Of a DNA stretch of 64,000 bases, positions 1-64,000 are shown one piece after another. The notes beneath the pieces are model-generated. The model searched no databases. It saw nothing but the letters and a program-made list of their open reading frames with translations, and was not told the DNA's origin. The position numbers were made by a program, and so were the translations under genes. Every line of letters starts with the position of its first letter. The first letter of the stretch is position 1. Source of the DNA: Shewanella pealeana ATCC 700345 (GTDB lineage Bacteria > Pseudomonadota > Gammaproteobacteria > Enterobacterales > Shewanellaceae); NCBI RefSeq assembly GCF_000018285.1, contig NC_009901.1:4401001-4465000 (forward strand), given 5' to 3'.

Positions 1-598
1 TATCTTCTCGCCACTCAACAGATGCCTGAAGTATTGACCAGAAGCTACCGCTATCAATGCCTTTCCACTCGACACCAACAAGGTGACCACCGTAGATCCC
101 GACTGCGGTAAACATCAGCGCCAGCAGTGGCAAACTGATAACACCAGCCCAAAAGCGTGGCGCAATAATCTGCCTCAATGGGTCAATAGCCATCATCTCT
201 AGACTAGATAACTGCTCGGTACTCTTCATTAGGCCGAGCTCAGCCGTTAACGCAGAACCTGCGCGGCCGGCGAATAGCAGTGCGGTGACCACAGGGCCTA
301 ACTCTCGCAATAAGCTCAGGGCAACCATGGGGCCCAGGCTCTCCTCAGTGCCAAAGCCTACTAAGATATTATAGCCTTGTAGCGCCAGCACCATGCCGAT
401 AAACAGCCCAGAGACTATGATGATCACCATAGACTGTACTCCAATAACATACAGCTGCTTTAGCAGTAACGGCGTACCTTTACGAAATCTTGGGCGATGC
501 ACAATGGCGCCCCACAGCATTAGACCGGCTTGTCCTAGCCCAATAACTAACTCAATTGCAGCCCGACCTAGTCGAGCAATATGATCAATCAAGCTCAC
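1..598 (-). CDS. mlaE: MlaE, phospholipid ABC transporter permease (partial, 3' end outside window)
   Basis: Inner-membrane permease of the Mla system, which moves phospholipids between the inner and outer membranes through MlaFEDB. The minus strand reads open from a GTG at 598 ([10 protein letters not shown]) to the window edge, giving about 199 of the roughly 260 residues usual for the family; the C-terminus lies beyond base 1. Hydrophobic segments and the motif [18 protein letters not shown], typical of the MlaE family, are visible. The GTG start lies inside the end of mlaF and overlaps it by 14 bp, which points to translational coupling. A TTG at 592 is an alternative start. Identification is by family motif and operon position. 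Confidence 0.93.
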
Positions 599-1397
599 CG
601 ATAAGTTCCTTCTTGTAATCTTGTGCAGGATAATGAAACGGTACTGGACCGTCAGGCTCACCACCAATAAATTGCTTTAATTGCGGATTATCTGATAAAC
701 GCAACTCCTCTGGCGTGCCTTGAGCAATAATACGTTTGTCAGCTAATACATAAACATAATCCGCAATGCCGAGCACTTCCGCCACATCGTGAGAAACCAC
801 AACCGATGTTAGGTTAAGCGCATCGGAAAGCTCACGAATAAGCTTAACCAGCACGCCCATGGAAATAGGGTCTTGACCGGCAAAAGGCTCATCGTAGAGC
901 ACCATTTCAGGCTCTAATGCGATTGCTCTCGCCAAGGCTGCGCGGCGCTGCATTCCGCCCGACAGCTCTGTCGGCATCAATTGTGCCGCCCCTCTAAGCC
1001 CCACAGCTTCGAGTTTCATCAATACGATGCGGCGAATAATCGCTTCCGGTAAGCCTGAATGTTCTCTAAGGGCGAAGGCGACATTATCGAATACATTCAT
1101 GTCGGTAAACAAAGCACCGCTTTGAAATAACATGCTCATACGCTTACGCAGGACAAAAAGTTCGCTACGACTGCATTTATGGACATCGACGCCATCGAAT
1201 AGTACCGAGCCACTGTCCGGAGTTAGCTGCCCACCAATAAGCTTAAGCAGCGTGGTTTTTCCTATACCACTAGGCCCCATAATCGCGGTGACTTTCCCCT
1301 GAGGAATAGACAAGGTCACATCTTCAAAAATGACATGGTTACCGCGGCTAAACGCCATATTTTGGGTTTTAACCAATGTTTTCGGGGGTTGAGTCAT
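585..1397 (-). CDS. mlaF: MlaF, phospholipid ABC transporter ATP-binding protein
   Basis: Cytoplasmic ATPase that powers the Mla lipid transporter. The 270 residues match the family length. Walker [10 protein letters not shown] is at about residues 41-49, the ABC signature LSGGMQRR at about 145-152, and Walker B MVLYDEP at about 165-171, with the GQDP D-loop after it. The gene begins the visible part of the mla operon and overlaps mlaE. It is divergent from yrbG, with 175 bp between them that must hold both promoters. In E. coli the same genes are neighbours (yrbG-mlaFEDCB on one side, kdsD-kdsC-lpt on the other), but there mla is read in the same direction as yrbG. Confidence 0.97.
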
Positions 1398-1572
1398 ACA
1401 CGCACCCTGCAGCTAAATTATAGAAACTTCCATTTTCCGTACCGGAAAGGGAGAAATTGTACGTAATTGGCCACAGGGGCACAACCAAATCGATACTATC
1501 TCGCCTCAATACTTTCATTTTTCTTCAATTACAGCGAAAATAGCCCGCTATACCCAAAAATACTAAGAATCG

Positions 1573-2532
1573 ATGTTATTTAATATTTTTATGTTAGTGG
1601 CAGGCTTAGGGGCTCTCGTTTGGAGCGCTGATAAGTTTGTTTACGGTGCAGCCGCTTTTGCTCGTAACCTTGGCTTACCACCCATGTTAATCGGTTTAAC
1701 GATTGTCGCCATGGGTAGCTCTGCTCCCGAGATGTTTGTTGCGGCCACAGCATCCCTCGAAGGCATGACCGATACCGCAATCGGCAATGTGCTGGGCTCT
1801 AACATAGCAAACATCACATTAATCTTAGGTATTACAGCCTTACTCGGAGCGATTTCTGTCAGTTCACAGACGCTGAAACGTGAAATTCCAATGATGCTGG
1901 TAGCCACCGTAATTGTGGGTTACTTCCTACATGATGGTTTCTTAACGCGTATCGAAGGTGTCAGCTTATTAGTGATGTTCATTGGCTTAATGGGCTATCT
2001 GATTTGGCACGGACTTCATAGTAAAAACCGTGACGCTTTAGCCGTAGATGCCGAAAATGAGATCCCTGCCGATGTGCCTACAGCTAAAGCGGTTTTATGG
2101 CTTGTAGTCGGCATGGTATTGTTACCATTATCGGCAGATTGGATGGTCCAAGGCGCAGTAGGGATAGCAAAGGCGTATCACCTATCGGATCTAGTGATCG
2201 GCCTAACTATTATTGCCGTGGGTACCAGCTTACCAGAGCTTGCCGCTTGTGTTGCCGGAGTCTTAAAAAAAGAAGACGACCTTGCGATTGGTAACATAGT
2301 TGGTTCAAACTTATTCAATATTTTAGCGGTACTTGCGATACCTGGCATCATAGCGCCAGGCGCTGTCGATGCGGCGGCGAGTACTCGAGACTTTTATATG
2401 GTGCTTGCCACGAGCAGTGCACTGGCAATACTTATCTTATTATCAGGCCGTGCTAGACAGTTAAAACCCTGGCATGGCGTAGTATTACTTATTACATTTA
2501 TCGCATACCAAGCACTACTTTTCCTATCTTAG
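1573..2532 (+). CDS. yrbG: YrbG-like calcium/sodium antiporter
   Basis: Inner-membrane cation antiporter of the CaCA superfamily, 319 residues with about ten hydrophobic segments. Both family alpha-repeats are visible: GSSAPEMFVA with GNVLGSNIANI in the first half, and GTSLPELAA with GNIVGSNLFNI in the second. These carry the acidic and asparagine residues that bind the ions. It is first in a same-strand series with kdsD, kdsC, lptC, lptA and lptB, the order known from E. coli. Ion specificity is not proven by sequence; Ca2+/Na+ exchange is the family annotation. Confidence 0.93.
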   Translation: MLFNIFMLVAGLGALVWSADKFVYGAAAFARNLGLPPMLIGLTIVAMGSSAPEMFVAATASLEGMTDTAIGNVLGSNIANITLILGITALLGAISVSSQTLKREIPMMLVATVIVGYFLHDGFLTRIEGVSLLVMFIGLMGYLIWHGLHSKNRDALAVDAENEIPADVPTAKAVLWLVVGMVLLPLSADWMVQGAVGIAKAYHLSDLVIGLTIIAVGTSLPELAACVAGVLKKEDDLAIGNIVGSNLFNILAVLAIPGIIAPGAVDAAASTRDFYMVLATSSALAILILLSGRARQLKPWHGVVLLITFIAYQALLFLS

Positions 2533-2578
2533 CTGTGGGTGCGGTACGTTAAGCAGAAATTTAAAGAGAGACCAAGAA

Positions 2579-3556
2579 ATGGTAGATGAGAATCAACTAC
2601 GCCAATGGGGTACAAAAGTTATCGATATCGAGAAACAAGCACTCGATAATCTATACCAGTACATCGACTCTTCAGAATTTGCCCAGGCTTGCCAATTAAT
2701 TTTGCAATGCACAGGTAAAGTTATCGTGATGGGCATGGGCAAATCAGGCCATATCGGCAACAAGATCTCAGCCACATTAGCCAGCACAGGTACACCAGCA
2801 TTTTTCGTTCACCCAGGTGAAGCTAGCCATGGCGACCTTGGCGTTTTGAGCGAAAACGATATCGTACTTGCGATTTCAAACTCTGGCGAATCGAGCGAAA
2901 TCTTAACCCTAATGCCTGTGATTAAGCGCATGGGGTTACCTATGATCTCGGTAACCGGTAAGCCTGACTCTAATATGGCCAAGCTTGCACAGCTGCACCT
3001 TTGCATTGAAGTGCCAGAGGAAGCCTGCCCATTAGGGCTAGCACCAACATCTAGCACTACGGCAACCTTAGTAATGGGGGATGCCCTAGCGGTGGCACTG
3101 CTGCAAGCACGTGGCTTTACTCAAGACGACTTCGCACTGTCACACCCTGGCGGTAGCCTAGGTCGCAAGTTACTGCTAAAAGTTAGTGATGTAATGCATA
3201 AAGGTGATGAGTTACCTCGTGTGCAAGATAATATCTGCATCACAGATGCCTTATACGAGATATCGAAGAAAGGCTTAGGCATGACAGCCGTTGTGGACAG
3301 TAACAATACCTTAGTCGGCATCTTCACCGATGGCGATCTACGTCGAGTTATCGATGCTGACGTTAACTTAAGAACCACACCGATTGCCGATGTGATGACC
3401 AAAGGCTGCGTCACCATTACCGAAAATGTACTTGCAGCTGAAGCGTTAAAAGTCATGGATACTAAGAGCATTAACGGCCTAGTGGTGATTAATGACAAGC
3501 AGCAACCTGTCGGCGCATTAAACATGCTCGATATGGTCAAAGCAGGAGTAATTTAA
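2579..3556 (+). CDS. kdsD: Arabinose-5-phosphate isomerase KdsD
   Basis: Interconverts ribulose-5-phosphate and arabinose-5-phosphate, the first committed step toward KDO for lipopolysaccharide. The 325 residues hold an N-terminal SIS sugar-phosphate isomerase domain (about 40-180, with GMGKSGHIGNKI and SNSGES) and two C-terminal CBS domains (about 205-325, with HKGDELP and GIFTDGDLRR). Length fits the E. coli enzyme. An AGAGA-type ribosome site (AAAGAGAGACC) precedes the ATG. It lies one base before kdsC, so the two KDO enzymes are almost certainly co-transcribed. Confidence 0.97.
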   Translation: MVDENQLRQWGTKVIDIEKQALDNLYQYIDSSEFAQACQLILQCTGKVIVMGMGKSGHIGNKISATLASTGTPAFFVHPGEASHGDLGVLSENDIVLAISNSGESSEILTLMPVIKRMGLPMISVTGKPDSNMAKLAQLHLCIEVPEEACPLGLAPTSSTTATLVMGDALAVALLQARGFTQDDFALSHPGGSLGRKLLLKVSDVMHKGDELPRVQDNICITDALYEISKKGLGMTAVVDSNNTLVGIFTDGDLRRVIDADVNLRTTPIADVMTKGCVTITENVLAAEALKVMDTKSINGLVVINDKQQPVGALNMLDMVKAGVI

Positions 3557-3557
3557 T

Positions 3558-4109
3558 ATGTCTCACCAAGGCTTCTACGGCCCGATTAGCGATGATGTTT
3601 GGCAAGCGGCAAGCAAGATCAAACTACTGATTTGCGATGTTGACGGCGTGTTTTCAGACGGCTTAGTTTATATGAGCAACAGCGGTGAAGAGCTTAAGAC
3701 CTTCCATACTCGTGACGGTTATGGTGTACGTTCAGTACTCACTAGCGGCATACAGGTAGCCATTATTACCGGCCGTAAGTCGCAGATCGTCGAAGACAGA
3801 TTTACCGCCCTAGGCGTGACGCATATCTATCAAGGAGTCGATAATAAACTGGCTCCCTATAACGAGTTACTTACACTTTATAATGTAAGCCCTGAAGAAG
3901 TCGCCTATATTGGTGATGATATGGTGGACTTACCGGTTATGCTGAAAGTGGGTCTATCAGTATGCGTTGCAGATGGTCACCCTTATGTGAAACAACACGC
4001 TAAAATGACCACCCATATTAAAGGCGGTCATGGTGCCCTTAGAGAGCTAACCGACTTACTACTGTTAAGCCAAGACAAGTTTGACTCGGCCCATGGGATG
4101 AGTATATGA
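3558..4109 (+). CDS. kdsC: KDO-8-phosphate phosphatase KdsC
   Basis: Removes phosphate from KDO-8-phosphate in the cytoplasm, giving free KDO for the LPS inner core. It is a HAD-superfamily enzyme of 183 residues, the usual length. The nucleophile motif DVDGVFSDG is at about 27-35, followed by the TGRKS segment and the GDDMVDLPV metal-binding motif. The ATG comes one base after the kdsD stop, and the gene overlaps lptC by 4 bp (ATGA type), which implies coupled translation of KDO synthesis and LPS export genes. Confidence 0.97.
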   Translation: MSHQGFYGPISDDVWQAASKIKLLICDVDGVFSDGLVYMSNSGEELKTFHTRDGYGVRSVLTSGIQVAIITGRKSQIVEDRFTALGVTHIYQGVDNKLAPYNELLTLYNVSPEEVAYIGDDMVDLPVMLKVGLSVCVADGHPYVKQHAKMTTHIKGGHGALRELTDLLLLSQDKFDSAHGMSI

Positions 4110-4663
4110 ACCGCGTTACCCTAGCGATTATCGCTTTTTTTGGCACTGCACTTCTGCTCTATTGGCAGGTACAGTCTAAGAAAAGCGAACAAGAGCTGGA
4201 TATCGATATGAGCCAGCGACCCGACTATATCATCGACGACCTACGCAGTATCGAATATAACGAATTAGGCTTAGTCAACAGCAAGGTCTCGGCTAAACAC
4301 ATGGAGCATTTTGATAGCGCCAACATGACCTATTTTACTGAGCCTGTTTACCTCATCTATCCTGATGATGGTCAAGCCCAATGGCGTCTGCAAAGCGCTA
4401 AAGGTAGCCATAATAAGCTCACAGGCAAGGTAAGTTTAGAAAACAATGTTATTATCGACTCAATAAGCCCAGAAGAGCCGATCCAGACGTTAAGTACCAG
4501 CTACTTAGAGCTTGATTTGAATACCATGATCATGACCTCAGATGAAATGATCCACGTCACTGGCAACGAATTCGTCATTCAAGGTTTAGGCTTGTACGCC
4601 GATCTGAATGCCCAGAGTGTCAAGCTGGTAAGCCAAGTCGAAGGCATCTACGAAGCTAAGTAA
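4106..4663 (+). CDS. lptC: LptC, LPS export bitopic protein
   Basis: Inner-membrane-anchored component of the Lpt bridge; it receives LPS from LptBFG and hands it to LptA. The 185 residues start with one membrane segment (about 5-21) and continue into a periplasmic beta-jellyroll domain, the family's layout. The start overlaps the kdsC stop by 4 bp. It is followed by a 70-bp gap before lptA, so lptA may also have its own promoter there, though I could not define one convincingly. Confidence 0.94.
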   Translation: MNRVTLAIIAFFGTALLLYWQVQSKKSEQELDIDMSQRPDYIIDDLRSIEYNELGLVNSKVSAKHMEHFDSANMTYFTEPVYLIYPDDGQAQWRLQSAKGSHNKLTGKVSLENNVIIDSISPEEPIQTLSTSYLELDLNTMIMTSDEMIHVTGNEFVIQGLGLYADLNAQSVKLVSQVEGIYEAK

Positions 4664-4733
4664 CACTCATAAATTGAACACTTTTGCACTCATGCTAACT
4701 AAGCGAATCGCTTTAGCTGAGTAGAAGGACGCT

Positions 4734-5273
4734 ATGAAATACAATAAATCTATCCTTGCTGGCCTTTTTTGCCTGCTAAGTTTCAGCTCTACAGCTAAAG
4801 TCGATGATCTACTGCAAGAAGTGAAAATTGCAGCGGCAAGCCAAGAAGCCGACATTAAGAATAATCAGGTTATCTTTTTTGGGCCTGTTGAAGTGACTCA
4901 GGGCTCTATTAAGATGAATGCCGATGAGCTACGTGTATTTTCAAAAGAAGATAAGAGCGGTAAAACGCTAGTGGCTACAGGTAATCCAGCCACCTACACC
5001 CAAATGATGGAAGATGGTCGCCCAGCGACCGCTAGCGCGAAAGAGATCCGCTACGAACTTGCGACTCGCACATTGACCTTAGTCGGTGAAGCGACCCTAG
5101 CGCAAGACGGCAGCCAAGTCACTGGTAACCGCATTAAGTACAACATTAGTCTACAACAGCTTATTGCTGAAAGTACTGGCAAGGGCGATGACAGAGTCAT
5201 CACCATTATTCAGCCTGAAACCTACCAGGAAGAGAAGCCTGACACGCCAGTGAACAAGCAGGAACAGCAATGA
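4734..5273 (+). CDS. lptA: LptA, periplasmic LPS transport protein
   Basis: Periplasmic jellyroll protein that carries LPS along the LptC-LptA-LptD bridge to the outer membrane. The 179 residues begin with a signal peptide ([18 protein letters not shown], cleavage probably near residue 21). The remaining sequence has the repeating beta-strand pattern of the OstA domain, for example [21 protein letters not shown]. An AGAAGGA ribosome site lies before the ATG. It overlaps lptB by 4 bp. The charged tail ([14 protein letters not shown]) is typical of the poorly conserved C-terminus. Confidence 0.96.
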
Positions 5274-6001
5274 CCCAAATTACCTTAAAAGCGGCTAATC
5301 TTGCTAAAAGCTATAAAAACCGTGCCGTCGTACAAGATGTCAGTCTCACCGTAAAAACGGGGCAAATTGTGGGCCTACTCGGCCCTAACGGGGCCGGCAA
5401 AACAACAACCTTCTACATGGTGGTCGGCCTAGTACAGAGCGATAAAGGCAAGATCTTTATCGATGACGATGATCTCACCCTAGATCCTATGCACCTGCGT
5501 GCTCGTAAAGGGATTGGCTATCTGCCCCAAGAAGCCAGCATTTTTAGAAAGCTTTCGGTGCGTGACAATATCATGGCAGTGTTACAGACCCGCCATGATA
5601 TCAATAACGAGCAACGTGAAGAGCAGCTCGAACATTTACTCGAAGAGTTCCACATCACTCACATTCGCGATAGCCAAGGCATGGCATTATCGGGCGGTGA
5701 ACGACGTCGAGTAGAAATTGCCCGAGCATTGGCCGCTAATCCAAAGTTTATTTTATTGGATGAGCCATTTGCCGGTGTCGACCCAATTTCAGTTATCGAT
5801 ATCAAAAAGATTATTGAGCAACTCAAAAGCCGCGGCCTAGGTGTACTGATCACTGACCACAATGTTCGAGAAACCTTGGACGTTTGTGAACACGCTTACA
5901 TCGTGAGTCACGGAAACCTCATTGCCGAAGGCACACCTGCCGAAATCTTGGACAACCAACAGGTTCGAGCAGTGTACTTAGGTGAGCAATTCAGGCTATA
6001 G
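5270..6001 (+). CDS. lptB: LptB, LPS export ABC ATPase
   Basis: Cytoplasmic ATPase of the LptB2FG extractor that pulls LPS out of the inner membrane. 243 residues, as in E. coli. Walker [10 protein letters not shown] is at about 38-46, the signature is [16 protein letters not shown], Walker B is [13 protein letters not shown], and the switch histidine is in [10 protein letters not shown]. The start codon overlaps the lptA stop (ATGA). It is followed by a 136-bp gap and rpoN in the same direction, the conserved gammaproteobacterial order. Confidence 0.98.
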
Positions 6002-6137
6002 TTAATTCATAGTATGGAAGCTGAAAAACTCAATATGGATTTACTTCCAAATAAAATCAAAGTGTTGAGTTTTCAAGCTACCTTCGCCAGTTCAGCGAGC
6101 TTTAACGTTTAACTACAGTGTAGGGAATAGCGGTAAA

Positions 6138-7601
6138 ATGAAAGCGTCACTCCAGCTCAAAATGGGTCAGCAGCTCACCATGACTCCCCAGTTACAACAG
6201 GCCATTCGCCTGTTACAACTGTCTTCTTTAGAGCTGCAACAAGAGATCCAACAAGCATTAGACTCTAATCCGCTATTGGAATTAGATGAAGAGCAGTCAG
6301 ACGGTGATTTAGGCGACAATGAAGACCAATCATCAAACGATGCCAATAGTGACCTCATCCAAGATAGCGCTAGCGTTGAAACCTCCGATGCCCTAACCCA
6401 AGACTCTATGCCAGATGATCTGCCAATGGACACCACTTGGGATGAAGTTTATACCGTCTCGTCAAACTCCAGCTCTGGAGTTAGCCGTGAAGACGATATG
6501 CCATTCCAAGGTGAAACCAGCGAAGGCTTATATGAACATTTAGAGTGGCAGAAAAACCTCACACCGTTTTCAGATAACGATCTTGCAATCGCCACCGCGA
6601 TTATCGACGCCATTGACGAACGTGGCTACCTTACCCAAAGCTGCGACGATATTTTAGAAGCTATGGGCGATCCTGAAACCGAGCTTGATGAAGTCGAAGC
6701 GGTATTAAAGCGCATCCAGCATTTTGACCCTATTGGTGTCGCCGCGCGTAATTTGAGTGAATGCTTGCTTATCCAGCTGGCACAATATGCTGCAGAAACC
6801 CCGCATATCGACAATGCCAGATTACTGATAAAAGATTATTTAGACTTAATTGCAGGCCGCGATTTTAGGCAGTTAATGCGTAAAACCAAGCTTAAAGAAG
6901 ATGAACTACGTGATGCGATAACACTTATTCAGACCCTTAATCCAAGACCAGGGCTGGCGATTGCTCGCAGCAAAGACGAGTATGTTATCCCTGACGTTTC
7001 CGTGTGCAAGAAAAAAGGTCGCTGGGTGGTTGAGCTTAATCCTGACTATATGCCTAAGATTAATGTTAACCAACATTATGCCTCTATGGCGCGTAGCACC
7101 ACTAATCAGGCCGATGGTCAATTTATTCGTGGTCATCTGCAGGAAGCTAAGTGGTTTATTAAGAGTCTCGAGAGTCGTAATGACACCTTATTGAAAGTAA
7201 CCAACTGTATCGTTAAATTCCAGCAAGGCTTCTTTGAGTATGGCGAAGAAGCCATGAAGCCTATGGTACTCAATGATATTGCCGAAGCAGTTGAGATGCA
7301 CGAGTCGACCATTTCACGGGTGACTACCCAAAAATATATGCACACTCCAAGAGGTATTTTTGAACTAAAGTACTTCTTCTCAAGCCATGTCGGTACCGAC
7401 GATGGTGGGGAGTGTTCATCGACCGCAATCAGAGCGTTTATTAAGAAGTTAGTCGCCGCAGAAAACCAGAAGAAGCCATTAAGCGATAGCAAGATGGCAC
7501 AACTTTTGGCAGAACAAGGGATTAAAGTTGCTAGACGTACGATAGCAAAATATCGAGAAGCGATGCTGATCCCCCCCTCAAACCAACGTAAGAGTTTATA
7601 A
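6138..7601 (+). CDS. rpoN: RNA polymerase sigma-54 factor
   Basis: Alternative sigma factor that recognises GG(-24)/GC(-12) promoters and needs an AAA+ activator. 487 residues. The N-terminal glutamine- and leucine-rich activator-interaction region ([20 protein letters not shown]) starts the protein, an acidic stretch lies at about 55-110, the core-binding domain follows, and the RpoN box [10 protein letters not shown] lies at about 465-474 near the C-terminus. It heads the rpoN-hpf-ptsN-rapZ-npr cluster. At least one good sigma-54 promoter exists in this window (before norV), and a weaker candidate before the gene at 13420. Confidence 0.98.
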
Positions 7602-7631
7602 CTCAAAATTAGGCACTTGGAGGATCGATAT

Positions 7632-7919
7632 ATGCAAATCAACCTGACTGGACACCACGTCGAAATCACCGATTCACTGCGCGGTTATGTAGAAGATAAA
7701 TTCACAAAGCTTGAACGACATTTCGATCAGATCAATAATGTGCACGTTATTTTGAATGTACAAAAGATGCAACAGATTGCCGAAGCCAAAATCCACCTTA
7801 AGAAAGGGGAAGTATTTGCCACTTCGGAACATGCGGATATGTATGCCGCAATTGACTCCCTGATCGATAAGCTCGACCGTCAGGTTATTAAACACAAAGA
7901 GAAACTAATTAAACACTAA
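7632..7919 (+). CDS. hpf: Ribosome hibernation promoting factor HPF (short form)
   Basis: Binds the 30S decoding region and promotes inactive 100S ribosome dimers in stationary phase. The start is set at ATG 7632 (M-Q-I-N-L-T-G) because a strong GGAGG ribosome site lies at 7618-7624 and the family begins there; an upstream in-frame start at 7617 would sit on top of that site. This gives 95 residues, matching short HPF, without the long C-terminal dimerisation domain. The basic patch KLERHFDQI and the C-terminal KHKEKLIKH fit ribosome binding. ptsN follows after 2 bp. Confidence 0.95.
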   Translation: MQINLTGHHVEITDSLRGYVEDKFTKLERHFDQINNVHVILNVQKMQQIAEAKIHLKKGEVFATSEHADMYAAIDSLIDKLDRQVIKHKEKLIKH

Positions 7920-7921
7920 CG

Positions 7922-8365
7922 ATGGAACTAAGTACCATCCTGCAGCCGGAATGCACTACCTGTGCCACTCCGGGCAGTAAGAAAAAGGTATTGGAGTTAA
8001 TCAGTGATATTGCCGCTGTCCAGTACCCTACCCTTTCTTCACAAGAAATTTTTGAAAGTCTCTTGGCGAGAGAAAAAATGGGTAGCACGGGTATAGGTAA
8101 CGGTATAGCGATTCCTCACGGAAGGCTGACAAATATAGAGCGCCCTGTTGCGGTTTTAGTTAAGTGTGAAGATCCAATCGCATTCGACGCTATCGATAAA
8201 CAACCTGTCGACATTCTATTTGCGCTATTGGTGCCTTCCGAGCAGTGTGAGCAGCATTTAGCAACACTGTCTCTAATGGCTGAAAAACTCAACGATAAGG
8301 CGGTAGTCAAACAGTTGAGAAAAACCAGTAATGAGTCAGAACTATACCAAGTCATTACCCAGTAA
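7922..8365 (+). CDS. ptsN: PTS nitrogen regulatory IIA protein (EIIA-Ntr)
   Basis: Receives phosphate from NPr in the nitrogen phosphotransferase chain and regulates potassium transport and other targets in E. coli and its relatives. 147 residues with the PTS EIIA type-2 fold. The phosphorylated histidine is His66 in GNGIAIPHGR. It sits between hpf and rapZ as in most gammaproteobacteria. The 207 bp that follow contain an imperfect hairpin (about 8391-8417) and AT-rich sequence, so rapZ-npr may have a separate promoter here, unlike a tight operon. Confidence 0.96.
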   Translation: MELSTILQPECTTCATPGSKKKVLELISDIAAVQYPTLSSQEIFESLLAREKMGSTGIGNGIAIPHGRLTNIERPVAVLVKCEDPIAFDAIDKQPVDILFALLVPSEQCEQHLATLSLMAEKLNDKAVVKQLRKTSNESELYQVITQ

Positions 8366-8572
8366 CCTCTTACTGAGGTCTTTAGATTCATCACCCACCT
8401 AAAAGTAGGTAGTGATAATTTAAAGGCCTAAGTAATTATTACAGCAATATTATTTCTTATAATCATCTGCTCAAATTCTTGCTTTCGGTTTTAAAAAAGT
8501 TAATCTATACACTTATACAAAATCGTCACAAACCACAAACATTTAGTTTAACCTCAATCAGGTAGTTATAAG

Positions 8573-9440
8573 ATGAAGCTTGTTTTAGTCTCTGGTCGCT
8601 CCGGCTCAGGCAAATCTGTTCTATTAAGAATGCTCGAAGATCTCGGCTACTATTGTGTCGACAACCTGCCTTTACCTATGATGGGTACTCTGCTAAAAGA
8701 GCTATCAGGCAACACTAAGCTGGTCGCCATTAGCGTTGATATTCGTAACCTTCCAGAGAAAGAGAGCGAGCTGACCAAGCACCTTACCTTCCTACCGGAT
8801 GGGGTCGAGCTATTAAGCTTCTTCCTCAACTCTACCGATGAAGTGCTGCTTAAACGCTATAACGAAACACGCCGCCTGCATCCTTTATCTCACGATAATG
8901 TATCGCTCAAAGAGGCGATTGAGCTAGAGGGCCGCTTGCTTGAACCGCTTGCTTGAACCGCTTGCCAATATTGTCGATCATTATATCGATACCTCAAGCT
9001 TAAACATCTACGATCTTAATGATCAGGTGCGTGAGATCTTACTTGGCAACCTTGATAAAGAACTGATGATCAATTTTGAGTCGTTTGGCTTTAAGCATGG
9101 TATGCCAACGGAAGCTGACTTTATGTTTGATGTGCGCTTTCTGCCAAATCCACACTGGGAACCTGAATTGCGGCCGATGACGGGTCTCGATAAACCTGTG
9201 CAAGACTTCTTAAATGAACGCCCCCGAGTCAATCAATTTATTCAGCAAATTGAAGGTCTGCTCGAAACTTGGCTGCCCGATCTAGAACGCAATAATCGCA
9301 GTTATCTCACCATCGCGATTGGCTGTACAGGTGGCCAACACCGCTCAGTTTATATCACCGAGCGCCTCGCGGCACATTTCAAAAAAGGCAAACATAAGGT
9401 CAACGCCCGCCACCGTGAGCTAAACAATGCCAACCATTAA
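8573..9440 (+). pseudogene. rapZ: RapZ (RNase adapter), reading frame split by a 13-bp tandem duplication
   Basis: RapZ senses glucosamine-6-phosphate and presents the sRNA GlmZ to RNase E. The N-terminal part runs 8573-8956 (127 residues, P-loop GRSGSGKS at about 8-15) and stops at TGA 8954-8956. The C-terminal part continues one frame over to 9440 and includes the conserved CTGGQHRS motif. The break lies in a direct duplication: 13 bp at 8932-8944 repeat at 8945-8957, followed by 7 bp of a third copy. Removing one unit restores one frame of 284 codons, the same length as E. coli RapZ. The C-terminal piece has a possible TTG start at 8940, so a separate RNA-binding domain could be made. It could be a true mutation, a reversible slippage allele or a sequencing/assembly error. 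Confidence 0.88.
8932..8964 (+). repeat. 13-bp tandem duplication inside rapZ
   Basis: Two exact 13-bp copies (unit CCGCTTGCTTGAA, 8932-8944 and 8945-8957) plus CCGCTTG at 8958-8964. Thirteen is not a multiple of three, so the extra copy shifts the frame and creates the TGA at 8954-8956. Confidence 0.97.
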
Positions 9441-9702
9441 GCGTGAAGTCACCATCTGTAACAAACTTGGTCTTCACGCTCGCGCAGCAACAAAACTGGT
9501 TGTTCTAGCCTCCGAATTTGACGCCGAAATCACCATCATTCAAGGTGAAAAACAAGCTTCAGCGACGAGTGTTCTAGGCTTATTAATGTTAGAAACTGGC
9601 ATGGGCAAGACCGTACAACTCATTGCAACGGGAAGCGATGCCCAAGGGGCGCTCGACGCAATTTGTCAGCTGATTAACGCTAAATTTGATGAAGATAATT
9701 AA
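9427..9702 (+). CDS. npr: Phosphocarrier protein NPr (nitrogen PTS HPr-like)
   Basis: Passes phosphate from EI-Ntr (PtsP) to PtsN. 91 residues with the HPr fold. The phosphorylated His17 is in [14 protein letters not shown], and the regulatory-serine region appears as [12 protein letters not shown]. The start overlaps the end of rapZ by 14 bp, so translation of npr was probably coupled to rapZ. Ribosomes that stop at the rapZ frameshift would terminate about 470 bp upstream, which may lower npr output. Confidence 0.95.
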
Positions 9703-9798
9703 TTCGTAATTTCCTGTTTGATTTCCTGTGTTAGCGCAAACAAATATCCAGTACTTAAGTTATGATAAGCGCCTTTAAAACTACCCTGTGAGGGAGCC

Positions 9799-11163
9799 AT
9801 GCCGATTGAAGTCTTAGACAACGAAACAACAGATCAACGCCTCAATCAGCTAACAAAAGCATTGGGCAGCGGTATGTTTGTCCATGTCCGCAATATGTTG
9901 CAGGACATGGCTGCTTCAGATATTGCTTTTATTCTCGAATCTTCTCCACCTCGCACCCGTCAAGTGCTATGGCAGCTAATTGACCAAGAACACACAGGTG
10001 AAATTCTCGATGAGCTTGGAGAAGAGCTAAAAGATAGTCTGATCACCCAAATGAGTCCTGAGCGTGTCGCCAAGGCGGCCGAAAATATGGACACCGATGA
10101 CTTAGCCTATATTCTTCGTAGCCTGCCTGACAGCGTATTTAGACAAGTCTTACAGTCGATGACTAAGCAAGACAGAGTTCGTGTTGAGCAAGCTCTGTCA
10201 TACCCAGATGACACAGCCGGTAGTTTAATGAATACCGACACCGTCACCTTGCGCCCCGACGTCAATATCGATGTGATACTGCGCTACTTGAGAATTCGTG
10301 GTGAGCTGCCCGACGCCACCGATATGCTCTATGTTGTCGATAAGCAAGATAGAGTATTAGGCGGTGTACGTATCGCAGACTTACTCACCTGTGACCCTAA
10401 TGCTTCAGTGCGTGAAATCATGATGTCAGATCTCGAAGCTATCCCGGTAGGCATGTCAGACAGCGAAGTCGCACAGTTGTTTGAGCGCCACGACTGGATG
10501 TCAGCCCCAGTTATAGATGAAAACGACAAGCTACTTGGTCGTATTACTATCGATGACGTGGTTGACGTAATTCGTGAAGATGCCGAACATTCCATGATGG
10601 GGATGGCCGGTATGGATGACGATACTGACACCTTTGGTCCAGTATTAAAGAGTACCTTTCGCCGTTCACTATGGTTGACCGTTAACTTATTTGCGGCGCT
10701 ACTCGCGGCGTCAGTCAGTAATATGTTCGAAGGCACAATTGAGCAGTTTGCCACTATCGCGATTCTGATGACTATCGTACCGAGTATGGGCGGCGTTGCA
10801 GGTAACCAAACCTTAGCACTGGTTATTCGTGGTATTGCACTCGGTCAAATCGGCCAAAGTAACTCTCGCTGGCTGATTGGCAAGGAGCTTGCCATTGGCT
10901 TCCTTAACGGCTTGCTGTGGTCCATTTTAGTTTTTGCAGCTGTTTGGGTATGGAAAGGTGATATCGCCTTAGGAGCCTTGATTGCGGGCGCCATGCTTAT
11001 CAATATGACGGTTGCAGGACTTGCTGGTGCCAGTATTCCACTCATATTAAAGAAGATGAATATCGACCCCGCACTCGCTGGCGGTATGGTATTAACTACA
11101 GTGACCGATGTTATTGGTCTATTTGCCTTCCTCGGCTTGGCGACAATTTTCTTAATGAACTAG
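9799..11163 (+). CDS. mgtE: MgtE-family magnesium transporter
   Basis: Inner-membrane Mg2+ channel gated by cytoplasmic Mg2+. 454 residues: an N-terminal superhelical domain (about 10-135), two CBS domains (about 135-265, with GSLMNTDTVTL and DDVVDVI), a linker helix, then five membrane segments (about 285-454) with the pore motif PSMGGVAGNQTLAL. A GAGGGAG ribosome site precedes the ATG. An intrinsic terminator follows at 11186-11209, so it is probably a single-gene unit. I see no Mg2+ riboswitch in the 96-bp upstream gap. Confidence 0.95.
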   Translation: MPIEVLDNETTDQRLNQLTKALGSGMFVHVRNMLQDMAASDIAFILESSPPRTRQVLWQLIDQEHTGEILDELGEELKDSLITQMSPERVAKAAENMDTDDLAYILRSLPDSVFRQVLQSMTKQDRVRVEQALSYPDDTAGSLMNTDTVTLRPDVNIDVILRYLRIRGELPDATDMLYVVDKQDRVLGGVRIADLLTCDPNASVREIMMSDLEAIPVGMSDSEVAQLFERHDWMSAPVIDENDKLLGRITIDDVVDVIREDAEHSMMGMAGMDDDTDTFGPVLKSTFRRSLWLTVNLFAALLAASVSNMFEGTIEQFATIAILMTIVPSMGGVAGNQTLALVIRGIALGQIGQSNSRWLIGKELAIGFLNGLLWSILVFAAVWVWKGDIALGALIAGAMLINMTVAGLAGASIPLILKKMNIDPALAGGMVLTTVTDVIGLFAFLGLATIFLMN

Positions 11164-11185
11164 CCGCTGAACACTGTGACATAAT

Positions 11186-11209
11186 AAAGGCCGCAAATGC
11201 GGCCTTTTT
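11186..11209. terminator. Intrinsic terminator after mgtE (convergent with modA-like gene)
   Basis: Stem AAAGGCCGC (11186-11194) / GCGGCCTTT (11199-11207) with a 4-nt loop, followed by T residues. A-rich sequence on the other side allows some use by the convergent gene ending at 11232. Confidence 0.9.
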
Positions 11210-11231
11210 GCTCTCTAATTTATGATGATAA

Positions 11232-12035
11232 TTACTGCTTAAGCGGCGCATCAAAACCGTAATCTGCAAGGATGCTTTGTCCTGACTCAGACAGAATAAA
11301 CATGGCTAACTTCCAGGCATCGGCTTGAGCATCGTCGAGTACAATCAAACCATAGTTAGCGCCAACCGCTAATGGTTCAGGCATCTGTACTATTTGCAGA
11401 TCTTGCACCTCTTTTTGCGCCAATACCGCATTAGTACAGTAAGTTAAGAATAGGTCTGCACGCTTGTTTTCCATCACCCAAGCATAAGTGTTACGGCCCT
11501 TAGGGGCTTTAGCGCTATTCTCACCGCCAGTGAGCTGCAGTGCTTTATTCTCAAGTTTTGTTTGGGCACCAGCTTGTAACTTGCCCGCTTTGGCGAAAAT
11601 CTTCCAAGCATAGTCTCCTGACGGATCGGCTTTTGGTGTCGATGTACCCACACGGATATTAGGATCGAGCATAACGGCGAGTAGCCCTTCACTGTCGGTA
11701 TTGACATTTGGCTGTGCGAGGGCGCACATCTGATTACGGGCAAACATCACCACATTGTCACCTTTTCCTGAAGACTGTAACGTTAGCGGGTGCTTCATAT
11801 TCGCCGACGCAAAGACTCCCACTTTTTCACCATCCTCGATACGCATTCTCAGCAAACCTGAAGGCCCAAAATCAGCATGCACATCTTTTTGAGCCACTTG
11901 CTGATAAGCCATAACAATATCATTCATGGCATTTTTTAAACTGCCAGCCGCTCTTAGCTCAATAGGCTCAGCGTTAACGACAAAAGGTAGGCTTAAAAGC
12001 GAAACTAGGATCCATTTTTTCATCATTTTTTCCAT
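11232..12035 (-). CDS. ModA-like molybdate/oxyanion-binding periplasmic protein (orphan)
   Basis: Periplasmic substrate-binding protein of the ModA-type family, 267 residues, with a signal peptide (MKKWILVSLLSLPFVVNA). The start of the mature domain, ELRAAGSLKNAMNDI, is the typical first ligand-binding segment (the serine binds the oxyanion in ModA). Three starts are possible (12035, 12026, 12023); GGAAAAAATG favours 12026. No permease or ATPase gene adjoins it, so it works with a transporter encoded elsewhere or as a scavenging or signalling protein. A long leader (12036-12246) precedes it. Molybdate as ligand is inferred from the family; tungstate or another anion is possible. Confidence 0.8.
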   Translation of the reverse strand: MEKMMKKWILVSLLSLPFVVNAEPIELRAAGSLKNAMNDIVMAYQQVAQKDVHADFGPSGLLRMRIEDGEKVGVFASANMKHPLTLQSSGKGDNVVMFARNQMCALAQPNVNTDSEGLLAVMLDPNIRVGTSTPKADPSGDYAWKIFAKAGKLQAGAQTKLENKALQLTGGENSAKAPKGRNTYAWVMENKRADLFLTYCTNAVLAQKEVQDLQIVQMPEPLAVGANYGLIVLDDAQADAWKLAMFILSESGQSILADYGFDAPLKQ

Positions 12036-12088
12036 GGTTGAAATTAATTATCACGCAGGTGAATTAAAGTGTTAACCAATGAGAAAAC

Positions 12089-12229
12089 ATCTGCAGTCGA
12101 ATAACAATGGCTTAGACTGAGTGTCTTGGAGCAAGAGCTTAACGCCGAGACTTGAGTCACCCCGCCCAAGGGTAGCGAAGACAAAAAGTCCCAACCGTAA
12201 AGCATAGCAATCACTACCTGCAGTCGCGT
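12089..12229 (-). promoter_or_regulatory. Candidate structured 5' leader of the modA-like gene (Moco-type riboswitch possible)
   Basis: The minus-strand leader carries CGACUGCAG twice, at 12229-12221 and 12101-12093. The two CUGCAG blocks can pair and close a domain of about 140 nt. Inside it are GGUAGUG/CGCUACC, which pair over 7 bp, a small GGGAC/GUCUU hairpin, and a GACU/AGUC hairpin. A closing stem around several inner helices directly upstream of a modA-family gene is what a molybdenum-cofactor riboswitch would look like, but I could not match its consensus from memory. Treat this as a structured leader of unknown class. Confidence 0.35.
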
Positions 12230-12240
12230 ATTTAGAGCTG

Positions 12241-12275
12241 AAAATAAAAAGCCACCTTATGTAGAAGGTGGCTTT
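12241..12275 (-). terminator. Intrinsic terminator of the OmpA-like lipoprotein gene
   Basis: On the minus strand, AAAGCCACCTT / AAGGTGGCTTT form an 11-bp stem with a 6-nt loop, followed by TTTTTATTTT. Confidence 0.9.
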
Positions 12276-12298
12276 CATTACTCACGCAAGTTAAACAG

Positions 12299-12973
12299 TT
12301 AAGCGTTTGGCATTGGGCTTAAGATAATCTCTACACGACGATTTTCGGCTCGGCCCTGCTTGGTTTCATTGGAGGCGATCGGCTTGGACTCGCCCATACC
12401 ATGAGAAGCCACACGCTGAGCTGGTACCTTCTGGCGGGTTAGGTAGTTTGCCACTTCACTGGCACGTACTTGCGACAGCCTTAGGTTATACGATTCCGCA
12501 CCTGAGCTATCGGTATGACCCATCACGTTTAGCTTAGTCTCATCATATTCAAGCGCTACCAGTACCACACTGTTTAACACTTGCTTAGCACGCTGACTCA
12601 GGTCGGTTTGATCCACACCAAAAGTCACATCATTTGGCATGTTCAAAATAATATTGTCGCCACTGCGAGTCACACTCACACCTGATGATTGCAGCTGCTT
12701 ACGAAGCTCGGCTTCCTGCACGTCCATGTAATAGCCAATACCACCACCTAATGCCGCACCAGATGCAGCACCGATCAAGGCGCCTTTAGCGCGGTCACTT
12801 TTACTCGATGACGCAACGCCAATCGCCGCGCCAGCGATTGCTCCAATCAAGGCACCGTTAGTCGCTTTGCCATTTTGAGATTCGTTGGTATAAGGATTGG
12901 TTGTCTGGCAACCAGACACCAACATGGCGGCGATAAGGCCACCAGCAAGAATAGAACTAGGTTTAACGCTCAT
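12299..12973 (-). CDS. OmpA-family outer-membrane lipoprotein with glycine-zipper domain (YiaD-like)
   Basis: Envelope lipoprotein of 224 residues that should anchor in the outer membrane and bind peptidoglycan. The lipobox LVSGC puts the lipidated cysteine at residue 22. A glycine-zipper segment (about 40-83, ALIGAIAGAAIGV and GALIGAASGAALGGGIG) could insert in a membrane. The OmpA C-terminal domain (about 105-220) has the peptidoglycan motif MGHTDSSGAESYNLRLSQ. The architecture matches E. coli YiaD. It has its own promoter (13037-13064) and terminator, so it is a single-gene unit. Confidence 0.9.
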   Translation of the reverse strand: MSVKPSSILAGGLIAAMLVSGCQTTNPYTNESQNGKATNGALIGAIAGAAIGVASSSKSDRAKGALIGAASGAALGGGIGYYMDVQEAELRKQLQSSGVSVTRSGDNIILNMPNDVTFGVDQTDLSQRAKQVLNSVVLVALEYDETKLNVMGHTDSSGAESYNLRLSQVRASEVANYLTRQKVPAQRVASHGMGESKPIASNETKQGRAENRRVEIILSPMPNA

Positions 12974-12990
12974 ATGTACCGCTCCTAACT

Positions 12991-13064
12991 GCTTTTGCCT
13001 GTCACAAAAGCGACTAATAAGTTGTATTTTTTTAGCAGTATATAAACCACAGTGAATTAGACAA
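12991..13064 (-). promoter_or_regulatory. Sigma-70 promoter and leader hairpin of the OmpA-like gene
   Basis: Minus-strand -35 TTGTCT (13064-13059), 16-bp spacer, -10 TATACT (13042-13037). The leader contains a perfect 7-bp hairpin, GCTTTTG/CAAAAGC (12991-13011), just upstream of the ribosome site TTAGGAG, so it could affect translation. Confidence 0.6.
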
Positions 13065-13419
13065 TGGTCAAGCTACTAAGTGGTTTAAAAATAAGCACTG
13101 CGAGAGCATTGATACGCACCGTCAGCGCACCACAATCGTGCATGATGCACCACTTTAGGGCGAAGTTATTAAGAGGTTTTGCCTCAAATTGGCACCACAA
13201 GTTTTAACCATCTGAAATATAATGATTTAACGTGTGGGAACAAGTTGGCACAGCTTAAGCATACTCATTATGGAGTACTCACTGACGATAAAAATAATTA
13301 ATAACAATGCTCAGAGAGTCACGACAGGGCCAAGTTTTAACGCCTTGCCAAGGGAACTCCGTCACCACGCTCAAAGACGTACAAACCACTGATGTCTAGC
13401 CATAGAGTTTATAAAGAGA
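13065..13419. other. Intergenic region before the small HTH gene
   Basis: About 350 bp without a gene. It holds one sigma-54-like element (13245-13262) and otherwise unremarkable sequence. I saw no RNA gene or repeat here. Confidence 0.5.
13245..13262 (+). promoter_or_regulatory. Candidate sigma-54 promoter
   Basis: TTGGCAC at 13245-13251 and GC at 13259-13260 give GG-N10-GC spacing. The -24 element is perfect; the -12 block (AAGCA) keeps only GC of TTGC. It lies about 170 bp before the HTH gene at 13420. No activator site was recognised, so confidence is low. Confidence 0.3.
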
Positions 13420-13641
13420 ATGCCGATGGAAGCTATGAACCTTAACCTTAAAGTTATTAACGAAGTCAAAAATAACGGCCGTCTATTATCTGACGTAGCC
13501 AAAGATTATGGCCTGTCGACTAAAACCGTTTATCAGATTGTTCAAGAGAGTGAGCAGAGAAGCAATAGAGGCTCACTTCCTATTCTAAAACAGACTAAAC
13601 AACTGAGCTTACGCATTAAACAGCTGCTTAGTCGTCGCTAG
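13420..13641 (+). CDS. Small helix-turn-helix protein
   Basis: 73 residues. The central part, LLSDVAKDYGLSTKTVYQIVQE, is a clear helix-turn-helix of the type found in transposase OrfA and Hin-like proteins. It is followed by a basic tail ending in RIKQLLSRR, consistent with DNA binding. There is no partner orfB and no inverted repeat, so it is not evidently an insertion sequence. Alternative starts are at 13426 and 13435; AAAGAG lies before 13420. It may be a small regulator or a domesticated transposase fragment. Function unknown. Confidence 0.65.
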   Translation: MPMEAMNLNLKVINEVKNNGRLLSDVAKDYGLSTKTVYQIVQESEQRSNRGSLPILKQTKQLSLRIKQLLSRR

Positions 13642-13781
13642 ATTTAACAGGCTGTACCCTGTTAAGCAGAGGCGGAAAACACTATTTTCGCCTTAACGAA
13701 ATCAAAAAATTAATGCGCTAACTCTATACAAATAAAATACGCTTAATGTGAATTTCGCCTCTGCACCCCATCACGTGCTGC

Positions 13782-13812
13782 AATAAAAAAGCGACCCGAT
13801 TAGAGTCGCTTT
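13782..13812 (-). terminator. Intrinsic terminator of the FG-GAP protein gene
   Basis: Minus strand: AAAGCGAC (13812-13805) / GTCGCTTT (13795-13788) with a 9-nt loop, followed by TTTTATTG. Confidence 0.88.
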
Positions 13813-13840
13813 ATAGTTATCGATACAGGGACAGTATTGG

Positions 13841-15385
13841 CTAACTGGCTAATAACACCCTGAACTGCTTAGAGAGCTTTTTATCATCTTGGCGACCATA
13901 CTTGATCAGCAGATCTTCTCTGCCATCACCATTTAGATCCTCCGCCTTTAACATGCCCCCTTCGATAGGTAGTTTCAGCTCATGCTCTTGTGCATCACGA
14001 CTAAACAACCCATCACCACGCTTACCTAAATAGACTTTCAAGGTCGACTCATCCTCTGACAGCAACAGATCTTTTAGCCCATCACCATTTAGATCCGCAA
14101 GCTTGACCACAGGGCTGCCAGCTTGTCCCGAGCTAAAGCTAAAGTTAAGCTCCACCTCTTTTGTCACGTTGGAGTCGTCGCTAAAACGGCCTGTAGAGTC
14201 CATCTTAAATAGATGCACATCTTGGTCGATACTGCCCGAAAGCAACGCACCAATAATCTGTGACACACCGATATCAAAGCCTGCGACCATCACCTCATCT
14301 TTATCGTCACTGTCGATATCGACAAACTCCAGTCCAGTTAAGGTGCCTTCGGCCCTGATCACACTGCTAGCTTCTTTAGGGAAAACCAACACCCCCTTGT
14401 TGTTTTCACCGAGATAGATCTCATAATCGTTTACCCTATCGAATACGCCGCTACTTTTGGTATAGCGGATCACCATATCGGTAACACCATCGGCGTTGAG
14501 ATCTTTAAGCTGCTCTACCTTACGATAAACAAGCTCGCTTTGATCTAATTGCTCACCAAAGGCGTCGCGTTTATTCCACCAATCGACACCACTAATAGGT
14601 TGGCGCACAGAGATAAACTCGGCAATAGGATCGAAGCCTCTAGCTTGCGTCTGCTTATAGACCTCTAACTCGCCCTCACCTATCTTAACGATATCCACCA
14701 AGCCATCTAAATTGATGTCAGAGACATAGAGTTTAGATTGGGTATATGTAGCGCCATCATCAAATAATCGAGATTGTGGCTTAATCGGTAGAGTTTGACG
14801 CCCAAAGCCTTGTTCACCCGCTAAGAATAGGTGCACCTGATTGAAATCATGGATCAAGATGTCATCACGTAGATCGCCATTAAGATCCTGAATAAAATCA
14901 CCGCGGCTGATAAAGTCGGGCCGGTCTTTAAAAGATAACGAATTAATCTTGGCCACTGTTTCAATATACAGCTCAGAGCTATTTTCCTTGCTAACTAAGA
15001 GCTTGAGCTCGTCTTGAGATAGGAAATACAATTGCTGCAGTTCACCCGCTGTAGACTCTGTTATATCGAAACTGTGTAACTCTTGAGGAAGCTCTCGCTT
15101 CATTGCAAGTTGATATTGCCCCTTTTCAAATGCGTAAATAGCCATCCAACGATGACTTAAGCCATCTACACCCAATATCACCAGCTCTTTTCCCGGCTCA
15201 GGTAACAGGTCAGCAGCAATGATCGGGTGAGTCAGCTCAAAAGGTGCATCGATAGCCGACTCGGTAAAACTTAATGTCGCCCCCGAGGCCGCCAAAGCCG
15301 ATAATGGCAATGTAGAACAGAGCAACAAGGCAGCGCCGCCTCCATTTAAAATCGATCTCATATTCGAAAAAATCATCCTAGCCAT
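13841..15385 (-). CDS. Secreted FG-GAP/VCBS repeat protein
   Basis: 514 residues with a signal peptide (hydrophobic segment about 16-32, ending LSALAA). At least six repeats carry calcium-loop motifs of the type D-x-N/D-x-D-G-x-x-D: DLNGDLRDDILI, DINLDGLVDIVK, DLNADGVTDMVI, DIDSDDKDEVMV, DLNGDGLKDLLL and DLNGDGREDLLI. These repeats normally build a beta-propeller that binds Ca2+ outside the cell or in the periplasm. No enzymatic domain is visible. It lies downstream of, and on the same strand as, the gtrA-GT39-GT2 operon, separated by 101 bp. Specific role unknown. Confidence 0.85.
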   Translation of the reverse strand: MARMIFSNMRSILNGGGAALLLCSTLPLSALAASGATLSFTESAIDAPFELTHPIIAADLLPEPGKELVILGVDGLSHRWMAIYAFEKGQYQLAMKRELPQELHSFDITESTAGELQQLYFLSQDELKLLVSKENSSELYIETVAKINSLSFKDRPDFISRGDFIQDLNGDLRDDILIHDFNQVHLFLAGEQGFGRQTLPIKPQSRLFDDGATYTQSKLYVSDINLDGLVDIVKIGEGELEVYKQTQARGFDPIAEFISVRQPISGVDWWNKRDAFGEQLDQSELVYRKVEQLKDLNADGVTDMVIRYTKSSGVFDRVNDYEIYLGENNKGVLVFPKEASSVIRAEGTLTGLEFVDIDSDDKDEVMVAGFDIGVSQIIGALLSGSIDQDVHLFKMDSTGRFSDDSNVTKEVELNFSFSSGQAGSPVVKLADLNGDGLKDLLLSEDESTLKVYLGKRGDGLFSRDAQEHELKLPIEGGMLKAEDLNGDGREDLLIKYGRQDDKKLSKQFRVLLAS

Positions 15386-15486
15386 TACCTCTGCATTATT
15401 ACTCTAGAGTATGAAACTAGCGGTTTTCGAGCAAGAGTAAAACCACTCGTTAACAGTTTGTAACATAAGCTTGGCTATTATGATAA

Positions 15487-15939
15487 TTATTCAACGGCAA
15501 CGGCCTTAAAGGTCCAGCGGTTAGCCCCGAACCAATTAATGATAAGCCCTGCCAATATGCCTAGGCTAAAACTAAGCAAGCCAGATAGCGGGCTATTACT
15601 TAACACCGTAGAGCATAGATAGAAAACCGTTAAATTCACCACTGCCGCTAAACTTGAAACCGCTGCAGACATCAGCAACTGCTGAGGTTTTGAAACTTGT
15701 TTACGCTCGACAAAGGTCCAACTGCGATTAGCTGCCCAAGAAACAATAACGACACAAGCAAAGGCACTGCAGCGAGCGAGCATCAAGGGCTGTTCAAAAA
15801 CACTGAGCAAACCATAGAACAGCGCAGCATCGAACATGAAAACCGCGCTCCCCACCAGCAGAAAGCGAATGCCTTGGCCATGCTTTAACCATAACGTCTC
15901 TAGTTCAGGCACTGGGACTGTAGTTAATTTCGACGACAA
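15487..15939 (-). CDS. GtrA-family membrane protein
   Basis: 150 residues with four membrane segments, as in the GtrA/DPMS-associated family, which is thought to help flip lipid-linked sugars across the inner membrane. Signature features are RFLLVGSAVFMFDAALFY near the start and NWFGANRWTFKA at the end. Its start lies inside the upstream glycosyltransferase gene (16-bp overlap), so it belongs to the same operon as the GT39 and GT2 genes. The flippase role is a family inference. Confidence 0.88.
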   Translation of the reverse strand: MSSKLTTVPVPELETLWLKHGQGIRFLLVGSAVFMFDAALFYGLLSVFEQPLMLARCSAFACVVIVSWAANRSWTFVERKQVSKPQQLLMSAAVSSLAAVVNLTVFYLCSTVLSNSPLSGLLSFSLGILAGLIINWFGANRWTFKAVAVE

Positions 15940-17363
15940 AGCAGTAGCCCTCGATACTTATTGCGCGCCACCTCAACACAGCGAGAAAACTGCGGCAGAT
16001 CTAGTTTGCGATTATCGGCCACTAAGTAAAAATCACTTATTGAGTCCACCTCCTGCAAACTATCTACCTTGTCAGCTTGGCCTGCGCTATAGAAACGCGC
16101 CGAAAACGGTTGCTTCTGCCAGTAATAGGTCGGTAAGGCTTCACTGCGCTGTGACAATAACCAGCGCTCACTCTTATCTTTCGCCGTACCTAAGTTCAGT
16201 ACAACAACTGTAACCAATAGCAGCACAGGTATGCATAAGGCGATAGCATTTAGCCCAGGTAAGCGACTACTCCTCCAGGCTAACCCCAGCAGTAAGGCTA
16301 AACCTGGGATCCCCGGTAGAACATAGGCAGGAAGAATATTCCCCGCTAGCGTAAACAGCAGCATAGGGGCAATCATCCAGCAAAAAAGATAGCTAGCTAG
16401 ACCTTCCCCAGTCTCTGACCCCGTTTCTGTCCCTGTCTCTTTACCTACCCCAGCCTCAACCGCTGTCGCCGCGCTTTTAGACTGCTTAACTAACTTGTAA
16501 ATCGCTCTAGGCAGAAACAGTGACCAAGGCATCGCTGCGCCAATAAAATACAGCCAGATACTGCCTCTTATCTCGTCATGTGCCGAGCCATAGAGATCCC
16601 CTTGCCAGCCACTATCAACGAAGCGAGACCAATGCTCACCCACAATAAAGTAATTTAAAAAACCCGGGGTCGCCCGCTCCGCCATCACATACCAAGGCAG
16701 TGTAATCGCTAGCATCAGTAACGTCCCCGTCAGCAGGGGCGTACGCAGCCATAAAAGCCGCCACATCTTTTGCAAGCCATAGTTCCACATCAACCACAGC
16801 CCAGTGCCTATGGCGAACAAGACTAATGCCACAGGGCCTTTAGCCAGCAGGCCTATCGCCAGTCCGGCAAAGCCGATATAACCCCAGAGCTTGTCACCTT
16901 GCCAGCAAAGATAAAAACCCACCATTGCCAGCGTCATCCCAAGTGTCAGCGCCATATCTGTCATTACCGCGCCAGCACTGATAGTAAACACCACTGTAGA
17001 GGCTAAGATGATTAACACCGACATCACAGGTAAACGTAGACCCTTAGCAAAGTAACCCACAACCGCGAGGGTAAACATCGCTGCCAGCCAGTGAGGCAAG
17101 CGCACGGCAAACTCATTGCTCCCCAATACAGCTAAAGAGCTCGCACTCATCCAAGTATGCAGGGGAGGCTTGCCCCAAAACGGGACATTGTAATCAAACA
17201 GTGGCGTGACCCAATTTCCCGTCTCTACCATCAGGCGCGCCATCTCGCCGTATCGCGCCTCGGTGGTGTCCATAAGTGGATACCAAGGCAATAGTAATAA
17301 CCGAGTGAGAACCACAATCAAGAGTACCGCTAACCCCTTTTGACTATCGCGCATACTCAACAT
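15924..17363 (-). CDS. GT39/ArnT-like membrane glycosyltransferase
   Basis: 479 residues. The N-terminal motif DTTEARYGEMARLMVETG is the first periplasmic loop of the PMT/ArnT family, where the acidic residue acts in transfer; about 11-12 membrane segments follow. Such enzymes move a sugar from undecaprenyl phosphate to lipid A or another acceptor on the periplasmic face. The start overlaps the GT2 stop (TAATG). A polar Glu-Thr-Gly repeat (KETGTETGSETGEG, about residues 307-320) interrupts a loop and looks like a slippage insertion. The transferred sugar is unknown; no aminoarabinose genes are present. Confidence 0.87.
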   Translation of the reverse strand: MLSMRDSQKGLAVLLIVVLTRLLLLPWYPLMDTTEARYGEMARLMVETGNWVTPLFDYNVPFWGKPPLHTWMSASSLAVLGSNEFAVRLPHWLAAMFTLAVVGYFAKGLRLPVMSVLIILASTVVFTISAGAVMTDMALTLGMTLAMVGFYLCWQGDKLWGYIGFAGLAIGLLAKGPVALVLFAIGTGLWLMWNYGLQKMWRLLWLRTPLLTGTLLMLAITLPWYVMAERATPGFLNYFIVGEHWSRFVDSGWQGDLYGSAHDEIRGSIWLYFIGAAMPWSLFLPRAIYKLVKQSKSAATAVEAGVGKETGTETGSETGEGLASYLFCWMIAPMLLFTLAGNILPAYVLPGIPGLALLLGLAWRSSRLPGLNAIALCIPVLLLVTVVVLNLGTAKDKSERWLLSQRSEALPTYYWQKQPFSARFYSAGQADKVDSLQEVDSISDFYLVADNRKLDLPQFSRCVEVARNKYRGLLLCRRN

Positions 17364-18400
17364 TATTTAGCCCCCAAGTAACTTACGTTGTCCTGTTTTA
17401 TATCGCTATTTCTGGCTTGTACTTGAGCTAATGAGTGTCGATAGGCGACCTCTTCAATTAAGTACAGAGGCCTTTGTTTCACCTCGACAAACACTCGCCC
17501 TAAATACTCACCAATGAGGCCAAGAGCTAAAAGCTGGATCCCCGCAAGCGCCAACTGCACCACCATCAGTGACGGGTAGCCCGCAACACTGCCGCCAAAT
17601 ATCAAGGTCTGAACCACTATCCAACCACCATAGCCAAAGGCGCATAAGGCCGTTAATACCCCACACCAGGTCGCCAATCTCAAAGGTTTAAAGCTAAAAG
17701 AGGTGATGCCATCCATTGCAAGACCGAACAACTTGCCGTAATTCCACTTGGTTTCCCCAATAAAACGTGGGTCTCGGTCAAACTCTAAGGTTTTCTGCGA
17801 AAAACCGGGCCAGCTAAACAGTCCCTTCATAAAGCGGTTGCGCTCAGGAAGCGCCTTAATACTATCGATAACCTGACGGCTCATCAGACGAAAATCGCCA
17901 ACATTTTCTGGCACCGGCGAATCTGAAACCCAATTCATCAGCTTATAAAAACAACCCGCAGAGAAACGCTTAAACCAAGTCTCTCCCAAGCGCTTTCTGC
18001 GCTTCATATTGACGATATCGTATCCCGCTCGCCACTGCGCCAACATCTCAGGGAGCAATTCAGGTGGATCTTGCAGATCCGCATCCAGCATGATCACCAC
18101 CAAACCTCTGGCATGTTCGATCCCAGCTGACATCGCCGCTTCTTTACCAAAGTTACGGCTTAACTTGATACACTGGTATTCATTGTCTACTAGCGGCAAT
18201 TGACTCACCTGTGACCAAGAGTCATCACTGCTACCGTCATCGACAAACACGATTTCGCTACTATCATCAAGCCTTGAAAGCACCGCAGTTAAGCGTTCAA
18301 TTAACGGCTTTATCATTTTAGATTCATTAAATAAGGGCACGACGACAGACAGGCAGATTTCGCTATGAGAATTGGTTTGATCGGGTGAGGAGTACGACAT
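17363..18400 (-). CDS. GT2 glycosyltransferase, GtrB/ArnC-like (polyprenyl-phosphate sugar synthase)
   Basis: 345 residues. The cytoplasmic GT-A domain (about 15-245) has VVVPLFNES, VFVDDGSSDDSW and the metal motif LDADLQDPPE. Two membrane segments close the protein (about 247-310), the layout of GtrB and dolichol-phosphate mannose synthase-like enzymes. It would charge undecaprenyl phosphate with a sugar that the next enzyme (GT39) transfers and GtrA helps to flip, so the three form one modification pathway. It is divergent from a two-component system across 129 bp, suggesting regulation by it. Confidence 0.9.
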   Translation of the reverse strand: MSYSSPDQTNSHSEICLSVVVPLFNESKMIKPLIERLTAVLSRLDDSSEIVFVDDGSSDDSWSQVSQLPLVDNEYQCIKLSRNFGKEAAMSAGIEHARGLVVIMLDADLQDPPELLPEMLAQWRAGYDIVNMKRRKRLGETWFKRFSAGCFYKLMNWVSDSPVPENVGDFRLMSRQVIDSIKALPERNRFMKGLFSWPGFSQKTLEFDRDPRFIGETKWNYGKLFGLAMDGITSFSFKPLRLATWCGVLTALCAFGYGGWIVVQTLIFGGSVAGYPSLMVVQLALAGIQLLALGLIGEYLGRVFVEVKQRPLYLIEEVAYRHSLAQVQARNSDIKQDNVSYLGAK

Positions 18401-18529
18401 GTTTTATCCTGCAATGGCTTATTTTTCCGCTAGCATGCCTAAGTGGAGGTGAACAAAATGTCATTGACATTTTTTCCACATAAAAAGTGGTAATATCTAA
18501 CCAGCACAATGGGTAACGGCCTATATACA

Positions 18530-19210
18530 ATGACAATTAAACTACTGATTATTGAAGATAACAGCGATGTGGCGGGGATCCTTGGCGATTTCTTTGAAGC
18601 TAAGGGGATGGAACTCGACTTTGCCGATAACGGTGAACTCGGACTTTCTCTAGCGCAAGCTTTTGATTTCGACGCGATCATACTCGATCTAATGCTGCCT
18701 AAACTCGATGGTCTAAGTCTGTGTAAGGCTCTGCGATCTTTAGGATGTAGCACGCCTATCTTAATGCTCACGGCATTAGATAATAAAAGCGACCTGCTTA
18801 CAGGCTTTGATTGTGGCGCCGATGATTACCTAGGTAAGCCTTTCGATCTCGATGTTGTTGATGCCCGAGTGCAAGCTTTGATAAAGCGTCACCGTGGCCA
18901 AGTGGCCCAAGGGGTGCTCAAGTTTGGCGATATCGAAATCAATATCGCTAAACACCAAGCATCAAGACACAATATGCAGCTTGCGCTCACCCCCATCACT
19001 TACCAGATCTTGTTGCTGCTGATAAAGAGCGCCCCCAACATCGTTAAACGCGAGCAAATCATTGAAGAAATCTGGGGACAAACACCGCCGAGTAGCGATA
19101 TTTTACGCAGTCATATGTACCAGCTTCGCAATCAGCTCGATAAACCCTTTAAGCAGCCAATGCTTGCCACAGTACCTAAAATTGGCTTTAGGCTACAGCT
19201 GGGAGAATAG
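18530..19210 (+). CDS. OmpR-family response regulator
   Basis: 226 residues from the ATG at 18530 (M-T-I-K-L-L-I-I-E-D), the normal N-terminus of the family; an upstream ATG at 18509 adds seven residues. The receiver domain (about 1-120) has the acidic pair E-D, the phospho-acceptor Asp53 in ILDLMLPK and Lys in LGKPF. The C-terminal winged helix (about 130-226) ends KIGFRL. The start has no obvious ribosome site; a TAATAT box lies at 18491-18496. The downstream kinase starts two bases after the stop. PmrA/PhoP-like control of the divergent glycosylation operon is an inference. Confidence 0.92.
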   Translation: MTIKLLIIEDNSDVAGILGDFFEAKGMELDFADNGELGLSLAQAFDFDAIILDLMLPKLDGLSLCKALRSLGCSTPILMLTALDNKSDLLTGFDCGADDYLGKPFDLDVVDARVQALIKRHRGQVAQGVLKFGDIEINIAKHQASRHNMQLALTPITYQILLLLIKSAPNIVKREQIIEEIWGQTPPSSDILRSHMYQLRNQLDKPFKQPMLATVPKIGFRLQLGE

Positions 19211-19212
19211 AT

Positions 19213-20562
19213 TTGCTAAAGCGCTTACTCAACCGTGTGCCATCGGCATCTAAATTACCGCAAAAGCTGCTGATCTATTTCAGCAGTATTGCCTTAATGA
19301 TAGGTCTGACTCTCTATATCTCTATGCTAAGTCTAATGCAGTGGATTGAAGATGAGGTCAACCAACATGAACTCGAGTCCAGCGCTCCCTTTGCCATTAG
19401 TCTATTTCAGCAAGGTGCAAAACAGCCATTACAGATAGGTCTGCATGTTGAGGCCTACTATTCAGCAGAGCTCATTCCAGAACAGTATGGTGACTTAAGC
19501 CAATTTCCAAACGGGTTTTCAGGAGAAGTTGTCGATCGTGGTGAGAGTGGGCTACTGCACGAGATCTTCAACTTTAACTTGTTAGTTAACGATACCCTTG
19601 GTGTCAACAATGAGTTATTCCTCTATCGCAGCGAATTTGAACTCAACGGCACCATGCAGCCTCTCTACCTTATCATGCCATCAGAGAACGTGGAGCTAAG
19701 CGATAGTGAATGGCGATCGATAAACCTATTCGTTCTCGGCTTCATCGGAATGCTATTCCTGCTTTTTGGCTTCGCCATTCATAAGCTAAGCCGCAGATTA
19801 GTCGAACCTGTGGAGCAACTCAGCAAACAGTTACAATCGCCCGAGATGCACAAGACCTTTAATGTACCGCCACAGTCAGCCGCCGAATTTAGTGAGCTTG
19901 CCAATAGCCTCAATGATTATCGCCAACAAAATGAGCAGATGATAAAGCAAGAGCAGGCCTTTGCTCGCTATGCCAGCCACGAGCTGCGCACCCCCATTAC
20001 CGTCATTAGTGGAGCAGCTAAACTGCAAGAGCACAATAATGCCCCTGAGTTTCAGGCTCGCCAGCGAGATAGGATCCAGCGTGCCGCCTTTGAGATGCAA
20101 CATACCGTCGATGCATTGCTGAGCATAGTTAAACAGGAAAAAGGCACAGAAAATAATGACTATAGAGCCCTAGAACTCAAAGAAATCGAACAGATAATCG
20201 CACCATTATTGCTGTTAGCTAATGCTAAAAATATCCACATTATCCTAGACTTCAAACAAGCGCCGCTAATTAAACCGAGTCCCGCCGTACTCAGGATGCT
20301 GCTCAGCAATGTCATTAGCAATGCAATCAATGCCAGTGACTCGGGCGAAATAGCCATCCGCATAGATAAAGAACAGATAGAGATTATCGATATGGGGCGT
20401 GGGCTTAGCTCGTCGGAAAACAGGAATGAAGAGGGTCACGGCCTTGGACTGCTGATTGTCGATAGCCTATGTCAGCGTTATCAATGGCAATTTAGCCTTA
20501 TTGAGATCGCCCCTAAGGGGTGTTGTGCTCGACTCACTTTACCTGTAACCGAAAACAATTAA
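19213..20562 (+). CDS. Sensor histidine kinase
   Basis: 449 residues from a TTG start with a clear GGGAG ribosome site at 19201-19205. Membrane segment about 18-40, periplasmic sensor about 41-170, second membrane segment about 172-195, HAMP-like linker, then HisKA with phospho-acceptor His256 in YASHELRTP and the HATPase domain (N-box SNVISNAINAS, G1 DMGRGLSS, G2 GHGLGL). Periplasmic ligand unknown. Partner of the response regulator just upstream; the pair is likely bicistronic. Confidence 0.92.
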   Translation: MLKRLLNRVPSASKLPQKLLIYFSSIALMIGLTLYISMLSLMQWIEDEVNQHELESSAPFAISLFQQGAKQPLQIGLHVEAYYSAELIPEQYGDLSQFPNGFSGEVVDRGESGLLHEIFNFNLLVNDTLGVNNELFLYRSEFELNGTMQPLYLIMPSENVELSDSEWRSINLFVLGFIGMLFLLFGFAIHKLSRRLVEPVEQLSKQLQSPEMHKTFNVPPQSAAEFSELANSLNDYRQQNEQMIKQEQAFARYASHELRTPITVISGAAKLQEHNNAPEFQARQRDRIQRAAFEMQHTVDALLSIVKQEKGTENNDYRALELKEIEQIIAPLLLLANAKNIHIILDFKQAPLIKPSPAVLRMLLSNVISNAINASDSGEIAIRIDKEQIEIIDMGRGLSSSENRNEEGHGLGLLIVDSLCQRYQWQFSLIEIAPKGCCARLTLPVTENN

Positions 20563-20587
20563 ACACGCCTAAGGTACTCCCCGTTAG

Positions 20588-21163
20588 TCAGCCCTCAATC
20601 TCATTATTGATGGCCTTAGCAATGCGTCGACTGAAAATCACCGACAGATGCAAAATAATGATAAAACGTTTATTGTTGGCGACTCGCCAAAAAGAGCTGG
20701 AACTGGGAACAATCGTAAAATCGATAGGCGTCCAATAAGAGTAAAGCTTTACCCCTTCTAAAACCGCTTCCGATCTCGCAAGCTCTGCAAGCAAGGCACT
20801 CTTAGGCCTGAGTTGTTTAATGCCTTTTGACGGATAAGGTAGATAAGCTAAGTAACTGCCGTTATGGGGAGTCGATAGGCTGAAAAACTGGCTCACACGC
20901 CGCGCCCCACCAAGTTGCTGTAAGTAATAGCGCCCAACAATGCCTCCCATGCTAAACCCCACCAGCACTATGTTAGCGTCGACACCGTACACAGCATCAA
21001 TTTGTTGGCTCAACTCTTTTGCCGCATGCTCGATGCCATGGCGACCATCAAATGGGCTTATCGTGGGCGAAAAGCATTGGTGACCGGCTTGCTGTAATCG
21101 CTTTTGAAGCAAGCGCATCACATGCCCGGTATTAAAAATACCATGCACTAACACCACTTTCAT
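20588..21163 (-). CDS. Alpha/beta hydrolase (lipase/esterase-like)
   Basis: 191 residues. The oxyanion-hole motif VLVHGIFNTG is at the N-terminus, and the nucleophile elbow GFSMGG places the catalytic Ser at residue 71. Family members of this length usually end with a GH or NH motif carrying the catalytic histidine. Here the final segment reads FWRVANNKRFIIILHLSVIF, so which histidine acts is unclear. No signal peptide, hence cytoplasmic. Substrate unknown. Convergent with the histidine kinase gene with only 25 bp between. Confidence 0.8.
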   Translation of the reverse strand: MKVVLVHGIFNTGHVMRLLQKRLQQAGHQCFSPTISPFDGRHGIEHAAKELSQQIDAVYGVDANIVLVGFSMGGIVGRYYLQQLGGARRVSQFFSLSTPHNGSYLAYLPYPSKGIKQLRPKSALLAELARSEAVLEGVKLYSYWTPIDFTIVPSSSSFWRVANNKRFIIILHLSVIFSRRIAKAINNEIEG

Positions 21164-21379
21164 CGGTTTGCTCCTGACAAGACGCTATTACAGCGTACAC
21201 TTTCAGTGTTTATTTGTGCGCCAATTTCCCCCTAGAGTCAAATCATATCAGCCCATGTGCAGAACTCCCCTAGCCCTATTCTCATCGCCTTATCATCAAG
21301 ATTGAGGGTATTTATTTGTGCAATTTTGCTATCATTAGCGCCGTCACCTCTGACAGTATTTCAAATGAGCCCAATATTT

Positions 21380-22417
21380 ATGTCGATCACTACATCGGAC
21401 CCAGCTGCTTTATCTCTTCCTCAAGCATTGGCCCAAGCCATAGCCAAGCGTGCAGATTTCTTACAACAGGCTACTGCGCAGCAAACGGACTGTTACCGAC
21501 TATTTCACGGTACCGTTGAGGGCTGTAATGGACTCAATATTGATCGCTACGGCAACGCATGGCTCATTCAAAGCTTCCATCAGTCACTAACTGATGATGA
21601 GTTAACTGAGGTGACCGAGCAGCTGACTCAACTCGCCGAACTCGCCGTGATCTATAACGATCGTTCAGATAAAAACTCTCGAGTGTTAAACCGATTATCA
21701 GAGGAGCGACAAGCCTTTGCCGAGAGCGAGCAGCAGATGCAAGAAAACGGCATCCAATTTACCAGTAAGCTGCGTCATGAAGGCCAAGATCCTCTACTAT
21801 TTCTCGATATGCGTATCGGTCGAGAATACGTAGCAGCAAATAGCCAAGGCAAGAGTGTATTAAACCTATTCTCCTATACCTGCGGTATTGGCACCGCTGC
21901 GGCCGTTGGCGGTGCGACACGCGTGGTTAACGTCGACTTTTCCTCGTTCGCTCTGGCTGCTGGACGTAAAAATGCCGCACTAAACCAAGCTGAAGATGTG
22001 TGTGAGTTTATTCAAAGTGACGCTTTCCCTGCCTTAAGACAACTTGCCGGACTCAAAGTTGGCGGACGTCGCAATCAAAAACTGCCAGCCTATCCAAAAC
22101 TGAGTGCGACTCAGTTTGACCTAGTTTTTCTCGACCCTCCTAGATACGCCAAGAGCCCATTTGGCATTGTCGACCTAGTGAATGACTATCAGGGCTTGTT
22201 CAAGCCTGCGCTACTCACCACTAAAGCTGGTGGCACTATCGTGTGCTGTAATAACGTAGCAAAAGTTGATCGCGATGAATGGTTTGCAAGCTTAGTCCGC
22301 TGCGTTGAAAAGCAAGGCCGTAAAGTCACTGGCCACACTTGGTTAGATTGCCACGCAGATTTTCCTTCATTTGATGGTAACCATCCACTGAAAATCGTAG
22401 CACTGCAACTGAGTTAA
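21380..22417 (+). CDS. Class I SAM-dependent methyltransferase, RlmI/RlmK-like
   Basis: 345 residues from the ATG at 21380; in-frame upstream starts exist at 21365 and 21257 (GTG), but the extra residues look non-coding. Features: an N-terminal region with DCYRLFHGTVEGCNGLNIDRYG as in the RlmI/PUA group, SAM motif VLNLFSYTCGIGTAAAVGG, and catalytic motif FLDPPRYAKS (DPPR type, with a cysteine later in CCNN). Probably modifies rRNA, but the target base cannot be told from sequence. The gene's last ten codons and stop are repeated twice more downstream (see 22385-22623). Confidence 0.82.
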   Translation: MSITTSDPAALSLPQALAQAIAKRADFLQQATAQQTDCYRLFHGTVEGCNGLNIDRYGNAWLIQSFHQSLTDDELTEVTEQLTQLAELAVIYNDRSDKNSRVLNRLSEERQAFAESEQQMQENGIQFTSKLRHEGQDPLLFLDMRIGREYVAANSQGKSVLNLFSYTCGIGTAAAVGGATRVVNVDFSSFALAAGRKNAALNQAEDVCEFIQSDAFPALRQLAGLKVGGRRNQKLPAYPKLSATQFDLVFLDPPRYAKSPFGIVDLVNDYQGLFKPALLTTKAGGTIVCCNNVAKVDRDEWFASLVRCVEKQGRKVTGHTWLDCHADFPSFDGNHPLKIVALQLS

Positions 22418-22623
22418 CCCCGTTCGATTACCTGATAGAAGATAGCGACTCATTGATGACAACCTCTGTTGATGATAGCTATCCATTCCACTGAAAATCG
22501 TGGCGCTGCAGCTTAGTTAACCCCGTTCGATTACCAGATAGAAGATAGCGACTCATTGATGACAACTTCTGTTGATGATAGCTATTTATTCCACTAAAAA
22601 TCGTGGCTCTGCAGCTGAGTTAA
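22385..22623 (+). repeat. 103-bp tandem repeat (2.3 copies) containing the end of the methyltransferase gene
   Basis: Copies start at 22385, 22488 and 22591, spaced exactly 103 bp. Each begins with 33 bp encoding P-L-K-I-V-A-L-Q-L-S-stop; copies 1 and 2 are then followed by 70 bp of near-identical non-coding sequence, and copy 3 ends after the stop. Within the 33 bp the three copies differ at five positions, all third-codon and all synonymous. The 70-bp part holds a GATAGC...GCTATC inverted repeat. Confidence 0.96.
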
Positions 22624-23024
22624 TTGCAAAATATAAAGACGAATAGATTTAAATCAGTACGATAAAAAACACTACACGGTTAAAAAGGTGGGCTTTAAAC
22701 CCTCCTTTTTAACCACCTATCAGCCAGCCAGCCCTCAACACCGTATAAACAACCGTTTACTCACTAGCAAATCGCCAATATTCAAGCCCTAACTAGGCCA
22801 GTATAAATACTCACTTCTTAACGCAAAACGCCTCCCAAGTTAAGCATAAGCTAATAAAATTAAAAAACATAAAAATCAGCCATATAAAAATAAAATACTC
22901 TAAAAATTAGTTTTTTAATTCTCCGTATATAAATTAAACTTTACTTTCCATATTAAAAGCATAAAATCCGCATCCTCAAACCAACATTCAAACCTTAAAA
23001 AGTATCATTCTATAGGAGATAGAG
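22418..23024. other. Long intergenic region, methyltransferase to MFS gene
   Basis: Holds the extra copies of the 103-bp repeat (to 22623), a long hairpin (22678-22714), and then about 200 bp of very A/T-rich sequence (22840-22980) before the MFS gene. I see no further gene. Confidence 0.7.
22678..22714. terminator. Long hairpin, probable terminator
   Basis: GGTTAAAAAGG (22678-22688) pairs with CCTTTTTAACC (22704-22714), and the interior GGG/CCC extends it. No T-run follows, but the T-rich arm may serve; otherwise it is a stable RNA end. Confidence 0.5.
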
Positions 23025-24194
23025 GTGGAAAATTCTGCCTACAAACCATATAAAAACAGTACGTTCGTACCTGTTGCTGGTTTATCATTTTTCGCAATTG
23101 CATCTGGCTTCTTAATGAGTCTAATTCCACTGTCATTGGCATCATTTGGCATGGATAGCTCATTGGTCGCATGGTTAGCGAGCATCTTCTATTTAGGTAT
23201 TTTAGTTGGCACAACTTGTATTCAAAATATCGTGGCTAAAGTTGGCCATCGATTTTCTTTAATCTTGTTCTTAGCCATGCTAACTCTGACGATTGTTGCC
23301 ATGCTTGTCATCCCTACGGCAACTGTGTGGTTAATTGCCCGCTTTATTGCAGGCTTTGCCGTAGCTGGCGTATTTGTTGTGGTTGAATCATGGTTACTCA
23401 TGGCCGATAGCGCTAAGCAAAGAGCTAAGCGTTTAGGCTTATACATGACCTCACTTTACGGCGGCAGTGCACTAGGCCAGCTGGCGATTGGCCCCTTAGG
23501 CGTCAATGGCAACACCCCTTTTTACTGGGTTATCGGCTTATTAATGTTAGCAATCTTGCCCCCTCTTTTAGTTAAAAAGGGTCAGCCAGAGAGTATGGAA
23601 CATCAGAAAATAAGCTTGCGTGAAGTTAAGAAAATTAGCCTGCCTGCGGTTATTGGCTGTTTAGTGTCAGGCATGCTGTTAGGCCCGATTTATGGCCTAA
23701 TGCCAAGCTATATTAATGGCCAGTTTGCCAGTAACGAGCGTACTGCATTTTTAATGGCAATCATTATTCTAGGCGGCATGTTAGTGCAGCCTTTAGTGAG
23801 CTATTTATCGACTCGAATTAGCAAAAGCTTATTGATGGCGCTATTTTGCTTACTCGGCACTATTGGTATCGTAGGGATTGCCGATGGCACCTCAGTGTCT
23901 TTTGTTACCACTTGCTACTTCTTACTAGGCGCAAGTTGCTTTGCCCTTTACCCTATTGCGATTACCCTCGCCTGTGAGACGATGGCATTAGAGAAGATAG
24001 TTGCCGCAACCGAACTAATGCTACTTAGCTATAGTGTCGGCTCAGTATTTGGCCCTGTGATTGCAGAGCACAGCAGTACTTCGGCGCACTCGTTGATCAC
24101 TTACTTAGCCGTAGTGTTAACGACTACGTCAATTTATATGCTAATTAAAAGCCTGCAAAATACCCGCAGTGGCCACACGCCTGCGATTGGCTAA
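23025..24194 (+). CDS. MFS transporter (YcaD-like)
   Basis: 389 residues from a GTG start with a good AGGAGATAGAG ribosome site. Twelve hydrophobic segments. Family signs include the loop GHRF after the second segment and the R-rich stretch AKQRAKRLGLYMTSLYGGSALGQL, as in the YcaD/UMF-type group of major facilitator proteins. Substrate unknown; an efflux role is common in the family. Terminator at 24214-24238. Upstream DNA is A/T-rich, which may mean nucleoid-protein control, but this is inference. Confidence 0.88.
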   Translation: MENSAYKPYKNSTFVPVAGLSFFAIASGFLMSLIPLSLASFGMDSSLVAWLASIFYLGILVGTTCIQNIVAKVGHRFSLILFLAMLTLTIVAMLVIPTATVWLIARFIAGFAVAGVFVVVESWLLMADSAKQRAKRLGLYMTSLYGGSALGQLAIGPLGVNGNTPFYWVIGLLMLAILPPLLVKKGQPESMEHQKISLREVKKISLPAVIGCLVSGMLLGPIYGLMPSYINGQFASNERTAFLMAIIILGGMLVQPLVSYLSTRISKSLLMALFCLLGTIGIVGIADGTSVSFVTTCYFLLGASCFALYPIAITLACETMALEKIVAATELMLLSYSVGSVFGPVIAEHSSTSAHSLITYLAVVLTTTSIYMLIKSLQNTRSGHTPAIG

Positions 24195-24213
24195 CAGCCA
24201 CTAACTAATACAC

Positions 24214-24238
24214 AAAGCGCAGCGAAAGCTGCGCTTTT
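24214..24238 (+). terminator. Intrinsic terminator after the MFS gene
   Basis: AAAGCGCAGC / GCTGCGCTTT with a GAAA loop and a short T-run. Confidence 0.88.
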
Positions 24239-24377
24239 GCTATCTATCGCTATGTCAAAAAATCCCCACGTACTACAGGGGGCGATTTTTTAGTGAAAAA
24301 GCACTAAAATACAGCCTGTATGGTTTTCCATGATAGATAACCATCATAGTTAGCCGACCCCCTTGCTAGCCATAGCT

Positions 24378-24412
24378 AGCAAAATTAGTCAGCAAAATTA
24401 GTCAGCAAAATT
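24378..24412 (+). repeat. 13-bp tandem repeat upstream of rlmC
   Basis: Two exact copies of AGCAAAATTAGTC (24378-24390, 24391-24403) and 9 bp of a third (24404-24412), about 30 bp before the rlmC start. Same unit length as the rapZ repeat but a different sequence. Confidence 0.95.
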
Positions 24413-24442
24413 GTCGTCCCAACGCTTTAGAGAACCCAATCA

Positions 24443-25579
24443 GTGAAATGTGCCCACTTTGATCAGCAGCAGTGTCTTTCTTGCCGCCATATTAAACAAT
24501 CCATGTCAGTGCAAGTCGCAGCTAAGTCGCAGGTGCTAAGCCAACTTCTGAGTGACTTCGAAGTTGAGCAGTGGCACGAGCCAGTATTTGGCCCAGACAG
24601 TGGTTTTCGTAATAAAGCTAAAATGGTCGTACTCGGCGCGGCCCATCAGCCAATCCTTGGGATCGTGACCCCGACAGGTGAGCCAGTAAGCTTATGTGAT
24701 TGCAACTTGTACCCAGAGGATATGCAGCTGTTGCTGCATCGCTTAGAACAGTTTGTGCGCCAAGCAGGCATACCACCTTATAATGTCGACAAAGCAAAAG
24801 GTGAGCTTAAGTTTATTTTGCTGACCCGCAGTCAAATCAAAGGCGAATACCTACTGCGCTTTGTACTCAAGTCTCACAAGTCTATCGAGCGTATTGAACG
24901 CGAGCTACCAAAGCTATTAAGCGAGTACCCGCAGATCAAAGTGGTGTCGGTAAACATTCAGCCTGTGCATATGGCCATTCTCGAAGGTGAAGAGGAGATC
25001 TTCTTAACCGAAGAGACCCGCTTGTCTGAGCAATTTAACGATGTGCCACTGTTTATTCGCCCAAAAAGTTTCTTTCAGACTCATCCACAAATTGCAGCCA
25101 AACTTTACCAAACTGCTCGCGAGTGGGTTGCCGAGCTAAAACCTAGCTCATTGTGGGATCTTTTCTGTGGTGTGGGTGGCTTTGGTCTGCACTGCGCGTC
25201 AAAAACGATTCCATTGACTGGCATTGAAATCTCAAGCGAGGCTATTGCCTGCGCCAAAATATCTGCAGAAACCATGGGATTAACTCAAGTGGATTTCACC
25301 GCGCTTGATTCGACCGGTTTTGCACAAGGTTGTGATGCCACTGACAAGCCAGATGTGGTCATAGTTAATCCGCCAAGACGTGGCATAGGTGAAAGCTTGT
25401 GTCAGTCACTGTCAGATTTTGCTCCTAAAGCCATCTTGTACTCAAGCTGTAACCCACACACCTTAGCTAAAGATTTAGCCAATATTCAGGGCTACCATAT
25501 TCAAAAGGTACAGCTATTCGATATGTTCCCGCACACGGATCACTTCGAAGTCTTAGTAATGCTAGTTAAGCCTAGTTAA
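24443..25579 (+). CDS. rlmC: 23S rRNA (uracil-747-C5)-methyltransferase RlmC
   Basis: 378 residues, close to E. coli RlmC (375). The Fe-S cluster cysteines are visible at the N-terminus (Cys3, Cys11, Cys14 in [15 protein letters not shown]) and again in [11 protein letters not shown] motif [14 protein letters not shown], then VNPPRRG, and the catalytic Cys near residue 336 in YSSCNPHTL. It lacks an N-terminal TRAM domain, which separates RlmC from RlmD and TrmA-like relatives. No clear ribosome site is seen before the ATG. Confidence 0.93.
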
Positions 25580-25883
25580 CTTCTGATTATCTCCTTGTAA
25601 TGTCAATAGCACTCAGGCTTAGTTCATTTTGAAGCTAAGCCTACTTCTTCTTTTCTTCGCTCGATTTTCAAACAACAAAAATTCAAGTATCACTTACATT
25701 AATCCTTTATAAATTAGTATGATACAATAAACCACCCGCAAAACATGATCCAGTTCACAACAATCCCATCTTCAAACCGGCAAATGTGACTCAACCCAAG
25801 ATAACGCGTCATATTGTCCAATATGAATATCATTACGCCTTGAAGCTCCTTATAATAATGTCTTTATTATTAAGGATATACTC
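25580..25883. other. Intergenic region before the molbindin gene
   Basis: Carries the inverted repeat at 25810-25825 and a TATAAT box at 25851-25856; otherwise no feature seen. Confidence 0.6.
25810..25825. promoter_or_regulatory. Inverted repeat near the molbindin promoter (possible ModE-type operator)
   Basis: CATATTG-TC-CAATATG, a perfect 7-bp inverted repeat about 25 bp upstream of TATAAT (25851-25856). The ATAT-N6-ATAT core recalls ModE sites, which would suit a molybdate-binding protein gene, but flanking CG blocks do not match well. Confidence 0.4.
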
Positions 25884-26093
25884 ATGAAAATCAGCGCACG
25901 CAACACCCTAAACGGCACTATCAAGTCAATCGAAGAAGGTTCTGTAAACAACGAAGTTGTTATCGAACTAGCACCAGGTGTTGAAATCACTTCAGTTGTA
26001 ACTAAGAAGTCTTGCGAGCAACTAGGTCTAGTTGTTGGTGGTTCAGCTTACGCTATCATCAAAGCAAGCAACGTAATGGTTGCAGTAGACTAA
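25884..26093 (+). CDS. Molbindin (single Mop domain protein)
   Basis: 69 residues that form one complete Mop (TOBE-type) domain: MKISARNTLNGTIKSIEEG, then VVIELAPGVEITSVVT and the closing GGSAYAIIKASNVMVAVD. Such molbindins form hexamers that store or buffer molybdate or tungstate in the cytoplasm. AAGGATATACTC gives a strong ribosome site. Codons are markedly optimal (for example repeated GGT, CGC, ACT, AAG), which suggests high expression. It sits alone, with its own promoter region and a strong terminator. Confidence 0.93.
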   Translation: MKISARNTLNGTIKSIEEGSVNNEVVIELAPGVEITSVVTKKSCEQLGLVVGGSAYAIIKASNVMVAVD

Positions 26094-26123
26094 TACTAGT
26101 CAACATAAGCAAATGCTTAATAG

Positions 26124-26157
26124 AAAGCCGCCAACACATGAGTGTTGGCGGCTTTTT
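26124..26157 (+). terminator. Strong intrinsic terminator after the molbindin gene
   Basis: 14-bp stem AAAGCCGCCAACAC / GTGTTGGCGGCTTT, loop ATGA, then TTT. Confidence 0.95.
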
Positions 26158-26212
26158 TGTTTTCTGTGATTTAAGGTATTAGAGGCCAATAGATATTAGA
26201 GACGAATTTATA

Positions 26213-26536
26213 TTACAGGCCTGTCAGCGCACTAATCGAACCTATGATAATCAGAGAGATCCCCGCTAAGATGATGTACTTTACCCGGGTAGCACGTTTA
26301 TAGGCCAGCAAACCAGCGTACTGAATATCTATGTTCTCAGAGTTTTCAAACCCTCGGCTCAGCGTCCAGCTAAATAGCGTCATACGATCAAAAGAGGAGA
26401 TAAAACTAGCTTTAGATCCCTGCAAAGAATCCCATAGCGCTCTATCATGCAGCTTTAACACTCGGTTAAGCTCTGGCAAGCCCATAAAGGCTAATCCCAG
26501 AAACATAATCATAAAACCTAATGCCAGTACAGCCAT
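26213..26536 (-). CDS. Small membrane protein of unknown function
   Basis: 107 residues. One hydrophobic helix at each end (about 2-20 and 88-106), with a polar, basic middle part including RATRVKYIILAGISL before the last helix. The layout recalls UspB, but sequence similarity is too weak to assign it. AGGGAGG precedes the ATG on the minus strand. It stands alone between the molbindin terminator and the NifX-like gene. Confidence 0.6.
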   Translation of the reverse strand: MAVLALGFMIMFLGLAFMGLPELNRVLKLHDRALWDSLQGSKASFISSFDRMTLFSWTLSRGFENSENIDIQYAGLLAYKRATRVKYIILAGISLIIIGSISALTGL

Positions 26537-26643
26537 AACGTCCTCCCTTGACGAAATACTCTTCTAACATCGGATATTTTTCGACAGATGTAAAGCCGAC
26601 ATTGGTTATCGCACGACTTCCTCAGCTCCTTTGACTGTTTTTA

Positions 26644-27192
26644 CTATTTAATGCTTCTAAAGCTGGCGTATTGCACTTCGCCTGACAACTGAGTCGGAGA
26701 CATCTTAACTAACCTAGGATCTAAGATGTTGCTCGATGCCGCTTTACCACTGCAACCACAGCCACTAGAAGAGCCACTAGAAGAGCCACTACTGCAACCA
26801 CAGCCACCACTCGAACCACCACAGCAGCCACCCTTTTTCTCATGGTTTAACGAGGCACGACCTTGGCTCGCATCCACCAAACGGTGATTCAGATCTTTTG
26901 CCCTGCAGAGCAATTCGTCCAAGCCCAAAGTATTATCCGCCTGACTCACGCTAATGCCTGCATCGAGCAGCTTTCCTAGCATGCGCTCGCCAATATGCTG
27001 CACCACGACGATATCGGTTTTATGGTCGATGATAAGATTCAACATCGCCTTTTTGGCGCTACATCCACCGCTCATGGCTGGATTATCATAACTAGCAATG
27101 AGTTGCTGATGCTCATCATAAAAGCTTATCTGTGGAGCTTTAGTAAAGTGAGTCGCCAAACGATCTCGACTCATCGGAATAGCAATGACCAT
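26644..27192 (-). CDS. NifX/NifB-C-terminal-like iron-molybdenum cofactor family protein with Cys-rich segment
   Basis: 182 residues. The first about 105 residues are the dinitrogenase FeMo-cofactor biosynthesis fold (MVIAIPMSRDRLATHF, FYDEHQQLIASYDNP, KTDIVVVQHIGERML). Then comes a Gly/Ser/Cys-rich segment (about 119-150) with CC and CGC motifs and SSSG repeats, probably metal binding. No nitrogenase genes are nearby, so it belongs with the NifX-like proteins found in non-fixing bacteria, where Fe-S or metal-cluster handling is presumed. The DUF134 gene ends 2 bp before its start, so the two are co-expressed. Confidence 0.85.
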   Translation of the reverse strand: MVIAIPMSRDRLATHFTKAPQISFYDEHQQLIASYDNPAMSGGCSAKKAMLNLIIDHKTDIVVVQHIGERMLGKLLDAGISVSQADNTLGLDELLCRAKDLNHRLVDASQGRASLNHEKKGGCCGGSSGGCGCSSGSSSGSSSGCGCSGKAASSNILDPRLVKMSPTQLSGEVQYASFRSIK

Positions 27193-27194
27193 GA

Positions 27195-27485
27195 TTAATC
27201 CTTGTTCGCAATTTGGGGAAGTAAAAGCGCTTGACCTTGGGTGACAGCCGTTGCCACTTTTTTACGAGCACTCGCCAATAAATAACCAAAGGTTTGCCGA
27301 GAGATCCCCATTAATGCTGCAGCATCCAGTTGACTCATCTTTTGTACATCCCCAAGATTCAGCGCTTCAAACTCATCAGCTTCTAATTGAATCTTCTCAA
27401 GCTGAGTCGATGGAATGCCATTGGGTTTGAATAAGCTATAGGGCACGCAGCAGCTTAGATGGCGGCACTTCTTGGGTCTAGACAT
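27195..27485 (-). CDS. DUF134 family HTH protein
   Basis: 96 residues. It begins SRPKKCRHLSCCVPYSLFKP with the family's N-terminal cysteines, and holds LEADEFEALNLGDVQKMSQLDAAALMGISRQTFGYLL, a sigma-70 region 4-like helix-turn-helix. DUF134 proteins often neighbour NifX-like proteins, as here; a redox- or metal-responsive regulator is a reasonable guess, but no function is proven. Confidence 0.88.
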   Translation of the reverse strand: MSRPKKCRHLSCCVPYSLFKPNGIPSTQLEKIQLEADEFEALNLGDVQKMSQLDAAALMGISRQTFGYLLASARKKVATAVTQGQALLLPQIANKD

Positions 27486-27557
27486 TAGCAGCTGTTCCCT
27501 GACTATTTTGTTGGAATTAACTCGATATAAGCTATGGCTTGCGCTTTCACATTGTTA

Positions 27558-27630
27558 TGCAGCGAATGACTGCAATACTAGTTATTGGCCTACGCCAGTA
27601 ACTAGTATTATTGAGTATGTATTCGCTGCA
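27558..27630. repeat. Nested 73-bp inverted repeat
   Basis: Outer arms TGCAGCGAAT (27558-27567) / ATTCGCTGCA (27621-27630), 10 bp perfect. Inner arms ATACTAGTTATTGGC (27575-27589) / GCCAGTAACTAGTAT (27594-27608), 15 bp with one mismatch that is G-U tolerant in RNA. No T-run follows on either strand. It lies between the nik operon's end and the DUF134 gene's 5' side. Confidence 0.93.
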
Positions 27631-27727
27631 AACTGAGGTGGGAATCACACTCAAAAATATTCACCAAGCCTAAATAATTGCTTGTTATATAAACATCGGC
27701 TACATAAGGCATAAGATGATTAAATGA

Positions 27728-28324
27728 TTAGCGAGTACACGGCCACTCGATGACTCGATGACAAATAGCGTTGAGCAGGTACTCGTCGTGGGAGATCACC
27801 AAGAGAGCTAAGTTGCGACGCTTGGCACTCGCTAGAAGCTGTTGCCAGAATTGGGCTTGAGTCACCATGTCCAGATGAGCGGTCACTTCATCACAGATCA
27901 AATACTCAGTGGTCGGCACTAGCGCCCTAATCAAGTTAAATCGCTGCAACTGCCCACCAGATAACTGATTCGGGCGTCTCGTTAACCAGCTCTGCTCTAG
28001 ACCATATTCTTGCAACAAAGCTAGATAACCATCACCTCTCCAGCTCTCGTTGAGCGATGCCTTTAATGTTAGCCGTGGATTAAAGGCAAACTCACTCTGC
28101 TGAATAAGCCATTGCACCGGGTTAGCTTGGTTAGGCAAGATTGTAGGCAGTTCTAGGCGCTCGGCATCGGCCTTAACCATACCCGCAAGTACACTCGCTA
28201 ACGATGACTTACCCACTCCGCTAGGGCCCGATAGACCCAGCACTTCTCCAGACTGTAAGCTGAGATCGGGAAATGCGATCTTTTGCTCCCCGCGCCGTAA
28301 ACAAGCATTACGCAGCGTTAGCAT
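27728..28324 (-). CDS. nikE: Nickel ABC transporter ATP-binding protein, NikE-like (short)
   Basis: 198 residues, clearly shorter than E. coli NikE (about 268), but all ATPase motifs are present: Walker A GPSGVGKSS, signature LSGGQLQRFNL, Walker B YLICDEVTAHLD, and the switch His in VISHDEY. The C-terminal oligopeptide-transporter extension is missing. The start overlaps nikD by 17 bp, and it is last in the operon. The assignment to nickel rests on context (NikR, NikA-like protein); the ATPases alone could serve any peptide/nickel system. Confidence 0.85.
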   Translation of the reverse strand: MLTLRNACLRRGEQKIAFPDLSLQSGEVLGLSGPSGVGKSSLASVLAGMVKADAERLELPTILPNQANPVQWLIQQSEFAFNPRLTLKASLNESWRGDGYLALLQEYGLEQSWLTRRPNQLSGGQLQRFNLIRALVPTTEYLICDEVTAHLDMVTQAQFWQQLLASAKRRNLALLVISHDEYLLNAICHRVIEWPCTR

Positions 28325-29015
28325 CTGTTACTCCCCAATGCTCCGGCAGCGCCGCCCATAAGCTTCTTGTATAGCTATGGCACGCTCCGCTGCGGATATT
28401 GGCACTAGTCGTTATCTCAACCAATTTGCCTTCTCTCAGCACTAAGATGCGATCCGCCACAGTAAGAAGCTGCCTTAAGTTATGACTAATCACCATCACA
28501 GCAACCCTTTCATTACGTGCTAAGTGACTTAGATGTTGGTAGATCCCTGCGGCCGCAGGTGTATCAAGACCACAACAAGGCTCATCGGCGATCATTATTT
28601 CACTGGCCTGCCAGCAAGCCTGGGCCAGCAGTGCACGCTTAGCCATGCCCCCTGATAGTTGATGCCGATAGCAACGAGTAATATCGGCTGCCAACGCAAA
28701 GGGCTTTTTGCGTGTCGCCCCTATAGGCACTCGACTTAAGACGTAACTTAGCTGGGAGGAGATCCGCCTTAAGGGATCGAGTACTGACGCCGACTGCGCC
28801 GCCAATACTCGTCTGTCCCCGCTCTTGTGCAACACTTGCCCCGTTAAATTAAATCCACTTGGCACTTGCCCTAATAACGCTTGTGCCAGCAGGCTCTTGC
28901 CGCTGCCACTGGCGCCCACCACCCCAAGCACTTCGCCCTTAGCGACCGAGAAGCTCAAGGGGGATAATAAACAGATATCGTTCGATGCAATACTGAGTCT
29001 ATCGACGGTCAGCAT
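28308..29015 (-). CDS. nikD: Nickel ABC transporter ATP-binding protein, NikD-like
   Basis: 235 residues. Walker A GASGSGKSL, signature LSGGMAKRALLAQA, Walker B IMIADEPCCGLD, switch His in VISHNLRQ. Overlaps nikC by 7 bp. Would pair with NikE to drive uptake through NikBC in the inner membrane. A little shorter than E. coli NikD (254). Confidence 0.87.
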   Translation of the reverse strand: MLTVDRLSIASNDICLLSPLSFSVAKGEVLGVVGASGSGKSLLAQALLGQVPSGFNLTGQVLHKSGDRRVLAAQSASVLDPLRRISSQLSYVLSRVPIGATRKKPFALAADITRCYRHQLSGGMAKRALLAQACWQASEIMIADEPCCGLDTPAAAGIYQHLSHLARNERVAVMVISHNLRQLLTVADRILVLREGKLVEITTSANIRSGACHSYTRSLWAALPEHWGVTDANAA

Positions 29016-29842
29016 GACGCCTCTCCTTTAACATGAGTCTGCGGCCCCTGGCGCAGCGCGACTAACAAACGCTGGGCAATAAAAGACAGCAGCAATAAGC
29101 AAACGAGTAGCATTAGCCCCGGGCATACACCCAGCCACCAATGACCAGTTAACACATACTGGCTGGCCTGCGCTAACAGCGCCCCCATAGAGGGATTATC
29201 AGGATTTAACCCAAAGCCTAAAAAGGTTAAGGCTGCCATATGAGTCAATGCATGGGGAAATAACAGTAAGCCGCCAATCCACCATTGAGGCAGAATATGC
29301 GGCAGCATATGTGTTCGTAGTCGCTGCCATGGCTTGCAGCCAAACTGCTCAGCGAGGCGGTAGTAGGGGGTCGATTGCACTTGCTGCATCTCGAAACGCA
29401 GCAGCCGCGTGAGCTTTGGCCAGTGGCTCAGGGCAATGGCGATCACTAAGCCCCCCTCTGCACCACCAAACACTAGCGAAAATAAGATCAGTAGCAGCAG
29501 GTGCGGCAGCGACATAAACAGATCCACCAGCAAGTCGACCACCCAACGGCAATAGGGGTGCAACATGGCAAACATCGCCATTGCCAGTGACAAAAGGCTA
29601 CTCATCAGCACGGCAAGGCCCCCCACATAAATGCTCTGCGCCAGTGCCTGTAAGCTGCGGCTAAACAGATCTCGCCCTAGCCAGTCAGTGCCAAAGGGGT
29701 AAGCTATCGAGGGAGCCTGGTATTTATTGAGAAGGTTGAGTTCATCCCCCAACCAAGGCCAGAAAAAGGCTAATATCACTAAGCTTAACAAGCTGAGACT
29801 AGCCAAGATAAAACTCGGTTGGCGTAGGGCTTTATACATCAT
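29009..29842 (-). CDS. nikC: Nickel ABC transporter permease, NikC-like
   Basis: 277 residues with about six membrane segments. The family starting motif YPFGTDWLGRDLFSR is near residue 50, and the permease coupling loop occurs as EQFGCKPWQRLRTHMLPHILP. Overlaps nikB by 11 bp (second ATG 3 bp further). Together with NikB it forms the membrane channel. Confidence 0.9.
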   Translation of the reverse strand: MMYKALRQPSFILASLSLLSLVILAFFWPWLGDELNLLNKYQAPSIAYPFGTDWLGRDLFSRSLQALAQSIYVGGLAVLMSSLLSLAMAMFAMLHPYCRWVVDLLVDLFMSLPHLLLLILFSLVFGGAEGGLVIAIALSHWPKLTRLLRFEMQQVQSTPYYRLAEQFGCKPWQRLRTHMLPHILPQWWIGGLLLFPHALTHMAALTFLGFGLNPDNPSMGALLAQASQYVLTGHWWLGVCPGLMLLVCLLLLSFIAQRLLVALRQGPQTHVKGEASC

Positions 29843-30809
29843 TAGCCTCTAGCATAAAATAACCTGACAGTAGGTTAGCGATCAGGTTGCCACTAAATAC
29901 CAATAGCGCAGATATTAACGTGCAGCCCATTAATAAAGCCGTATCGCTAGCCAATCCCGCTTTCACAATACCAGCCCCGAGCCCTGGAAAGCTAAATACC
30001 GTCTCGGCAATCAAGGAGCCGCCAAACAACTCAGCGATGGTGGCAAACTGCAAGATAATCGCAGGCAGCAGACTATTGCGGATCACATGAAACAACACCA
30101 CTCTAGATAAGCTATCGCCATGGGCTAAGGAGTACTGCACATAATCTGACTGCAATACATCGATCACCTTCTCCCGAGTATGCAGCATGATCGGCGCCAT
30201 GCTCACAAGGGTCAATGTCGCGACGGGCAACATCAGGTGTAGCACCATGCTGCCTAACGACTGATCCATAAAGGTCATGCCGATCGGGGCGGCACAGCAA
30301 ACGGGTGTCAGGCTAAGGCCGATTGAAAATAGGCTGATAAGCAGCATAGCTAGCCAGAACGACGGCATACAGACCATCAACCATGCCAGCTTTTGAATGA
30401 TGCGATCTAACCAACCGCCGCGATAAATAGCCGCGACTAAGCCAAGCAGATAGCCGAAAACTAATGAGCAGATCCAGCTTAAGCCAATCAATAGCAGTGA
30501 TAACGGTAACTGCTCTGCAATCACACTCGACACGGGTTGCTGATAGAGGCTTGAGTAACCAAGCTCCCCCTGCATTAAACCCGAAAGCCAATGCATCAAA
30601 CGCTCACCGACACTTTGATCCAACGCCAACTGGCTCACTAACAGGGATTTTTGCGCTTCTGAGACGGCAAAAACATTGCCGCCAAGATAGGCATTAATCG
30701 GATCCAGTGGCGACCAACTTAGCAAAACATAGGCAAACACGACAACGAGAAAGAGCAGCAACAGCAAACGCAGGCCGGTGTGCAATATCGAGGAGGATAA
30801 GTTGCTCAT
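29832..30809 (-). CDS. nikB: Nickel ABC transporter permease, NikB-like
   Basis: 325 residues from the ATG at 30809, which overlaps the nikA stop as ATGA; an upstream GTG/TTG extension to 30833 is possible but less likely. About six membrane segments, the dipeptide/nickel permease N-terminal motif WSPLDPINAYLGG, and the coupling loop YSLAHGDSLSRVVLFHVIRNSLLPAI. Forms the transmembrane pore with NikC. Confidence 0.9.
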   Translation of the reverse strand: MSNLSSSILHTGLRLLLLLFLVVVFAYVLLSWSPLDPINAYLGGNVFAVSEAQKSLLVSQLALDQSVGERLMHWLSGLMQGELGYSSLYQQPVSSVIAEQLPLSLLLIGLSWICSLVFGYLLGLVAAIYRGGWLDRIIQKLAWLMVCMPSFWLAMLLISLFSIGLSLTPVCCAAPIGMTFMDQSLGSMVLHLMLPVATLTLVSMAPIMLHTREKVIDVLQSDYVQYSLAHGDSLSRVVLFHVIRNSLLPAIILQFATIAELFGGSLIAETVFSFPGLGAGIVKAGLASDTALLMGCTLISALLVFSGNLIANLLSGYFMLEANDV

Positions 30810-32338
30810 CGACTCGGACACTGCCAACGCCACTGCTCGATATTATTGGCAAGCGGCCAACCATGTCCGTGGGCCTCGATGCCTGGTTTGGCAAGATCTA
30901 GGCATTCATTCGCCGCATAGAGGTGCTTTAAATTGACTAACCAAGTCCAAGGGCGATCTGCCGCGATCAAGGCTTGTGCCTGTTGCCAATAGGGTAATGA
31001 TTCAGACCATGACGCTGCCGCCTGAGCGCTATCTAGTGCCCTATCGACCTCTGGGTTGCTATAGTAACCCGAGTTGAAATAGCCTTTGCCCCGACTCGCA
31101 CTATGATAAACAGCCCTGACCTCGGTGGCACTGTGGCTACCAAAGCCTAACAGTACCGGCTGGCGATGCATCTGTAGATAGATCGCTTCCCAGCTCTTAC
31201 CTTCAGGTTTTATCTCTATGCCTAACGGCTTAACCATCTGCGCGACCGCCAGCGCCAGCTGTTGACGCACAGTGTCACCCGCGAGGTAATAGAGGGTCAT
31301 GCTGGCCGCCACCCCATCACGATAACGTCGCCCTTGTTTAACCTGCCAACCGTTTTGTTCGAGTAGCCGCTTAGCCGCAGCGAGATCTGGTTGGCTCGAT
31401 TGTGTCTGTGCAGGCCCCCAAGGTAAACCATCGGCTATCGAATAGGCTGGAGTGGCAAAACCGTCGAGCAACTGCTGCACCAACACATCACGATCGACAG
31501 CCATATCCACAGCTTGACGGATCGCCGCATCGGATGTGACATCGTTGCCTATGTTATCTGCTTGAGTTGCCACCATGGGCCAAGCGATACCACGGTTATC
31601 GACGCTATCTATGCTCCACAGCTTGTAGCCCGGCGGTAATATCTTGGCGTAACGCGGTGCGATCGCAGCAAGATCTAACTGGCCAGAACGCAACCTTGCA
31701 TAACGGCTATCCTCATCACTAAAGGTCACTATGACCTTAGAAAACTCAGGCTTTTGTCCGTAATAGTAAGGGTTCGGCTCCATGATAAGCTGCTGGTTTC
31801 TATCCCAGCGCACAAACGCTAGCGGCCCTGAACCAATAGGCTTTAGGCCATATTGAGCGCCATAGCTCGCCTTGGGAACGATAGCTAAATTAACCAAGTT
31901 ATCAATAAAGGTAATGTCGGCCTGTTTAAGATAGAACTCAACACTGTAGTCCCCCTTGATCTCAACCCGTTCGAGCTGAGTTAAGTCATGCAACGAGGCA
32001 CTTTGCTTGGCAGTATCGAAGCTAAATTTCACGTCGCTTGCGGTTAACCCAGTGCCGTCATTAAACTTAACTCCTTGGCGAAGATCGACAGACCAGACAA
32101 GGCGATCATCACTGAGGCGCCATCGCAGCGCAAGATCGCTCACCAAGGCTAAGGCGTTATCGCGTTTTATCAGGGTCGACTGAAACAATGGTCGATTATA
32201 TTTACCCCAGCCATAAATAGGATCGAAACCCGTTTCAGGCTCGGCGCCTAAGGCAAGTGTCAGCACTTTATCTGTGCTGGCAACACTCGGTAGGGGCAAT
32301 AAAGAGATAGATAGAATGAATAGGATTAACGACTTCAC
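30806..32338 (-). CDS. nikA: Nickel-binding periplasmic protein, NikA-like
   Basis: 510 residues with a signal peptide (KSLILFILSISLLPLPSVAS, cleaved near residue 20). It is an SBP family 5 protein: YGWGKYNRPLFQSTLI and the WSVDLRQGVKFNDGTGLTASDV segment are typical of NikA/DppA-like binders. First gene of the operon and divergent from nikR, the strongest reason to call nickel. In facultative anaerobes such uptake feeds [NiFe]-hydrogenase; no hydrogenase genes lie in this window. Confidence 0.87.
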   Translation of the reverse strand: MKSLILFILSISLLPLPSVASTDKVLTLALGAEPETGFDPIYGWGKYNRPLFQSTLIKRDNALALVSDLALRWRLSDDRLVWSVDLRQGVKFNDGTGLTASDVKFSFDTAKQSASLHDLTQLERVEIKGDYSVEFYLKQADITFIDNLVNLAIVPKASYGAQYGLKPIGSGPLAFVRWDRNQQLIMEPNPYYYGQKPEFSKVIVTFSDEDSRYARLRSGQLDLAAIAPRYAKILPPGYKLWSIDSVDNRGIAWPMVATQADNIGNDVTSDAAIRQAVDMAVDRDVLVQQLLDGFATPAYSIADGLPWGPAQTQSSQPDLAAAKRLLEQNGWQVKQGRRYRDGVAASMTLYYLAGDTVRQQLALAVAQMVKPLGIEIKPEGKSWEAIYLQMHRQPVLLGFGSHSATEVRAVYHSASRGKGYFNSGYYSNPEVDRALDSAQAAASWSESLPYWQQAQALIAADRPWTWLVNLKHLYAANECLDLAKPGIEAHGHGWPLANNIEQWRWQCPSR

Positions 32339-32360
32339 AAGTTCACCAACAATCCATTGA

Positions 32361-32387
32361 GTAATACTATTTTTAGAATCGTCACAC
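32361..32387 (-). promoter_or_regulatory. Weak NikR-box candidate
   Basis: Minus strand GTGTGAC...TATTAC resembles the E. coli NikR operator (GTATGA-N16-TCATAC) in the left half only, and the spacing is one base short. It lies 23 bp before nikA, where repression would act. Confidence 0.25.
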
Positions 32388-32440
32388 TACACCCAATTGT
32401 TTAGTAAAACAGCTCCTCAACAAAACTAAATACAGCATCG

Positions 32441-32454
32441 TTGACCTAGATCAG
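32441..32454. promoter_or_regulatory. FNR-like site between nikA and nikR
   Basis: TTGAC-CTAG-ATCAG matches the FNR consensus TTGAT-N4-ATCAA at 8 of 10 positions. It is 103 bp before the nikA start and 71 bp before nikR. Anaerobic activation of nik by FNR is known in E. coli, which makes the site sensible here. Confidence 0.5.
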
Positions 32455-32524
32455 TTTTCAAACAGTGCATCTTGATTACATCTATAAGATACTCAAAGTA
32501 ATTAAGTTTTTAGGAATTTACCCT

Positions 32525-32935
32525 ATGTCTAACGACACGATTCGCTTCACTGTTTCTATGCCAAAGTCTCAATTTGATGAGATTGAACAAGATCTATTAC
32601 AACGAGGCTATCAATCCCGCTCTGAGTATATTCGCGACCTGTTCAGAGACCGCTTAGTCGATAAGCAATGGAACGAGAGTAAAGAGGATGTGGTCGGGGT
32701 ACTGACACTCATCTTCGATCACCATCAACGCGGCCTGAGTGAGAAACTGATCGATATCCAGCATAACCATTTAGTACATGTCTTGTGTAGCACCCATGTA
32801 CATGTCGACCACCATAACTGCCTAGAGACCATTATCATCAAGGGGCAAGCGGTCGAGCTTAACGCCATTGTGAATCGAATAGCGGCACTGAAAGGAGTCA
32901 AGGTCGCACGCTTAAGCCGCGCGGGAGTGGTATAG
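32525..32935 (+). CDS. nikR: Nickel-responsive regulator NikR
   Basis: 136 residues from the ATG at 32525 (M-S-N-D-T-I-R-F-T-V), the usual start, preceded by TAGGA; a start 60 bp upstream is unlikely. The ribbon-helix-helix DNA-binding domain is about 5-50 (IRFTVSMPKSQFDEIEQDL). The ACT-like metal domain holds His80, His91, His93 and Cys99, which match E. coli His76, His87, His89 and Cys95 in order and spacing. Represses nickel uptake when Ni is enough. Divergent from nikA. Confidence 0.96.
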   Translation: MSNDTIRFTVSMPKSQFDEIEQDLLQRGYQSRSEYIRDLFRDRLVDKQWNESKEDVVGVLTLIFDHHQRGLSEKLIDIQHNHLVHVLCSTHVHVDHHNCLETIIIKGQAVELNAIVNRIAALKGVKVARLSRAGVV

Positions 32936-33119
32936 TCTAACGAAAATCCCGCTACTTTTGCGATCGACACGGCAGTTTAGTATGTTGGACATTGGCAAAA
33001 TATGGACCTTAATCCAACAGCCTACAACTGGCGGGTTTCACATTACCCATAGCTCAATAGCCCGCATACTTCACACCTAGTAAGTATCGCTTTCTATTGG
33101 GTGCAACTAAGGCAATACA

Positions 33120-33788
33120 GTGATTTCTAGACTTCCTAAATGGGTTGAGTATGGCGCGTTTATTCTGGCTTTTACGGCGGGTAGCGTGAATGCAATCGGC
33201 TTGCTAGGCTTTGAGCATCAATCAGTCTCTCACCTCTCAGGCACGGCAACCTTAGTCGGCACTCAGCTTTTAAGTTCCTCACCCACTGTTCTGTTTCATC
33301 TTATGGGGATCTTAGTCAGCTTTATGTTTGGTGCCACGATTTCTGGCGCCTTTCTATCAGGCAGTAGCCTCAAGCTAGGGCGCCATTACGACACCTTGCT
33401 GCTTATCGAGGCGGGCTTGTTGCTGTTTGCCATCGATCTGCTGCAAGATGGCACCTACTATGGTCACTACATGGCATCGGCGGCTTGCGGCTTGCAAAAC
33501 GCACTGGCAACCACCTATAGCGGCGCTATCGTACGTACTACCCACGTTACCGGCATTTTCACTGACTTAGGTATCATGTTAGGTGGTATCTTGAAGGGGG
33601 AAAAATTTGATAAGCGTAAGGCCGTACTGTTTATGCTTATCATCGCAGGTTTTATCTCTGGCGGCGCCTTAGGTGCTTACCTGTTTGCTAAGCTGCAATT
33701 CTTTGCCCTACTCGCCCCCGCCGCCATCTGTATAGCACTGGCGATGAGCTACCGATTTTATAAAGCATTAAATCGCCCGAAGCCCTAA
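33120..33788 (+). CDS. DUF1275 (YoaK-like) membrane protein
   Basis: 222 residues from a GTG start. Six or more hydrophobic segments. The family pattern FTAGSVNAIGLLGF near the start and CGLQNALATTYSGAIVRTTHVTGIFTDLGIMLG in the middle are diagnostic of DUF1275. Function unknown; located after nikR by 184 bp and ended by a bidirectional terminator. Confidence 0.88.
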   Translation: MISRLPKWVEYGAFILAFTAGSVNAIGLLGFEHQSVSHLSGTATLVGTQLLSSSPTVLFHLMGILVSFMFGATISGAFLSGSSLKLGRHYDTLLLIEAGLLLFAIDLLQDGTYYGHYMASAACGLQNALATTYSGAIVRTTHVTGIFTDLGIMLGGILKGEKFDKRKAVLFMLIIAGFISGGALGAYLFAKLQFFALLAPAAICIALAMSYRFYKALNRPKP

Positions 33789-33809
33789 AATCATTATCAA
33801 TAGATACTA

Positions 33810-33832
33810 AAAAAGCGCCTAAAGCGCTTTTT
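33810..33832. terminator. Bidirectional terminator between DUF1275 and ppi genes
   Basis: AAAAAGCGC / GCGCTTTTT with a 5-nt loop, T-rich on both strands. Confidence 0.9.
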
Positions 33833-33860
33833 AAATATCTAAGATAAGCCACTCTATCGA

Positions 33861-34361
33861 CTAACAGATGGTGACTTTTTCGATGATGATAGTTTCTCTT
33901 GGTACATCATCATGGTCGCCTTTAGAGGTCGTTTTCGCGCGGCCAATCTTAGTGACCACATCCATACCTTTAGTGACTTGACCAAATACCGCATAACCCC
34001 AGCCCGCATTGGTCGTTGCGGTATGATCTAAAAAGTTATTGTCGGCTAAGTTGATAAAAAATTGCCCGGTAGCAGAATGCGGCGCATCGGTGCGCGCCAT
34101 GGCGATACTGCCACGCACATTCTTAAGGCCTCGATTAGCTTCGTTAACGATAGCCGCTCGAGTCGGCTTCTCTTCCATCTCAGCAGTAAAACCGCCACCT
34201 TGGATCATAAAACCTTTTATGACGCGATGAAAAATCGTGCCCTCAAAAAAGCCATCTTGGCAGTACTTGATAAAGTTCTTAGCGCTAACTGGCGCCTTTT
34301 CCAGATCGAGTTCAATCTCGATATCACCTAAATTGGTAGTAAAAATAATCATAGTACTCAC
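33861..34361 (-). CDS. ppiB: Cyclophilin-type peptidylprolyl isomerase
   Basis: 166 residues, the length of cytoplasmic PpiB, with no signal peptide. Typical motifs: [17 protein letters not shown] (catalytic Arg), [21 protein letters not shown], and [12 protein letters not shown]. Catalyses prolyl cis/trans isomerisation during protein folding. Two in-frame Met codons (34361, 34352); the first is kept. Confidence 0.94.
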
Positions 34362-34712
34362 ACTCTCATCATGCGCTTAATGCGGCCAAGGCAACATTTT
34401 ACTCTTAGTTAAGAGGAAAATATATTGTTAGCTCACCCGCTAGTTTCTTAGACACTAAAACCCTATTTCAAAGCCATATAAACAGATAACACGAAAAATA
34501 CACATTAAACGTCAAAAAAATGACTCTAGCGTTGATAAATAAGGATTTTTGTCAGAAACCACCAAACTCAAGTGTGGTGATAATCACGTTATAATCCAAG
34601 ATAAACCGATAAAATCAAACCTAGCAAACCGCTTTAACCACCAACAAACAAAAATATAAAATAATAAATATAAATCATTATTTAAAAACATAAAAAATAA
34701 CAAGGAAAAACA
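34362..34712. other. Intergenic region with CRP-like site
   Basis: 351 bp, AT-rich toward the Tat-PLP gene. TGTGG-TGATAA-TCACG at 34573-34588 matches the CRP consensus TGTGA-N6-TCACA at 8 of 10 positions. AAGGAAA gives the ribosome site. No RNA gene seen. Confidence 0.4.
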
Positions 34713-36098
34713 ATGAACCACAAACCTGAAGCCAACTTGGCTAACGCTGGACGTCGAGGCTTTTTAAAGACAACCACTGGCGTTGCACTTGCTGCTGTCG
34801 GAACAAGTTTACTGCCAGCCACTGCACATGCGAGCAGTGACAATCATATTGAGCCTTTCCATGGTCATGGCTCTGGCCAGGGCTTCTGGAACAAGGTTCG
34901 CAATGAATTTATCCTAAACAAGCGCACTACCTACATGAACATTGGTACTGCTGGCACCATGCCAAAGCGTGTCTTAAAAGACTATAACCGCACCAATGAA
35001 CAGATCTCTATTAATCCTTGGAACAGCAATATTCCAACTTTAGATTATGCCAAGCAGATAGCTCCAAGCTTCGGTGCCGATGAGCACGAATTAGTGCTAT
35101 GTCGTAACACTACCGATGGCTTATGTACCATTATCAACGGCCTACAGTTTGAGTACGGCGACATCATCTTAACCACTAACCACGAACACCACGGTGTCAC
35201 TACACCACTAAAGCATGTAGCACAGCGCTATGGCGCCGAAGTGATCGAGTTGGCTCTACCTGTTTACACGCCAAATAATGAAGTAAGCAGTGATGATTTC
35301 GTGCAGGTCTTTAACGATGCGGTAAGCCAATATGGCAATCGCGTACGCTTGATGGTGTTCTCTCACGTGACGTTCACCACTGGTACCACGCTTCCAGCTA
35401 AGCGTATCTGCCAAGAGGTCGCCATTCCAAATGGTATCATTACCTTAGTCGATGGTGCGCATACTCCCGGTATGTTCAACCTAGATTTCCATGATATCGA
35501 TTGTGACTTCTACTCAGGTGCAGGCCACAAGTGGCAATGTGGTCCTGGTGCTACAGGCTTCCTATACGTACGTGATAACGCTAATCGTCTATTCGAATTC
35601 TGGAGCGATCGCGAAACACCGCTATGGTTTATCAACACCTCATCATCGGCTGCAGAAGTACAGACTAAGCTGCAATCTGTTGGCCAGGATAACTACCCAG
35701 CCAAACGCGCTCTAGCAGATGCTTGCGCACTTTGGGATGAGATTGGTCGTGATGCAATTGAAGAGCGCATTCTAGATTTAAGCGCACTATGTAAGAAACA
35801 ACTAGCCAAGAAATTCCCTGAGGCGATGATCTTTGCTCCTAATATTCGTGAGCTATCTAGCGGCCTAACTACCTTCAACCCATTCGACGATCTAAATGAT
35901 GGCGAGCTACTGACAGAGTTCCGCGACCGTTTACATGAAGAGTATGGCTACATAGTTAGAACCACCTCTTTCTACTTAGATCAGTACGATACGGTTAAGA
36001 CTTACTCTCTACGCATTTCGACTCACCTTTTCCATGATGAAGATGATGTTAAGGGTCTAGTCAAAGCGATGAAGCAACTGCATCGTGAAATGAGATAA
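34713..36098 (+). CDS. Tat-exported class V aminotransferase-fold PLP enzyme
   Basis: 461 residues. The N-terminus has a twin-arginine signal (GRRGFLK, then TGVALAAVGTSLLPATAHA), so it is exported folded. The PLP fold is class V (isopenicillin-N epimerase/cysteine desulfurase-like): LVLCRNTTDGL, NHEHHG, LVDGAHTPG with the cofactor Asp, and the PLP-binding Lys273 in SGAGHKWQCGPGATG. Substrate unknown; periplasmic racemase, lyase or desulfurase activity are all possible. It stands alone, with a CRP-like site upstream and a strong terminator after it. Confidence 0.88.
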   Translation: MNHKPEANLANAGRRGFLKTTTGVALAAVGTSLLPATAHASSDNHIEPFHGHGSGQGFWNKVRNEFILNKRTTYMNIGTAGTMPKRVLKDYNRTNEQISINPWNSNIPTLDYAKQIAPSFGADEHELVLCRNTTDGLCTIINGLQFEYGDIILTTNHEHHGVTTPLKHVAQRYGAEVIELALPVYTPNNEVSSDDFVQVFNDAVSQYGNRVRLMVFSHVTFTTGTTLPAKRICQEVAIPNGIITLVDGAHTPGMFNLDFHDIDCDFYSGAGHKWQCGPGATGFLYVRDNANRLFEFWSDRETPLWFINTSSSAAEVQTKLQSVGQDNYPAKRALADACALWDEIGRDAIEERILDLSALCKKQLAKKFPEAMIFAPNIRELSSGLTTFNPFDDLNDGELLTEFRDRLHEEYGYIVRTTSFYLDQYDTVKTYSLRISTHLFHDEDDVKGLVKAMKQLHREMR

Positions 36099-36121
36099 GC
36101 CATAAAATAAGCACCAATAGA

Positions 36122-36168
36122 AACGGCCCAGTTGTTATGATTTAAATAACAACCTGGGCCGTTTTTTT
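36122..36168. terminator. Strong terminator after the Tat-PLP gene
   Basis: About 17-bp stem AACGGCCCAG...CTGGGCCGTT with one bulge, then TTTTTTT on the plus strand. It also sits beyond the convergent GGDEF-EAL gene. Confidence 0.92.
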
Positions 36169-36203
36169 ATCTTGAAATCGAGCAAAAATGCTTACAAATA
36201 TCA

Positions 36204-38558
36204 CTAACCAGCTCGTTCTATTTGTTCTGTAAAACTGGCCTCATTCTGGTCGCGAATTAATAGCTGAGTAAACTCTGCAGCCGGCACAGGACGACTAAAC
36301 AGATAGCCCTGACCAAATTCACAATTGTGCTGCTGTAAAAACAGCGCTTGCTCATCGTTTTCAATTCCCTCAGCAACCACCTTAAGCTTTAACGATTTAG
36401 CCATCGCCAGTATCGCCGATACCAAGGATGCATCCGATGAACAAACGGTCATATTATTAATAAAGGCGCGATCAATTTTTAGCTTAGTAAATGAGAATTT
36501 CTGCAGATAACTTAACGCCGAATAACCGGTACCGAAATCATCGATAGATAGGCCTACTCCGAGCTGCTTAAGATAAGCGAGCATCTTCATCAAGGCATTA
36601 TCTTGCTCTATCAGTAGACTCTCGGTCACCTCCATTTCCAGCTGGCTAGCAGGAAGCCCCGTTTGCACCAACACATCGACGATACGCTCTTGCAACGCCT
36701 CACAATACCTAAATTGTACACTCGAGAAATTGATGGCGATCTTGATCGGGCTGATCTGCTGCCAAGCTGCAGCTTGAGTACAAGCCTCAAGTAAGACGAT
36801 GTCGCCGAGTCGGTGGATCAAGCCATTTTTCTCAGCCAAAGGAATGAAATCCTCTGGAGAAACAAAACCAAGCTCGCTATCGGTCCAGCGCATAAGGGCT
36901 TCGGCAGCGACGATCTTACGACTAACCAGATCTAAGATCGGTTGATAGTAGATCTCTAATTCGCCTTGCTGCACGGCCTGATGTAAACGTACATTGAGGG
37001 CAAAACTACGCTGCACATCTAGGTTCATCTGCTCATCGTAAAAGTTAAAACCGTTCCTGCCCATATCTTTAACGCTGTATAGCGCGGTGTCGGCGCGTTT
37101 CAGCAGAGTCGAAGCATTGGTACCATCTTTAGGGTAAACAGACATACCGATACTGGCCGAGACAAAAAATTCTTGCTGCTCAATTCGAAATGGCTTTTCA
37201 AACACAGATAAAATACTACTCGCTACCAACTTGGCAGAGTCTTGATGCTGGATATCTGGCACAATCACCAAGAACTCATCACCACCTAAGCGAGCGACAA
37301 TATCACTGGTACGCACAGACTTTAGTAGGCGCTTACTGGCTTGCTTTAATAGCAGATCGCCAGCGTGATGGCCCACGGTATCATTAACCTGCTTAAAGTT
37401 ATCTAGATCGATAAACAGCAACAGAATTTGGGTCTGTTTCACATGGGAACGACCAATCATCTCCTGCAAGCGAGCCATGCCATGGGTGCGATTGGCTAAG
37501 TTGGTTAATTCATCATGAGTCGCCTGATATTCCAGCTTACTTTCAGACTCCTTACGCTTAGAAATCTCTTCATGCAGCTGAGTGTTTTGCATCGCCAGTT
37601 TTTGTTGTTGTTCTGAAGATAACTCCACCTGAGTCTGTAGCACTAAGTTGGCGTTATTCACTCGCATCAGGTAGATCAAACCCAGAAATACTGGCAACGC
37701 CAGAAGAGAGATCCCCGCTATAAACCACGCAGAGGTGAAAATATCTTGCTCACTAACGGGCTTAAACCAACTCTCCAGCACCAGCGGCGTCGACGCGACC
37801 TTTTTCTCAAAATAGATGATCCTAGAATTATCGCCGTAATAGCTAGTCTTACCAATTTCAGTTTCAGTTTCACAACCTTGCAATGAATTCCAAACCAGTA
37901 TGTCTCCGATGGGGGTTACCAAGGTCAAGCAGCTGCCGCTCTCGAGATGCTCCTGCGTCGAGAGAAGTTTAATCAGCAGATCGGTATTTAGGGTGGCAAC
38001 TAGAATCGCAACGGGTTTATTCTGATGATAAATCGTCTGCAGTAACTGAATGGCGGTCCCTTCTACGCCTTTAACTACCTGAAGTTTATGGTCTTTTGTT
38101 TCCATCTCTTTCAGGGGGAGCTGGTTAATATCAAACGCCACCTCTGGTCGAGTATTAACAATAACGGTTTGCCCTATCCCGACAATCATCACTCTTGTGT
38201 AGATCTGCTGACCATCCATCATGTTTGATCGGGTAAAGTTTTCTATCATCTGAGTAAGACTAAATAGACTCGAACCGAGTCCATACTGCAGCGACATACC
38301 TGCCGCTAAATTTGAGAAATAGGTATTAACGTCACGCTTCTGACTCAGGTTGGCAATATTTTTTTCACTGGCATCGAAGAAGAAACTTAAGTTTTCGGTG
38401 TAATTACTGACTCTTAAATTAAGCTCGCTATTTTGTGACTCTTTTAAGCGACTCTGGCCTAAATTGGTCACAGTCAAAATAAGAATTAAGTAGCCGCTCA
38501 ATAAGATGCCAGCAATGATGATCGCGGTTTTGCTGTTAAACCATTTAAAGTGTTTCAT
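36204..38558 (-). CDS. Membrane GGDEF-EAL c-di-GMP enzyme
   Basis: 784 residues from the ATG at 38558, one base after the upstream gene's stop; TTG or ATG starts up to 38591 are possible. Membrane segments at about 8-28 and 290-310 flank a periplasmic sensor. The GGDEF domain is intact (RLGGDEFLV) with an I-site RxxD (RTSD) five residues before it, so product inhibition is likely. The EAL domain is also intact (AAEALMRW, DDFGTGYSALSYL). It could make or break c-di-GMP depending on the signal. It follows directly the SBP-3 protein, which probably delivers the ligand. Confidence 0.93.
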   Translation of the reverse strand: MKHFKWFNSKTAIIIAGILLSGYLILILTVTNLGQSRLKESQNSELNLRVSNYTENLSFFFDASEKNIANLSQKRDVNTYFSNLAAGMSLQYGLGSSLFSLTQMIENFTRSNMMDGQQIYTRVMIVGIGQTVIVNTRPEVAFDINQLPLKEMETKDHKLQVVKGVEGTAIQLLQTIYHQNKPVAILVATLNTDLLIKLLSTQEHLESGSCLTLVTPIGDILVWNSLQGCETETEIGKTSYYGDNSRIIYFEKKVASTPLVLESWFKPVSEQDIFTSAWFIAGISLLALPVFLGLIYLMRVNNANLVLQTQVELSSEQQQKLAMQNTQLHEEISKRKESESKLEYQATHDELTNLANRTHGMARLQEMIGRSHVKQTQILLLFIDLDNFKQVNDTVGHHAGDLLLKQASKRLLKSVRTSDIVARLGGDEFLVIVPDIQHQDSAKLVASSILSVFEKPFRIEQQEFFVSASIGMSVYPKDGTNASTLLKRADTALYSVKDMGRNGFNFYDEQMNLDVQRSFALNVRLHQAVQQGELEIYYQPILDLVSRKIVAAEALMRWTDSELGFVSPEDFIPLAEKNGLIHRLGDIVLLEACTQAAAWQQISPIKIAINFSSVQFRYCEALQERIVDVLVQTGLPASQLEMEVTESLLIEQDNALMKMLAYLKQLGVGLSIDDFGTGYSALSYLQKFSFTKLKIDRAFINNMTVCSSDASLVSAILAMAKSLKLKVVAEGIENDEQALFLQQHNCEFGQGYLFSRPVPAAEFTQLLIRDQNEASFTEQIERAG

Positions 38559-38559
38559 G

Positions 38560-39486
38560 TTACTTGTGAGCATCGGCTGCCGCTTGTTCAAAATAATCTT
38601 GATAATAATGAAAAACGGTCGGGTAATGCTTTTTCACTAACTTGTTATAGCTACCATCCGCGCGGATCTGCTTCAGGTAGCCATTGAAGACCTCCCTCAG
38701 CTGTGGCGAGTCTTTACGAAAACCTATGGCCATTCTCTGATCTTCAGAAATTGGACCGATGATCTTGATTGCATTAGGCCATTTATCTATTGCTATCAGA
38801 GAGTCGGCAACATCTAATAAGGTCGCTTCGGCCTCGATGCTGAGTAAGAAAGGCACCATCTCATTGAGCTGCAATTGTTTCACGGGCAGAATCACATTAG
38901 CCTGAGTCGCATAAAGATTGTATAGATCGGGGTCGAGGCAGGACTGCTTCATCGCCAGAATATCACGCTGTTTCAGCAACTCTTTTACCTGAGCAACATC
39001 GCCCGAAGTAGAGCCAGTTGGCTTGATAGGATTAAGTTCGGAACTGGTGCGCGCAACGAGCCATACCGCAGACGGGAAGTAGTCATCGGAGAAATCGACT
39101 AACTCTTCGCGCCAATCTAAAATGGTTAAGCCGTTGGCTATCACATCCCCCACAATAGGCTCCGGCTCGCCATAAACCACTTGGTTATTAATAAACTGGC
39201 CATTACGCCCAGTCAACATACCAAATACATTGCTCCACTTGGCTGGTACGAACTCATATTCGACACCAAGATAATCGGCGAAGTTTTGCATCAGCTCAAT
39301 ATCGAGGCCATTATGGGTTAACTTGTTTCCTTCTGAATACTGAGAAACGAAGTTTGCATAAGGTACACCTAGATGACGTAACACTCCTTCAGCTTTAATC
39401 TCGGCTAAATCTCTCGCCAAAGCATGATTCGCTGATAAGCCTAAAAACAACATTACGACTAGCTGAATGATGAATCTTGATTTCAT
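38560..39486 (-). CDS. Periplasmic SBP family 3 protein (sensor partner of GGDEF-EAL)
   Basis: 308 residues from the ATG at 39486, chosen because AAGGTGT lies 8 bases before it; a start at 39501 would add five residues. Signal peptide KSRFIIQLVVMLFLGLSANHALA. The rest has the amino-acid-binding fold (GVLRHLGVPYANFVSQYS, NGLDIELMQNFADYLGVEYEFVP, VDFSDDY). No transporter permease is adjacent; the next gene is a c-di-GMP enzyme, so it is more likely a sensor subunit than a transport protein. Ligand unknown. Confidence 0.87.
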   Translation of the reverse strand: MKSRFIIQLVVMLFLGLSANHALARDLAEIKAEGVLRHLGVPYANFVSQYSEGNKLTHNGLDIELMQNFADYLGVEYEFVPAKWSNVFGMLTGRNGQFINNQVVYGEPEPIVGDVIANGLTILDWREELVDFSDDYFPSAVWLVARTSSELNPIKPTGSTSGDVAQVKELLKQRDILAMKQSCLDPDLYNLYATQANVILPVKQLQLNEMVPFLLSIEAEATLLDVADSLIAIDKWPNAIKIIGPISEDQRMAIGFRKDSPQLREVFNGYLKQIRADGSYNKLVKKHYPTVFHYYQDYFEQAAADAHK

Positions 39487-39928
39487 TTGAGACACCTTCA
39501 TAAGAGCCTGACGACTTGAGCATCGCTTAGGTAAAATTTGAGTCCACGGAGTATACCTTGAGTCAACGTTAAATCCACGACCTAGGCAGCAATTTTAGCA
39601 ATCGTGATAGTATTTATTCACTTACAATAGAGAATATGAAATTAGCATTTTAAAACAAACAGATAAATGCTAATTAACAAGCTAGCATTCACAATTAAAC
39701 AGCGTTAAAACATGTCAAAAAAATGACAAGTGACATAAAAAAAATGAGTGGCAAAAAGGCAATTAAAAAAGCCAGCTTAGCTGGCTTTTTATTAATCTAT
39801 TTTATGCAGTAAAACTTATCCAACACGGCTAATTTTTGCTCTCTACTTTCTGGTTTTCGATAGCACAAAAGCGCAATGTAGATTATTTGATACAAAGCTA
39901 ATTAATGCTTAAGTTAACTCGTTCAATC
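39487..39928. other. Intergenic region upstream of the SBP gene
   Basis: Contains an 11-bp perfect inverted repeat AATTAGCATTT (39640-39650) / AAATGCTAATT (39665-39675), 150 bp upstream of the SBP gene, which could be an operator. It also holds the terminator at 39766-39790. Nothing else seen. Confidence 0.6.
39766..39790. terminator. Bidirectional terminator, downstream of norW
   Basis: AAAAAGCCAGC / GCTGGCTTTTT with a 3-nt loop; about 140 bp beyond the norW stop. Confidence 0.88.
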
Positions 39929-41098
39929 TTAGGCAGGCGCTTTTCCTAAACGCTTAAGCAAACCAAAAGCCTTACTCATGTGCTGCTCTGCAACCACAAA
40001 ACCTTGTAACTGTTCATCAGTATCAAATGCTTGTACACAAGTCCCCTGTGCATCTATATCTAATTGCCAGCGATTAACCTGTTGCACGGCTTGCCCTGCC
40101 AACTGAATAGGATAAAGCGGCGTTTTAACTTTAACCAACATGGCAGGCAATACGACTGCCGTTAATTGGCCTAACAAGGTTTTAGCTAATGCATTGGCAC
40201 AAACTAAAGCTGGCTGCAGATAGGCTAGCACCTTACCGCCAATCTCAGCGCAATCGCCTAAGGCATAGACATCCATTGCCGTGGTTTGCATTTGCTTATC
40301 CACCACTATGCCTCGCTTAACCGCCAAACCCGCTTGCAGTGCTAGCTGAGTGTTAGCCTGAAGTCCTGCGGCAGAAATGACAGTATCGACAATAAGCGAC
40401 TCACCATTTGCCAGCTCTACCTGAAAAGCTCCACAATCTTCACTCGAGCTAATGCTACTCACTTTGTTATTCAGCGCTAACTGTACGCCTATTTGCTGCA
40501 TCTGCTTGCTTAGCTGAGTGGCAATGTATTCGGGGAGTAAATTAGCCATCAGTTGATCGCAAGGATCGACAGTGATAACTCGCTTGCCTGCTGTTGCGAG
40601 ATCCATAGATAACTCGGTGCCGATCAAACCGCCGCCTATTACCAGCACTCGCTTGGCCAATGCCAATTCTTGCTCGGCAACTTGATACTCTTGCAAACTA
40701 TTGAGGGTCACAATGCGATCCACTGCGTTGCCTGAGAGCGGCGGCACAAAAGCCCTAGCTCCGGTTGCAATAACTAGCTTTGCGTATGGATACACCTTCC
40801 CTGCAACCATGATCTTATGTTGATCTGGCTCAATCGAGTCTACATAGGTATTGGCGTGCAGCTCAAAGTTAAGCTCCCGCGCTAGCTCATCGCCTGATGC
40901 ACGCACAAGATCGCTTGCCAACTGCTGCTTAGACACCACATGGCTCAAGTCTGGTTTATTGTAATCATCACCATTATCAGCACTAAAAACCTGGATCTTA
41001 ATGGTTTGATCGCTGCGTCGAATGGCTCTAATAAGTTGGTAAGCGGCAAAGCCACTACCAATGATGACGATTGGCGCATCAATTTGCTCACTCATCAT
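39929..41098 (-). CDS. norW: NorW, NADH:flavorubredoxin reductase
   Basis: FAD enzyme that passes electrons from NADH to flavorubredoxin. 389 residues. FAD motif IVIIGSGFAAYQLIRAIR at the N-terminus, NAD motif VLVIGGGLIGTELSMDLA in the middle, and FAD-binding DVYALGDCAEIGGKVL near residue 275. It starts one base after the norV stop, so the two are co-transcribed. Length and motifs agree with E. coli NorW (377). Confidence 0.94.
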   Translation of the reverse strand: MMSEQIDAPIVIIGSGFAAYQLIRAIRRSDQTIKIQVFSADNGDDYNKPDLSHVVSKQQLASDLVRASGDELARELNFELHANTYVDSIEPDQHKIMVAGKVYPYAKLVIATGARAFVPPLSGNAVDRIVTLNSLQEYQVAEQELALAKRVLVIGGGLIGTELSMDLATAGKRVITVDPCDQLMANLLPEYIATQLSKQMQQIGVQLALNNKVSSISSSEDCGAFQVELANGESLIVDTVISAAGLQANTQLALQAGLAVKRGIVVDKQMQTTAMDVYALGDCAEIGGKVLAYLQPALVCANALAKTLLGQLTAVVLPAMLVKVKTPLYPIQLAGQAVQQVNRWQLDIDAQGTCVQAFDTDEQLQGFVVAEQHMSKAFGLLKRLGKAPA

Positions 41099-41099
41099 A

Positions 41100-42581
41100 T
41101 TATGCTCCTGCTATGGGTTGAAACACTTGTTTACCAATACCGCATTCTGGGCACAGAAAATCTTCCGCTACATCTGACCAAGTGGTGCCGGGGGCCACAT
41201 CTTGATTTGGCTCACCAATGGCTGGGTCATAAACCCAATTACATACTGTGCACAACATCTTTTGACTATCAGTCACAGCAACGCTTGCGCTACTTTTTGT
41301 AGCAGGCGTAAACGACTCAACACTGTTATCTGCTTTAAGTGGTTCGCGGTTGACTATGTTTTGCTTTAGCGGTTCAGACAGATCTTTGAGTGCCCACTGC
41401 TTAGCAACATGTTGACCGTATTCGCGGCATTCACGCATGGCTTTACCATCTGGGCGCCACTTAGTTTTCATCCCATAGGTCGTTTCAAAGCCTGCATCGG
41501 TTAAACGCGTATGAATACGATCGACTGCACCACCATTCCAACCAAAACTACCGAAGGCAGCCGCCTTCTTATTCTTAAATCTTAAGCCGGTGATCTCTTC
41601 TAACATGCCAGCCACTTTTGGCATCATCACGTTATTCATGGTTGATGAGCCCACTAAGATCCCTTTCGATCTAAAGATACTGGCAAGAATGTCATTCTTA
41701 TCTTGGCGCGATACGTTAAAGACTTTCACCGCAACGCTCGGATCAACATCATGGATCCCCTGGGCAATCGCATCTGCCATCATACGAGTGTTATTCGACA
41801 TAGAATCATAGAACAGCGTAATGCGATCTTCTTGGTAATCATTAGCCCACTCAAGATATTGGTGGATGATCTGCGTTGGGTTATCGCGCCACACAATACC
41901 GTGGGACGTTGCGATCATATCAACCGGAACATTAAAGCTCAGCACTTCATGGATCTTCGCAGTCACCAAGGCACTAAATGGAGTTAAAATATTCGAGTAA
42001 TAACGCAGGCATTGATCCATTAACTCTGTTTGATCGACTTCGTCGTTAAATAGACGTTCATCGCAATAGTGCTGACCAAAGGCATCGTTGCTATACAGCA
42101 CTGCGTCACCCGTTTGGTAAGTCATCATACTATCTGGCCAGTGAAGCATTGGCGCTTCGATAAAGATCAATTGCTTGCCATTACCAATGTCTAAGGTGTC
42201 ACCTGTTTTAACCACATTGAAATTCCACTCAGGGTGATGGTGGTGACCCACAATGGAGTCAACCGCATTTTCAGTGCAATAGATTGGGGTATTAGGGATC
42301 TTTGCCATTAGCGCAACTAAGGCGCCAGAATGATCTTCTTCGGCATGGTTTATCACTATGTAGTCGATTTGATTAAGATCGATCTCCATCTCAAGATTTT
42401 GAATAAACTGCTGGCTAAAACGATGATCGACAGTATCGATCAATACCGTCTTTTGCTCACGAATAAGGTAACTGTTGTAGCTAGTCCCTTTGGTCATCTT
42501 GTACTCGGTACCATGGAAGTCTTGTACTTCCCAGTCGCGTTGTCCTACCCAATGAATGTTGTTTTTGACATGGATTGTCAT
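41100..42581 (-). CDS. norV: NorV, anaerobic nitric oxide reductase flavorubredoxin
   Basis: Cytoplasmic di-iron flavoprotein that reduces NO to N2O without oxygen. 493 residues in three parts: metallo-beta-lactamase-like domain (about 1-250) with iron ligands His79, Glu81, Asp83, His84 in NHAEEDHSG; flavodoxin domain (about 255-395, [17 protein letters not shown]); C-terminal rubredoxin (about 435-490) with the two cysteine pairs CTVC and CPEC. A strong sigma-54 promoter and two NorR-type sites lie upstream, but no norR gene is adjacent. Confidence 0.97.
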
Positions 42582-42639
42582 ATTGTCACCTATTACTGAA
42601 ATTCAAATAGTGCATTAACACTAAACCTGAAGCTGTAAT

Positions 42640-42656
42640 AGCAGCGAACGTGCCAA
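42640..42656 (-). promoter_or_regulatory. Sigma-54 promoter of norVW
   Basis: Minus strand TTGGCACG-TTCG-CTGCT against consensus TTGGCACG-N4-TTGCW: all but one base agree, with correct GG-N10-GC spacing. The predicted start is about 45 bp before norV. RpoN is encoded in this window. Confidence 0.85.
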
Positions 42657-42735
42657 TATTTCACTATGTTGATTTTAAAGGGTTTAACAGGAAAGCAATC
42701 AAGTTAACACTGTCTTTTTGATAGCGACAATAAAT

Positions 42736-42765
42736 GTCAAAGTGACATATAGCTGTCAATAAGAC
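42736..42765. promoter_or_regulatory. Two NorR-type enhancer sites
   Basis: GTCA-AAG-TGAC (42736-42746) and GTCA-ATA-AGAC (42755-42765) both fit GT-N7-AC; they are 19 bp apart centre to centre, near two helical turns, and 80-110 bp upstream of the sigma-54 promoter. E. coli norVW has three such sites; a third was not found. Confidence 0.7.
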
Positions 42766-42929
42766 ACCTTCAAACTCGAACATCTCTGGGTATTTATAAC
42801 AGTGACCAAACGACTATATAACGACAAAATACGGCCTGAAGTGACTGGTAATCCAAGGTAATACAGAGCGAGTAAGCTCTCGGAAAGTACAGTTTACGGA
42901 AAATATTATCCAGAATGCTCTTTTATAAG

Positions 42930-44042
42930 CTACTCAAGCCTGTCGCGGGCATCAACTGAGACAACTTTTGATGCCGATTCTGCTTGATAGCGAGCAAACA
43001 TTGCCGCTATGGCTTCACTGTCACCGCTGAAACCTTTATCGGTAAGAAACTGCTCATTGTAAAGTTTGCATGCTGAGCGCTCGGGAAGATCGCAATAAAA
43101 GGTCACTATGGTTTTGCCTTGGCCCATTTTAGCTGCGGCGTACAATGCCCCCGCGACATTAAGTGCTGCACTGCTGCCAAGCACTATACCGTCGTGCTCC
43201 TGCACATGGCGAGCAATGGCCACTAGGTCGAGATCCGGCAAGGTTATGGCTTTATCGATCTTGGCCTGACGGAAATTTTCTACCAAGCGCATGATACCGA
43301 TCCCTTCGGTAAACGAGCTACCCGAGGCGCTGTATTTTCCATCCTTTAAATAGGCATAGATCCCTGAACCATCGGGATCCACCAGCCAAGTTTGTAACTG
43401 TGGATTTTGCTCTGATAAATAACGCGAGTTCCCCGCTATGGTGCCACCAGTCCCCGCAACCGAGACTAGGGCATCAATTTTGCCTTGAGTTTGTTGCCAG
43501 ATCTCTGGTCCAGTATGAATAAAGTGAGCCTTGCTATTACTGATATTTTCAAATTGATCCGCCCACCAATAGTTATCATTAGCCTCACCTAGCCGCTTAG
43601 CCGTATGATAAAAATGATCGGGATCAGCAAACGGGCAGGCATCGACTAGCTTAAGTTCGGCGTCAAACAGAGTGATCATCAGCTCTTTTTCACGCGCCTG
43701 CCCCCTAGGCATCACCACCAACATCTTGAATCCCAGCGCCTTGGCAACTAACGCGAGTCCTATACCGGTATTCCCCGCAGTGCCTTCAACGATAGTCATC
43801 CCGGGGGTTAACTTACCCTCAGCGATCGCATCTTGCACCATCTGCAACGCGGCGCGATCTTTAATCGAACCACCAGGGTTTTGTTGCTCGCACTTAAGTA
43901 AGATCTCACAACCCGTCAAATCACTCAGACTATTGATCCGCAGCAGATCGGTATTGCCGATAAGCTCGGTAATATTGTTGGCAATGCCATCGGTAGCAGG
44001 TAATGGGCGTTCGGAATTTGAAGAAAATGAGGAAGCGGACAT
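42930..44042 (-). CDS. PLP-dependent cysteine synthase family protein (CysK/CysM-like)
   Basis: 370 residues from the ATG at 44042 (M-S-A-S-S-F); a 40-residue upstream extension is probably not translated. Fold-type II PLP enzyme: TELIGNTDLLRI, NPGGSIKDRAA with the PLP lysine, and TAGNTGIGLALVAKALGF. The acceptor loop and the C-terminal part (SGSSFTEGIG) resemble O-acetylserine sulfhydrylases, but the protein is about 40 residues longer than CysK/CysM, like a subgroup of uncertain substrate. Cytoplasmic. Confidence 0.85.
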   Translation of the reverse strand: MSASSFSSNSERPLPATDGIANNITELIGNTDLLRINSLSDLTGCEILLKCEQQNPGGSIKDRAALQMVQDAIAEGKLTPGMTIVEGTAGNTGIGLALVAKALGFKMLVVMPRGQAREKELMITLFDAELKLVDACPFADPDHFYHTAKRLGEANDNYWWADQFENISNSKAHFIHTGPEIWQQTQGKIDALVSVAGTGGTIAGNSRYLSEQNPQLQTWLVDPDGSGIYAYLKDGKYSASGSSFTEGIGIMRLVENFRQAKIDKAITLPDLDLVAIARHVQEHDGIVLGSSAALNVAGALYAAAKMGQGKTIVTFYCDLPERSACKLYNEQFLTDKGFSGDSEAIAAMFARYQAESASKVVSVDARDRLE

Positions 44043-44165
44043 AGAATATAATCTCTGTTGCAGATACTCATTCAATATTAGGCACAGTTCTAATTTAAGC
44101 CAAGTCACTAAATTTAGGCAGATGAGAGTTTTAAGGTAACAAGTAGCTTTTATCGAGCTCACACT

Positions 44166-44199
44166 GCCTGTATTAAGTATTGCAATACTTAATACAGGC
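44166..44199. repeat. 34-bp perfect palindrome
   Basis: GCCTGTATTAAGTATTG followed directly by its own reverse complement. It lies 123 bp before the cysteine synthase-like start and 30 bp after the HisC-like stop. No T-run follows on either strand, so it is not a classic terminator; an operator or an RNA-end hairpin are alternatives. Confidence 0.97.
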
Positions 44200-44228
44200 G
44201 AGCGGAATGGTTCAAAAACTATTCTTAG

Positions 44229-45464
44229 CTACACCCAGCCGAGTTCGCGAAACTTTGCTAAAGCCTTGCTGAAGTATTGCATCTGCGCTGGTGTGCCGAT
44301 TGACAGACGGTTCCATCCCTCACCATGGTTAAATGGACGCCCGACTAAAATACCCGCCTTTGCCATGCGCTGCATATACAGCTCACTGTCACCATTCACC
44401 TTGTGGAAGATAAAGTTAGTTTCGCTCGGCAGATAGTCTAAACCGAGTTTAGCTAACTGCTGATACACCAGTGCCTTAGCTTGGTTATTGGATTGCAGAC
44501 TTAGGCTTAACCATTGTGGGCTCTCAAGGCTGGCCTTAGCGGCAACACAACCGATTAGGTTGGCATTGTCGATACTGGCCTGTGCCTGCATTTGTTTGAT
44601 TAAATCAGCATGAGCGACACCGTAACCGACACGTAAGCCTGCTAAGGCATAGATCTTTGAAAAGGTTCTGCAGACCACGATATGCTGCTGGCCTTGTTTA
44701 ATCCGCTCAACCGCCGATGCAAACCCAGCTTGCGCGACATATTCCACATAAGCCTCATCGACGATAAAACTCAGCTGACTCGATGCCTGATCTAACCATT
44801 GATTCAATTCACTTTGCGGCAATAACAAACCCGTCGGGTTATTAGGGTTGCATAAATACACAATTGACGGACCACTATGTGCAGCCACTTTCGCTTTCAT
44901 TTTGGCGAGATCGGTTTGCCACTGACCGTCGAGTTTCACCTTAAGAACTGGGATCCCACGCGCCATGGCATAATCGATGACCACTCCATAGCTTGGGTCT
45001 GGCATCACTAGCTGACTGTTGGTCTGCGCTAATGCATCCAGTGCCATTTTCAATACTTCTGACGAGCCATTTCCATAGATGAGTTGCGATTCTGCTACGG
45101 AGATACTCTCTGCAATAGCTGCCATCAACTGACTGCGCGCAGCATCTGGATAGCGCCATGCATTAGGTAGAGCATCAAGCACGGCTTGTTGCGCTTTAGG
45201 TGCCAGACCAAGTGGATTTTCATTAAAGTTGAGCGGGACCGCTTCATCCGCACTCATCCCGGTCGCTGTTGTCGAACTAGCAGCTGTAGAGACAGAGCTC
45301 GAACTACAACCTAAGGTGGCTAAGCTCGATACAGCTGCGCCAGCATAGAGAAATTGACGACGGCTAATTTTATTCAGCTTTGGTTTATTTAGCCCGGATT
45401 TATTTAGCTCTTGTTTGACTAACTCTTGTTTAACTAACTCTTGTTCAATTAGATTTGACTGCAT
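44229..45464 (-). CDS. HisC-like class I/II aminotransferase with Tat/lipoprotein signal
   Basis: 411 residues. The twin-arginine signal SRRQFLYAGAAVSSLATLGC ends in a lipobox, so the product may be an exported, lipid-anchored PLP enzyme. The catalytic fold is that of histidinol-phosphate aminotransferases: GNGSSEVL, NPNNPTGLLLP, and PLP lysine in TFSKIYALAGLRVGYG. Before the signal lie five degenerate pentapeptide repeats (ELVKQ type, DNA 45375-45450), which make an unusually long n-region. Role in histidine synthesis is unlikely for an exported enzyme; real substrate unknown. Confidence 0.85.
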   Translation of the reverse strand: MQSNLIEQELVKQELVKQELNKSGLNKPKLNKISRRQFLYAGAAVSSLATLGCSSSSVSTAASSTTATGMSADEAVPLNFNENPLGLAPKAQQAVLDALPNAWRYPDAARSQLMAAIAESISVAESQLIYGNGSSEVLKMALDALAQTNSQLVMPDPSYGVVIDYAMARGIPVLKVKLDGQWQTDLAKMKAKVAAHSGPSIVYLCNPNNPTGLLLPQSELNQWLDQASSQLSFIVDEAYVEYVAQAGFASAVERIKQGQQHIVVCRTFSKIYALAGLRVGYGVAHADLIKQMQAQASIDNANLIGCVAAKASLESPQWLSLSLQSNNQAKALVYQQLAKLGLDYLPSETNFIFHKVNGDSELYMQRMAKAGILVGRPFNHGEGWNRLSIGTPAQMQYFSKALAKFRELGWV

Positions 45465-45807
45465 ATTTATTTATTATTATTGAATTATTACCTACGACAG
45501 ATAATTATATGAAACTAACATTCCCGCTAGTTAAGCGAGAGGGATTTGCAATCAAGATCACAAATTATTGCTAGAAATGCGCAGAAAACAAACTGGTAAC
45601 TACATATAAATCAAAGATAAACTTAGTATCACCTTACAGCAGCTTATTCATTGCATAAAAAAAGCCCCATCTGTGACGGGGCTTGTTAGGTCGACTATTT
45701 TAAGTCGACTAGCTAGAATCGGCTAACTGCGTAAGCAGTCACCAATATTGCATTGCTTAATGAGTTATTCGATTGTTAGCATGTAGACGGATTAACGTGC
45801 AAGCTGA
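45465..45807. other. Intergenic region between HisC-like and chitinase genes
   Basis: Contains the chitinase terminator (45657-45684) and a GTCGAC...GTCGAC hairpin (45690-45709). The remainder (45465-45650) is AT-rich upstream sequence of the HisC-like gene on its 5' side; no further feature seen. Confidence 0.6.
45657..45684 (-). terminator. Intrinsic terminator of the chitinase gene
   Basis: Minus strand AAGCCCC / GGGGCTT with a 9-nt loop, followed by TTTTTTT. Confidence 0.9.
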
Positions 45808-47991
45808 TTAATGAGCAAACCAGGCATCTTGCCAAGCACTGCCGGTGCCTGGCGCGTAATGGCTTGCTGAGCCGCTACACCAGCCACTGTTTGGCCAAGG
45901 CAGACATTCAAATACGCCGCCAGCATTAGTCACCACATCACCCGCTTGATACTGGGTACCCGCAGCGTAAGCAGGATAGTCACCGCCTTCACTATCTTCT
46001 TCTACTAGATTGATGCTAGTTCGGCTACTTAGTTGTTGCTCTTCGACGTTCACTACGATGTCATAACTCCCCGCAGTTAAATCGGTCGCCAGCAATGTGA
46101 ATGACGCACTGTTGCTAACGCTCATTTCACTGCTAGCAAACACTGTATTGCCTTGCACTAAGCTGGCATTGATCACCATGGTTTGATTAACGCTTGCGCT
46201 AAACTCGATGTTCACGCTGCCTTGCTCAAGCACGTAACGTGGTGCAATACCAGTCACTTCAAGGCTTGGTTTAACAACCGGTGGTAAACCACCATCACAA
46301 TCGCTATCACCTTGTGCTTTCCAAACGCCCCACTCACCCGTTGTGCCAGGCTCGTCACCTTGAGTCCACCAGCCGGCTAACCAGCTCTTACCTGCATGAC
46401 TAACTGTTTCACCGCCAAGGTAAACTGTTGCATTGTCCCATGCGTTATCACATACCGCGCCTTGCTCTTTCACGGTAATAGTACGCAACACTTCAACCTG
46501 CTGGCCTGCGCTGTCGCTAACGCGGTAAGTTAGTGAGTACTGACCAAGAGTGTCGGTATCGACATCACCATCGACGCTAATTTGCGCCGTTAAGTCGCCA
46601 TCTTCAGCATCGATTGCACTTACACCTGCCATCGCATCGAAAGCACTGCCCAGTAAAATGCTAGCATTGGCTACGCCTTTAATTTCAGGCTTAGTGTTAT
46701 AGACTTCAACCGTGCGCACTTGCTCTGTTAGGTTATCGTCACTATCGCTAACACGATAAGTTAGTGCATACAAACCTAGTGTCTGAGTATCAATCGCGCC
46801 TTCGACTTGGATATCAGAGGTTAAATCGCCATCTTCCATATCTCGAGCCGTTACACCTGCTAGCGCATCAAACTGAGCACCGAGTTTAACGCGAGCATTG
46901 CTGACACCTGCAAAAATCGGCTTACCGTTATCCGGCTCTGGAGGCAGAATATCTTGGCCATGGATGAATGGACCGTAGGCCTTGATGAATGACTCGTTAT
47001 AAGCCTGACCCGCAGAGTTTTTCCCCATGTCCCAGTTAACCGACCACGTCATTACACCGCGCAGTGGCTGGCCTTGGGCTTTTAGCTGCTCAAATGCCGC
47101 ATAGAGTTTTTGCGGTTGTTTGATGTAACCTGTCGCGGCCGCGTCGATGTTGGTTGGAATACCAAAGACTAACTTATCGTGGGGGATCTTAGTAAAGCCG
47201 TTAGTGCCGTTCGCTAAGGCATCGGCGATATGGTAGATAAACTCTTGCTTAAGGTTATCGTTGTTCTGTGCAATCCAGCCTAGGCCTTCGATATAAATAC
47301 CATCGCCACCTTGGTTATAGAACTGTGGGTTGATCCAGTCGTAATAACCTTCTAGCTCGGTGATATAAGGCACATACTTACCACCTGTTGTCAGATACGG
47401 AAACTCTGGCGCCATGGTGATTAGGAAGTTCTTCCCCTGATCACGGTAGTAATCTTTAACTATGCGTAGCGCCGCAGGAATAACAGTTTGGTTATCGGCA
47501 GCGGTCACAGCAGCCTGCTCAAGATCGATATCTAGGCCGTCAAAGCCATAAACCTCGACTAGACGAATAATTTCATCGGCGAGAGCCTGCTCTTGACCAT
47601 TACGCAGTTCGATGTGCGCATCGGCGCCACCCAATGCGATTAATACCGAACGTCCTTGACGGTTAAGCTCGCTAATCTGCTCAATAAATTGGGCCTCTGA
47701 TAGGCCTATTGCAGGGTCTAATTTAAATGTAGGAATCGTGCCTACGGCGCCATAAACCTTCATAAATGACACATCGACCACGTTATACTGCGGATCAACA
47801 TCGGTTAAGGTTACACAAGGTGCAATGCCCCCCTTATAGCCAGAGCCGTCGCACCAGTTATGCCAATAACCCACAACCACACCGGCTTGCGGATTTACCA
47901 TATCGGTACCATTGGCCATAGCTGGGGAAGAAATAGCCCCCATAGCAAGCGCAATGCTGGCACCTAGTAGATTCAGTTTTAGTGATTTCAT
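45808..47991 (-). CDS. Secreted GH18 chitinase with Ig-like and CBM5/12 domains
   Basis: 727 residues; signal peptide to about residue 26 (ISSPAMA). GH18 catalytic domain about 35-350: motif DGLDIDLE with catalytic Glu158 (the common W before E is L here), and the SxGG-type strand ALGGADA. Then two related Ig-like modules (about 365-455 and 455-520, each with LTYRVSDS), a first CBM5/12 chitin-binding domain (about 530-580, WLAGWWTQGDEPG), another Ig-like module, and a second CBM5/12 at the C-terminus. Degrades chitin outside the cell. A c-di-GMP riboswitch lies in its leader. Confidence 0.93.
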   Translation of the reverse strand: MKSLKLNLLGASIALAMGAISSPAMANGTDMVNPQAGVVVGYWHNWCDGSGYKGGIAPCVTLTDVDPQYNVVDVSFMKVYGAVGTIPTFKLDPAIGLSEAQFIEQISELNRQGRSVLIALGGADAHIELRNGQEQALADEIIRLVEVYGFDGLDIDLEQAAVTAADNQTVIPAALRIVKDYYRDQGKNFLITMAPEFPYLTTGGKYVPYITELEGYYDWINPQFYNQGGDGIYIEGLGWIAQNNDNLKQEFIYHIADALANGTNGFTKIPHDKLVFGIPTNIDAAATGYIKQPQKLYAAFEQLKAQGQPLRGVMTWSVNWDMGKNSAGQAYNESFIKAYGPFIHGQDILPPEPDNGKPIFAGVSNARVKLGAQFDALAGVTARDMEDGDLTSDIQVEGAIDTQTLGLYALTYRVSDSDDNLTEQVRTVEVYNTKPEIKGVANASILLGSAFDAMAGVSAIDAEDGDLTAQISVDGDVDTDTLGQYSLTYRVSDSAGQQVEVLRTITVKEQGAVCDNAWDNATVYLGGETVSHAGKSWLAGWWTQGDEPGTTGEWGVWKAQGDSDCDGGLPPVVKPSLEVTGIAPRYVLEQGSVNIEFSASVNQTMVINASLVQGNTVFASSEMSVSNSASFTLLATDLTAGSYDIVVNVEEQQLSSRTSINLVEEDSEGGDYPAYAAGTQYQAGDVVTNAGGVFECLPWPNSGWCSGSASHYAPGTGSAWQDAWFAH

Positions 47992-48019
47992 TTATTTATC
48001 CCTTTTCATTAGATATCGA

Positions 48020-48050
48020 AAAGCAACAAACAGGCATGCAGTAGGGCCTG
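48020..48050 (-). terminator. Putative riboswitch expression-platform hairpin
   Basis: Minus strand CAGGC (48050-48046) / GCCTG (48035-48031) followed by TTTGTTGCTTT, just after the aptamer. Could act as a conditional terminator. Confidence 0.45.
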
Positions 48051-48053
48051 TGT

Positions 48054-48144
48054 CACTTGCGGTAGCGCCACTGCCATAGGTGTCCCCTTAGGCTGGATGC
48101 TTTGCGTCACCTGCTTTCACAGGTTTTGCCTTTTTCATCAAGTG
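48054..48144 (-). promoter_or_regulatory. Class I c-di-GMP riboswitch (GEMM-I) upstream of the chitinase gene
   Basis: On the minus strand: closing stem CACUUG (48144-48139) / CAAGUG (48059-48054); receptor strand GGCAAAACC; hairpin CCUGU-GAAA-GCAGG (48123-48110) with the GNRA loop; then the highly conserved GACGCAAAGC (48108-48099), UCCAGCCUAA, and the second helix closing with GCUACCG. Order and loop identities match the GEMM-I consensus. Links chitinase output to c-di-GMP; whether on or off cannot be read from sequence. Confidence 0.88.
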
Positions 48145-48151
48145 CAACCAA

Positions 48152-48201
48152 TGCACCCACAAAATTTCGTGGATTATTATCTGCTTACTTAATTTTGTAA
48201 A
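48152..48201 (-). promoter_or_regulatory. Promoter of the riboswitch-chitinase transcript
   Basis: Minus strand -35 TTTACA (48201-48196), 17 bp, -10 AATAAT (48178-48173). A near-perfect 16-bp inverted repeat centred near 48165 overlaps the expected start and could be an operator. Confidence 0.5.
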
Positions 48202-48581
48202 TCAAAAAATAGCGTAAAAACACACATCTAAAGCAATAAAAACCACTAAACCATCAAAGACAAAATATTGACAACCAAGATATTGATTAAACTCAGATAT
48301 AAATAAACATAACGAAAATATATCCAGCATTAAAGACAACTTAAAAACGAATCTAACAACAAAAACAACTAACTGAATAAACTTTCGAACAATAGCGACA
48401 GAAAGTATCAATAAACGGTTATAACGTCGATTTTTTGATGCTAATACCTGAGCAAACAATTTATTGGCAATAGCATAAAACAGTCTCAAGAGTTCAACTT
48501 AGGTTCAGCAAGCTAACGCTAAGATTGCCATCAGTTTATTTTGTGTGTGAGCACACGGGTTAGCCTAACTAAGAGAGTTGA
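48202..48581. other. AT-rich region between chitinase promoter and yiaW
   Basis: No convincing gene. A weak minus-strand reading frame of 95 codons exists but has a TTG start and no ribosome site. Probably regulatory DNA for both neighbours. Confidence 0.5.
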
Positions 48582-48893
48582 ATGAAGATCCATGACACCA
48601 ATTTAACCTACGAAAATCTCCCCAGCGTAATGCTTCTACTCGACTCTGTTGCCTTTATGTGGGTCGTCACCTTAATCACTGTAGGTATTTTTAGCTGGTT
48701 AGCGTTGAAACTATGGCACCTACATTCTTTGCCCAAATACTTAGCCAAAGAGCGCGGTATGCGACAGGCCAAATTGGTTTTTTGGCTATGTATGTTAGGC
48801 CTATTTTGGAAGCCTCTTTGGGTACTTGCTGTGATTGCCATCGTTACCGATTGGGACCGAGTACAGGAATGGATTAGAGGAACCCGCGCATGA
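48582..48893 (+). CDS. yiaW: DUF3302 inner-membrane protein (YiaW-like)
   Basis: 103 residues with two membrane segments (about 25-45 and 67-87) separated by a basic loop (LPKYLAKERGMRQAK). Matches the small DUF3302 family. Overlaps the next gene as ATGA. In E. coli, yiaW stands next to yiaV in the same way. The function is unknown; a helper of the HlyD-type protein that follows is a fair guess. Confidence 0.88.
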   Translation: MKIHDTNLTYENLPSVMLLLDSVAFMWVVTLITVGIFSWLALKLWHLHSLPKYLAKERGMRQAKLVFWLCMLGLFWKPLWVLAVIAIVTDWDRVQEWIRGTRA

Positions 48894-49921
48894 AAGAGAT
48901 AATGCTGCCGTATATTTTTATCGTATGGTTACTGTTTAAGTTCAAAGTAATCAAAGCCAGACCACGAAACTACTTTATTAGCGTGTTTGTAGGTTGTTTA
49001 ATTGCACTCACGCTATTTTTGGCTCATCGCTTTTATTCTCCATCCGATCTCACTAACTCGACGACAGTAAGGGCACCTCACGCGATCCTCTCACCCGCCT
49101 TTGGACAACAGATAGATAAAGTGGCAATCGATCATAACCAGCAGGTAAACAAAGGCGACCTGCTATACACCTTGGTCGACGACAAGGTCAGCAGCGCTAT
49201 CGATGAAATAAATGCACGCATCAATGAAGTCGAACGCAACATAGAAGCCACTGAGGTAAAGCTGGCGCAAGCAAAGCGTACTCATTTGCGTAAAGCCAAT
49301 CTTGGTGAGCATGTTAGCGAGCGAGACTTAGAGAACGCTGAAGATCACGTGGAAATTATTAAAGCAGAGCTTAAGGTGCAACACGCCCAGCTAGAGGTGA
49401 AATATGCTCAGCTAAGAAAGCAAGAATTTGAGCTAAAAAGGCTTGAAGTTCGGGCGCCATTCGACGGCATGGTGACCCATGTGTATATTGCCGATGGCTC
49501 AAGAGTCGGCGCTATGCACCTATGGGATACCGGCCGTAAATTTGTCGAGATGCGTATTCCCGATCAGTCATTTGCCTACATACAACCGGGTCAGTTTGCC
49601 GAGTTTTATATCAACGCCTATCCAGGTCAGATATTTAGAGCCAGAGTCCACAGTAAGGTTGAAGCCACTGGTGAAGCTCAAGGCGACATCTTGCCTCGCG
49701 AGCAGATGGTATCACGTCATATCAACTTAGGCTCAATGCCCGTGGGCAGAACCGTGGTACTTGAAATAGATGACGACACCATGGCCATGTTGCCGATTGG
49801 TGCGACGGGCTCGGCTTGGATAAGTGCCGACAAGCCCTCTTCACTTCTAGGCTTTCTCGATATCATTGGCGGGGCAACGGTGAGACTCACCGCAGTTAAG
49901 GCTTACCTTAACCCGTTATAA
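48890..49921 (+). CDS. yiaV: HlyD-family membrane-fusion protein (YiaV-like)
   Basis: 343 residues. N-terminal membrane segment (about 28-46), then a lipoyl half-motif, a coiled-coil hairpin (about 95-190, rich in E/K heptads such as INEVERNIEATEVKLAQAK), the second lipoyl half (LEVRAPFDGMVTHVYIADGSRV) and a beta-barrel. Such adaptors bridge an inner-membrane pump to the outer membrane, but no pump gene is adjacent. The ATG overlaps the yiaW stop. Confidence 0.9.
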   Translation: MKEIMLPYIFIVWLLFKFKVIKARPRNYFISVFVGCLIALTLFLAHRFYSPSDLTNSTTVRAPHAILSPAFGQQIDKVAIDHNQQVNKGDLLYTLVDDKVSSAIDEINARINEVERNIEATEVKLAQAKRTHLRKANLGEHVSERDLENAEDHVEIIKAELKVQHAQLEVKYAQLRKQEFELKRLEVRAPFDGMVTHVYIADGSRVGAMHLWDTGRKFVEMRIPDQSFAYIQPGQFAEFYINAYPGQIFRARVHSKVEATGEAQGDILPREQMVSRHINLGSMPVGRTVVLEIDDDTMAMLPIGATGSAWISADKPSSLLGFLDIIGGATVRLTAVKAYLNPL

Positions 49922-49963
49922 CTACCGTGATTGAGAATGCCGACTCCTATGCTTAGCACAGAA

Positions 49964-49995
49964 ACAAAAAGCACTGCTTAGGCTGTGCTTTTTGT
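49964..49995. terminator. Bidirectional terminator
   Basis: ACAAAAAGCAC / GTGCTTTTTGT with a 10-nt loop, between yiaV and the convergent membrane-protein gene. Confidence 0.9.
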
Positions 49996-50016
49996 TCAAT
50001 CTCATTACGTGCCCAA

Positions 50017-50697
50017 TTACGATCGCAACGATGCAATAAGATGCAAAATACGAATAAAGAAGTTAATGATATGCATATACAACATGCCACCAAAATCTAT
50101 CGCTTCATCTAAGGTTTCACCGTACTCACAAGCAACAGCCCAAGTATAACCAATGTAACCACACGAGCTCAGTGCTACGATCAAATGGATCATATCGTGA
50201 CTATGGCCAAAGAACAGTAGCCAAGTAAACTCAACCGTCACAATCCACCCACCAATCACGCACAATACTTTGCCAAAACTAAAAAAGAGCTTAGGTACCA
50301 GAGTTGCGGTGATGATCATTAACAAGGTGATCCCTGCGGTATACTCGACTGCTAACGCCACCTCAGCAGCGGTAAACCCTTGTAGGAATAGGCTCAGGGT
50401 AATACTGATACTCAAGGTCATAAGGTTGTAGCCTAAAAAACTCACCAAAGGCAGTGGGTACTTGAGCATAATCAAGCAGCCACCCATTAATGAGCCAAAC
50501 ACAACTACCAGTAAGACCCAAGGATTTATCCATTGCAGTATTTCAACCGGAAAATATGCAACGGCGAGATAATTAAGGCTAAATCCCCAGATTAACACTA
50601 AGCCAATCACTAAGTTGAACACTCGTTTGCTAACCTGTCTATCCTTTAAAAACAGCCCAGATAAGTAATGACTCAGGCCTGCTTGTGACTTTTCCAT
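50017..50697 (-). CDS. Multi-pass membrane protein, Bax-inhibitor-1-like
   Basis: 226 residues with about seven hydrophobic segments. The C-terminus, DFGGMLYMHIINFFIRILHL, and the motif GYTWAVACEYGE before it resemble the BI-1/YccA family ending (acidic residue, then LYLDFINLFL-type helix), but the rest is divergent. Possible ion leak or stress protein. The assignment is tentative; no operon partner. Confidence 0.6.
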   Translation of the reverse strand: MEKSQAGLSHYLSGLFLKDRQVSKRVFNLVIGLVLIWGFSLNYLAVAYFPVEILQWINPWVLLVVVFGSLMGGCLIMLKYPLPLVSFLGYNLMTLSISITLSLFLQGFTAAEVALAVEYTAGITLLMIITATLVPKLFFSFGKVLCVIGGWIVTVEFTWLLFFGHSHDMIHLIVALSSCGYIGYTWAVACEYGETLDEAIDFGGMLYMHIINFFIRILHLIASLRS

Positions 50698-50979
50698 GAA
50701 AGCTTTTTCCTACCAATAATACGACGTTATACGCCAACTGCTGCGCAGCTTAACTAAGGTTGAAATTTAGCTGTATAACCAAAAGTTAACTTTGCAAAAC
50801 ACCTCAATAAACAGTGAGTTAACTGGCTACGTTTTATACTATGAAGTCAAAAAATATTACTACCACGGCGAATAGGCACTAGCGTGACGAGTCTTAGGCC
50901 ATTAAAACTTACTGCCCTTTAAATATCGAGAGTGCTAGAATCTACGCCTATTTATTTTAGCCAACATAAAGGTAATGCA

Positions 50980-51231
50980 ATGAACCCGATTCTTGCGATC
51001 TTAAAAGAGCATAATGTCAGTGACGAGCAAGCTAAAGAGCTGTTCCAAACGCTAACAGAGAACCCAATGATGGCGATGGCCGTTATTGGTCAGTTAGGTA
51101 TTCCGCCAGAGAAGCTACAACAGCTCATGGGTCTTGTGATGCAAAACCCTGCCTTGATTAAAGAGGCTGTTGAAGAGCTAGGTCTAGACTTTGCAAAAGT
51201 TGAAGCGGCAAAAGCTCAGCTACAACAATAG
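50980..51231 (+). CDS. DUF2999 family protein
   Basis: 83 residues from the ATG at 50980, with AAAGG upstream; an in-frame start 48 bp earlier would remove the ribosome site from the leader. Predicted all-helical and acidic: HNVSDEQAKELFQTLTENPMMAM, then GIPPEKLQQLMGLVMQNPALI. Soluble. Matches a small uncharacterised family of Shewanella and Vibrio. Followed by a terminator; a single-gene unit. Confidence 0.82.
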   Translation: MNPILAILKEHNVSDEQAKELFQTLTENPMMAMAVIGQLGIPPEKLQQLMGLVMQNPALIKEAVEELGLDFAKVEAAKAQLQQ

Positions 51232-51272
51232 CAAAAGCACCTAGCGACAGACGCTAACAATCGGCTCCATAG

Positions 51273-51303
51273 AAAAAGAGTAAGCTTTCGCTTACTCTTT
51301 TTT
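51273..51303 (+). terminator. Intrinsic terminator after the DUF2999 gene
   Basis: AAAAAGAGTAAG / CTTACTCTTTTT with a short loop and a T-run. Confidence 0.92.
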
Positions 51304-51357
51304 TGCCTGCTATTTATCGCCCTAATTGATGCTATATTGGTTTACACCGGATAAAGG

Positions 51358-52680
51358 CTATTCACTCCTCATATCTAGCAGTTTAGGCTCAGGGAATAGC
51401 GGAATACTCAATTCTCTTGGCAAACTAAACAGCACGGCATCAACCACATCGTAGCCATCGCTGGCATCAACAAACTTCCACGTTTTGCCGATATCTGTGG
51501 AGTAGCCAACTAAAGCTGATTCTCGAGCCATCATGCCTTCTGCGCTTGGTGTGCGAATTGTCATAGGCAAATAAGCGTAATACTCATCACCATCGATAAA
51601 CATTTGTGTGGACTCAGTAAATGAAGCTAAGTCTTGACTAAAAGTGCCAGATTTCATTTTTTCGGTGAACTGCCAAATAATTCGCTGATAAGCGACTCTT
51701 GTGCCTTCAAACATTATCTCTTCATCAAGAATAAAGCGCATAAAAGTATCAATATCATTATCAGTAATGCTTTGCTGAAACACCTTGGCCGCTGCGATCG
51801 CCTTTGCAACCACCCGCTCACCTTGTGGGTCATAGTACTTCTGCTCACCACTAGGCTGACCATTAATAACGGCTGTGTCCCATTTCAGCTGTCCGTTAGG
51901 CCAAAACTCTTGTAGTGTGCCATTACCTCTAGCATCAAAATTGGCTCGCTGCTCTAGTGTGCCATCTTCAGAATAGGCTTCAGCGAAACCGACTATCTGA
52001 CCATCTTTAAAGTTACGCTTAGCTCTTAGGTTGCCGTTGTCGTGGTAATCTGTAAACTCTCCCTGTTCGAGTCCTTCGTCAAAAAATCCCTCTTGTGCGA
52101 GCAGACCATTTTCATGAAAGCGCTTTCTTATTCCTGCAGGATGGTGCTCATCATAACGTAGCGTGCCATCCTCATAAAAAGTCTGCCAATGACCCACTCT
52201 ATCAAACCCTAACTCATAACCACGGAATTTCAATTGGCCATTATCAAAGAAACCTTCAACTAAATCAGGCTCTGGTTCAATTATAGGCTCATCGGGATAG
52301 TCAGCCGTTTTCATTATTAAGTCAGTACTGAATGACTCACTTTTCTCTTGTTCCTCTACGGGCAGTGTCGCCAAAACGGGCAATAAGGCTGCCACTGAAT
52401 CATGTAGCGACTGCTTAGCAAGTGCGTCAAACTCAGTAGAGCCACTCGACTCTTTAACCTTAGTTTGTACTTCCGTACTTTTTTGAACGTCATAATCTAC
52501 TGCAATCACGACTTTTAATTGGTTGAATTCAGTATGGCTTTGCAGTGACTTCTGCCCCGCAATCAAGCTCAATATATAGCATCGTTCAAATGTGTCACAA
52601 TCGATAGAAGGCGCTTTACTACCGCATCCAGACAGTAATAGAGCCGCAATAGCACTGGTAGTAATCATTAATAATTTCAT
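51358..52680 (-). CDS. Lipoprotein with MORN-type (YwqK-like) repeats
   Basis: 440 residues. Lipobox LLLSGC with lipid-bearing Cys19. The middle (about 145-280) has six or more repeats of the pattern D/N-G-x-L-x...G-x...Y/F-x-x-N/D-G, for example FFDNGQLKFRGYELG, FYEDGTLRYDEHH, FHENGLLAQEGFF, YHDNGNLRAKRNF, EFWPNGQLKWDT. A C-terminal domain (about 285-440) is unassigned. MORN/YwqK-type repeats occur in exported bacterial proteins, some linked to toxin immunity, but no toxin gene is nearby. Role unknown. Confidence 0.82.
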   Translation of the reverse strand: MKLLMITTSAIAALLLSGCGSKAPSIDCDTFERCYILSLIAGQKSLQSHTEFNQLKVVIAVDYDVQKSTEVQTKVKESSGSTEFDALAKQSLHDSVAALLPVLATLPVEEQEKSESFSTDLIMKTADYPDEPIIEPEPDLVEGFFDNGQLKFRGYELGFDRVGHWQTFYEDGTLRYDEHHPAGIRKRFHENGLLAQEGFFDEGLEQGEFTDYHDNGNLRAKRNFKDGQIVGFAEAYSEDGTLEQRANFDARGNGTLQEFWPNGQLKWDTAVINGQPSGEQKYYDPQGERVVAKAIAAAKVFQQSITDNDIDTFMRFILDEEIMFEGTRVAYQRIIWQFTEKMKSGTFSQDLASFTESTQMFIDGDEYYAYLPMTIRTPSAEGMMARESALVGYSTDIGKTWKFVDASDGYDVVDAVLFSLPRELSIPLFPEPKLLDMRSE

Positions 52681-52899
52681 GGTTTTATAAACTCACGATA
52701 AAGATAGTTCGCATGTTAGATGAAAACCTTGCACTAAGGGAAAGCCTACTTTCTTTATGTGGATTAGTTCACGTATTCAGCCCCTACGCATTGATCCCGA
52801 GTACACTCATTATATAAAGCTTGAACTAGTGCACATTTTACAGAGTGTTGCTTGCGCCGCTTTGATAGCCGCGTACAATCCGCGCCAACAATTTATTGT

Positions 52900-52964
52900 G
52901 CTGTATATCGCTGGAAATCTGGTCCAGAAGTCTCTACCACAAGACCTAATCTTGTGACTACAGC
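52900..52964 (+). promoter_or_regulatory. Guanine-class purine riboswitch aptamer upstream of the purine permease
   Basis: P1 GCUGUA (52900-52905) / UACAGC (52959-52964). P2 CUGGA/UCCAG closes a 7-nt loop AAUCUGG. J2/3 is GUCUCUACC. P3 CACAAG/CUUGUG closes ACCUAAU. J3/1 is GAC, so nucleotide 74 is C (52958), the guanine type. The ligand-contacting U22, U47, U51 and C74 are conserved. Unusual: J1/2 appears one base short, and L3 reads CCUAA where CCGUAA is common. Confidence 0.85.
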
Positions 52965-52978
52965 CCAATCACCGTCCG

Positions 52979-53023
52979 CTGCCAAACGTTTAAAACACTT
53001 GGCAGGCCAGTGGTATCTGCCAA
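52979..53023 (+). promoter_or_regulatory. Mutually exclusive hairpins after the guanine aptamer (expression platform)
   Basis: TTGGCAG (52999-53005) can pair with CTGCCAA upstream (52979-52985) or with an identical CTGCCAA downstream (53017-53023). The second hairpin is followed by TAAATTTATT and may terminate; the first would prevent it. Classic layout for a switch. Confidence 0.65.
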
Positions 53024-53084
53024 TAAATTTATTGAACTCTTCGCGTATAAGAAAATTAGCGCATCAATAAAATAAGGCATCACT

Positions 53085-54455
53085 GTGGCGATCTCTAGCT
53101 TACTTCAACGTGCGGGTAAGTCCCGTTTTCTGGACTCAACCTTCAAGCTTTCACAGCGCAAGGCCAATGTTGGCACCGAGCTATATGCAGGCTTTATTAC
53201 CTTCTTAGCCATGAGCTATATTTTGGCGGTGAACCCAGCAATCTTAGGTAGCATCGATGGGATGGATAAGGGTGCGATCTTTACCGCCACCGCACTCGCC
53301 GCCGCACTTGCCACCTTGATAATGGGTTTTTTCGGTAACTATCCAGTGATGTTGGCGCCGGGCATGAGTATGAACGGCTTCTTTAAGGGCATGCTAGCAT
53401 CGAGCTCTGTGGCACTTATCTGGCACGAAGCCCTGTTCGGTATTTTCCTGTCTGGTATCGTCTATCTAATCTTTTCGATGACTAAGATCCGCAAGCAGAT
53501 GATTGAGTCGATCCCAGAAGATCTAAAACTTGCCATCACAGTGTCTTTAGGTCTATTTATCGCCTTCCTCGGGCTGAAGAACGCCGGCATTATTGTCGCA
53601 AACCCTGTAGTGATGGTCAGTATGGGCGATATCACCCAGCCACAAGTTGCCATCGCCTTTATCAGCTTGTTTGTCGCAGTCGGCTGCATGGTGAGAAATA
53701 TCAAACTGGCCACCTTTATCGCCTTTATGACCTCAATAACTCTCACGCTTATCAGCGATGCAGTGCTAGGCACTAAATATGCGCCGATCCCTGAAAATTG
53801 GTTCAGTGTGCCGCCTAGCATAGAGCCTAGCTTTGGTAAGGTGTTTAACTTTGAATTTTTAACCGTCGACAAGCTATTTGATCTACTGTTTATCGTTATC
53901 ATCTTCTTTATCGTCGACTTCTTCGACGGCTTATCGACGATTGTCGGCGTAGGTAAAGATGCAGGCATTATTGATAAAGATGGCAAGGTACCTAACGCCC
54001 GCGCAGCACTAGTAGCCGATGCTGGCGGCACGGTAATTGGCAGCGTACTGGGCACCACATCCATTACGGCGTTTTCAGAGTCTGGTATCGCCTCGGCGCA
54101 AGGTGCTAAAACGGGCTTAGCGGCAGTAGCCACCGCGATACTGTTCCTACTGGCTCTGTTCTGCTACCCAGTGTTCTCAATGTTCTCTACCGCTATCGTT
54201 GCACCCGCAATGATCGTAGTGGGGATTTATATGATAGGTCGTTTAGGGCAAATAAACTGGGATCATAAACCTTCGTGTATTGCCGCCTTCTTCACCATGA
54301 TGTTCACGATTTTGAGCTTCTCACCAGCTAACGGCATGGCTATGGGCTTTATCAGTTACGCATTTGCCATGGTGGTGGCCGGTAAAGGCCGTGAAGTTCA
54401 TCCAATCATCTATGGCTTATCACTGATCTTTATCACTTACCTTGTGATGCTCTAG
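53085..54455 (+). CDS. NCS2/AzgA-family purine permease
   Basis: 456 residues from a GTG start, with about 13 hydrophobic segments. Family signs: TELYAGFITFLAMSYILAVNP at the start, MLAPGMSMNGFFKG, and FVVDFFDGLSTIVGVG-like and GTTSITAFSESGIASAQGAKTGL segments of AzgA-type transporters. Takes up adenine, guanine or hypoxanthine by proton symport. The guanine riboswitch 120 bp upstream indicates that guanine/hypoxanthine is the likely cargo. No purine synthesis genes nearby. Confidence 0.92.
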   Translation: MAISSLLQRAGKSRFLDSTFKLSQRKANVGTELYAGFITFLAMSYILAVNPAILGSIDGMDKGAIFTATALAAALATLIMGFFGNYPVMLAPGMSMNGFFKGMLASSSVALIWHEALFGIFLSGIVYLIFSMTKIRKQMIESIPEDLKLAITVSLGLFIAFLGLKNAGIIVANPVVMVSMGDITQPQVAIAFISLFVAVGCMVRNIKLATFIAFMTSITLTLISDAVLGTKYAPIPENWFSVPPSIEPSFGKVFNFEFLTVDKLFDLLFIVIIFFIVDFFDGLSTIVGVGKDAGIIDKDGKVPNARAALVADAGGTVIGSVLGTTSITAFSESGIASAQGAKTGLAAVATAILFLLALFCYPVFSMFSTAIVAPAMIVVGIYMIGRLGQINWDHKPSCIAAFFTMMFTILSFSPANGMAMGFISYAFAMVVAGKGREVHPIIYGLSLIFITYLVML

Positions 54456-54480
54456 TTGAGATAAGCCTTAGCCGCATAAA

Positions 54481-54507
54481 AAAAGGGTCTGCAATGCAGA
54501 CCCTTTT
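54481..54507. terminator. Bidirectional terminator between permease and TerC/CorC genes
   Basis: AAAAGGGTCTGC / GCAGACCCTTTT, 3-nt loop; serves both convergent genes. Confidence 0.93.
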
Positions 54508-54523
54508 CTTTGTTCCAAACCAA

Positions 54524-56056
54524 TTAATTTACTGGTAGATGACTAACCTTAACTAAGGACACTTTAAATTCGTCAGCTTCAACGATTTCAAACTTCAGCT
54601 TGGCAAATTCAATCACATCACTGACTTTAGGAATCGTTGAGTTCAAGGTTAATAATAAGCCAGCCACGGTAATGTACTCCTGCTGCTTATCGATTAGCCC
54701 TAGTGTTTCAAGGCGCGACTCCAAGTCATGCAATGAGGTACTGCCTTTAACCAACCAACCGTCATTACACACACTGATCTCTGGGGTCTCACCAATATCC
54801 GGGAACTCGCCCACGATAGACTCGAGTAAGTCATGTAAGGTGACAATACCCTGAATACTACCGAACTCGTCCGCCAGCACAGCCATGCCCGCTCTTGACT
54901 CTCTAAAGCCATCGAGTAAACGGATCACATTAATACTATCGGGCACGATATAGGCAGGGAAAGCTGCCGCAATAGACGCTAAGTCTTCCCCGGCCTCAAT
55001 GCCTAATAGTAAGTCTTTACTGCGTACAATACCGACTAAGTTATCCAGAGAACCAGTGCACACAGGGAAATTTTGGTGGCGGCTATTCTTAATTGTTTGC
55101 TTGATTTTATCGGTGCAATCTTCAGTATTTAACCAAACCGTCTCACTTCTTTGGGTCATCACAGTGCGAACATTACGCTCAGACAATGATAAAACTCCTG
55201 TAACCATTTCACGCTCGGCATCACCAAAGCTCACTGGCGCAGGCTCACTACCATCGTCGTCATCATGGATGTTGTAATGTTTATTACCCATTAAACGAAA
55301 GATGGCTTCAGTCGTGCGCTGACGCAGTGGTACTCGTTCAGCATTTTTAGCATGGCTTGAGCTGATCATTTGATTAAACATCTCAATTAAAATTGAGAAA
55401 CCAATCGCCGCATACAAGTAGCCTTTAGGAATATGTAAGCCAAAACCTTCTGCAACCAGAATAAAGCCAATCATCAATAGGAAGCTTAGACACAATACGA
55501 TAACCGTAGGATGCGCGTTGACGAAGTTAGTGATCGACTTCGACGCTAACAGCATCACAATCATAGACACGATAACGGCAATCATCATCACAGTTAAGCT
55601 ATCTACCATACCCACTGCGGTAATGATCGAATCGAGAGAGAACACTGCGTCTAAGGCAAGGATCTGCGCGATGATCACACCAAAACTTGCGTAAACATTG
55701 GCGCCTTGCTGCTGATTAGCCTCCCCTTCAAAACGTTCATGCAGCTCATGAGTCGCCTTAAATAGCAGGAACAAACCACCGGTAATTAAAATCAGGTCTC
55801 GAGTCGAGAAGCTGAGGTCATAGATACTAAACAAGGGCTGTGTCAGCGTGACTAGCCAAGACACTATGCTCAGCAGACCTAATCGCATTATGAGTGCGAG
55901 AGATAAACCGATAGTTCTTGCTTTGTCTCTTTGCTCGGGAGGGAGTTTTTTAACTAAAATGGCAATAAAGACAAGGTTATCAATACCGAGTACGATCTCG
56001 ATAATAATCAGGGTAATTAAACCAATCCATATTTGGGGTTCAAGCAAAAATTCCAT
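54524..56056 (-). CDS. TerC-family membrane protein with CBS and CorC/HlyC domains (YoaE-like)
   Basis: 510 residues. N-terminal TerC domain (about 1-230) with seven membrane segments and the acidic motif [17 protein letters not shown]; then two CBS domains (about 290-425, [11 protein letters not shown] and [20 protein letters not shown]) and a CorC/HlyC transporter-associated domain at the C-terminus. TerC proteins export metal ions such as Mn2+ in some species. I looked for a yybP-ykoY Mn riboswitch upstream and found none. Confidence 0.92.
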
Positions 56057-56437
56057 CGTGTGTTTTCATTTTCCCAAAGCCGATGTCTAAACACCAGTTC
56101 GGTCAATAGCTCCAAAATATAACGCGTTTATAAAAGTTAAGCGCATTTATATTGGAGAATTGGTAAAAACGATAATTAATTAAATTTTAACTTTGCAATT
56201 TATATCGCAAAACGCCCAAAAAAAATTCTCTCCGCTCTATAAAGACACAAAAACAAGCCATTACTTTCAACAGCTTAAAGCCACAGGGTTCAATAATTAT
56301 ACTAATAAGAATAAGCAAGTGATCGACGCAGAGTGTTTTTGACAAACTAATTCAAGGCGAATGGCTGGGCAACAAGCTGCAAAAAAGCCAAGTGAAAATC
56401 ACTCGGCCCTTTTGAAAATGATGTGACTATATAACGA
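56057..56437. other. Intergenic region, TerC gene 5' side
   Basis: 381 bp, AT-rich. Holds the terminator of the next minus-strand gene (56381-56413). No other element supported. Confidence 0.5.
56381..56413 (-). terminator. Terminator of the 855-residue lipoprotein gene
   Basis: Minus strand GCCGAGTGA / TCACTTGGC stem with one mismatch, then TTTTTTG. Confidence 0.75.
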
Positions 56438-59005
56438 TTATTGAATTTCGAACTCGATGTCTAATTCTGATTCATTCAAACATGCGTCATCTGACTGCAC
56501 CAATTGATCAATCTGGTAGTAATGACAAACATCAAGCTCACCTTGCGAGTCGAAATCTTTACGCTTCAGCCTATCTCCAGCCTTACTATACCAATAAACA
56601 CTTTTTTGCTGGTAACCATTGCTACCATAACCATAAGTGACTACATCAGGCCCAGCATCGCGGCCATAAACCCAGTCACCTAAGTCATAGGTTTGCATCC
56701 AAGCTTGGTATTGAATATCACCATTAGTGAAATACTTAACCACAGAGGGCGCGTCTTCCTGTATGACATACAGCTCATTCTCAATCTTGGATTCCATCTC
56801 AAGTATTGGCTTACCCTCCCCGTCTAAAAGGTCGTAATAAGCAAACGAGGTATAGCCATCAGGGTGAGTATTGACCCCTTTGCGGAATGTCCATGCATGC
56901 TCGGGATTGCCTGATGAATAGAACCGAGTCATAGCAGGCTTGCATTGGTTATGATAGGTATACTGGCCACTCTTAAAATAGCCCGTTGTAACATAACCTG
57001 TGCTGTCCGTTTGCTCCTGAATGGGGTAAACCGTACCGTCATCATCAATAAAGTGTTGGCACTCGTTAATTGGCTCAATGATAGGTTGATCATTGGTATC
57101 GATAGCATATTGCCTATCTAAATCGACCTCGGTCTTAATATCTCCAGATCCATTATAAAGCTCGCAGTTACTGTAAAGGACATCTTGTTTACTATTTGGA
57201 TCTAAATAACTGCACCATTGCGGACTACCATCTGGATTAAATACCTTCTCTTTTTCACGGGTCTGTGCAGCATCATGCCAAGTCATACTGCTGTACGTTG
57301 ATGTTTCATCATCCGTATAAACAATTAAATCTGGACCAAATGCACGAATGAAAGACGAAGCTTCGCCAGCTATCCATTGTTTCACTCGGATCCTACCGCT
57401 AGGGTAATACTCATAGCCTGATGGTTGATCATCTAATACTAGGCTGTGACCACTCTCATCTTCACGGGACTCAATGTGCTTAATGGGATCGCCATAGGCA
57501 TCAACCGCATCATAATAACGGGTATAAGAGATCTGCCCACTATTGTGATTAACACCATGTAAGTAATTTATTTCCTCGGATAAATTTCCGGAAATAAAGT
57601 ATTGAATATAAGCTGGTTGGCAATCGTGATGGCGAATGAATTGCTGCTCAATTTCATAGCCCCAGATTTGGAGTTTTGCCCCAAAACCATCGATACTTTC
57701 CTGCATAGAGATCGGGTATATATTTCCCTTATCATCCACATAGTTTTCACATCGGTCGATTGGCGTTGACACTATGTTTTCAGCCTCTACGGCAACTTGC
57801 TGAACTTGTACTGTCAGTTCCCCCTCTTCCGTTAGGATGAACTCTTTAGATTGCTGATATGTTTTTTGCCCTGCAAAATCAACACTATGAGTTGTTAATA
57901 TCAGCAACTTATCGGCGGGAACTTGCAACAAAACGCCACTCCACACTCCGTCAATATTTTCAAGTTCAGTGATCTGCTCTTTATCATCAAAGCTCACTTT
58001 GGCAAAAGTAGTAAAACTGGTGTCTTTGCCTTGCCCAATCGCTGGGACATTAGGCGCCGAAAAGGCACTCACGCCATTGGTGAGCTGCACAGGAACATCT
58101 AAATAAACCCTAAGGCCCTCAGGATTTGAAACAACTAAATCCACCTCAGCATCAAGGGCTGGGATCAAATCCAAGCCTTCCTGAATAACGCGAATAGTAA
58201 AAGAGCCAGCATTCAAAGGGGTAACTTCACCATTATCATCGACTTTGGCTATCGCCTCATCGGAGCTAGTAAAACTCAGGTCGTTACCGTTACCACCAGA
58301 GGTCACTAATCTGACTCGCTCACCAAATGCGGTCAACGCTGTATCTACCGTATCTATTGCCAATGGAGAGTAAACGGCAAGATTAACAATCTCAGAGCGA
58401 CTGGCATAATCTGACTCTAGAACCAGCTTAAAACTTAATGTTTGCGCACTAATATCGCCAGGTACACTAAACTCTAATGTCTCCGATTCAGTATCGATGC
58501 TCTCAACAGTTCGCCCCGTCTCTTGCCCCCAAGAGTACAAAATCGGAAAAGCAGGTTCTTCGTCCAACTTAACTGCTAGGGTCACAACCTCATTAGCAAT
58601 ATAAGCCTCATTGGCACCGTTAACGGTCAAATCGGGGATGGCGGGATCGACCACATTCAACTTAATAGTAAGAGGCTGAGACTGTGCGCCCTTATCATCA
58701 AGCGCTATGACTTGGACATCATAGACGCCCTCTGTCATAGCCGAACCGAAAGTCAGTGATGAAGCGCTGATCACCACATCTAACTCCGTACTCAACAGCT
58801 TGTAACTCAACACATCACCATCAGCATCACTGAAGTATGTAGCTAACGGCAATGCGCTATTTTCTTGGCCTAATACCATCTCATGAGCTATAGCATTTGA
58901 TATCAACATTTTCGGAGCGGTATTGGGTTGCGCTTGAGTAGCTTCATCACCGCCACCACAGGCGACTAATGATATTATTGCTACTGCTATTAGTGTTTTT
59001 TTCAT
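56438..59005 (-). CDS. Large lipoprotein with cadherin/Ig-like and duplicated C-terminal modules
   Basis: 855 residues. Lipobox LVAC, lipid on Cys16, followed by GGGDEA. Domain 1 (about 30-120): cadherin-like fold (YFSDADGDVLSYKL). About 125-295: Ig-like/Big_2 modules (FTSSDEAIAKVDDNGEVTPLNAG). About 420-840: two copies of a module of about 200 residues, each opening with C-x-x-(Y/F)-(V/I)-D-D-x-G-x-(I/V)-YPI and containing MORN-like YYPSGRIRVKQW or YFTNGDIQYQAW. Cell-surface or periplasmic; function unknown. It shares repeat style with the lipoprotein at 51358. Confidence 0.82.
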   Translation of the reverse strand: MKKTLIAVAIISLVACGGGDEATQAQPNTAPKMLISNAIAHEMVLGQENSALPLATYFSDADGDVLSYKLLSTELDVVISASSLTFGSAMTEGVYDVQVIALDDKGAQSQPLTIKLNVVDPAIPDLTVNGANEAYIANEVVTLAVKLDEEPAFPILYSWGQETGRTVESIDTESETLEFSVPGDISAQTLSFKLVLESDYASRSEIVNLAVYSPLAIDTVDTALTAFGERVRLVTSGGNGNDLSFTSSDEAIAKVDDNGEVTPLNAGSFTIRVIQEGLDLIPALDAEVDLVVSNPEGLRVYLDVPVQLTNGVSAFSAPNVPAIGQGKDTSFTTFAKVSFDDKEQITELENIDGVWSGVLLQVPADKLLILTTHSVDFAGQKTYQQSKEFILTEEGELTVQVQQVAVEAENIVSTPIDRCENYVDDKGNIYPISMQESIDGFGAKLQIWGYEIEQQFIRHHDCQPAYIQYFISGNLSEEINYLHGVNHNSGQISYTRYYDAVDAYGDPIKHIESREDESGHSLVLDDQPSGYEYYPSGRIRVKQWIAGEASSFIRAFGPDLIVYTDDETSTYSSMTWHDAAQTREKEKVFNPDGSPQWCSYLDPNSKQDVLYSNCELYNGSGDIKTEVDLDRQYAIDTNDQPIIEPINECQHFIDDDGTVYPIQEQTDSTGYVTTGYFKSGQYTYHNQCKPAMTRFYSSGNPEHAWTFRKGVNTHPDGYTSFAYYDLLDGEGKPILEMESKIENELYVIQEDAPSVVKYFTNGDIQYQAWMQTYDLGDWVYGRDAGPDVVTYGYGSNGYQQKSVYWYSKAGDRLKRKDFDSQGELDVCHYYQIDQLVQSDDACLNESELDIEFEIQ

Positions 59006-59241
59006 CCTTAAAACTCACATAGTTAGTTAAAGCGAGTATCCATAAACCTCACACCAAGCTGTAACATACATATCACAACTGAAACAATCAATGCTCCCCC
59101 TTCTTTATAAATCAAATAATTAGCCATCCCACACAATACTATTTAGCAGCATCCGAGGAGTTCGAACGCAATGAGTCCTTAATCACAACGAACCTAGAGA
59201 TAAAGCATAATGATTCAGCAGAGGTAGGTTCAGTCGTTAGT

Positions 59242-59304
59242 GATGTGATTGATGTGATTGATGTGATTGATATGGTTGATATGGTTGATATGGTTGATAT
59301 GGTT
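59242..59304 (+). repeat. 9-bp tandem repeat array (7 units)
   Basis: Three units GATGTGATT (59242-59268) then four units GATATGGTT (59269-59304). The period is a multiple of three, and one plus frame would read D-V-I and then D-M-V repeats, ending at a TAA soon after; it is open for about 70 codons upstream but has no good start codon. Confidence 0.95.
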
Positions 59305-59335
59305 GATGCAAATATTAAGTAAGTACGGCTATATC

Positions 59336-59367
59336 AAGTAACCTTACCCAATGAGATAAGGTTACTT
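59336..59367 (-). terminator. Inverted repeat after the DUF3108-like gene
   Basis: AAGTAACCTTA / TAAGGTTACTT, 11-bp perfect stem with a 10-nt loop just below the gene's stop. No T-run follows, so it is only a possible terminator. Confidence 0.45.
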
Positions 59368-59378
59368 ATAAAAGAAGC

Positions 59379-60176
59379 TTACCTGCAGGTAGAGCTATAG
59401 TGATTTAGCTCGATAAGACCGCGCAATATGATGCCATGGTAGCGAGCTTGAATCAGTTGGTAATCCATTTCAGGAGCAAAATAGTAGGTCACCTCTTCTG
59501 CGCCGCTCTGCTCCACCGGGATCAATGTAAGCTCACCCCATGGAGCAATGTTTTTGCTGATGGGGGTTTGCACGTAATATTGATACGGCTCTATCGCATC
59601 TGACGCTTGCCTAATTAGCCTAAATTGCTGCCGCCCTTGCAGTAGAAGTTCACGCATTTGAATGGCTAAGGTGTCGACATCTCGCAGCGCAATACTATCG
59701 GAGCGGTAAGTTTCAATATCACCATCAACATCGACCTCTGAAACGCGGCCATTATCACTAAAGCTTGCTCGCATGTCTCTGGCGCGAAACCCTGTTACTT
59801 TTTGATGAAATTGCTCGGTGATCCACTCATTACTGACATTCGACCAAGATAGCTCGGCTCTTTGCTGATACTGAGTGCCTATGCCTAAGATACTGGCCTT
59901 GCTGGTTGAGGTCACCACCGCCGTTTTGCCACGCCAAGTCTCGGTGCGGCTCATGGTGCCTGTATGTATGCCACTAAGATAAATATCGTAGTCGGCACTG
60001 CGGCTACACTGTTGTTGCTGTGCTAGCTCTTGCTGAGCTAACTCTTGCTGCGCTAGCTGCGTTAACTCTTGAGAGTTAGCTTCGGTGGCTAATGCATGAT
60101 TAGCCACAAAGAGCGCAGATATTAGGCCTATCATTCTCATCGCGAACTTAGACATAAAAACCAATAAACCTTTCAT
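59379..60176 (-). CDS. DUF3108-like periplasmic protein
   Basis: 265 residues. Signal peptide (MRMIGLISALFVANHALA, cleavage near residue 30), then a slippage-prone ELAQQ repeat (QELAQQELAQQQQ) and a beta-rich domain (YDIYLSGIHTGTMSRTETW, FRARDMRASFSDNGRVSEV) like DUF3108. Possibly periplasmic or outer-membrane-associated. Starts 2 bp after the barrel gene's stop, so the two are one operon and may act together in the envelope. Alternative starts exist at 60155 and 60143. Confidence 0.75.
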   Translation of the reverse strand: MKGLLVFMSKFAMRMIGLISALFVANHALATEANSQELTQLAQQELAQQELAQQQQCSRSADYDIYLSGIHTGTMSRTETWRGKTAVVTSTSKASILGIGTQYQQRAELSWSNVSNEWITEQFHQKVTGFRARDMRASFSDNGRVSEVDVDGDIETYRSDSIALRDVDTLAIQMRELLLQGRQQFRLIRQASDAIEPYQYYVQTPISKNIAPWGELTLIPVEQSGAEEVTYYFAPEMDYQLIQARYHGIILRGLIELNHYSSTCR

Positions 60177-60178
60177 GG

Positions 60179-61345
60179 TTAGAATACTTCGTTCACATTG
60201 AGGTAGAAGTTAGTCTCGTTTTCACCCACACCAATATCTAGGCGTAAATTAATATTATCTTTGATTTTAAAGCGGAATCCTGTGCCGTAAGAGGTCAACA
60301 ACTCTTCGTTTAAATCACTCACCTTGGAGGCCACACTACCTACGCCGCCCCAAAACACCATGCCGTAACGCTGGAAGATGGGTAAACGATATTCCACTTG
60401 GCCCATCATCATCTGCTTGTCACGGTAACGGCCTTTGATGTAACCACGCATCGCACCTGAGCCGCCAAGATCAGGCAACATGTTCCAAGGCACATCGCCT
60501 TCGGTAAAATGGCCCTGTACTTGCCATGCAATCAGCCCTGGCGCAGAGCTCAGTAAGGAAGTTGAGCTTAAGTCGATATAATTGGCGAGTTCGAGATCGT
60601 AAGTCGAGAAACTTGAGTACTCATCGTTTTGATACAGACCCGCATCGATCTGAAATAACCAACCTTTGGTGGCATTTAAGCGGTAATCACGAGAGTCATA
60701 GATGCTGGTTACCACCACACCCGAACTAAAATTATTCGGCAAAATATCCGCAGAATCCACAGGCAGCCCTGTGTCAACTAACTCTAACTTTTCAGCACTG
60801 GCGTAGGTAAAGTCAGCCCCAATACCGAGAAAATAGTTATCGGCCACTTCCGTCATCCAGCGGGGTTTAAAGCTGTATAACTGCTCTTCAAACTCATGAT
60901 GATTGGCGTCGATATTGCCTTGTGCTATGCCTTGACCATAATAAACTGCCGCTTCGTTATGAAGCTCTAGCCCCAGCTGTAAACGCTGCTTACCGCCGTT
61001 GAAGAAGGTCATATTTTCCACTTCGACACCGTAAGAATTATTCATTGAAACAAATGAATTCAATACCAATGATGAAGGCTGCTCCTCGCTCGCTGCACCG
61101 TCGGTTTTATATAACCCCACCATCAACAGACCCACGCCAAACTTCTTCTCCGGCGTGTAATAAGCCGTTGGTAAGTAGCTCATGTCGATAGGCTTGCTCT
61201 GGTCAAACTCACCATCGGCACCAAACACAGACAAGATGTCGTCGACCCAAGTCGGCTGCATATCTTTAGGAGTGTCAAATAGAGGCTCGACTGCGACGGC
61301 CAGATTGGAAAAAGCGCACAGGGTTAACAGTAAAATCCGTTTCAT
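60179..61345 (-). CDS. Omp85-type outer-membrane beta-barrel without POTRA domains
   Basis: 388 residues; signal peptide (KRILLLTLCAFSNLAVA). The rest shows amphipathic beta-strand alternation and the Omp85 surface-antigen ending: GGSGAMRGYIKGRYRDKQMMMGQVEYRLPI (the RGY tip motif) and a final strand ending in a hydrophobic residue (F). There is no room for POTRA repeats, unlike BamA or TamA. Likely an outer-membrane pore or lipid/protein translocon of the patatin-like or orphan type. Substrate unknown; partner is the periplasmic protein downstream. Confidence 0.85.
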   Translation of the reverse strand: MKRILLLTLCAFSNLAVAVEPLFDTPKDMQPTWVDDILSVFGADGEFDQSKPIDMSYLPTAYYTPEKKFGVGLLMVGLYKTDGAASEEQPSSLVLNSFVSMNNSYGVEVENMTFFNGGKQRLQLGLELHNEAAVYYGQGIAQGNIDANHHEFEEQLYSFKPRWMTEVADNYFLGIGADFTYASAEKLELVDTGLPVDSADILPNNFSSGVVVTSIYDSRDYRLNATKGWLFQIDAGLYQNDEYSSFSTYDLELANYIDLSSTSLLSSAPGLIAWQVQGHFTEGDVPWNMLPDLGGSGAMRGYIKGRYRDKQMMMGQVEYRLPIFQRYGMVFWGGVGSVASKVSDLNEELLTSYGTGFRFKIKDNINLRLDIGVGENETNFYLNVNEVF

Positions 61346-61553
61346 AAATACTCGAATTAATAGTGGAGAACATAGATGTTTATAGGCGATATGTCGTGAA
61401 AAAAACGTGATGCCTCTGGCCGCAAAAGACAGCTGATGACTCTAGCCGCAAATCACTGAGCGCGCATTCTACCATTACAAGAGTATTCAACAATGACTTT
61501 TTTTGATTACGGATTAATCAGCTTAAATCTCTTAACAACTTGTCTGCCTAAGT

Positions 61554-61594
61554 AATAAAAACAGCCAAACCCTCTCAAAAATAGAATTTGGCTG
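61554..61594 (-). terminator. Intrinsic terminator of the HD-GYP gene
   Basis: Minus strand CAGCCAAA / TTTGGCTG with a 17-nt loop, followed by TTTTTATT. Confidence 0.82.
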
Positions 61595-61613
61595 CCGCAA
61601 CGACTCTGTCGAT

Positions 61614-64000
61614 TTAAGCGCTCTTACTCATAGATTCAGACTGTAAATACTTGGCCACATCGACCTCATTAATCTGTGCCGGAACCAAGAATTTATGGGC
61701 GTATTCCAAGTAAATGCCACTCGATAAAAACAGCTTAAAGATATCCATATCCAGATGTTCATCCAGTGCCATCTTATGCAAGATATCTATGGCGACACTG
61801 AGAGGCTTGGCCTTCTTGTAAGGCCTATCGGCCGCGGTTAACGCTTCGAATATATCGGCAACCACCAAGATCCGTTCGGGGATCGACAAGTCTTCGGCGC
61901 TAAGCTTACGTGGGTAACCCGTGCCTTTTAAGGTTTCGTGGTGAGTCGAGGCATAACGTGGCACCCTTGCCAGCTCGGGCGGAAACGGTAAGTTTTCCAG
62001 CATCTTAATGGTGCTGGTGACATGCTCATTAATCTTAAACCTGTCTTCAGTGGTCAAGGTGCCGCGAGAGATAGTGAGGTTATAGAGTTCACCTAAGTTA
62101 TATTGATGCTGCGGGATCGCCATCTTAATACCAAATTTAGGGTCAAACTCCACCTGATTGATGCGCTTGATAATATGCTCAGATTTATCTCTTAGTAGCG
62201 GTTCGGTAACAGGATAGCTGAGCTCGCTAGCTTGCTCACTGAGGTTGAGTTCCTCTACCGGCGAGAGACCAAGCCTATCGTCGAAGTGACGCTGCCAAGT
62301 GATATCGGCAAGCTGGGCTAGGCGTGCTTTGGCCTCTTGCCCCATAAACTCACCACCGACATTGGCCTTGGCAATAAACTCAAAGTCTGCCGTTAATTGC
62401 TTGCGCTTTTCAGTCAGTTCAGCAAGATAAAATTCATTGGATTCGCTCCCTGAGGCACTTCGCTTCAGGTAATCAATTTCGGCATCACGCCAAAGCACCT
62501 CAAAACGCATCCGCACCTCATGAATACGGTTATAAACCGCCTCAAGCTTAGTGCCCTTATCGACAATATATTCTGGGGTGGTGATCTTGCCGCAATCGTG
62601 TAACCAGGCGGCAATTCTAAATTCTCTGTGCTCATCGGCCGAATGAAACTTGAAGTCTTTAAAGGGGGCTAGCTGCGACTTTTCAGCGGCATCAGCCAAC
62701 ATTAAGCCAAGCTCGGGCACGCGATTACAGTGGCCTGCGGTATAGGGAGATTTATCATCGATCGCTTGGGCGATAAGCTTGATAAAAGACTCCATCAACT
62801 CCTTTTGATTCTCCTCATAAGCTTGGATCGCGCTCGACATTTCCATCATAGATTCAGCCAGTTCATCCAGCTCGGTAATGTTGGACTCGACCCGTTTAAC
62901 TTCGTCGTACTGGCGATTTTTTATCTTATCATTCTCGATGGCAAGTAGTTTTACTGGGCGAATAATAGGTGATGAGAACAGCCAAGATACAGGCAAGATA
63001 ATTAACAAACAGATACTGGTGAGCAAGATAGATTGCTGCACCTTTTCAACACTCGTCGCCAATAACTGCTTGGCCGGAACCACGATAGCAAAGAACTCCT
63101 GACTTCCGGCTGAAGGCTTTTTACTTGCAGCTGAAGACTTTTTACTTGTAGCTGAAGGCTCCTTACTCCCAGCCGAGGGCTCGGCACTTGTGGCTAAGGG
63201 CTCTTTACTACTGGCTAAGGGCTCCCCAAGAGGGGTGACATAGAGGAACTCCTCAACACCGTTAATCTCACGACGAATCAGTCGTTTCTGGTTTTCAGGC
63301 TCGCTTGCAAGATCTATAAGCGCCTCAAAGGGAACGGTTCCTTGGGTCGATAGAGTCTGCTTCTCTCCTTCACCAAACCATTTAGCTCTTAATGCTTGCC
63401 GTTGCTCCGGAGTTATATTGGCAAGCGCCAGATTGATTATCTCGATAATGGCCGAGTCCTGATTAGGCATCACAATATGTAAACCGGTATTCAACTCTAC
63501 TGGCGAGAAATCGAGTTGCTCATGGAATTGAATCTGTTCAACAAAAAACTGGTTCGCCGTGTAGTGCAAGATAATGCTACTGTCGAGCGCCGCAAAAACG
63601 GCTCCCTCTTCAACCGCATGCAATATGGCGTAGGTAGAAGCCATTTCAACGATTTCAATTAACGGATAGTTCTGCCGAATGACTTCGACAATAGACCAAC
63701 CCGTAGGGATAGCAACTTGCTTACCGTTGAGCTGCTCAATATGGGTAATTTGTGGCACTCCCTGCTGGGTAACGAGTGCGTAAGGCAGCTCAAGAAACGG
63801 TTCACTAAACTCACCCAGTAAGAGGGTTTCATCGGTTTTGATTACCGAGTGCAGCATATCTAGCTCGTTGGCTTTATAATTCTCGGTTAACTCTTTCCAG
63901 CTAAAACCATTGATATAGCGCAGTTCTAATCCCGTCATATCCGCCACTAAATTCAACAGTTCGACACTATAACCTTGGGGCATGCCCGAAATAGCAAAAT
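61614..64000 (-). CDS. HD-GYP c-di-GMP phosphodiesterase with SBP-type sensor (partial, 5' end outside window)
   Basis: Reads open to the window edge (F-A-I-S-G-M-P-Q-G-Y at the border), so the N-terminus and signal peptide lie beyond base 64000; 794 residues are visible. Periplasmic SBP family 3 domain (first about 225 residues: GYSVELLNLVADMTGL, VAIPTGWSI), then a low-complexity Ser/Lys/Pro repeat (KEPSATS type), a membrane segment, HAMP-like linker, and the HD-GYP domain: HDCGKITTPEYIVDKGTKLE and HHETLKGTGYP. The second motif keeps HHE and GYP. Probably degrades c-di-GMP when a small ligand binds. A long segment lies between the two motifs. Confidence 0.9.
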   Translation of the reverse strand, partial: FAISGMPQGYSVELLNLVADMTGLELRYINGFSWKELTENYKANELDMLHSVIKTDETLLLGEFSEPFLELPYALVTQQGVPQITHIEQLNGKQVAIPTGWSIVEVIRQNYPLIEIVEMASTYAILHAVEEGAVFAALDSSIILHYTANQFFVEQIQFHEQLDFSPVELNTGLHIVMPNQDSAIIEIINLALANITPEQRQALRAKWFGEGEKQTLSTQGTVPFEALIDLASEPENQKRLIRREINGVEEFLYVTPLGEPLASSKEPLATSAEPSAGSKEPSATSKKSSAASKKPSAGSQEFFAIVVPAKQLLATSVEKVQQSILLTSICLLIILPVSWLFSSPIIRPVKLLAIENDKIKNRQYDEVKRVESNITELDELAESMMEMSSAIQAYEENQKELMESFIKLIAQAIDDKSPYTAGHCNRVPELGLMLADAAEKSQLAPFKDFKFHSADEHREFRIAAWLHDCGKITTPEYIVDKGTKLEAVYNRIHEVRMRFEVLWRDAEIDYLKRSASGSESNEFYLAELTEKRKQLTADFEFIAKANVGGEFMGQEAKARLAQLADITWQRHFDDRLGLSPVEELNLSEQASELSYPVTEPLLRDKSEHIIKRINQVEFDPKFGIKMAIPQHQYNLGELYNLTISRGTLTTEDRFKINEHVTSTIKMLENLPFPPELARVPRYASTHHETLKGTGYPRKLSAEDLSIPERILVVADIFEALTAADRPYKKAKPLSVAIDILHKMALDEHLDMDIFKLFLSSGIYLEYAHKFLVPAQINEVDVAKYLQSESMSKSA
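63106..63230 (-). repeat. 21-bp tandem repeats in the HD-GYP gene
   Basis: About six degenerate 21-bp units that encode a seven-residue repeat (K/S-E/K-P/S-S/L-A-x-S). Frame is kept, so copy number can change without stopping translation. Confidence 0.88.

Follow-up and report, generated by a model that had tools for sequence, protein, structure and literature searches.

The leader of a purine permease gene in Shewanella pealeana ATCC 700345 carries a guanine-type purine aptamer, followed by a strand, B, that is complementary to the 5′ side of the aptamer and, less strongly, tracks the translation start. The reading that we favor, with a probability of roughly two in three, is that the leader is a riboswitch that represses translation of the permease when guanine is plentiful, and that it does so by exchanging B between the aptamer and the start region. 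The window is the whole 64,000-nucleotide stretch of contig NC_009901.1 that was analyzed, and features lie on its plus strand unless a minus sign is given.

Aptamer core and class membership

A covariance-model search of the 64-kb window with RF00167 returned a match at 52881–52980 with 55.8 bits (E = 7.3e-7; gathering cut-off 37 bits) that covers model positions 1–102, i.e., the full length, and the original prediction of a purine aptamer is borne out by this search. The aptamer proper (52901–52963) comprises P1 (52901–52905/52959–52963; five pairs plus an extension), J1/2 (52906–52908), P2 (52909–52915/52923–52929; five pairs and two mismatches), P3 (52938–52944/52950–52956; seven pairs) and L3 (52945–52949). 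U22, U47, U51 and C74 (52958), in xpt numbering, are all kept in the cmscan alignment, as had been claimed, and the GG and CC of the loop–loop contact are present in L2 (AAUCUGG) and L3 (CCUAA).

L3 has five nucleotides instead of the seven of the consensus CCGUAAA, in agreement with the shortening noted originally, and P3 and L3 together span 19 nucleotides, two below the model; in the same genome, the add-type aptamer also falls two model positions short in this element. J1/2 had been described as one base short, however, the alignment is ungapped and J1/2 has three bases, UAU instead of the consensus UAA, with A24 replaced by U. At the base of P2 the first two positions are mismatched (C25-A45 and G26-A44). 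The window thus lacks the J1/2 UAA and the 7-nt L3 of the guanine-I consensus (UAU and CCUAA instead), and it is still filed under the purine class because these are consensus features and not ligand contacts. The insertions of guanine-II and xanthine-II are absent from the RF00167 alignment of the window, in which J2/3 reads GUCUCUAC and J3/1 reads AC. Judged by its sequence, the window aptamer is a bona fide member of the known purine riboswitch class, of the guanine type (C74).

The same genome (5,174,581 bases) contains a second RF00167 match (L001; 79.3 bits) with U74, upstream of a PF00962 adenosine deaminase, so that both types of aptamer, adenine and guanine, are represented once in it. 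A riboswitch aptamer of another class, c-di-GMP-I (RF01051, 76.5 bits), lies in the window at 48058–48140 (−).

Permease gene, leader and distribution

The frame downstream of the aptamer (53085–54455) encodes a 456-residue AzgA-type permease that matches PF00860 with 82.6 bits; a comparison with NCBIfam gave no match. Its identity is 36% with E. coli AdeP and 29% with GhxP, and three more paralogues (28–38% identity) are encoded in the same genome. In the named Shewanella records the permease is 94–97% identical, and their leaders are near-identical too. RF00167 with C74 on the one hand and PF00860 on the other lend support to the proposal of a guanine-type switch on an AzgA-family permease in a gammaproteobacterium.

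Under strict filters, RF00167 matches were present in 46 of 295 genomes of the order, representing 9 of 99 genera, and, in a class-wide draw of 369 genomes, in the window's own genome only. A pattern scan with CUGUAUAU...GUYUCUAC...RACUACAG yielded 79 loci, 57 of them gammaproteobacterial (by record title, 41 Vibrio, 10 Shewanella, 3 Ferrimonas, 2 Aliagarivorans and 1 Psychromonas) and 22 from elsewhere, mostly Firmicutes. UAU and the P1 sequence are built into the pattern, which makes the scan uninformative on the frequency of UAU; the same scan places J1/2 UAU outside the gammaproteobacterial group as well, Firmicutes loci included. A frame of more than 330 residues was found in the stretch used at 53 of the 57 gammaproteobacterial loci, and all 53 are 73–97% identical to the window permease; at the remaining four the permease frames are cut off. 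Such a frame was present at 12 of the 22 other loci, with 11 of the 12 matching the window permease at 37–40%.

The 57 loci and the window make up the 58 gammaproteobacterial leaders compared below, for all of which a permease start was assigned (GTG in 57; TTG, picked by hand, in L064). Near-identical aptamers with conserved flanks occur in 10 Shewanella records besides the window. Close permease homologues (64–100% identity) are restricted to 4 of 40 genomes of the window's genus, its own included, all other matches being at or below 49%. In one of the four, G669 (permease 64% identical), the guanine aptamer is consensus-like and scores 72.4 bits, and L120 and L085 carry the UAU variant. When 31 loci of the order were parsed, of which 30 matched, the window had C74 and the other 29 had U74 with an adenosine-deaminase-like frame (PF00962 checked in L001 and L018); the 31 are the best-scoring matches, and this sample therefore leans to the adenine type.

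A -10-like hexamer, TACAAT (52874–52879), recurs in 48 of the 58 leaders, and any -10-like match (TA[CTA]A[AC]T) beginning 24–28 nt 5′ of P1 in 53 of them. This conserved hexamer predicts an RNA 5′ end that is probably near A52887; a strict sigma-70 scan of the window leader did not find a promoter. Intrinsic-terminator-like sites are absent from 52700–53150, where 0.6 would be expected by chance. A possible PurR-like box in CCAAACGTTT (within 52981–52992) was set aside because PurR is reported in PMC3223726 to be missing in Shewanella.

Three of 118 genomes of one genus have a purine-class aptamer in which C74 is kept, position 73 is G and the closing pair of P3 is broken. G73 aptamers are located at L042 1252–1349 (−), L169–L171, L180 and L181, the last two with a Na+-dependent nucleoside transporter downstream (PF01773, PF07670, PF07662); G73 aptamers are candidates for altered ligand specificity, perhaps for a nucleoside. 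In L172 and L183–L191, consensus-like guanine leaders of one genus, J3/1 reads CC and not AC as judged from the letters, i.e., A73 is changed to C and C74 is kept, given a 7-pair P3; C73 has been proposed as the ligand-pairing base of 2′-dG-III (PMC9295807). L043 1420–1550 (−) and L049 450–562 are U74 aptamers that lie upstream of adenosine-deaminase-like frames and have an enlarged P2 loop region unlike the usual L2. L116, titled Pseudomonas sp. ISL-84, has a guanine riboswitch and a permease that resemble those of Cytobacillus, and is possibly mislabelled.

One strand with two proposed partners in the window

Three strands are relevant to the proposed switch. Strand X (52890–52914), supported by the X:B duplex and the permutation tests, comprises the RNA 5′ end, the P1 5′ strand, J1/2 and the P2 5′ strand. 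Strand B (53007–53030), CCAGUGGUAUCUGCCAAUAAAUUU, is complementary to X and to the start region and is the strand exchanged. Strand S (53074–53087), supported by the modelled B:S helices and a permutation test of the start region, contains the Shine–Dalgarno sequence AAGG (53074–53077) and the GTG start (53085–53087).

The X:B duplex of the window has a computed energy of −25.0 kcal/mol, equalled in 2 of 200 dinucleotide shuffles; duplex energies of this kind ignore tertiary contacts. When X was restricted to the first 8 aptamer bases, no signal was obtained in the window (76/100), and the pairing was missed because P2 belongs to it. The window X pairs more strongly with the downstream region of Ferrimonas (−28.2 kcal/mol) than with its own (−25.0 kcal/mol), and the window's own start pairing is no better than that of shuffles (31/100).

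Modelled energies depend on how much of the leader has been transcribed. In a transcript ending after B, the X:B structure is at −42.9 and the aptamer at −37.1 kcal/mol. At full length the order is reversed, with the aptamer plus masked start at −56.1 vs. −50.3 kcal/mol for X:B, a gap of 5.8 kcal/mol, and when the leader was trimmed to the predicted RNA start (six fewer bases) the masked fold is ahead by 2.1 kcal/mol. As the modelled transcript grows, the aptamer leads through 53018 and is nearly tied with X:B at 53024; X:B is best from 53030, where it leads by more than 5 kcal/mol, to 53072, and the start-masked fold is best at 53090. In the ligand-bound model 53076–53085 are paired with B, in helices 53008–53013/53080–53085 and 53018–53021/53076–53079. 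Forcing the aptamer gives the start region a mean unpaired probability of 0.21, whereas forcing X:B gives 0.64 (0.27 vs. 0.60 in the trimmed leader).

Covariation of strand B across lineages

The X:B pairing was matched by at most 10 of 200 shuffles in 47 of the 58 leaders, and more often in 11. In the cut transcript, 51 leaders (50 of 57 without L079) favored X:B over the aptamer and seven did not; the full-length preference for the aptamer was seen in 46, and the start was more open in X:B in 53 (52 of 57 without L079) and not in five, with a difference above 0.1 in 42 of the 53. The leader from Vibrio mexicanus, L079, is retained in counts of 58 unless stated, however, its forced aptamer was mis-indexed (−22 vs. 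−48 kcal/mol) and its aptamer energies are therefore to be ignored. Separately, L079 1994–2244 has a sub-threshold match to the Yersinia sRNA Ysr141 (74.3 bits against a gathering score of 196). All 11 Shewanella leaders, that of the window among them, retain X:B (no more than 4 of 200 shuffles as good); X is nearly identical among them, and they are therefore not independent.

The main evidence comes from a permutation test in which each X was set against its own or swapped downstream regions, using 13 lineages hand-picked from the 58 leaders and treated as exchangeable. With the 18 nt after the aptamer removed, the sum of own pairings was −263.1 kcal/mol, against a permuted mean of −173.2 (s.d. 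12.2), and was not reached in any of 20000 permutations; the flank and P1 part of X alone gave 0/20000, and J1/2 with P2 alone 27/20000. With the first 18 nt kept, the corresponding counts per 20000 were 0 for all of X, 0 for flank and P1, and 102 for J1/2 and P2. Two control segments of similar length gave 4294/20000 and 1814/20000. Tracking between the start region and the mid-region is weaker (245/20000; 364/20000 with 18 nt removed). In a 14 × 14 matrix, to which a second Shewanella was added, the own region ranked first for 5 of 14 and within the top three for 12. A pair table has both sides changed at most X positions, the invariant bases of P1 and J1/2 excepted, but its partners were picked by the duplex program, so that the permutation test is to be taken as the evidence.

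A later set, no member of which was used in forming the idea, consists of 13 RF00167 matches with a 102-base span and G669. These are consensus-like guanine aptamers (UAUAA, 7-nt L3) upstream of a permease frame starting MDKYF, identified in full as PF00860 for L173. In each of the 14, no more than 4 of 200 shuffles equalled X:B, and in twelve none did. The set comprises 10 genomes of one genus, nine of them with one or two near-identical B strands in common, 3 genomes of a second genus and G669 from the genus of the window, and thus amounts to about three lineages. Unpaired probabilities of the modelled start with the aptamer and with X:B are 0.35/0.48, 0.33/0.56, 0.46/0.53 and 0.38/0.34 in four consensus-like leaders; this effect is modest and once reversed, which leaves the output less clear for them. 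In Shewanella sp. MBTL60-112-B2 (L091) the start strand is altered, and the two states differ little in how open the start is (0.55/0.59).

No such signal was obtained for 10 adenine-type leaders picked from the 29, where X:B was matched by at most 10 of 200 shuffles in 0 of 10 and the permutation count was 14995/20000; the mid-region of this control is a fixed stretch 18–100 nt past the aptamer, unlike the start-codon-bounded regions of the other tests. Taken together, sequence comparison suggests that B covaries with the 5′ side of the aptamer and, less strongly, with the translation start. By sequence and covariation, one strand has two exclusive partners, as in strand exchange, the start-region half being the weaker.

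Proposed mechanism and alternatives

In the proposed mechanism, the aptamer would form first during transcription, possibly by about 52963, and B would be complete some 60 bases later, an interval that would set the time for guanine binding. If guanine is bound before B emerges, P1 and P2 would be held, and B would be free to pair with the Shine–Dalgarno sequence and the GTG start, giving the OFF state. Without guanine, B would capture the 5′ half of the aptamer (X) in a helix of about 22–25 pairs, and the start would be open once transcribed, giving the ON state. The full-length minimum is the start-masked fold even without ligand, and the model thus requires kinetic trapping; since the masked fold needs the 22–25-pair X:B helix to be opened, the ON state is probably trapped kinetically while ribosomes load. 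The CTGCCAA/TTGGCAG hairpin would be a constant element between the aptamer part and the switch part.

For the family as a whole, our judgment is evenly balanced on a broader proposal, namely that the azgA guanine riboswitches of this order are a lineage that switches by the 5′ half of the aptamer (RNA 5′ end, P1 5′ strand, J1/2 and, in many members, also the P2 5′ strand) and not by the P1 3′ strand. B would then have to follow the start site as well as the ligand-binding junction strand, and A24U and the weak P2 base may be tolerated, or selected, through the double duty of that strand.

The same exchange could in principle act on transcription, by Rho-dependent or other termination, rather than on translation initiation. 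B sits well 5′ of the start, and a precedent is described in PMC10907184, where some TPP riboswitches are said to target the ribosome-binding site and, by that route, Rho termination. We nevertheless consider this output unlikely: the start region is the second partner of B in Shewanella, F. balearica and the V. splendidus type, and the region 52700–53150 is devoid of intrinsic-terminator-like sites.

A different purine as ligand, e.g., hypoxanthine, xanthine or a nucleoside, with specificity altered by A24U and the weak P2 base, would be compatible with the mismatches at the base of P2, the U at position 24, the short L3 and a permease that resembles E. coli AdeP (36%) more closely than GhxP (29%). 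However, the UAU variant of J1/2 is present in Firmicutes pattern loci too, and U22, U51 and C74, all of which are kept, are the guanine-contacting positions named in PMC9295807, making another ligand distinctly improbable.

The original prediction assigned the switch to a repeated heptamer. TTGGCAG (52999–53005) is complementary to CTGCCAA at 52979–52985 and at 53017–53023, with 7 of 7 Watson–Crick pairs each, and the three strands claimed do exist, however, in both modelled states TTGGCAG is paired with the first CTGCCAA (hairpin 52979–53005), so that the claim of exclusive hairpins is borne out only in part. Comparison of the 11 Shewanella leaders yields the same hairpin, with the first pairing at 7 of 7 (G-U allowed) in 10 and 5 of 7 in the remaining one, against a Watson–Crick-perfect second pairing in 6, the window among them. 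In the model, the start region is likewise opened when TTGGCAG is paired with the second copy (0.46 unpaired), but at full length this pairing has to be forced at a penalty of 5.7 kcal/mol (−50.4 vs. −56.1), and P1 is intact in the forced structure, which leaves the choice made by TTGGCAG without a link to the aptamer. The competition that covaries is instead that for B, and the absence of terminator-like sites in 52700–53150 likewise speaks against a TTGGCAG choice as the expression platform, which we regard as very improbable.

That the aptamer is a functionless relic in this species, as its deficit of 23.5 bits relative to the add-type copy (55.8 vs. 79.3) might suggest, is barely credible given the near-identical aptamers and conserved flanks of 10 other Shewanella records and an X:B pairing preserved in all 11.

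Relation to known purine riboswitches

B exchange under control of guanine, the reading that we prefer, can be compared with two well-known systems. The window aptamer resembles the guanine-I riboswitch (RF00167, B. subtilis xpt-pbuX) in its three-stem junction, the GG of L2 and CC of L3, the U22/U47/U51/C74 set and the association with a purine-uptake gene, and would also be OFF with guanine. It differs in J1/2 UAU, the weak P2 base and the 5-nt L3, and, no terminator having been found, in a presumably translational output. The antiterminator of xpt is formed with the P1 3′ strand, whereas in the window it is the 5′ side of the aptamer, J1/2 and P2 included, that would be exchanged. The adenine riboswitch of Vibrio add is from the same bacterial order and shares with the window an output that for the latter is predicted to be translational; however, add has U74 and is a translational ON switch, whereas the window has C74 and would act in the opposite direction.

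Control of adenosine deaminase and a purine transporter by a purine riboswitch in Shewanella is reported in a regulon reconstruction from 2011 (PMC3223726), and the two target genes are the same as those in the window genome. The less-described subgroup proposed originally is real, with 57 loci and a homologous permease, but the association of aptamer and transporter is already in print there and is thus not new; the descriptions found in that source do not include the expression platform or core variation. Guanine-II, xanthine-II and 2′-dG-III, which according to PMC9295807 are confined to Firmicutes, share the junction scaffold with changed joining regions; guanine-II and xanthine-II have insertions in J2/3, and xanthine-II also in J3/1, unlike the window, where J2/3 and J3/1 are free of insertions. 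Terminator-bearing purine riboswitches likewise have an alternative helix, backed by covariation, that excludes P1 (PMC3723493), however, only members with a terminator no more than 100 nt away were retained in that alignment, and in the window the platform is presumably translational and uses the opposite aptamer strand.

Purine riboswitches were placed in one or two proteobacterial lineages by a 2013 survey (PMC3766115), and their horizontal transfer is cited in a paper from 2017 (PMC5584792). Strand exchange is described in PMC10907184 as the commonest binary riboswitch design, with the switching sequence mostly in the first helix; the Rfam purine model ends near the aptamer according to the same source, and purine platforms outside the terminator-bearing members are therefore little covered by such alignments. 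In the literature searched, no description was found of 5′-side capture including J1/2 and P2, with covariation, in gammaproteobacterial guanine riboswitches; this absence is unproven, and Singh and Sengupta 2012, on the distribution of purine riboswitches, may include the present loci. The aptamer class is known, and the 5′-strand platform looks like a novel variant.

Natural variation over many lineages offers a ready test of strand exchange via one bridging strand. If the proposal is correct, the azgA leader would be a guanine-repressed translational counterpart to the adenine-type add switch, within the same order and, here, in the same cell.
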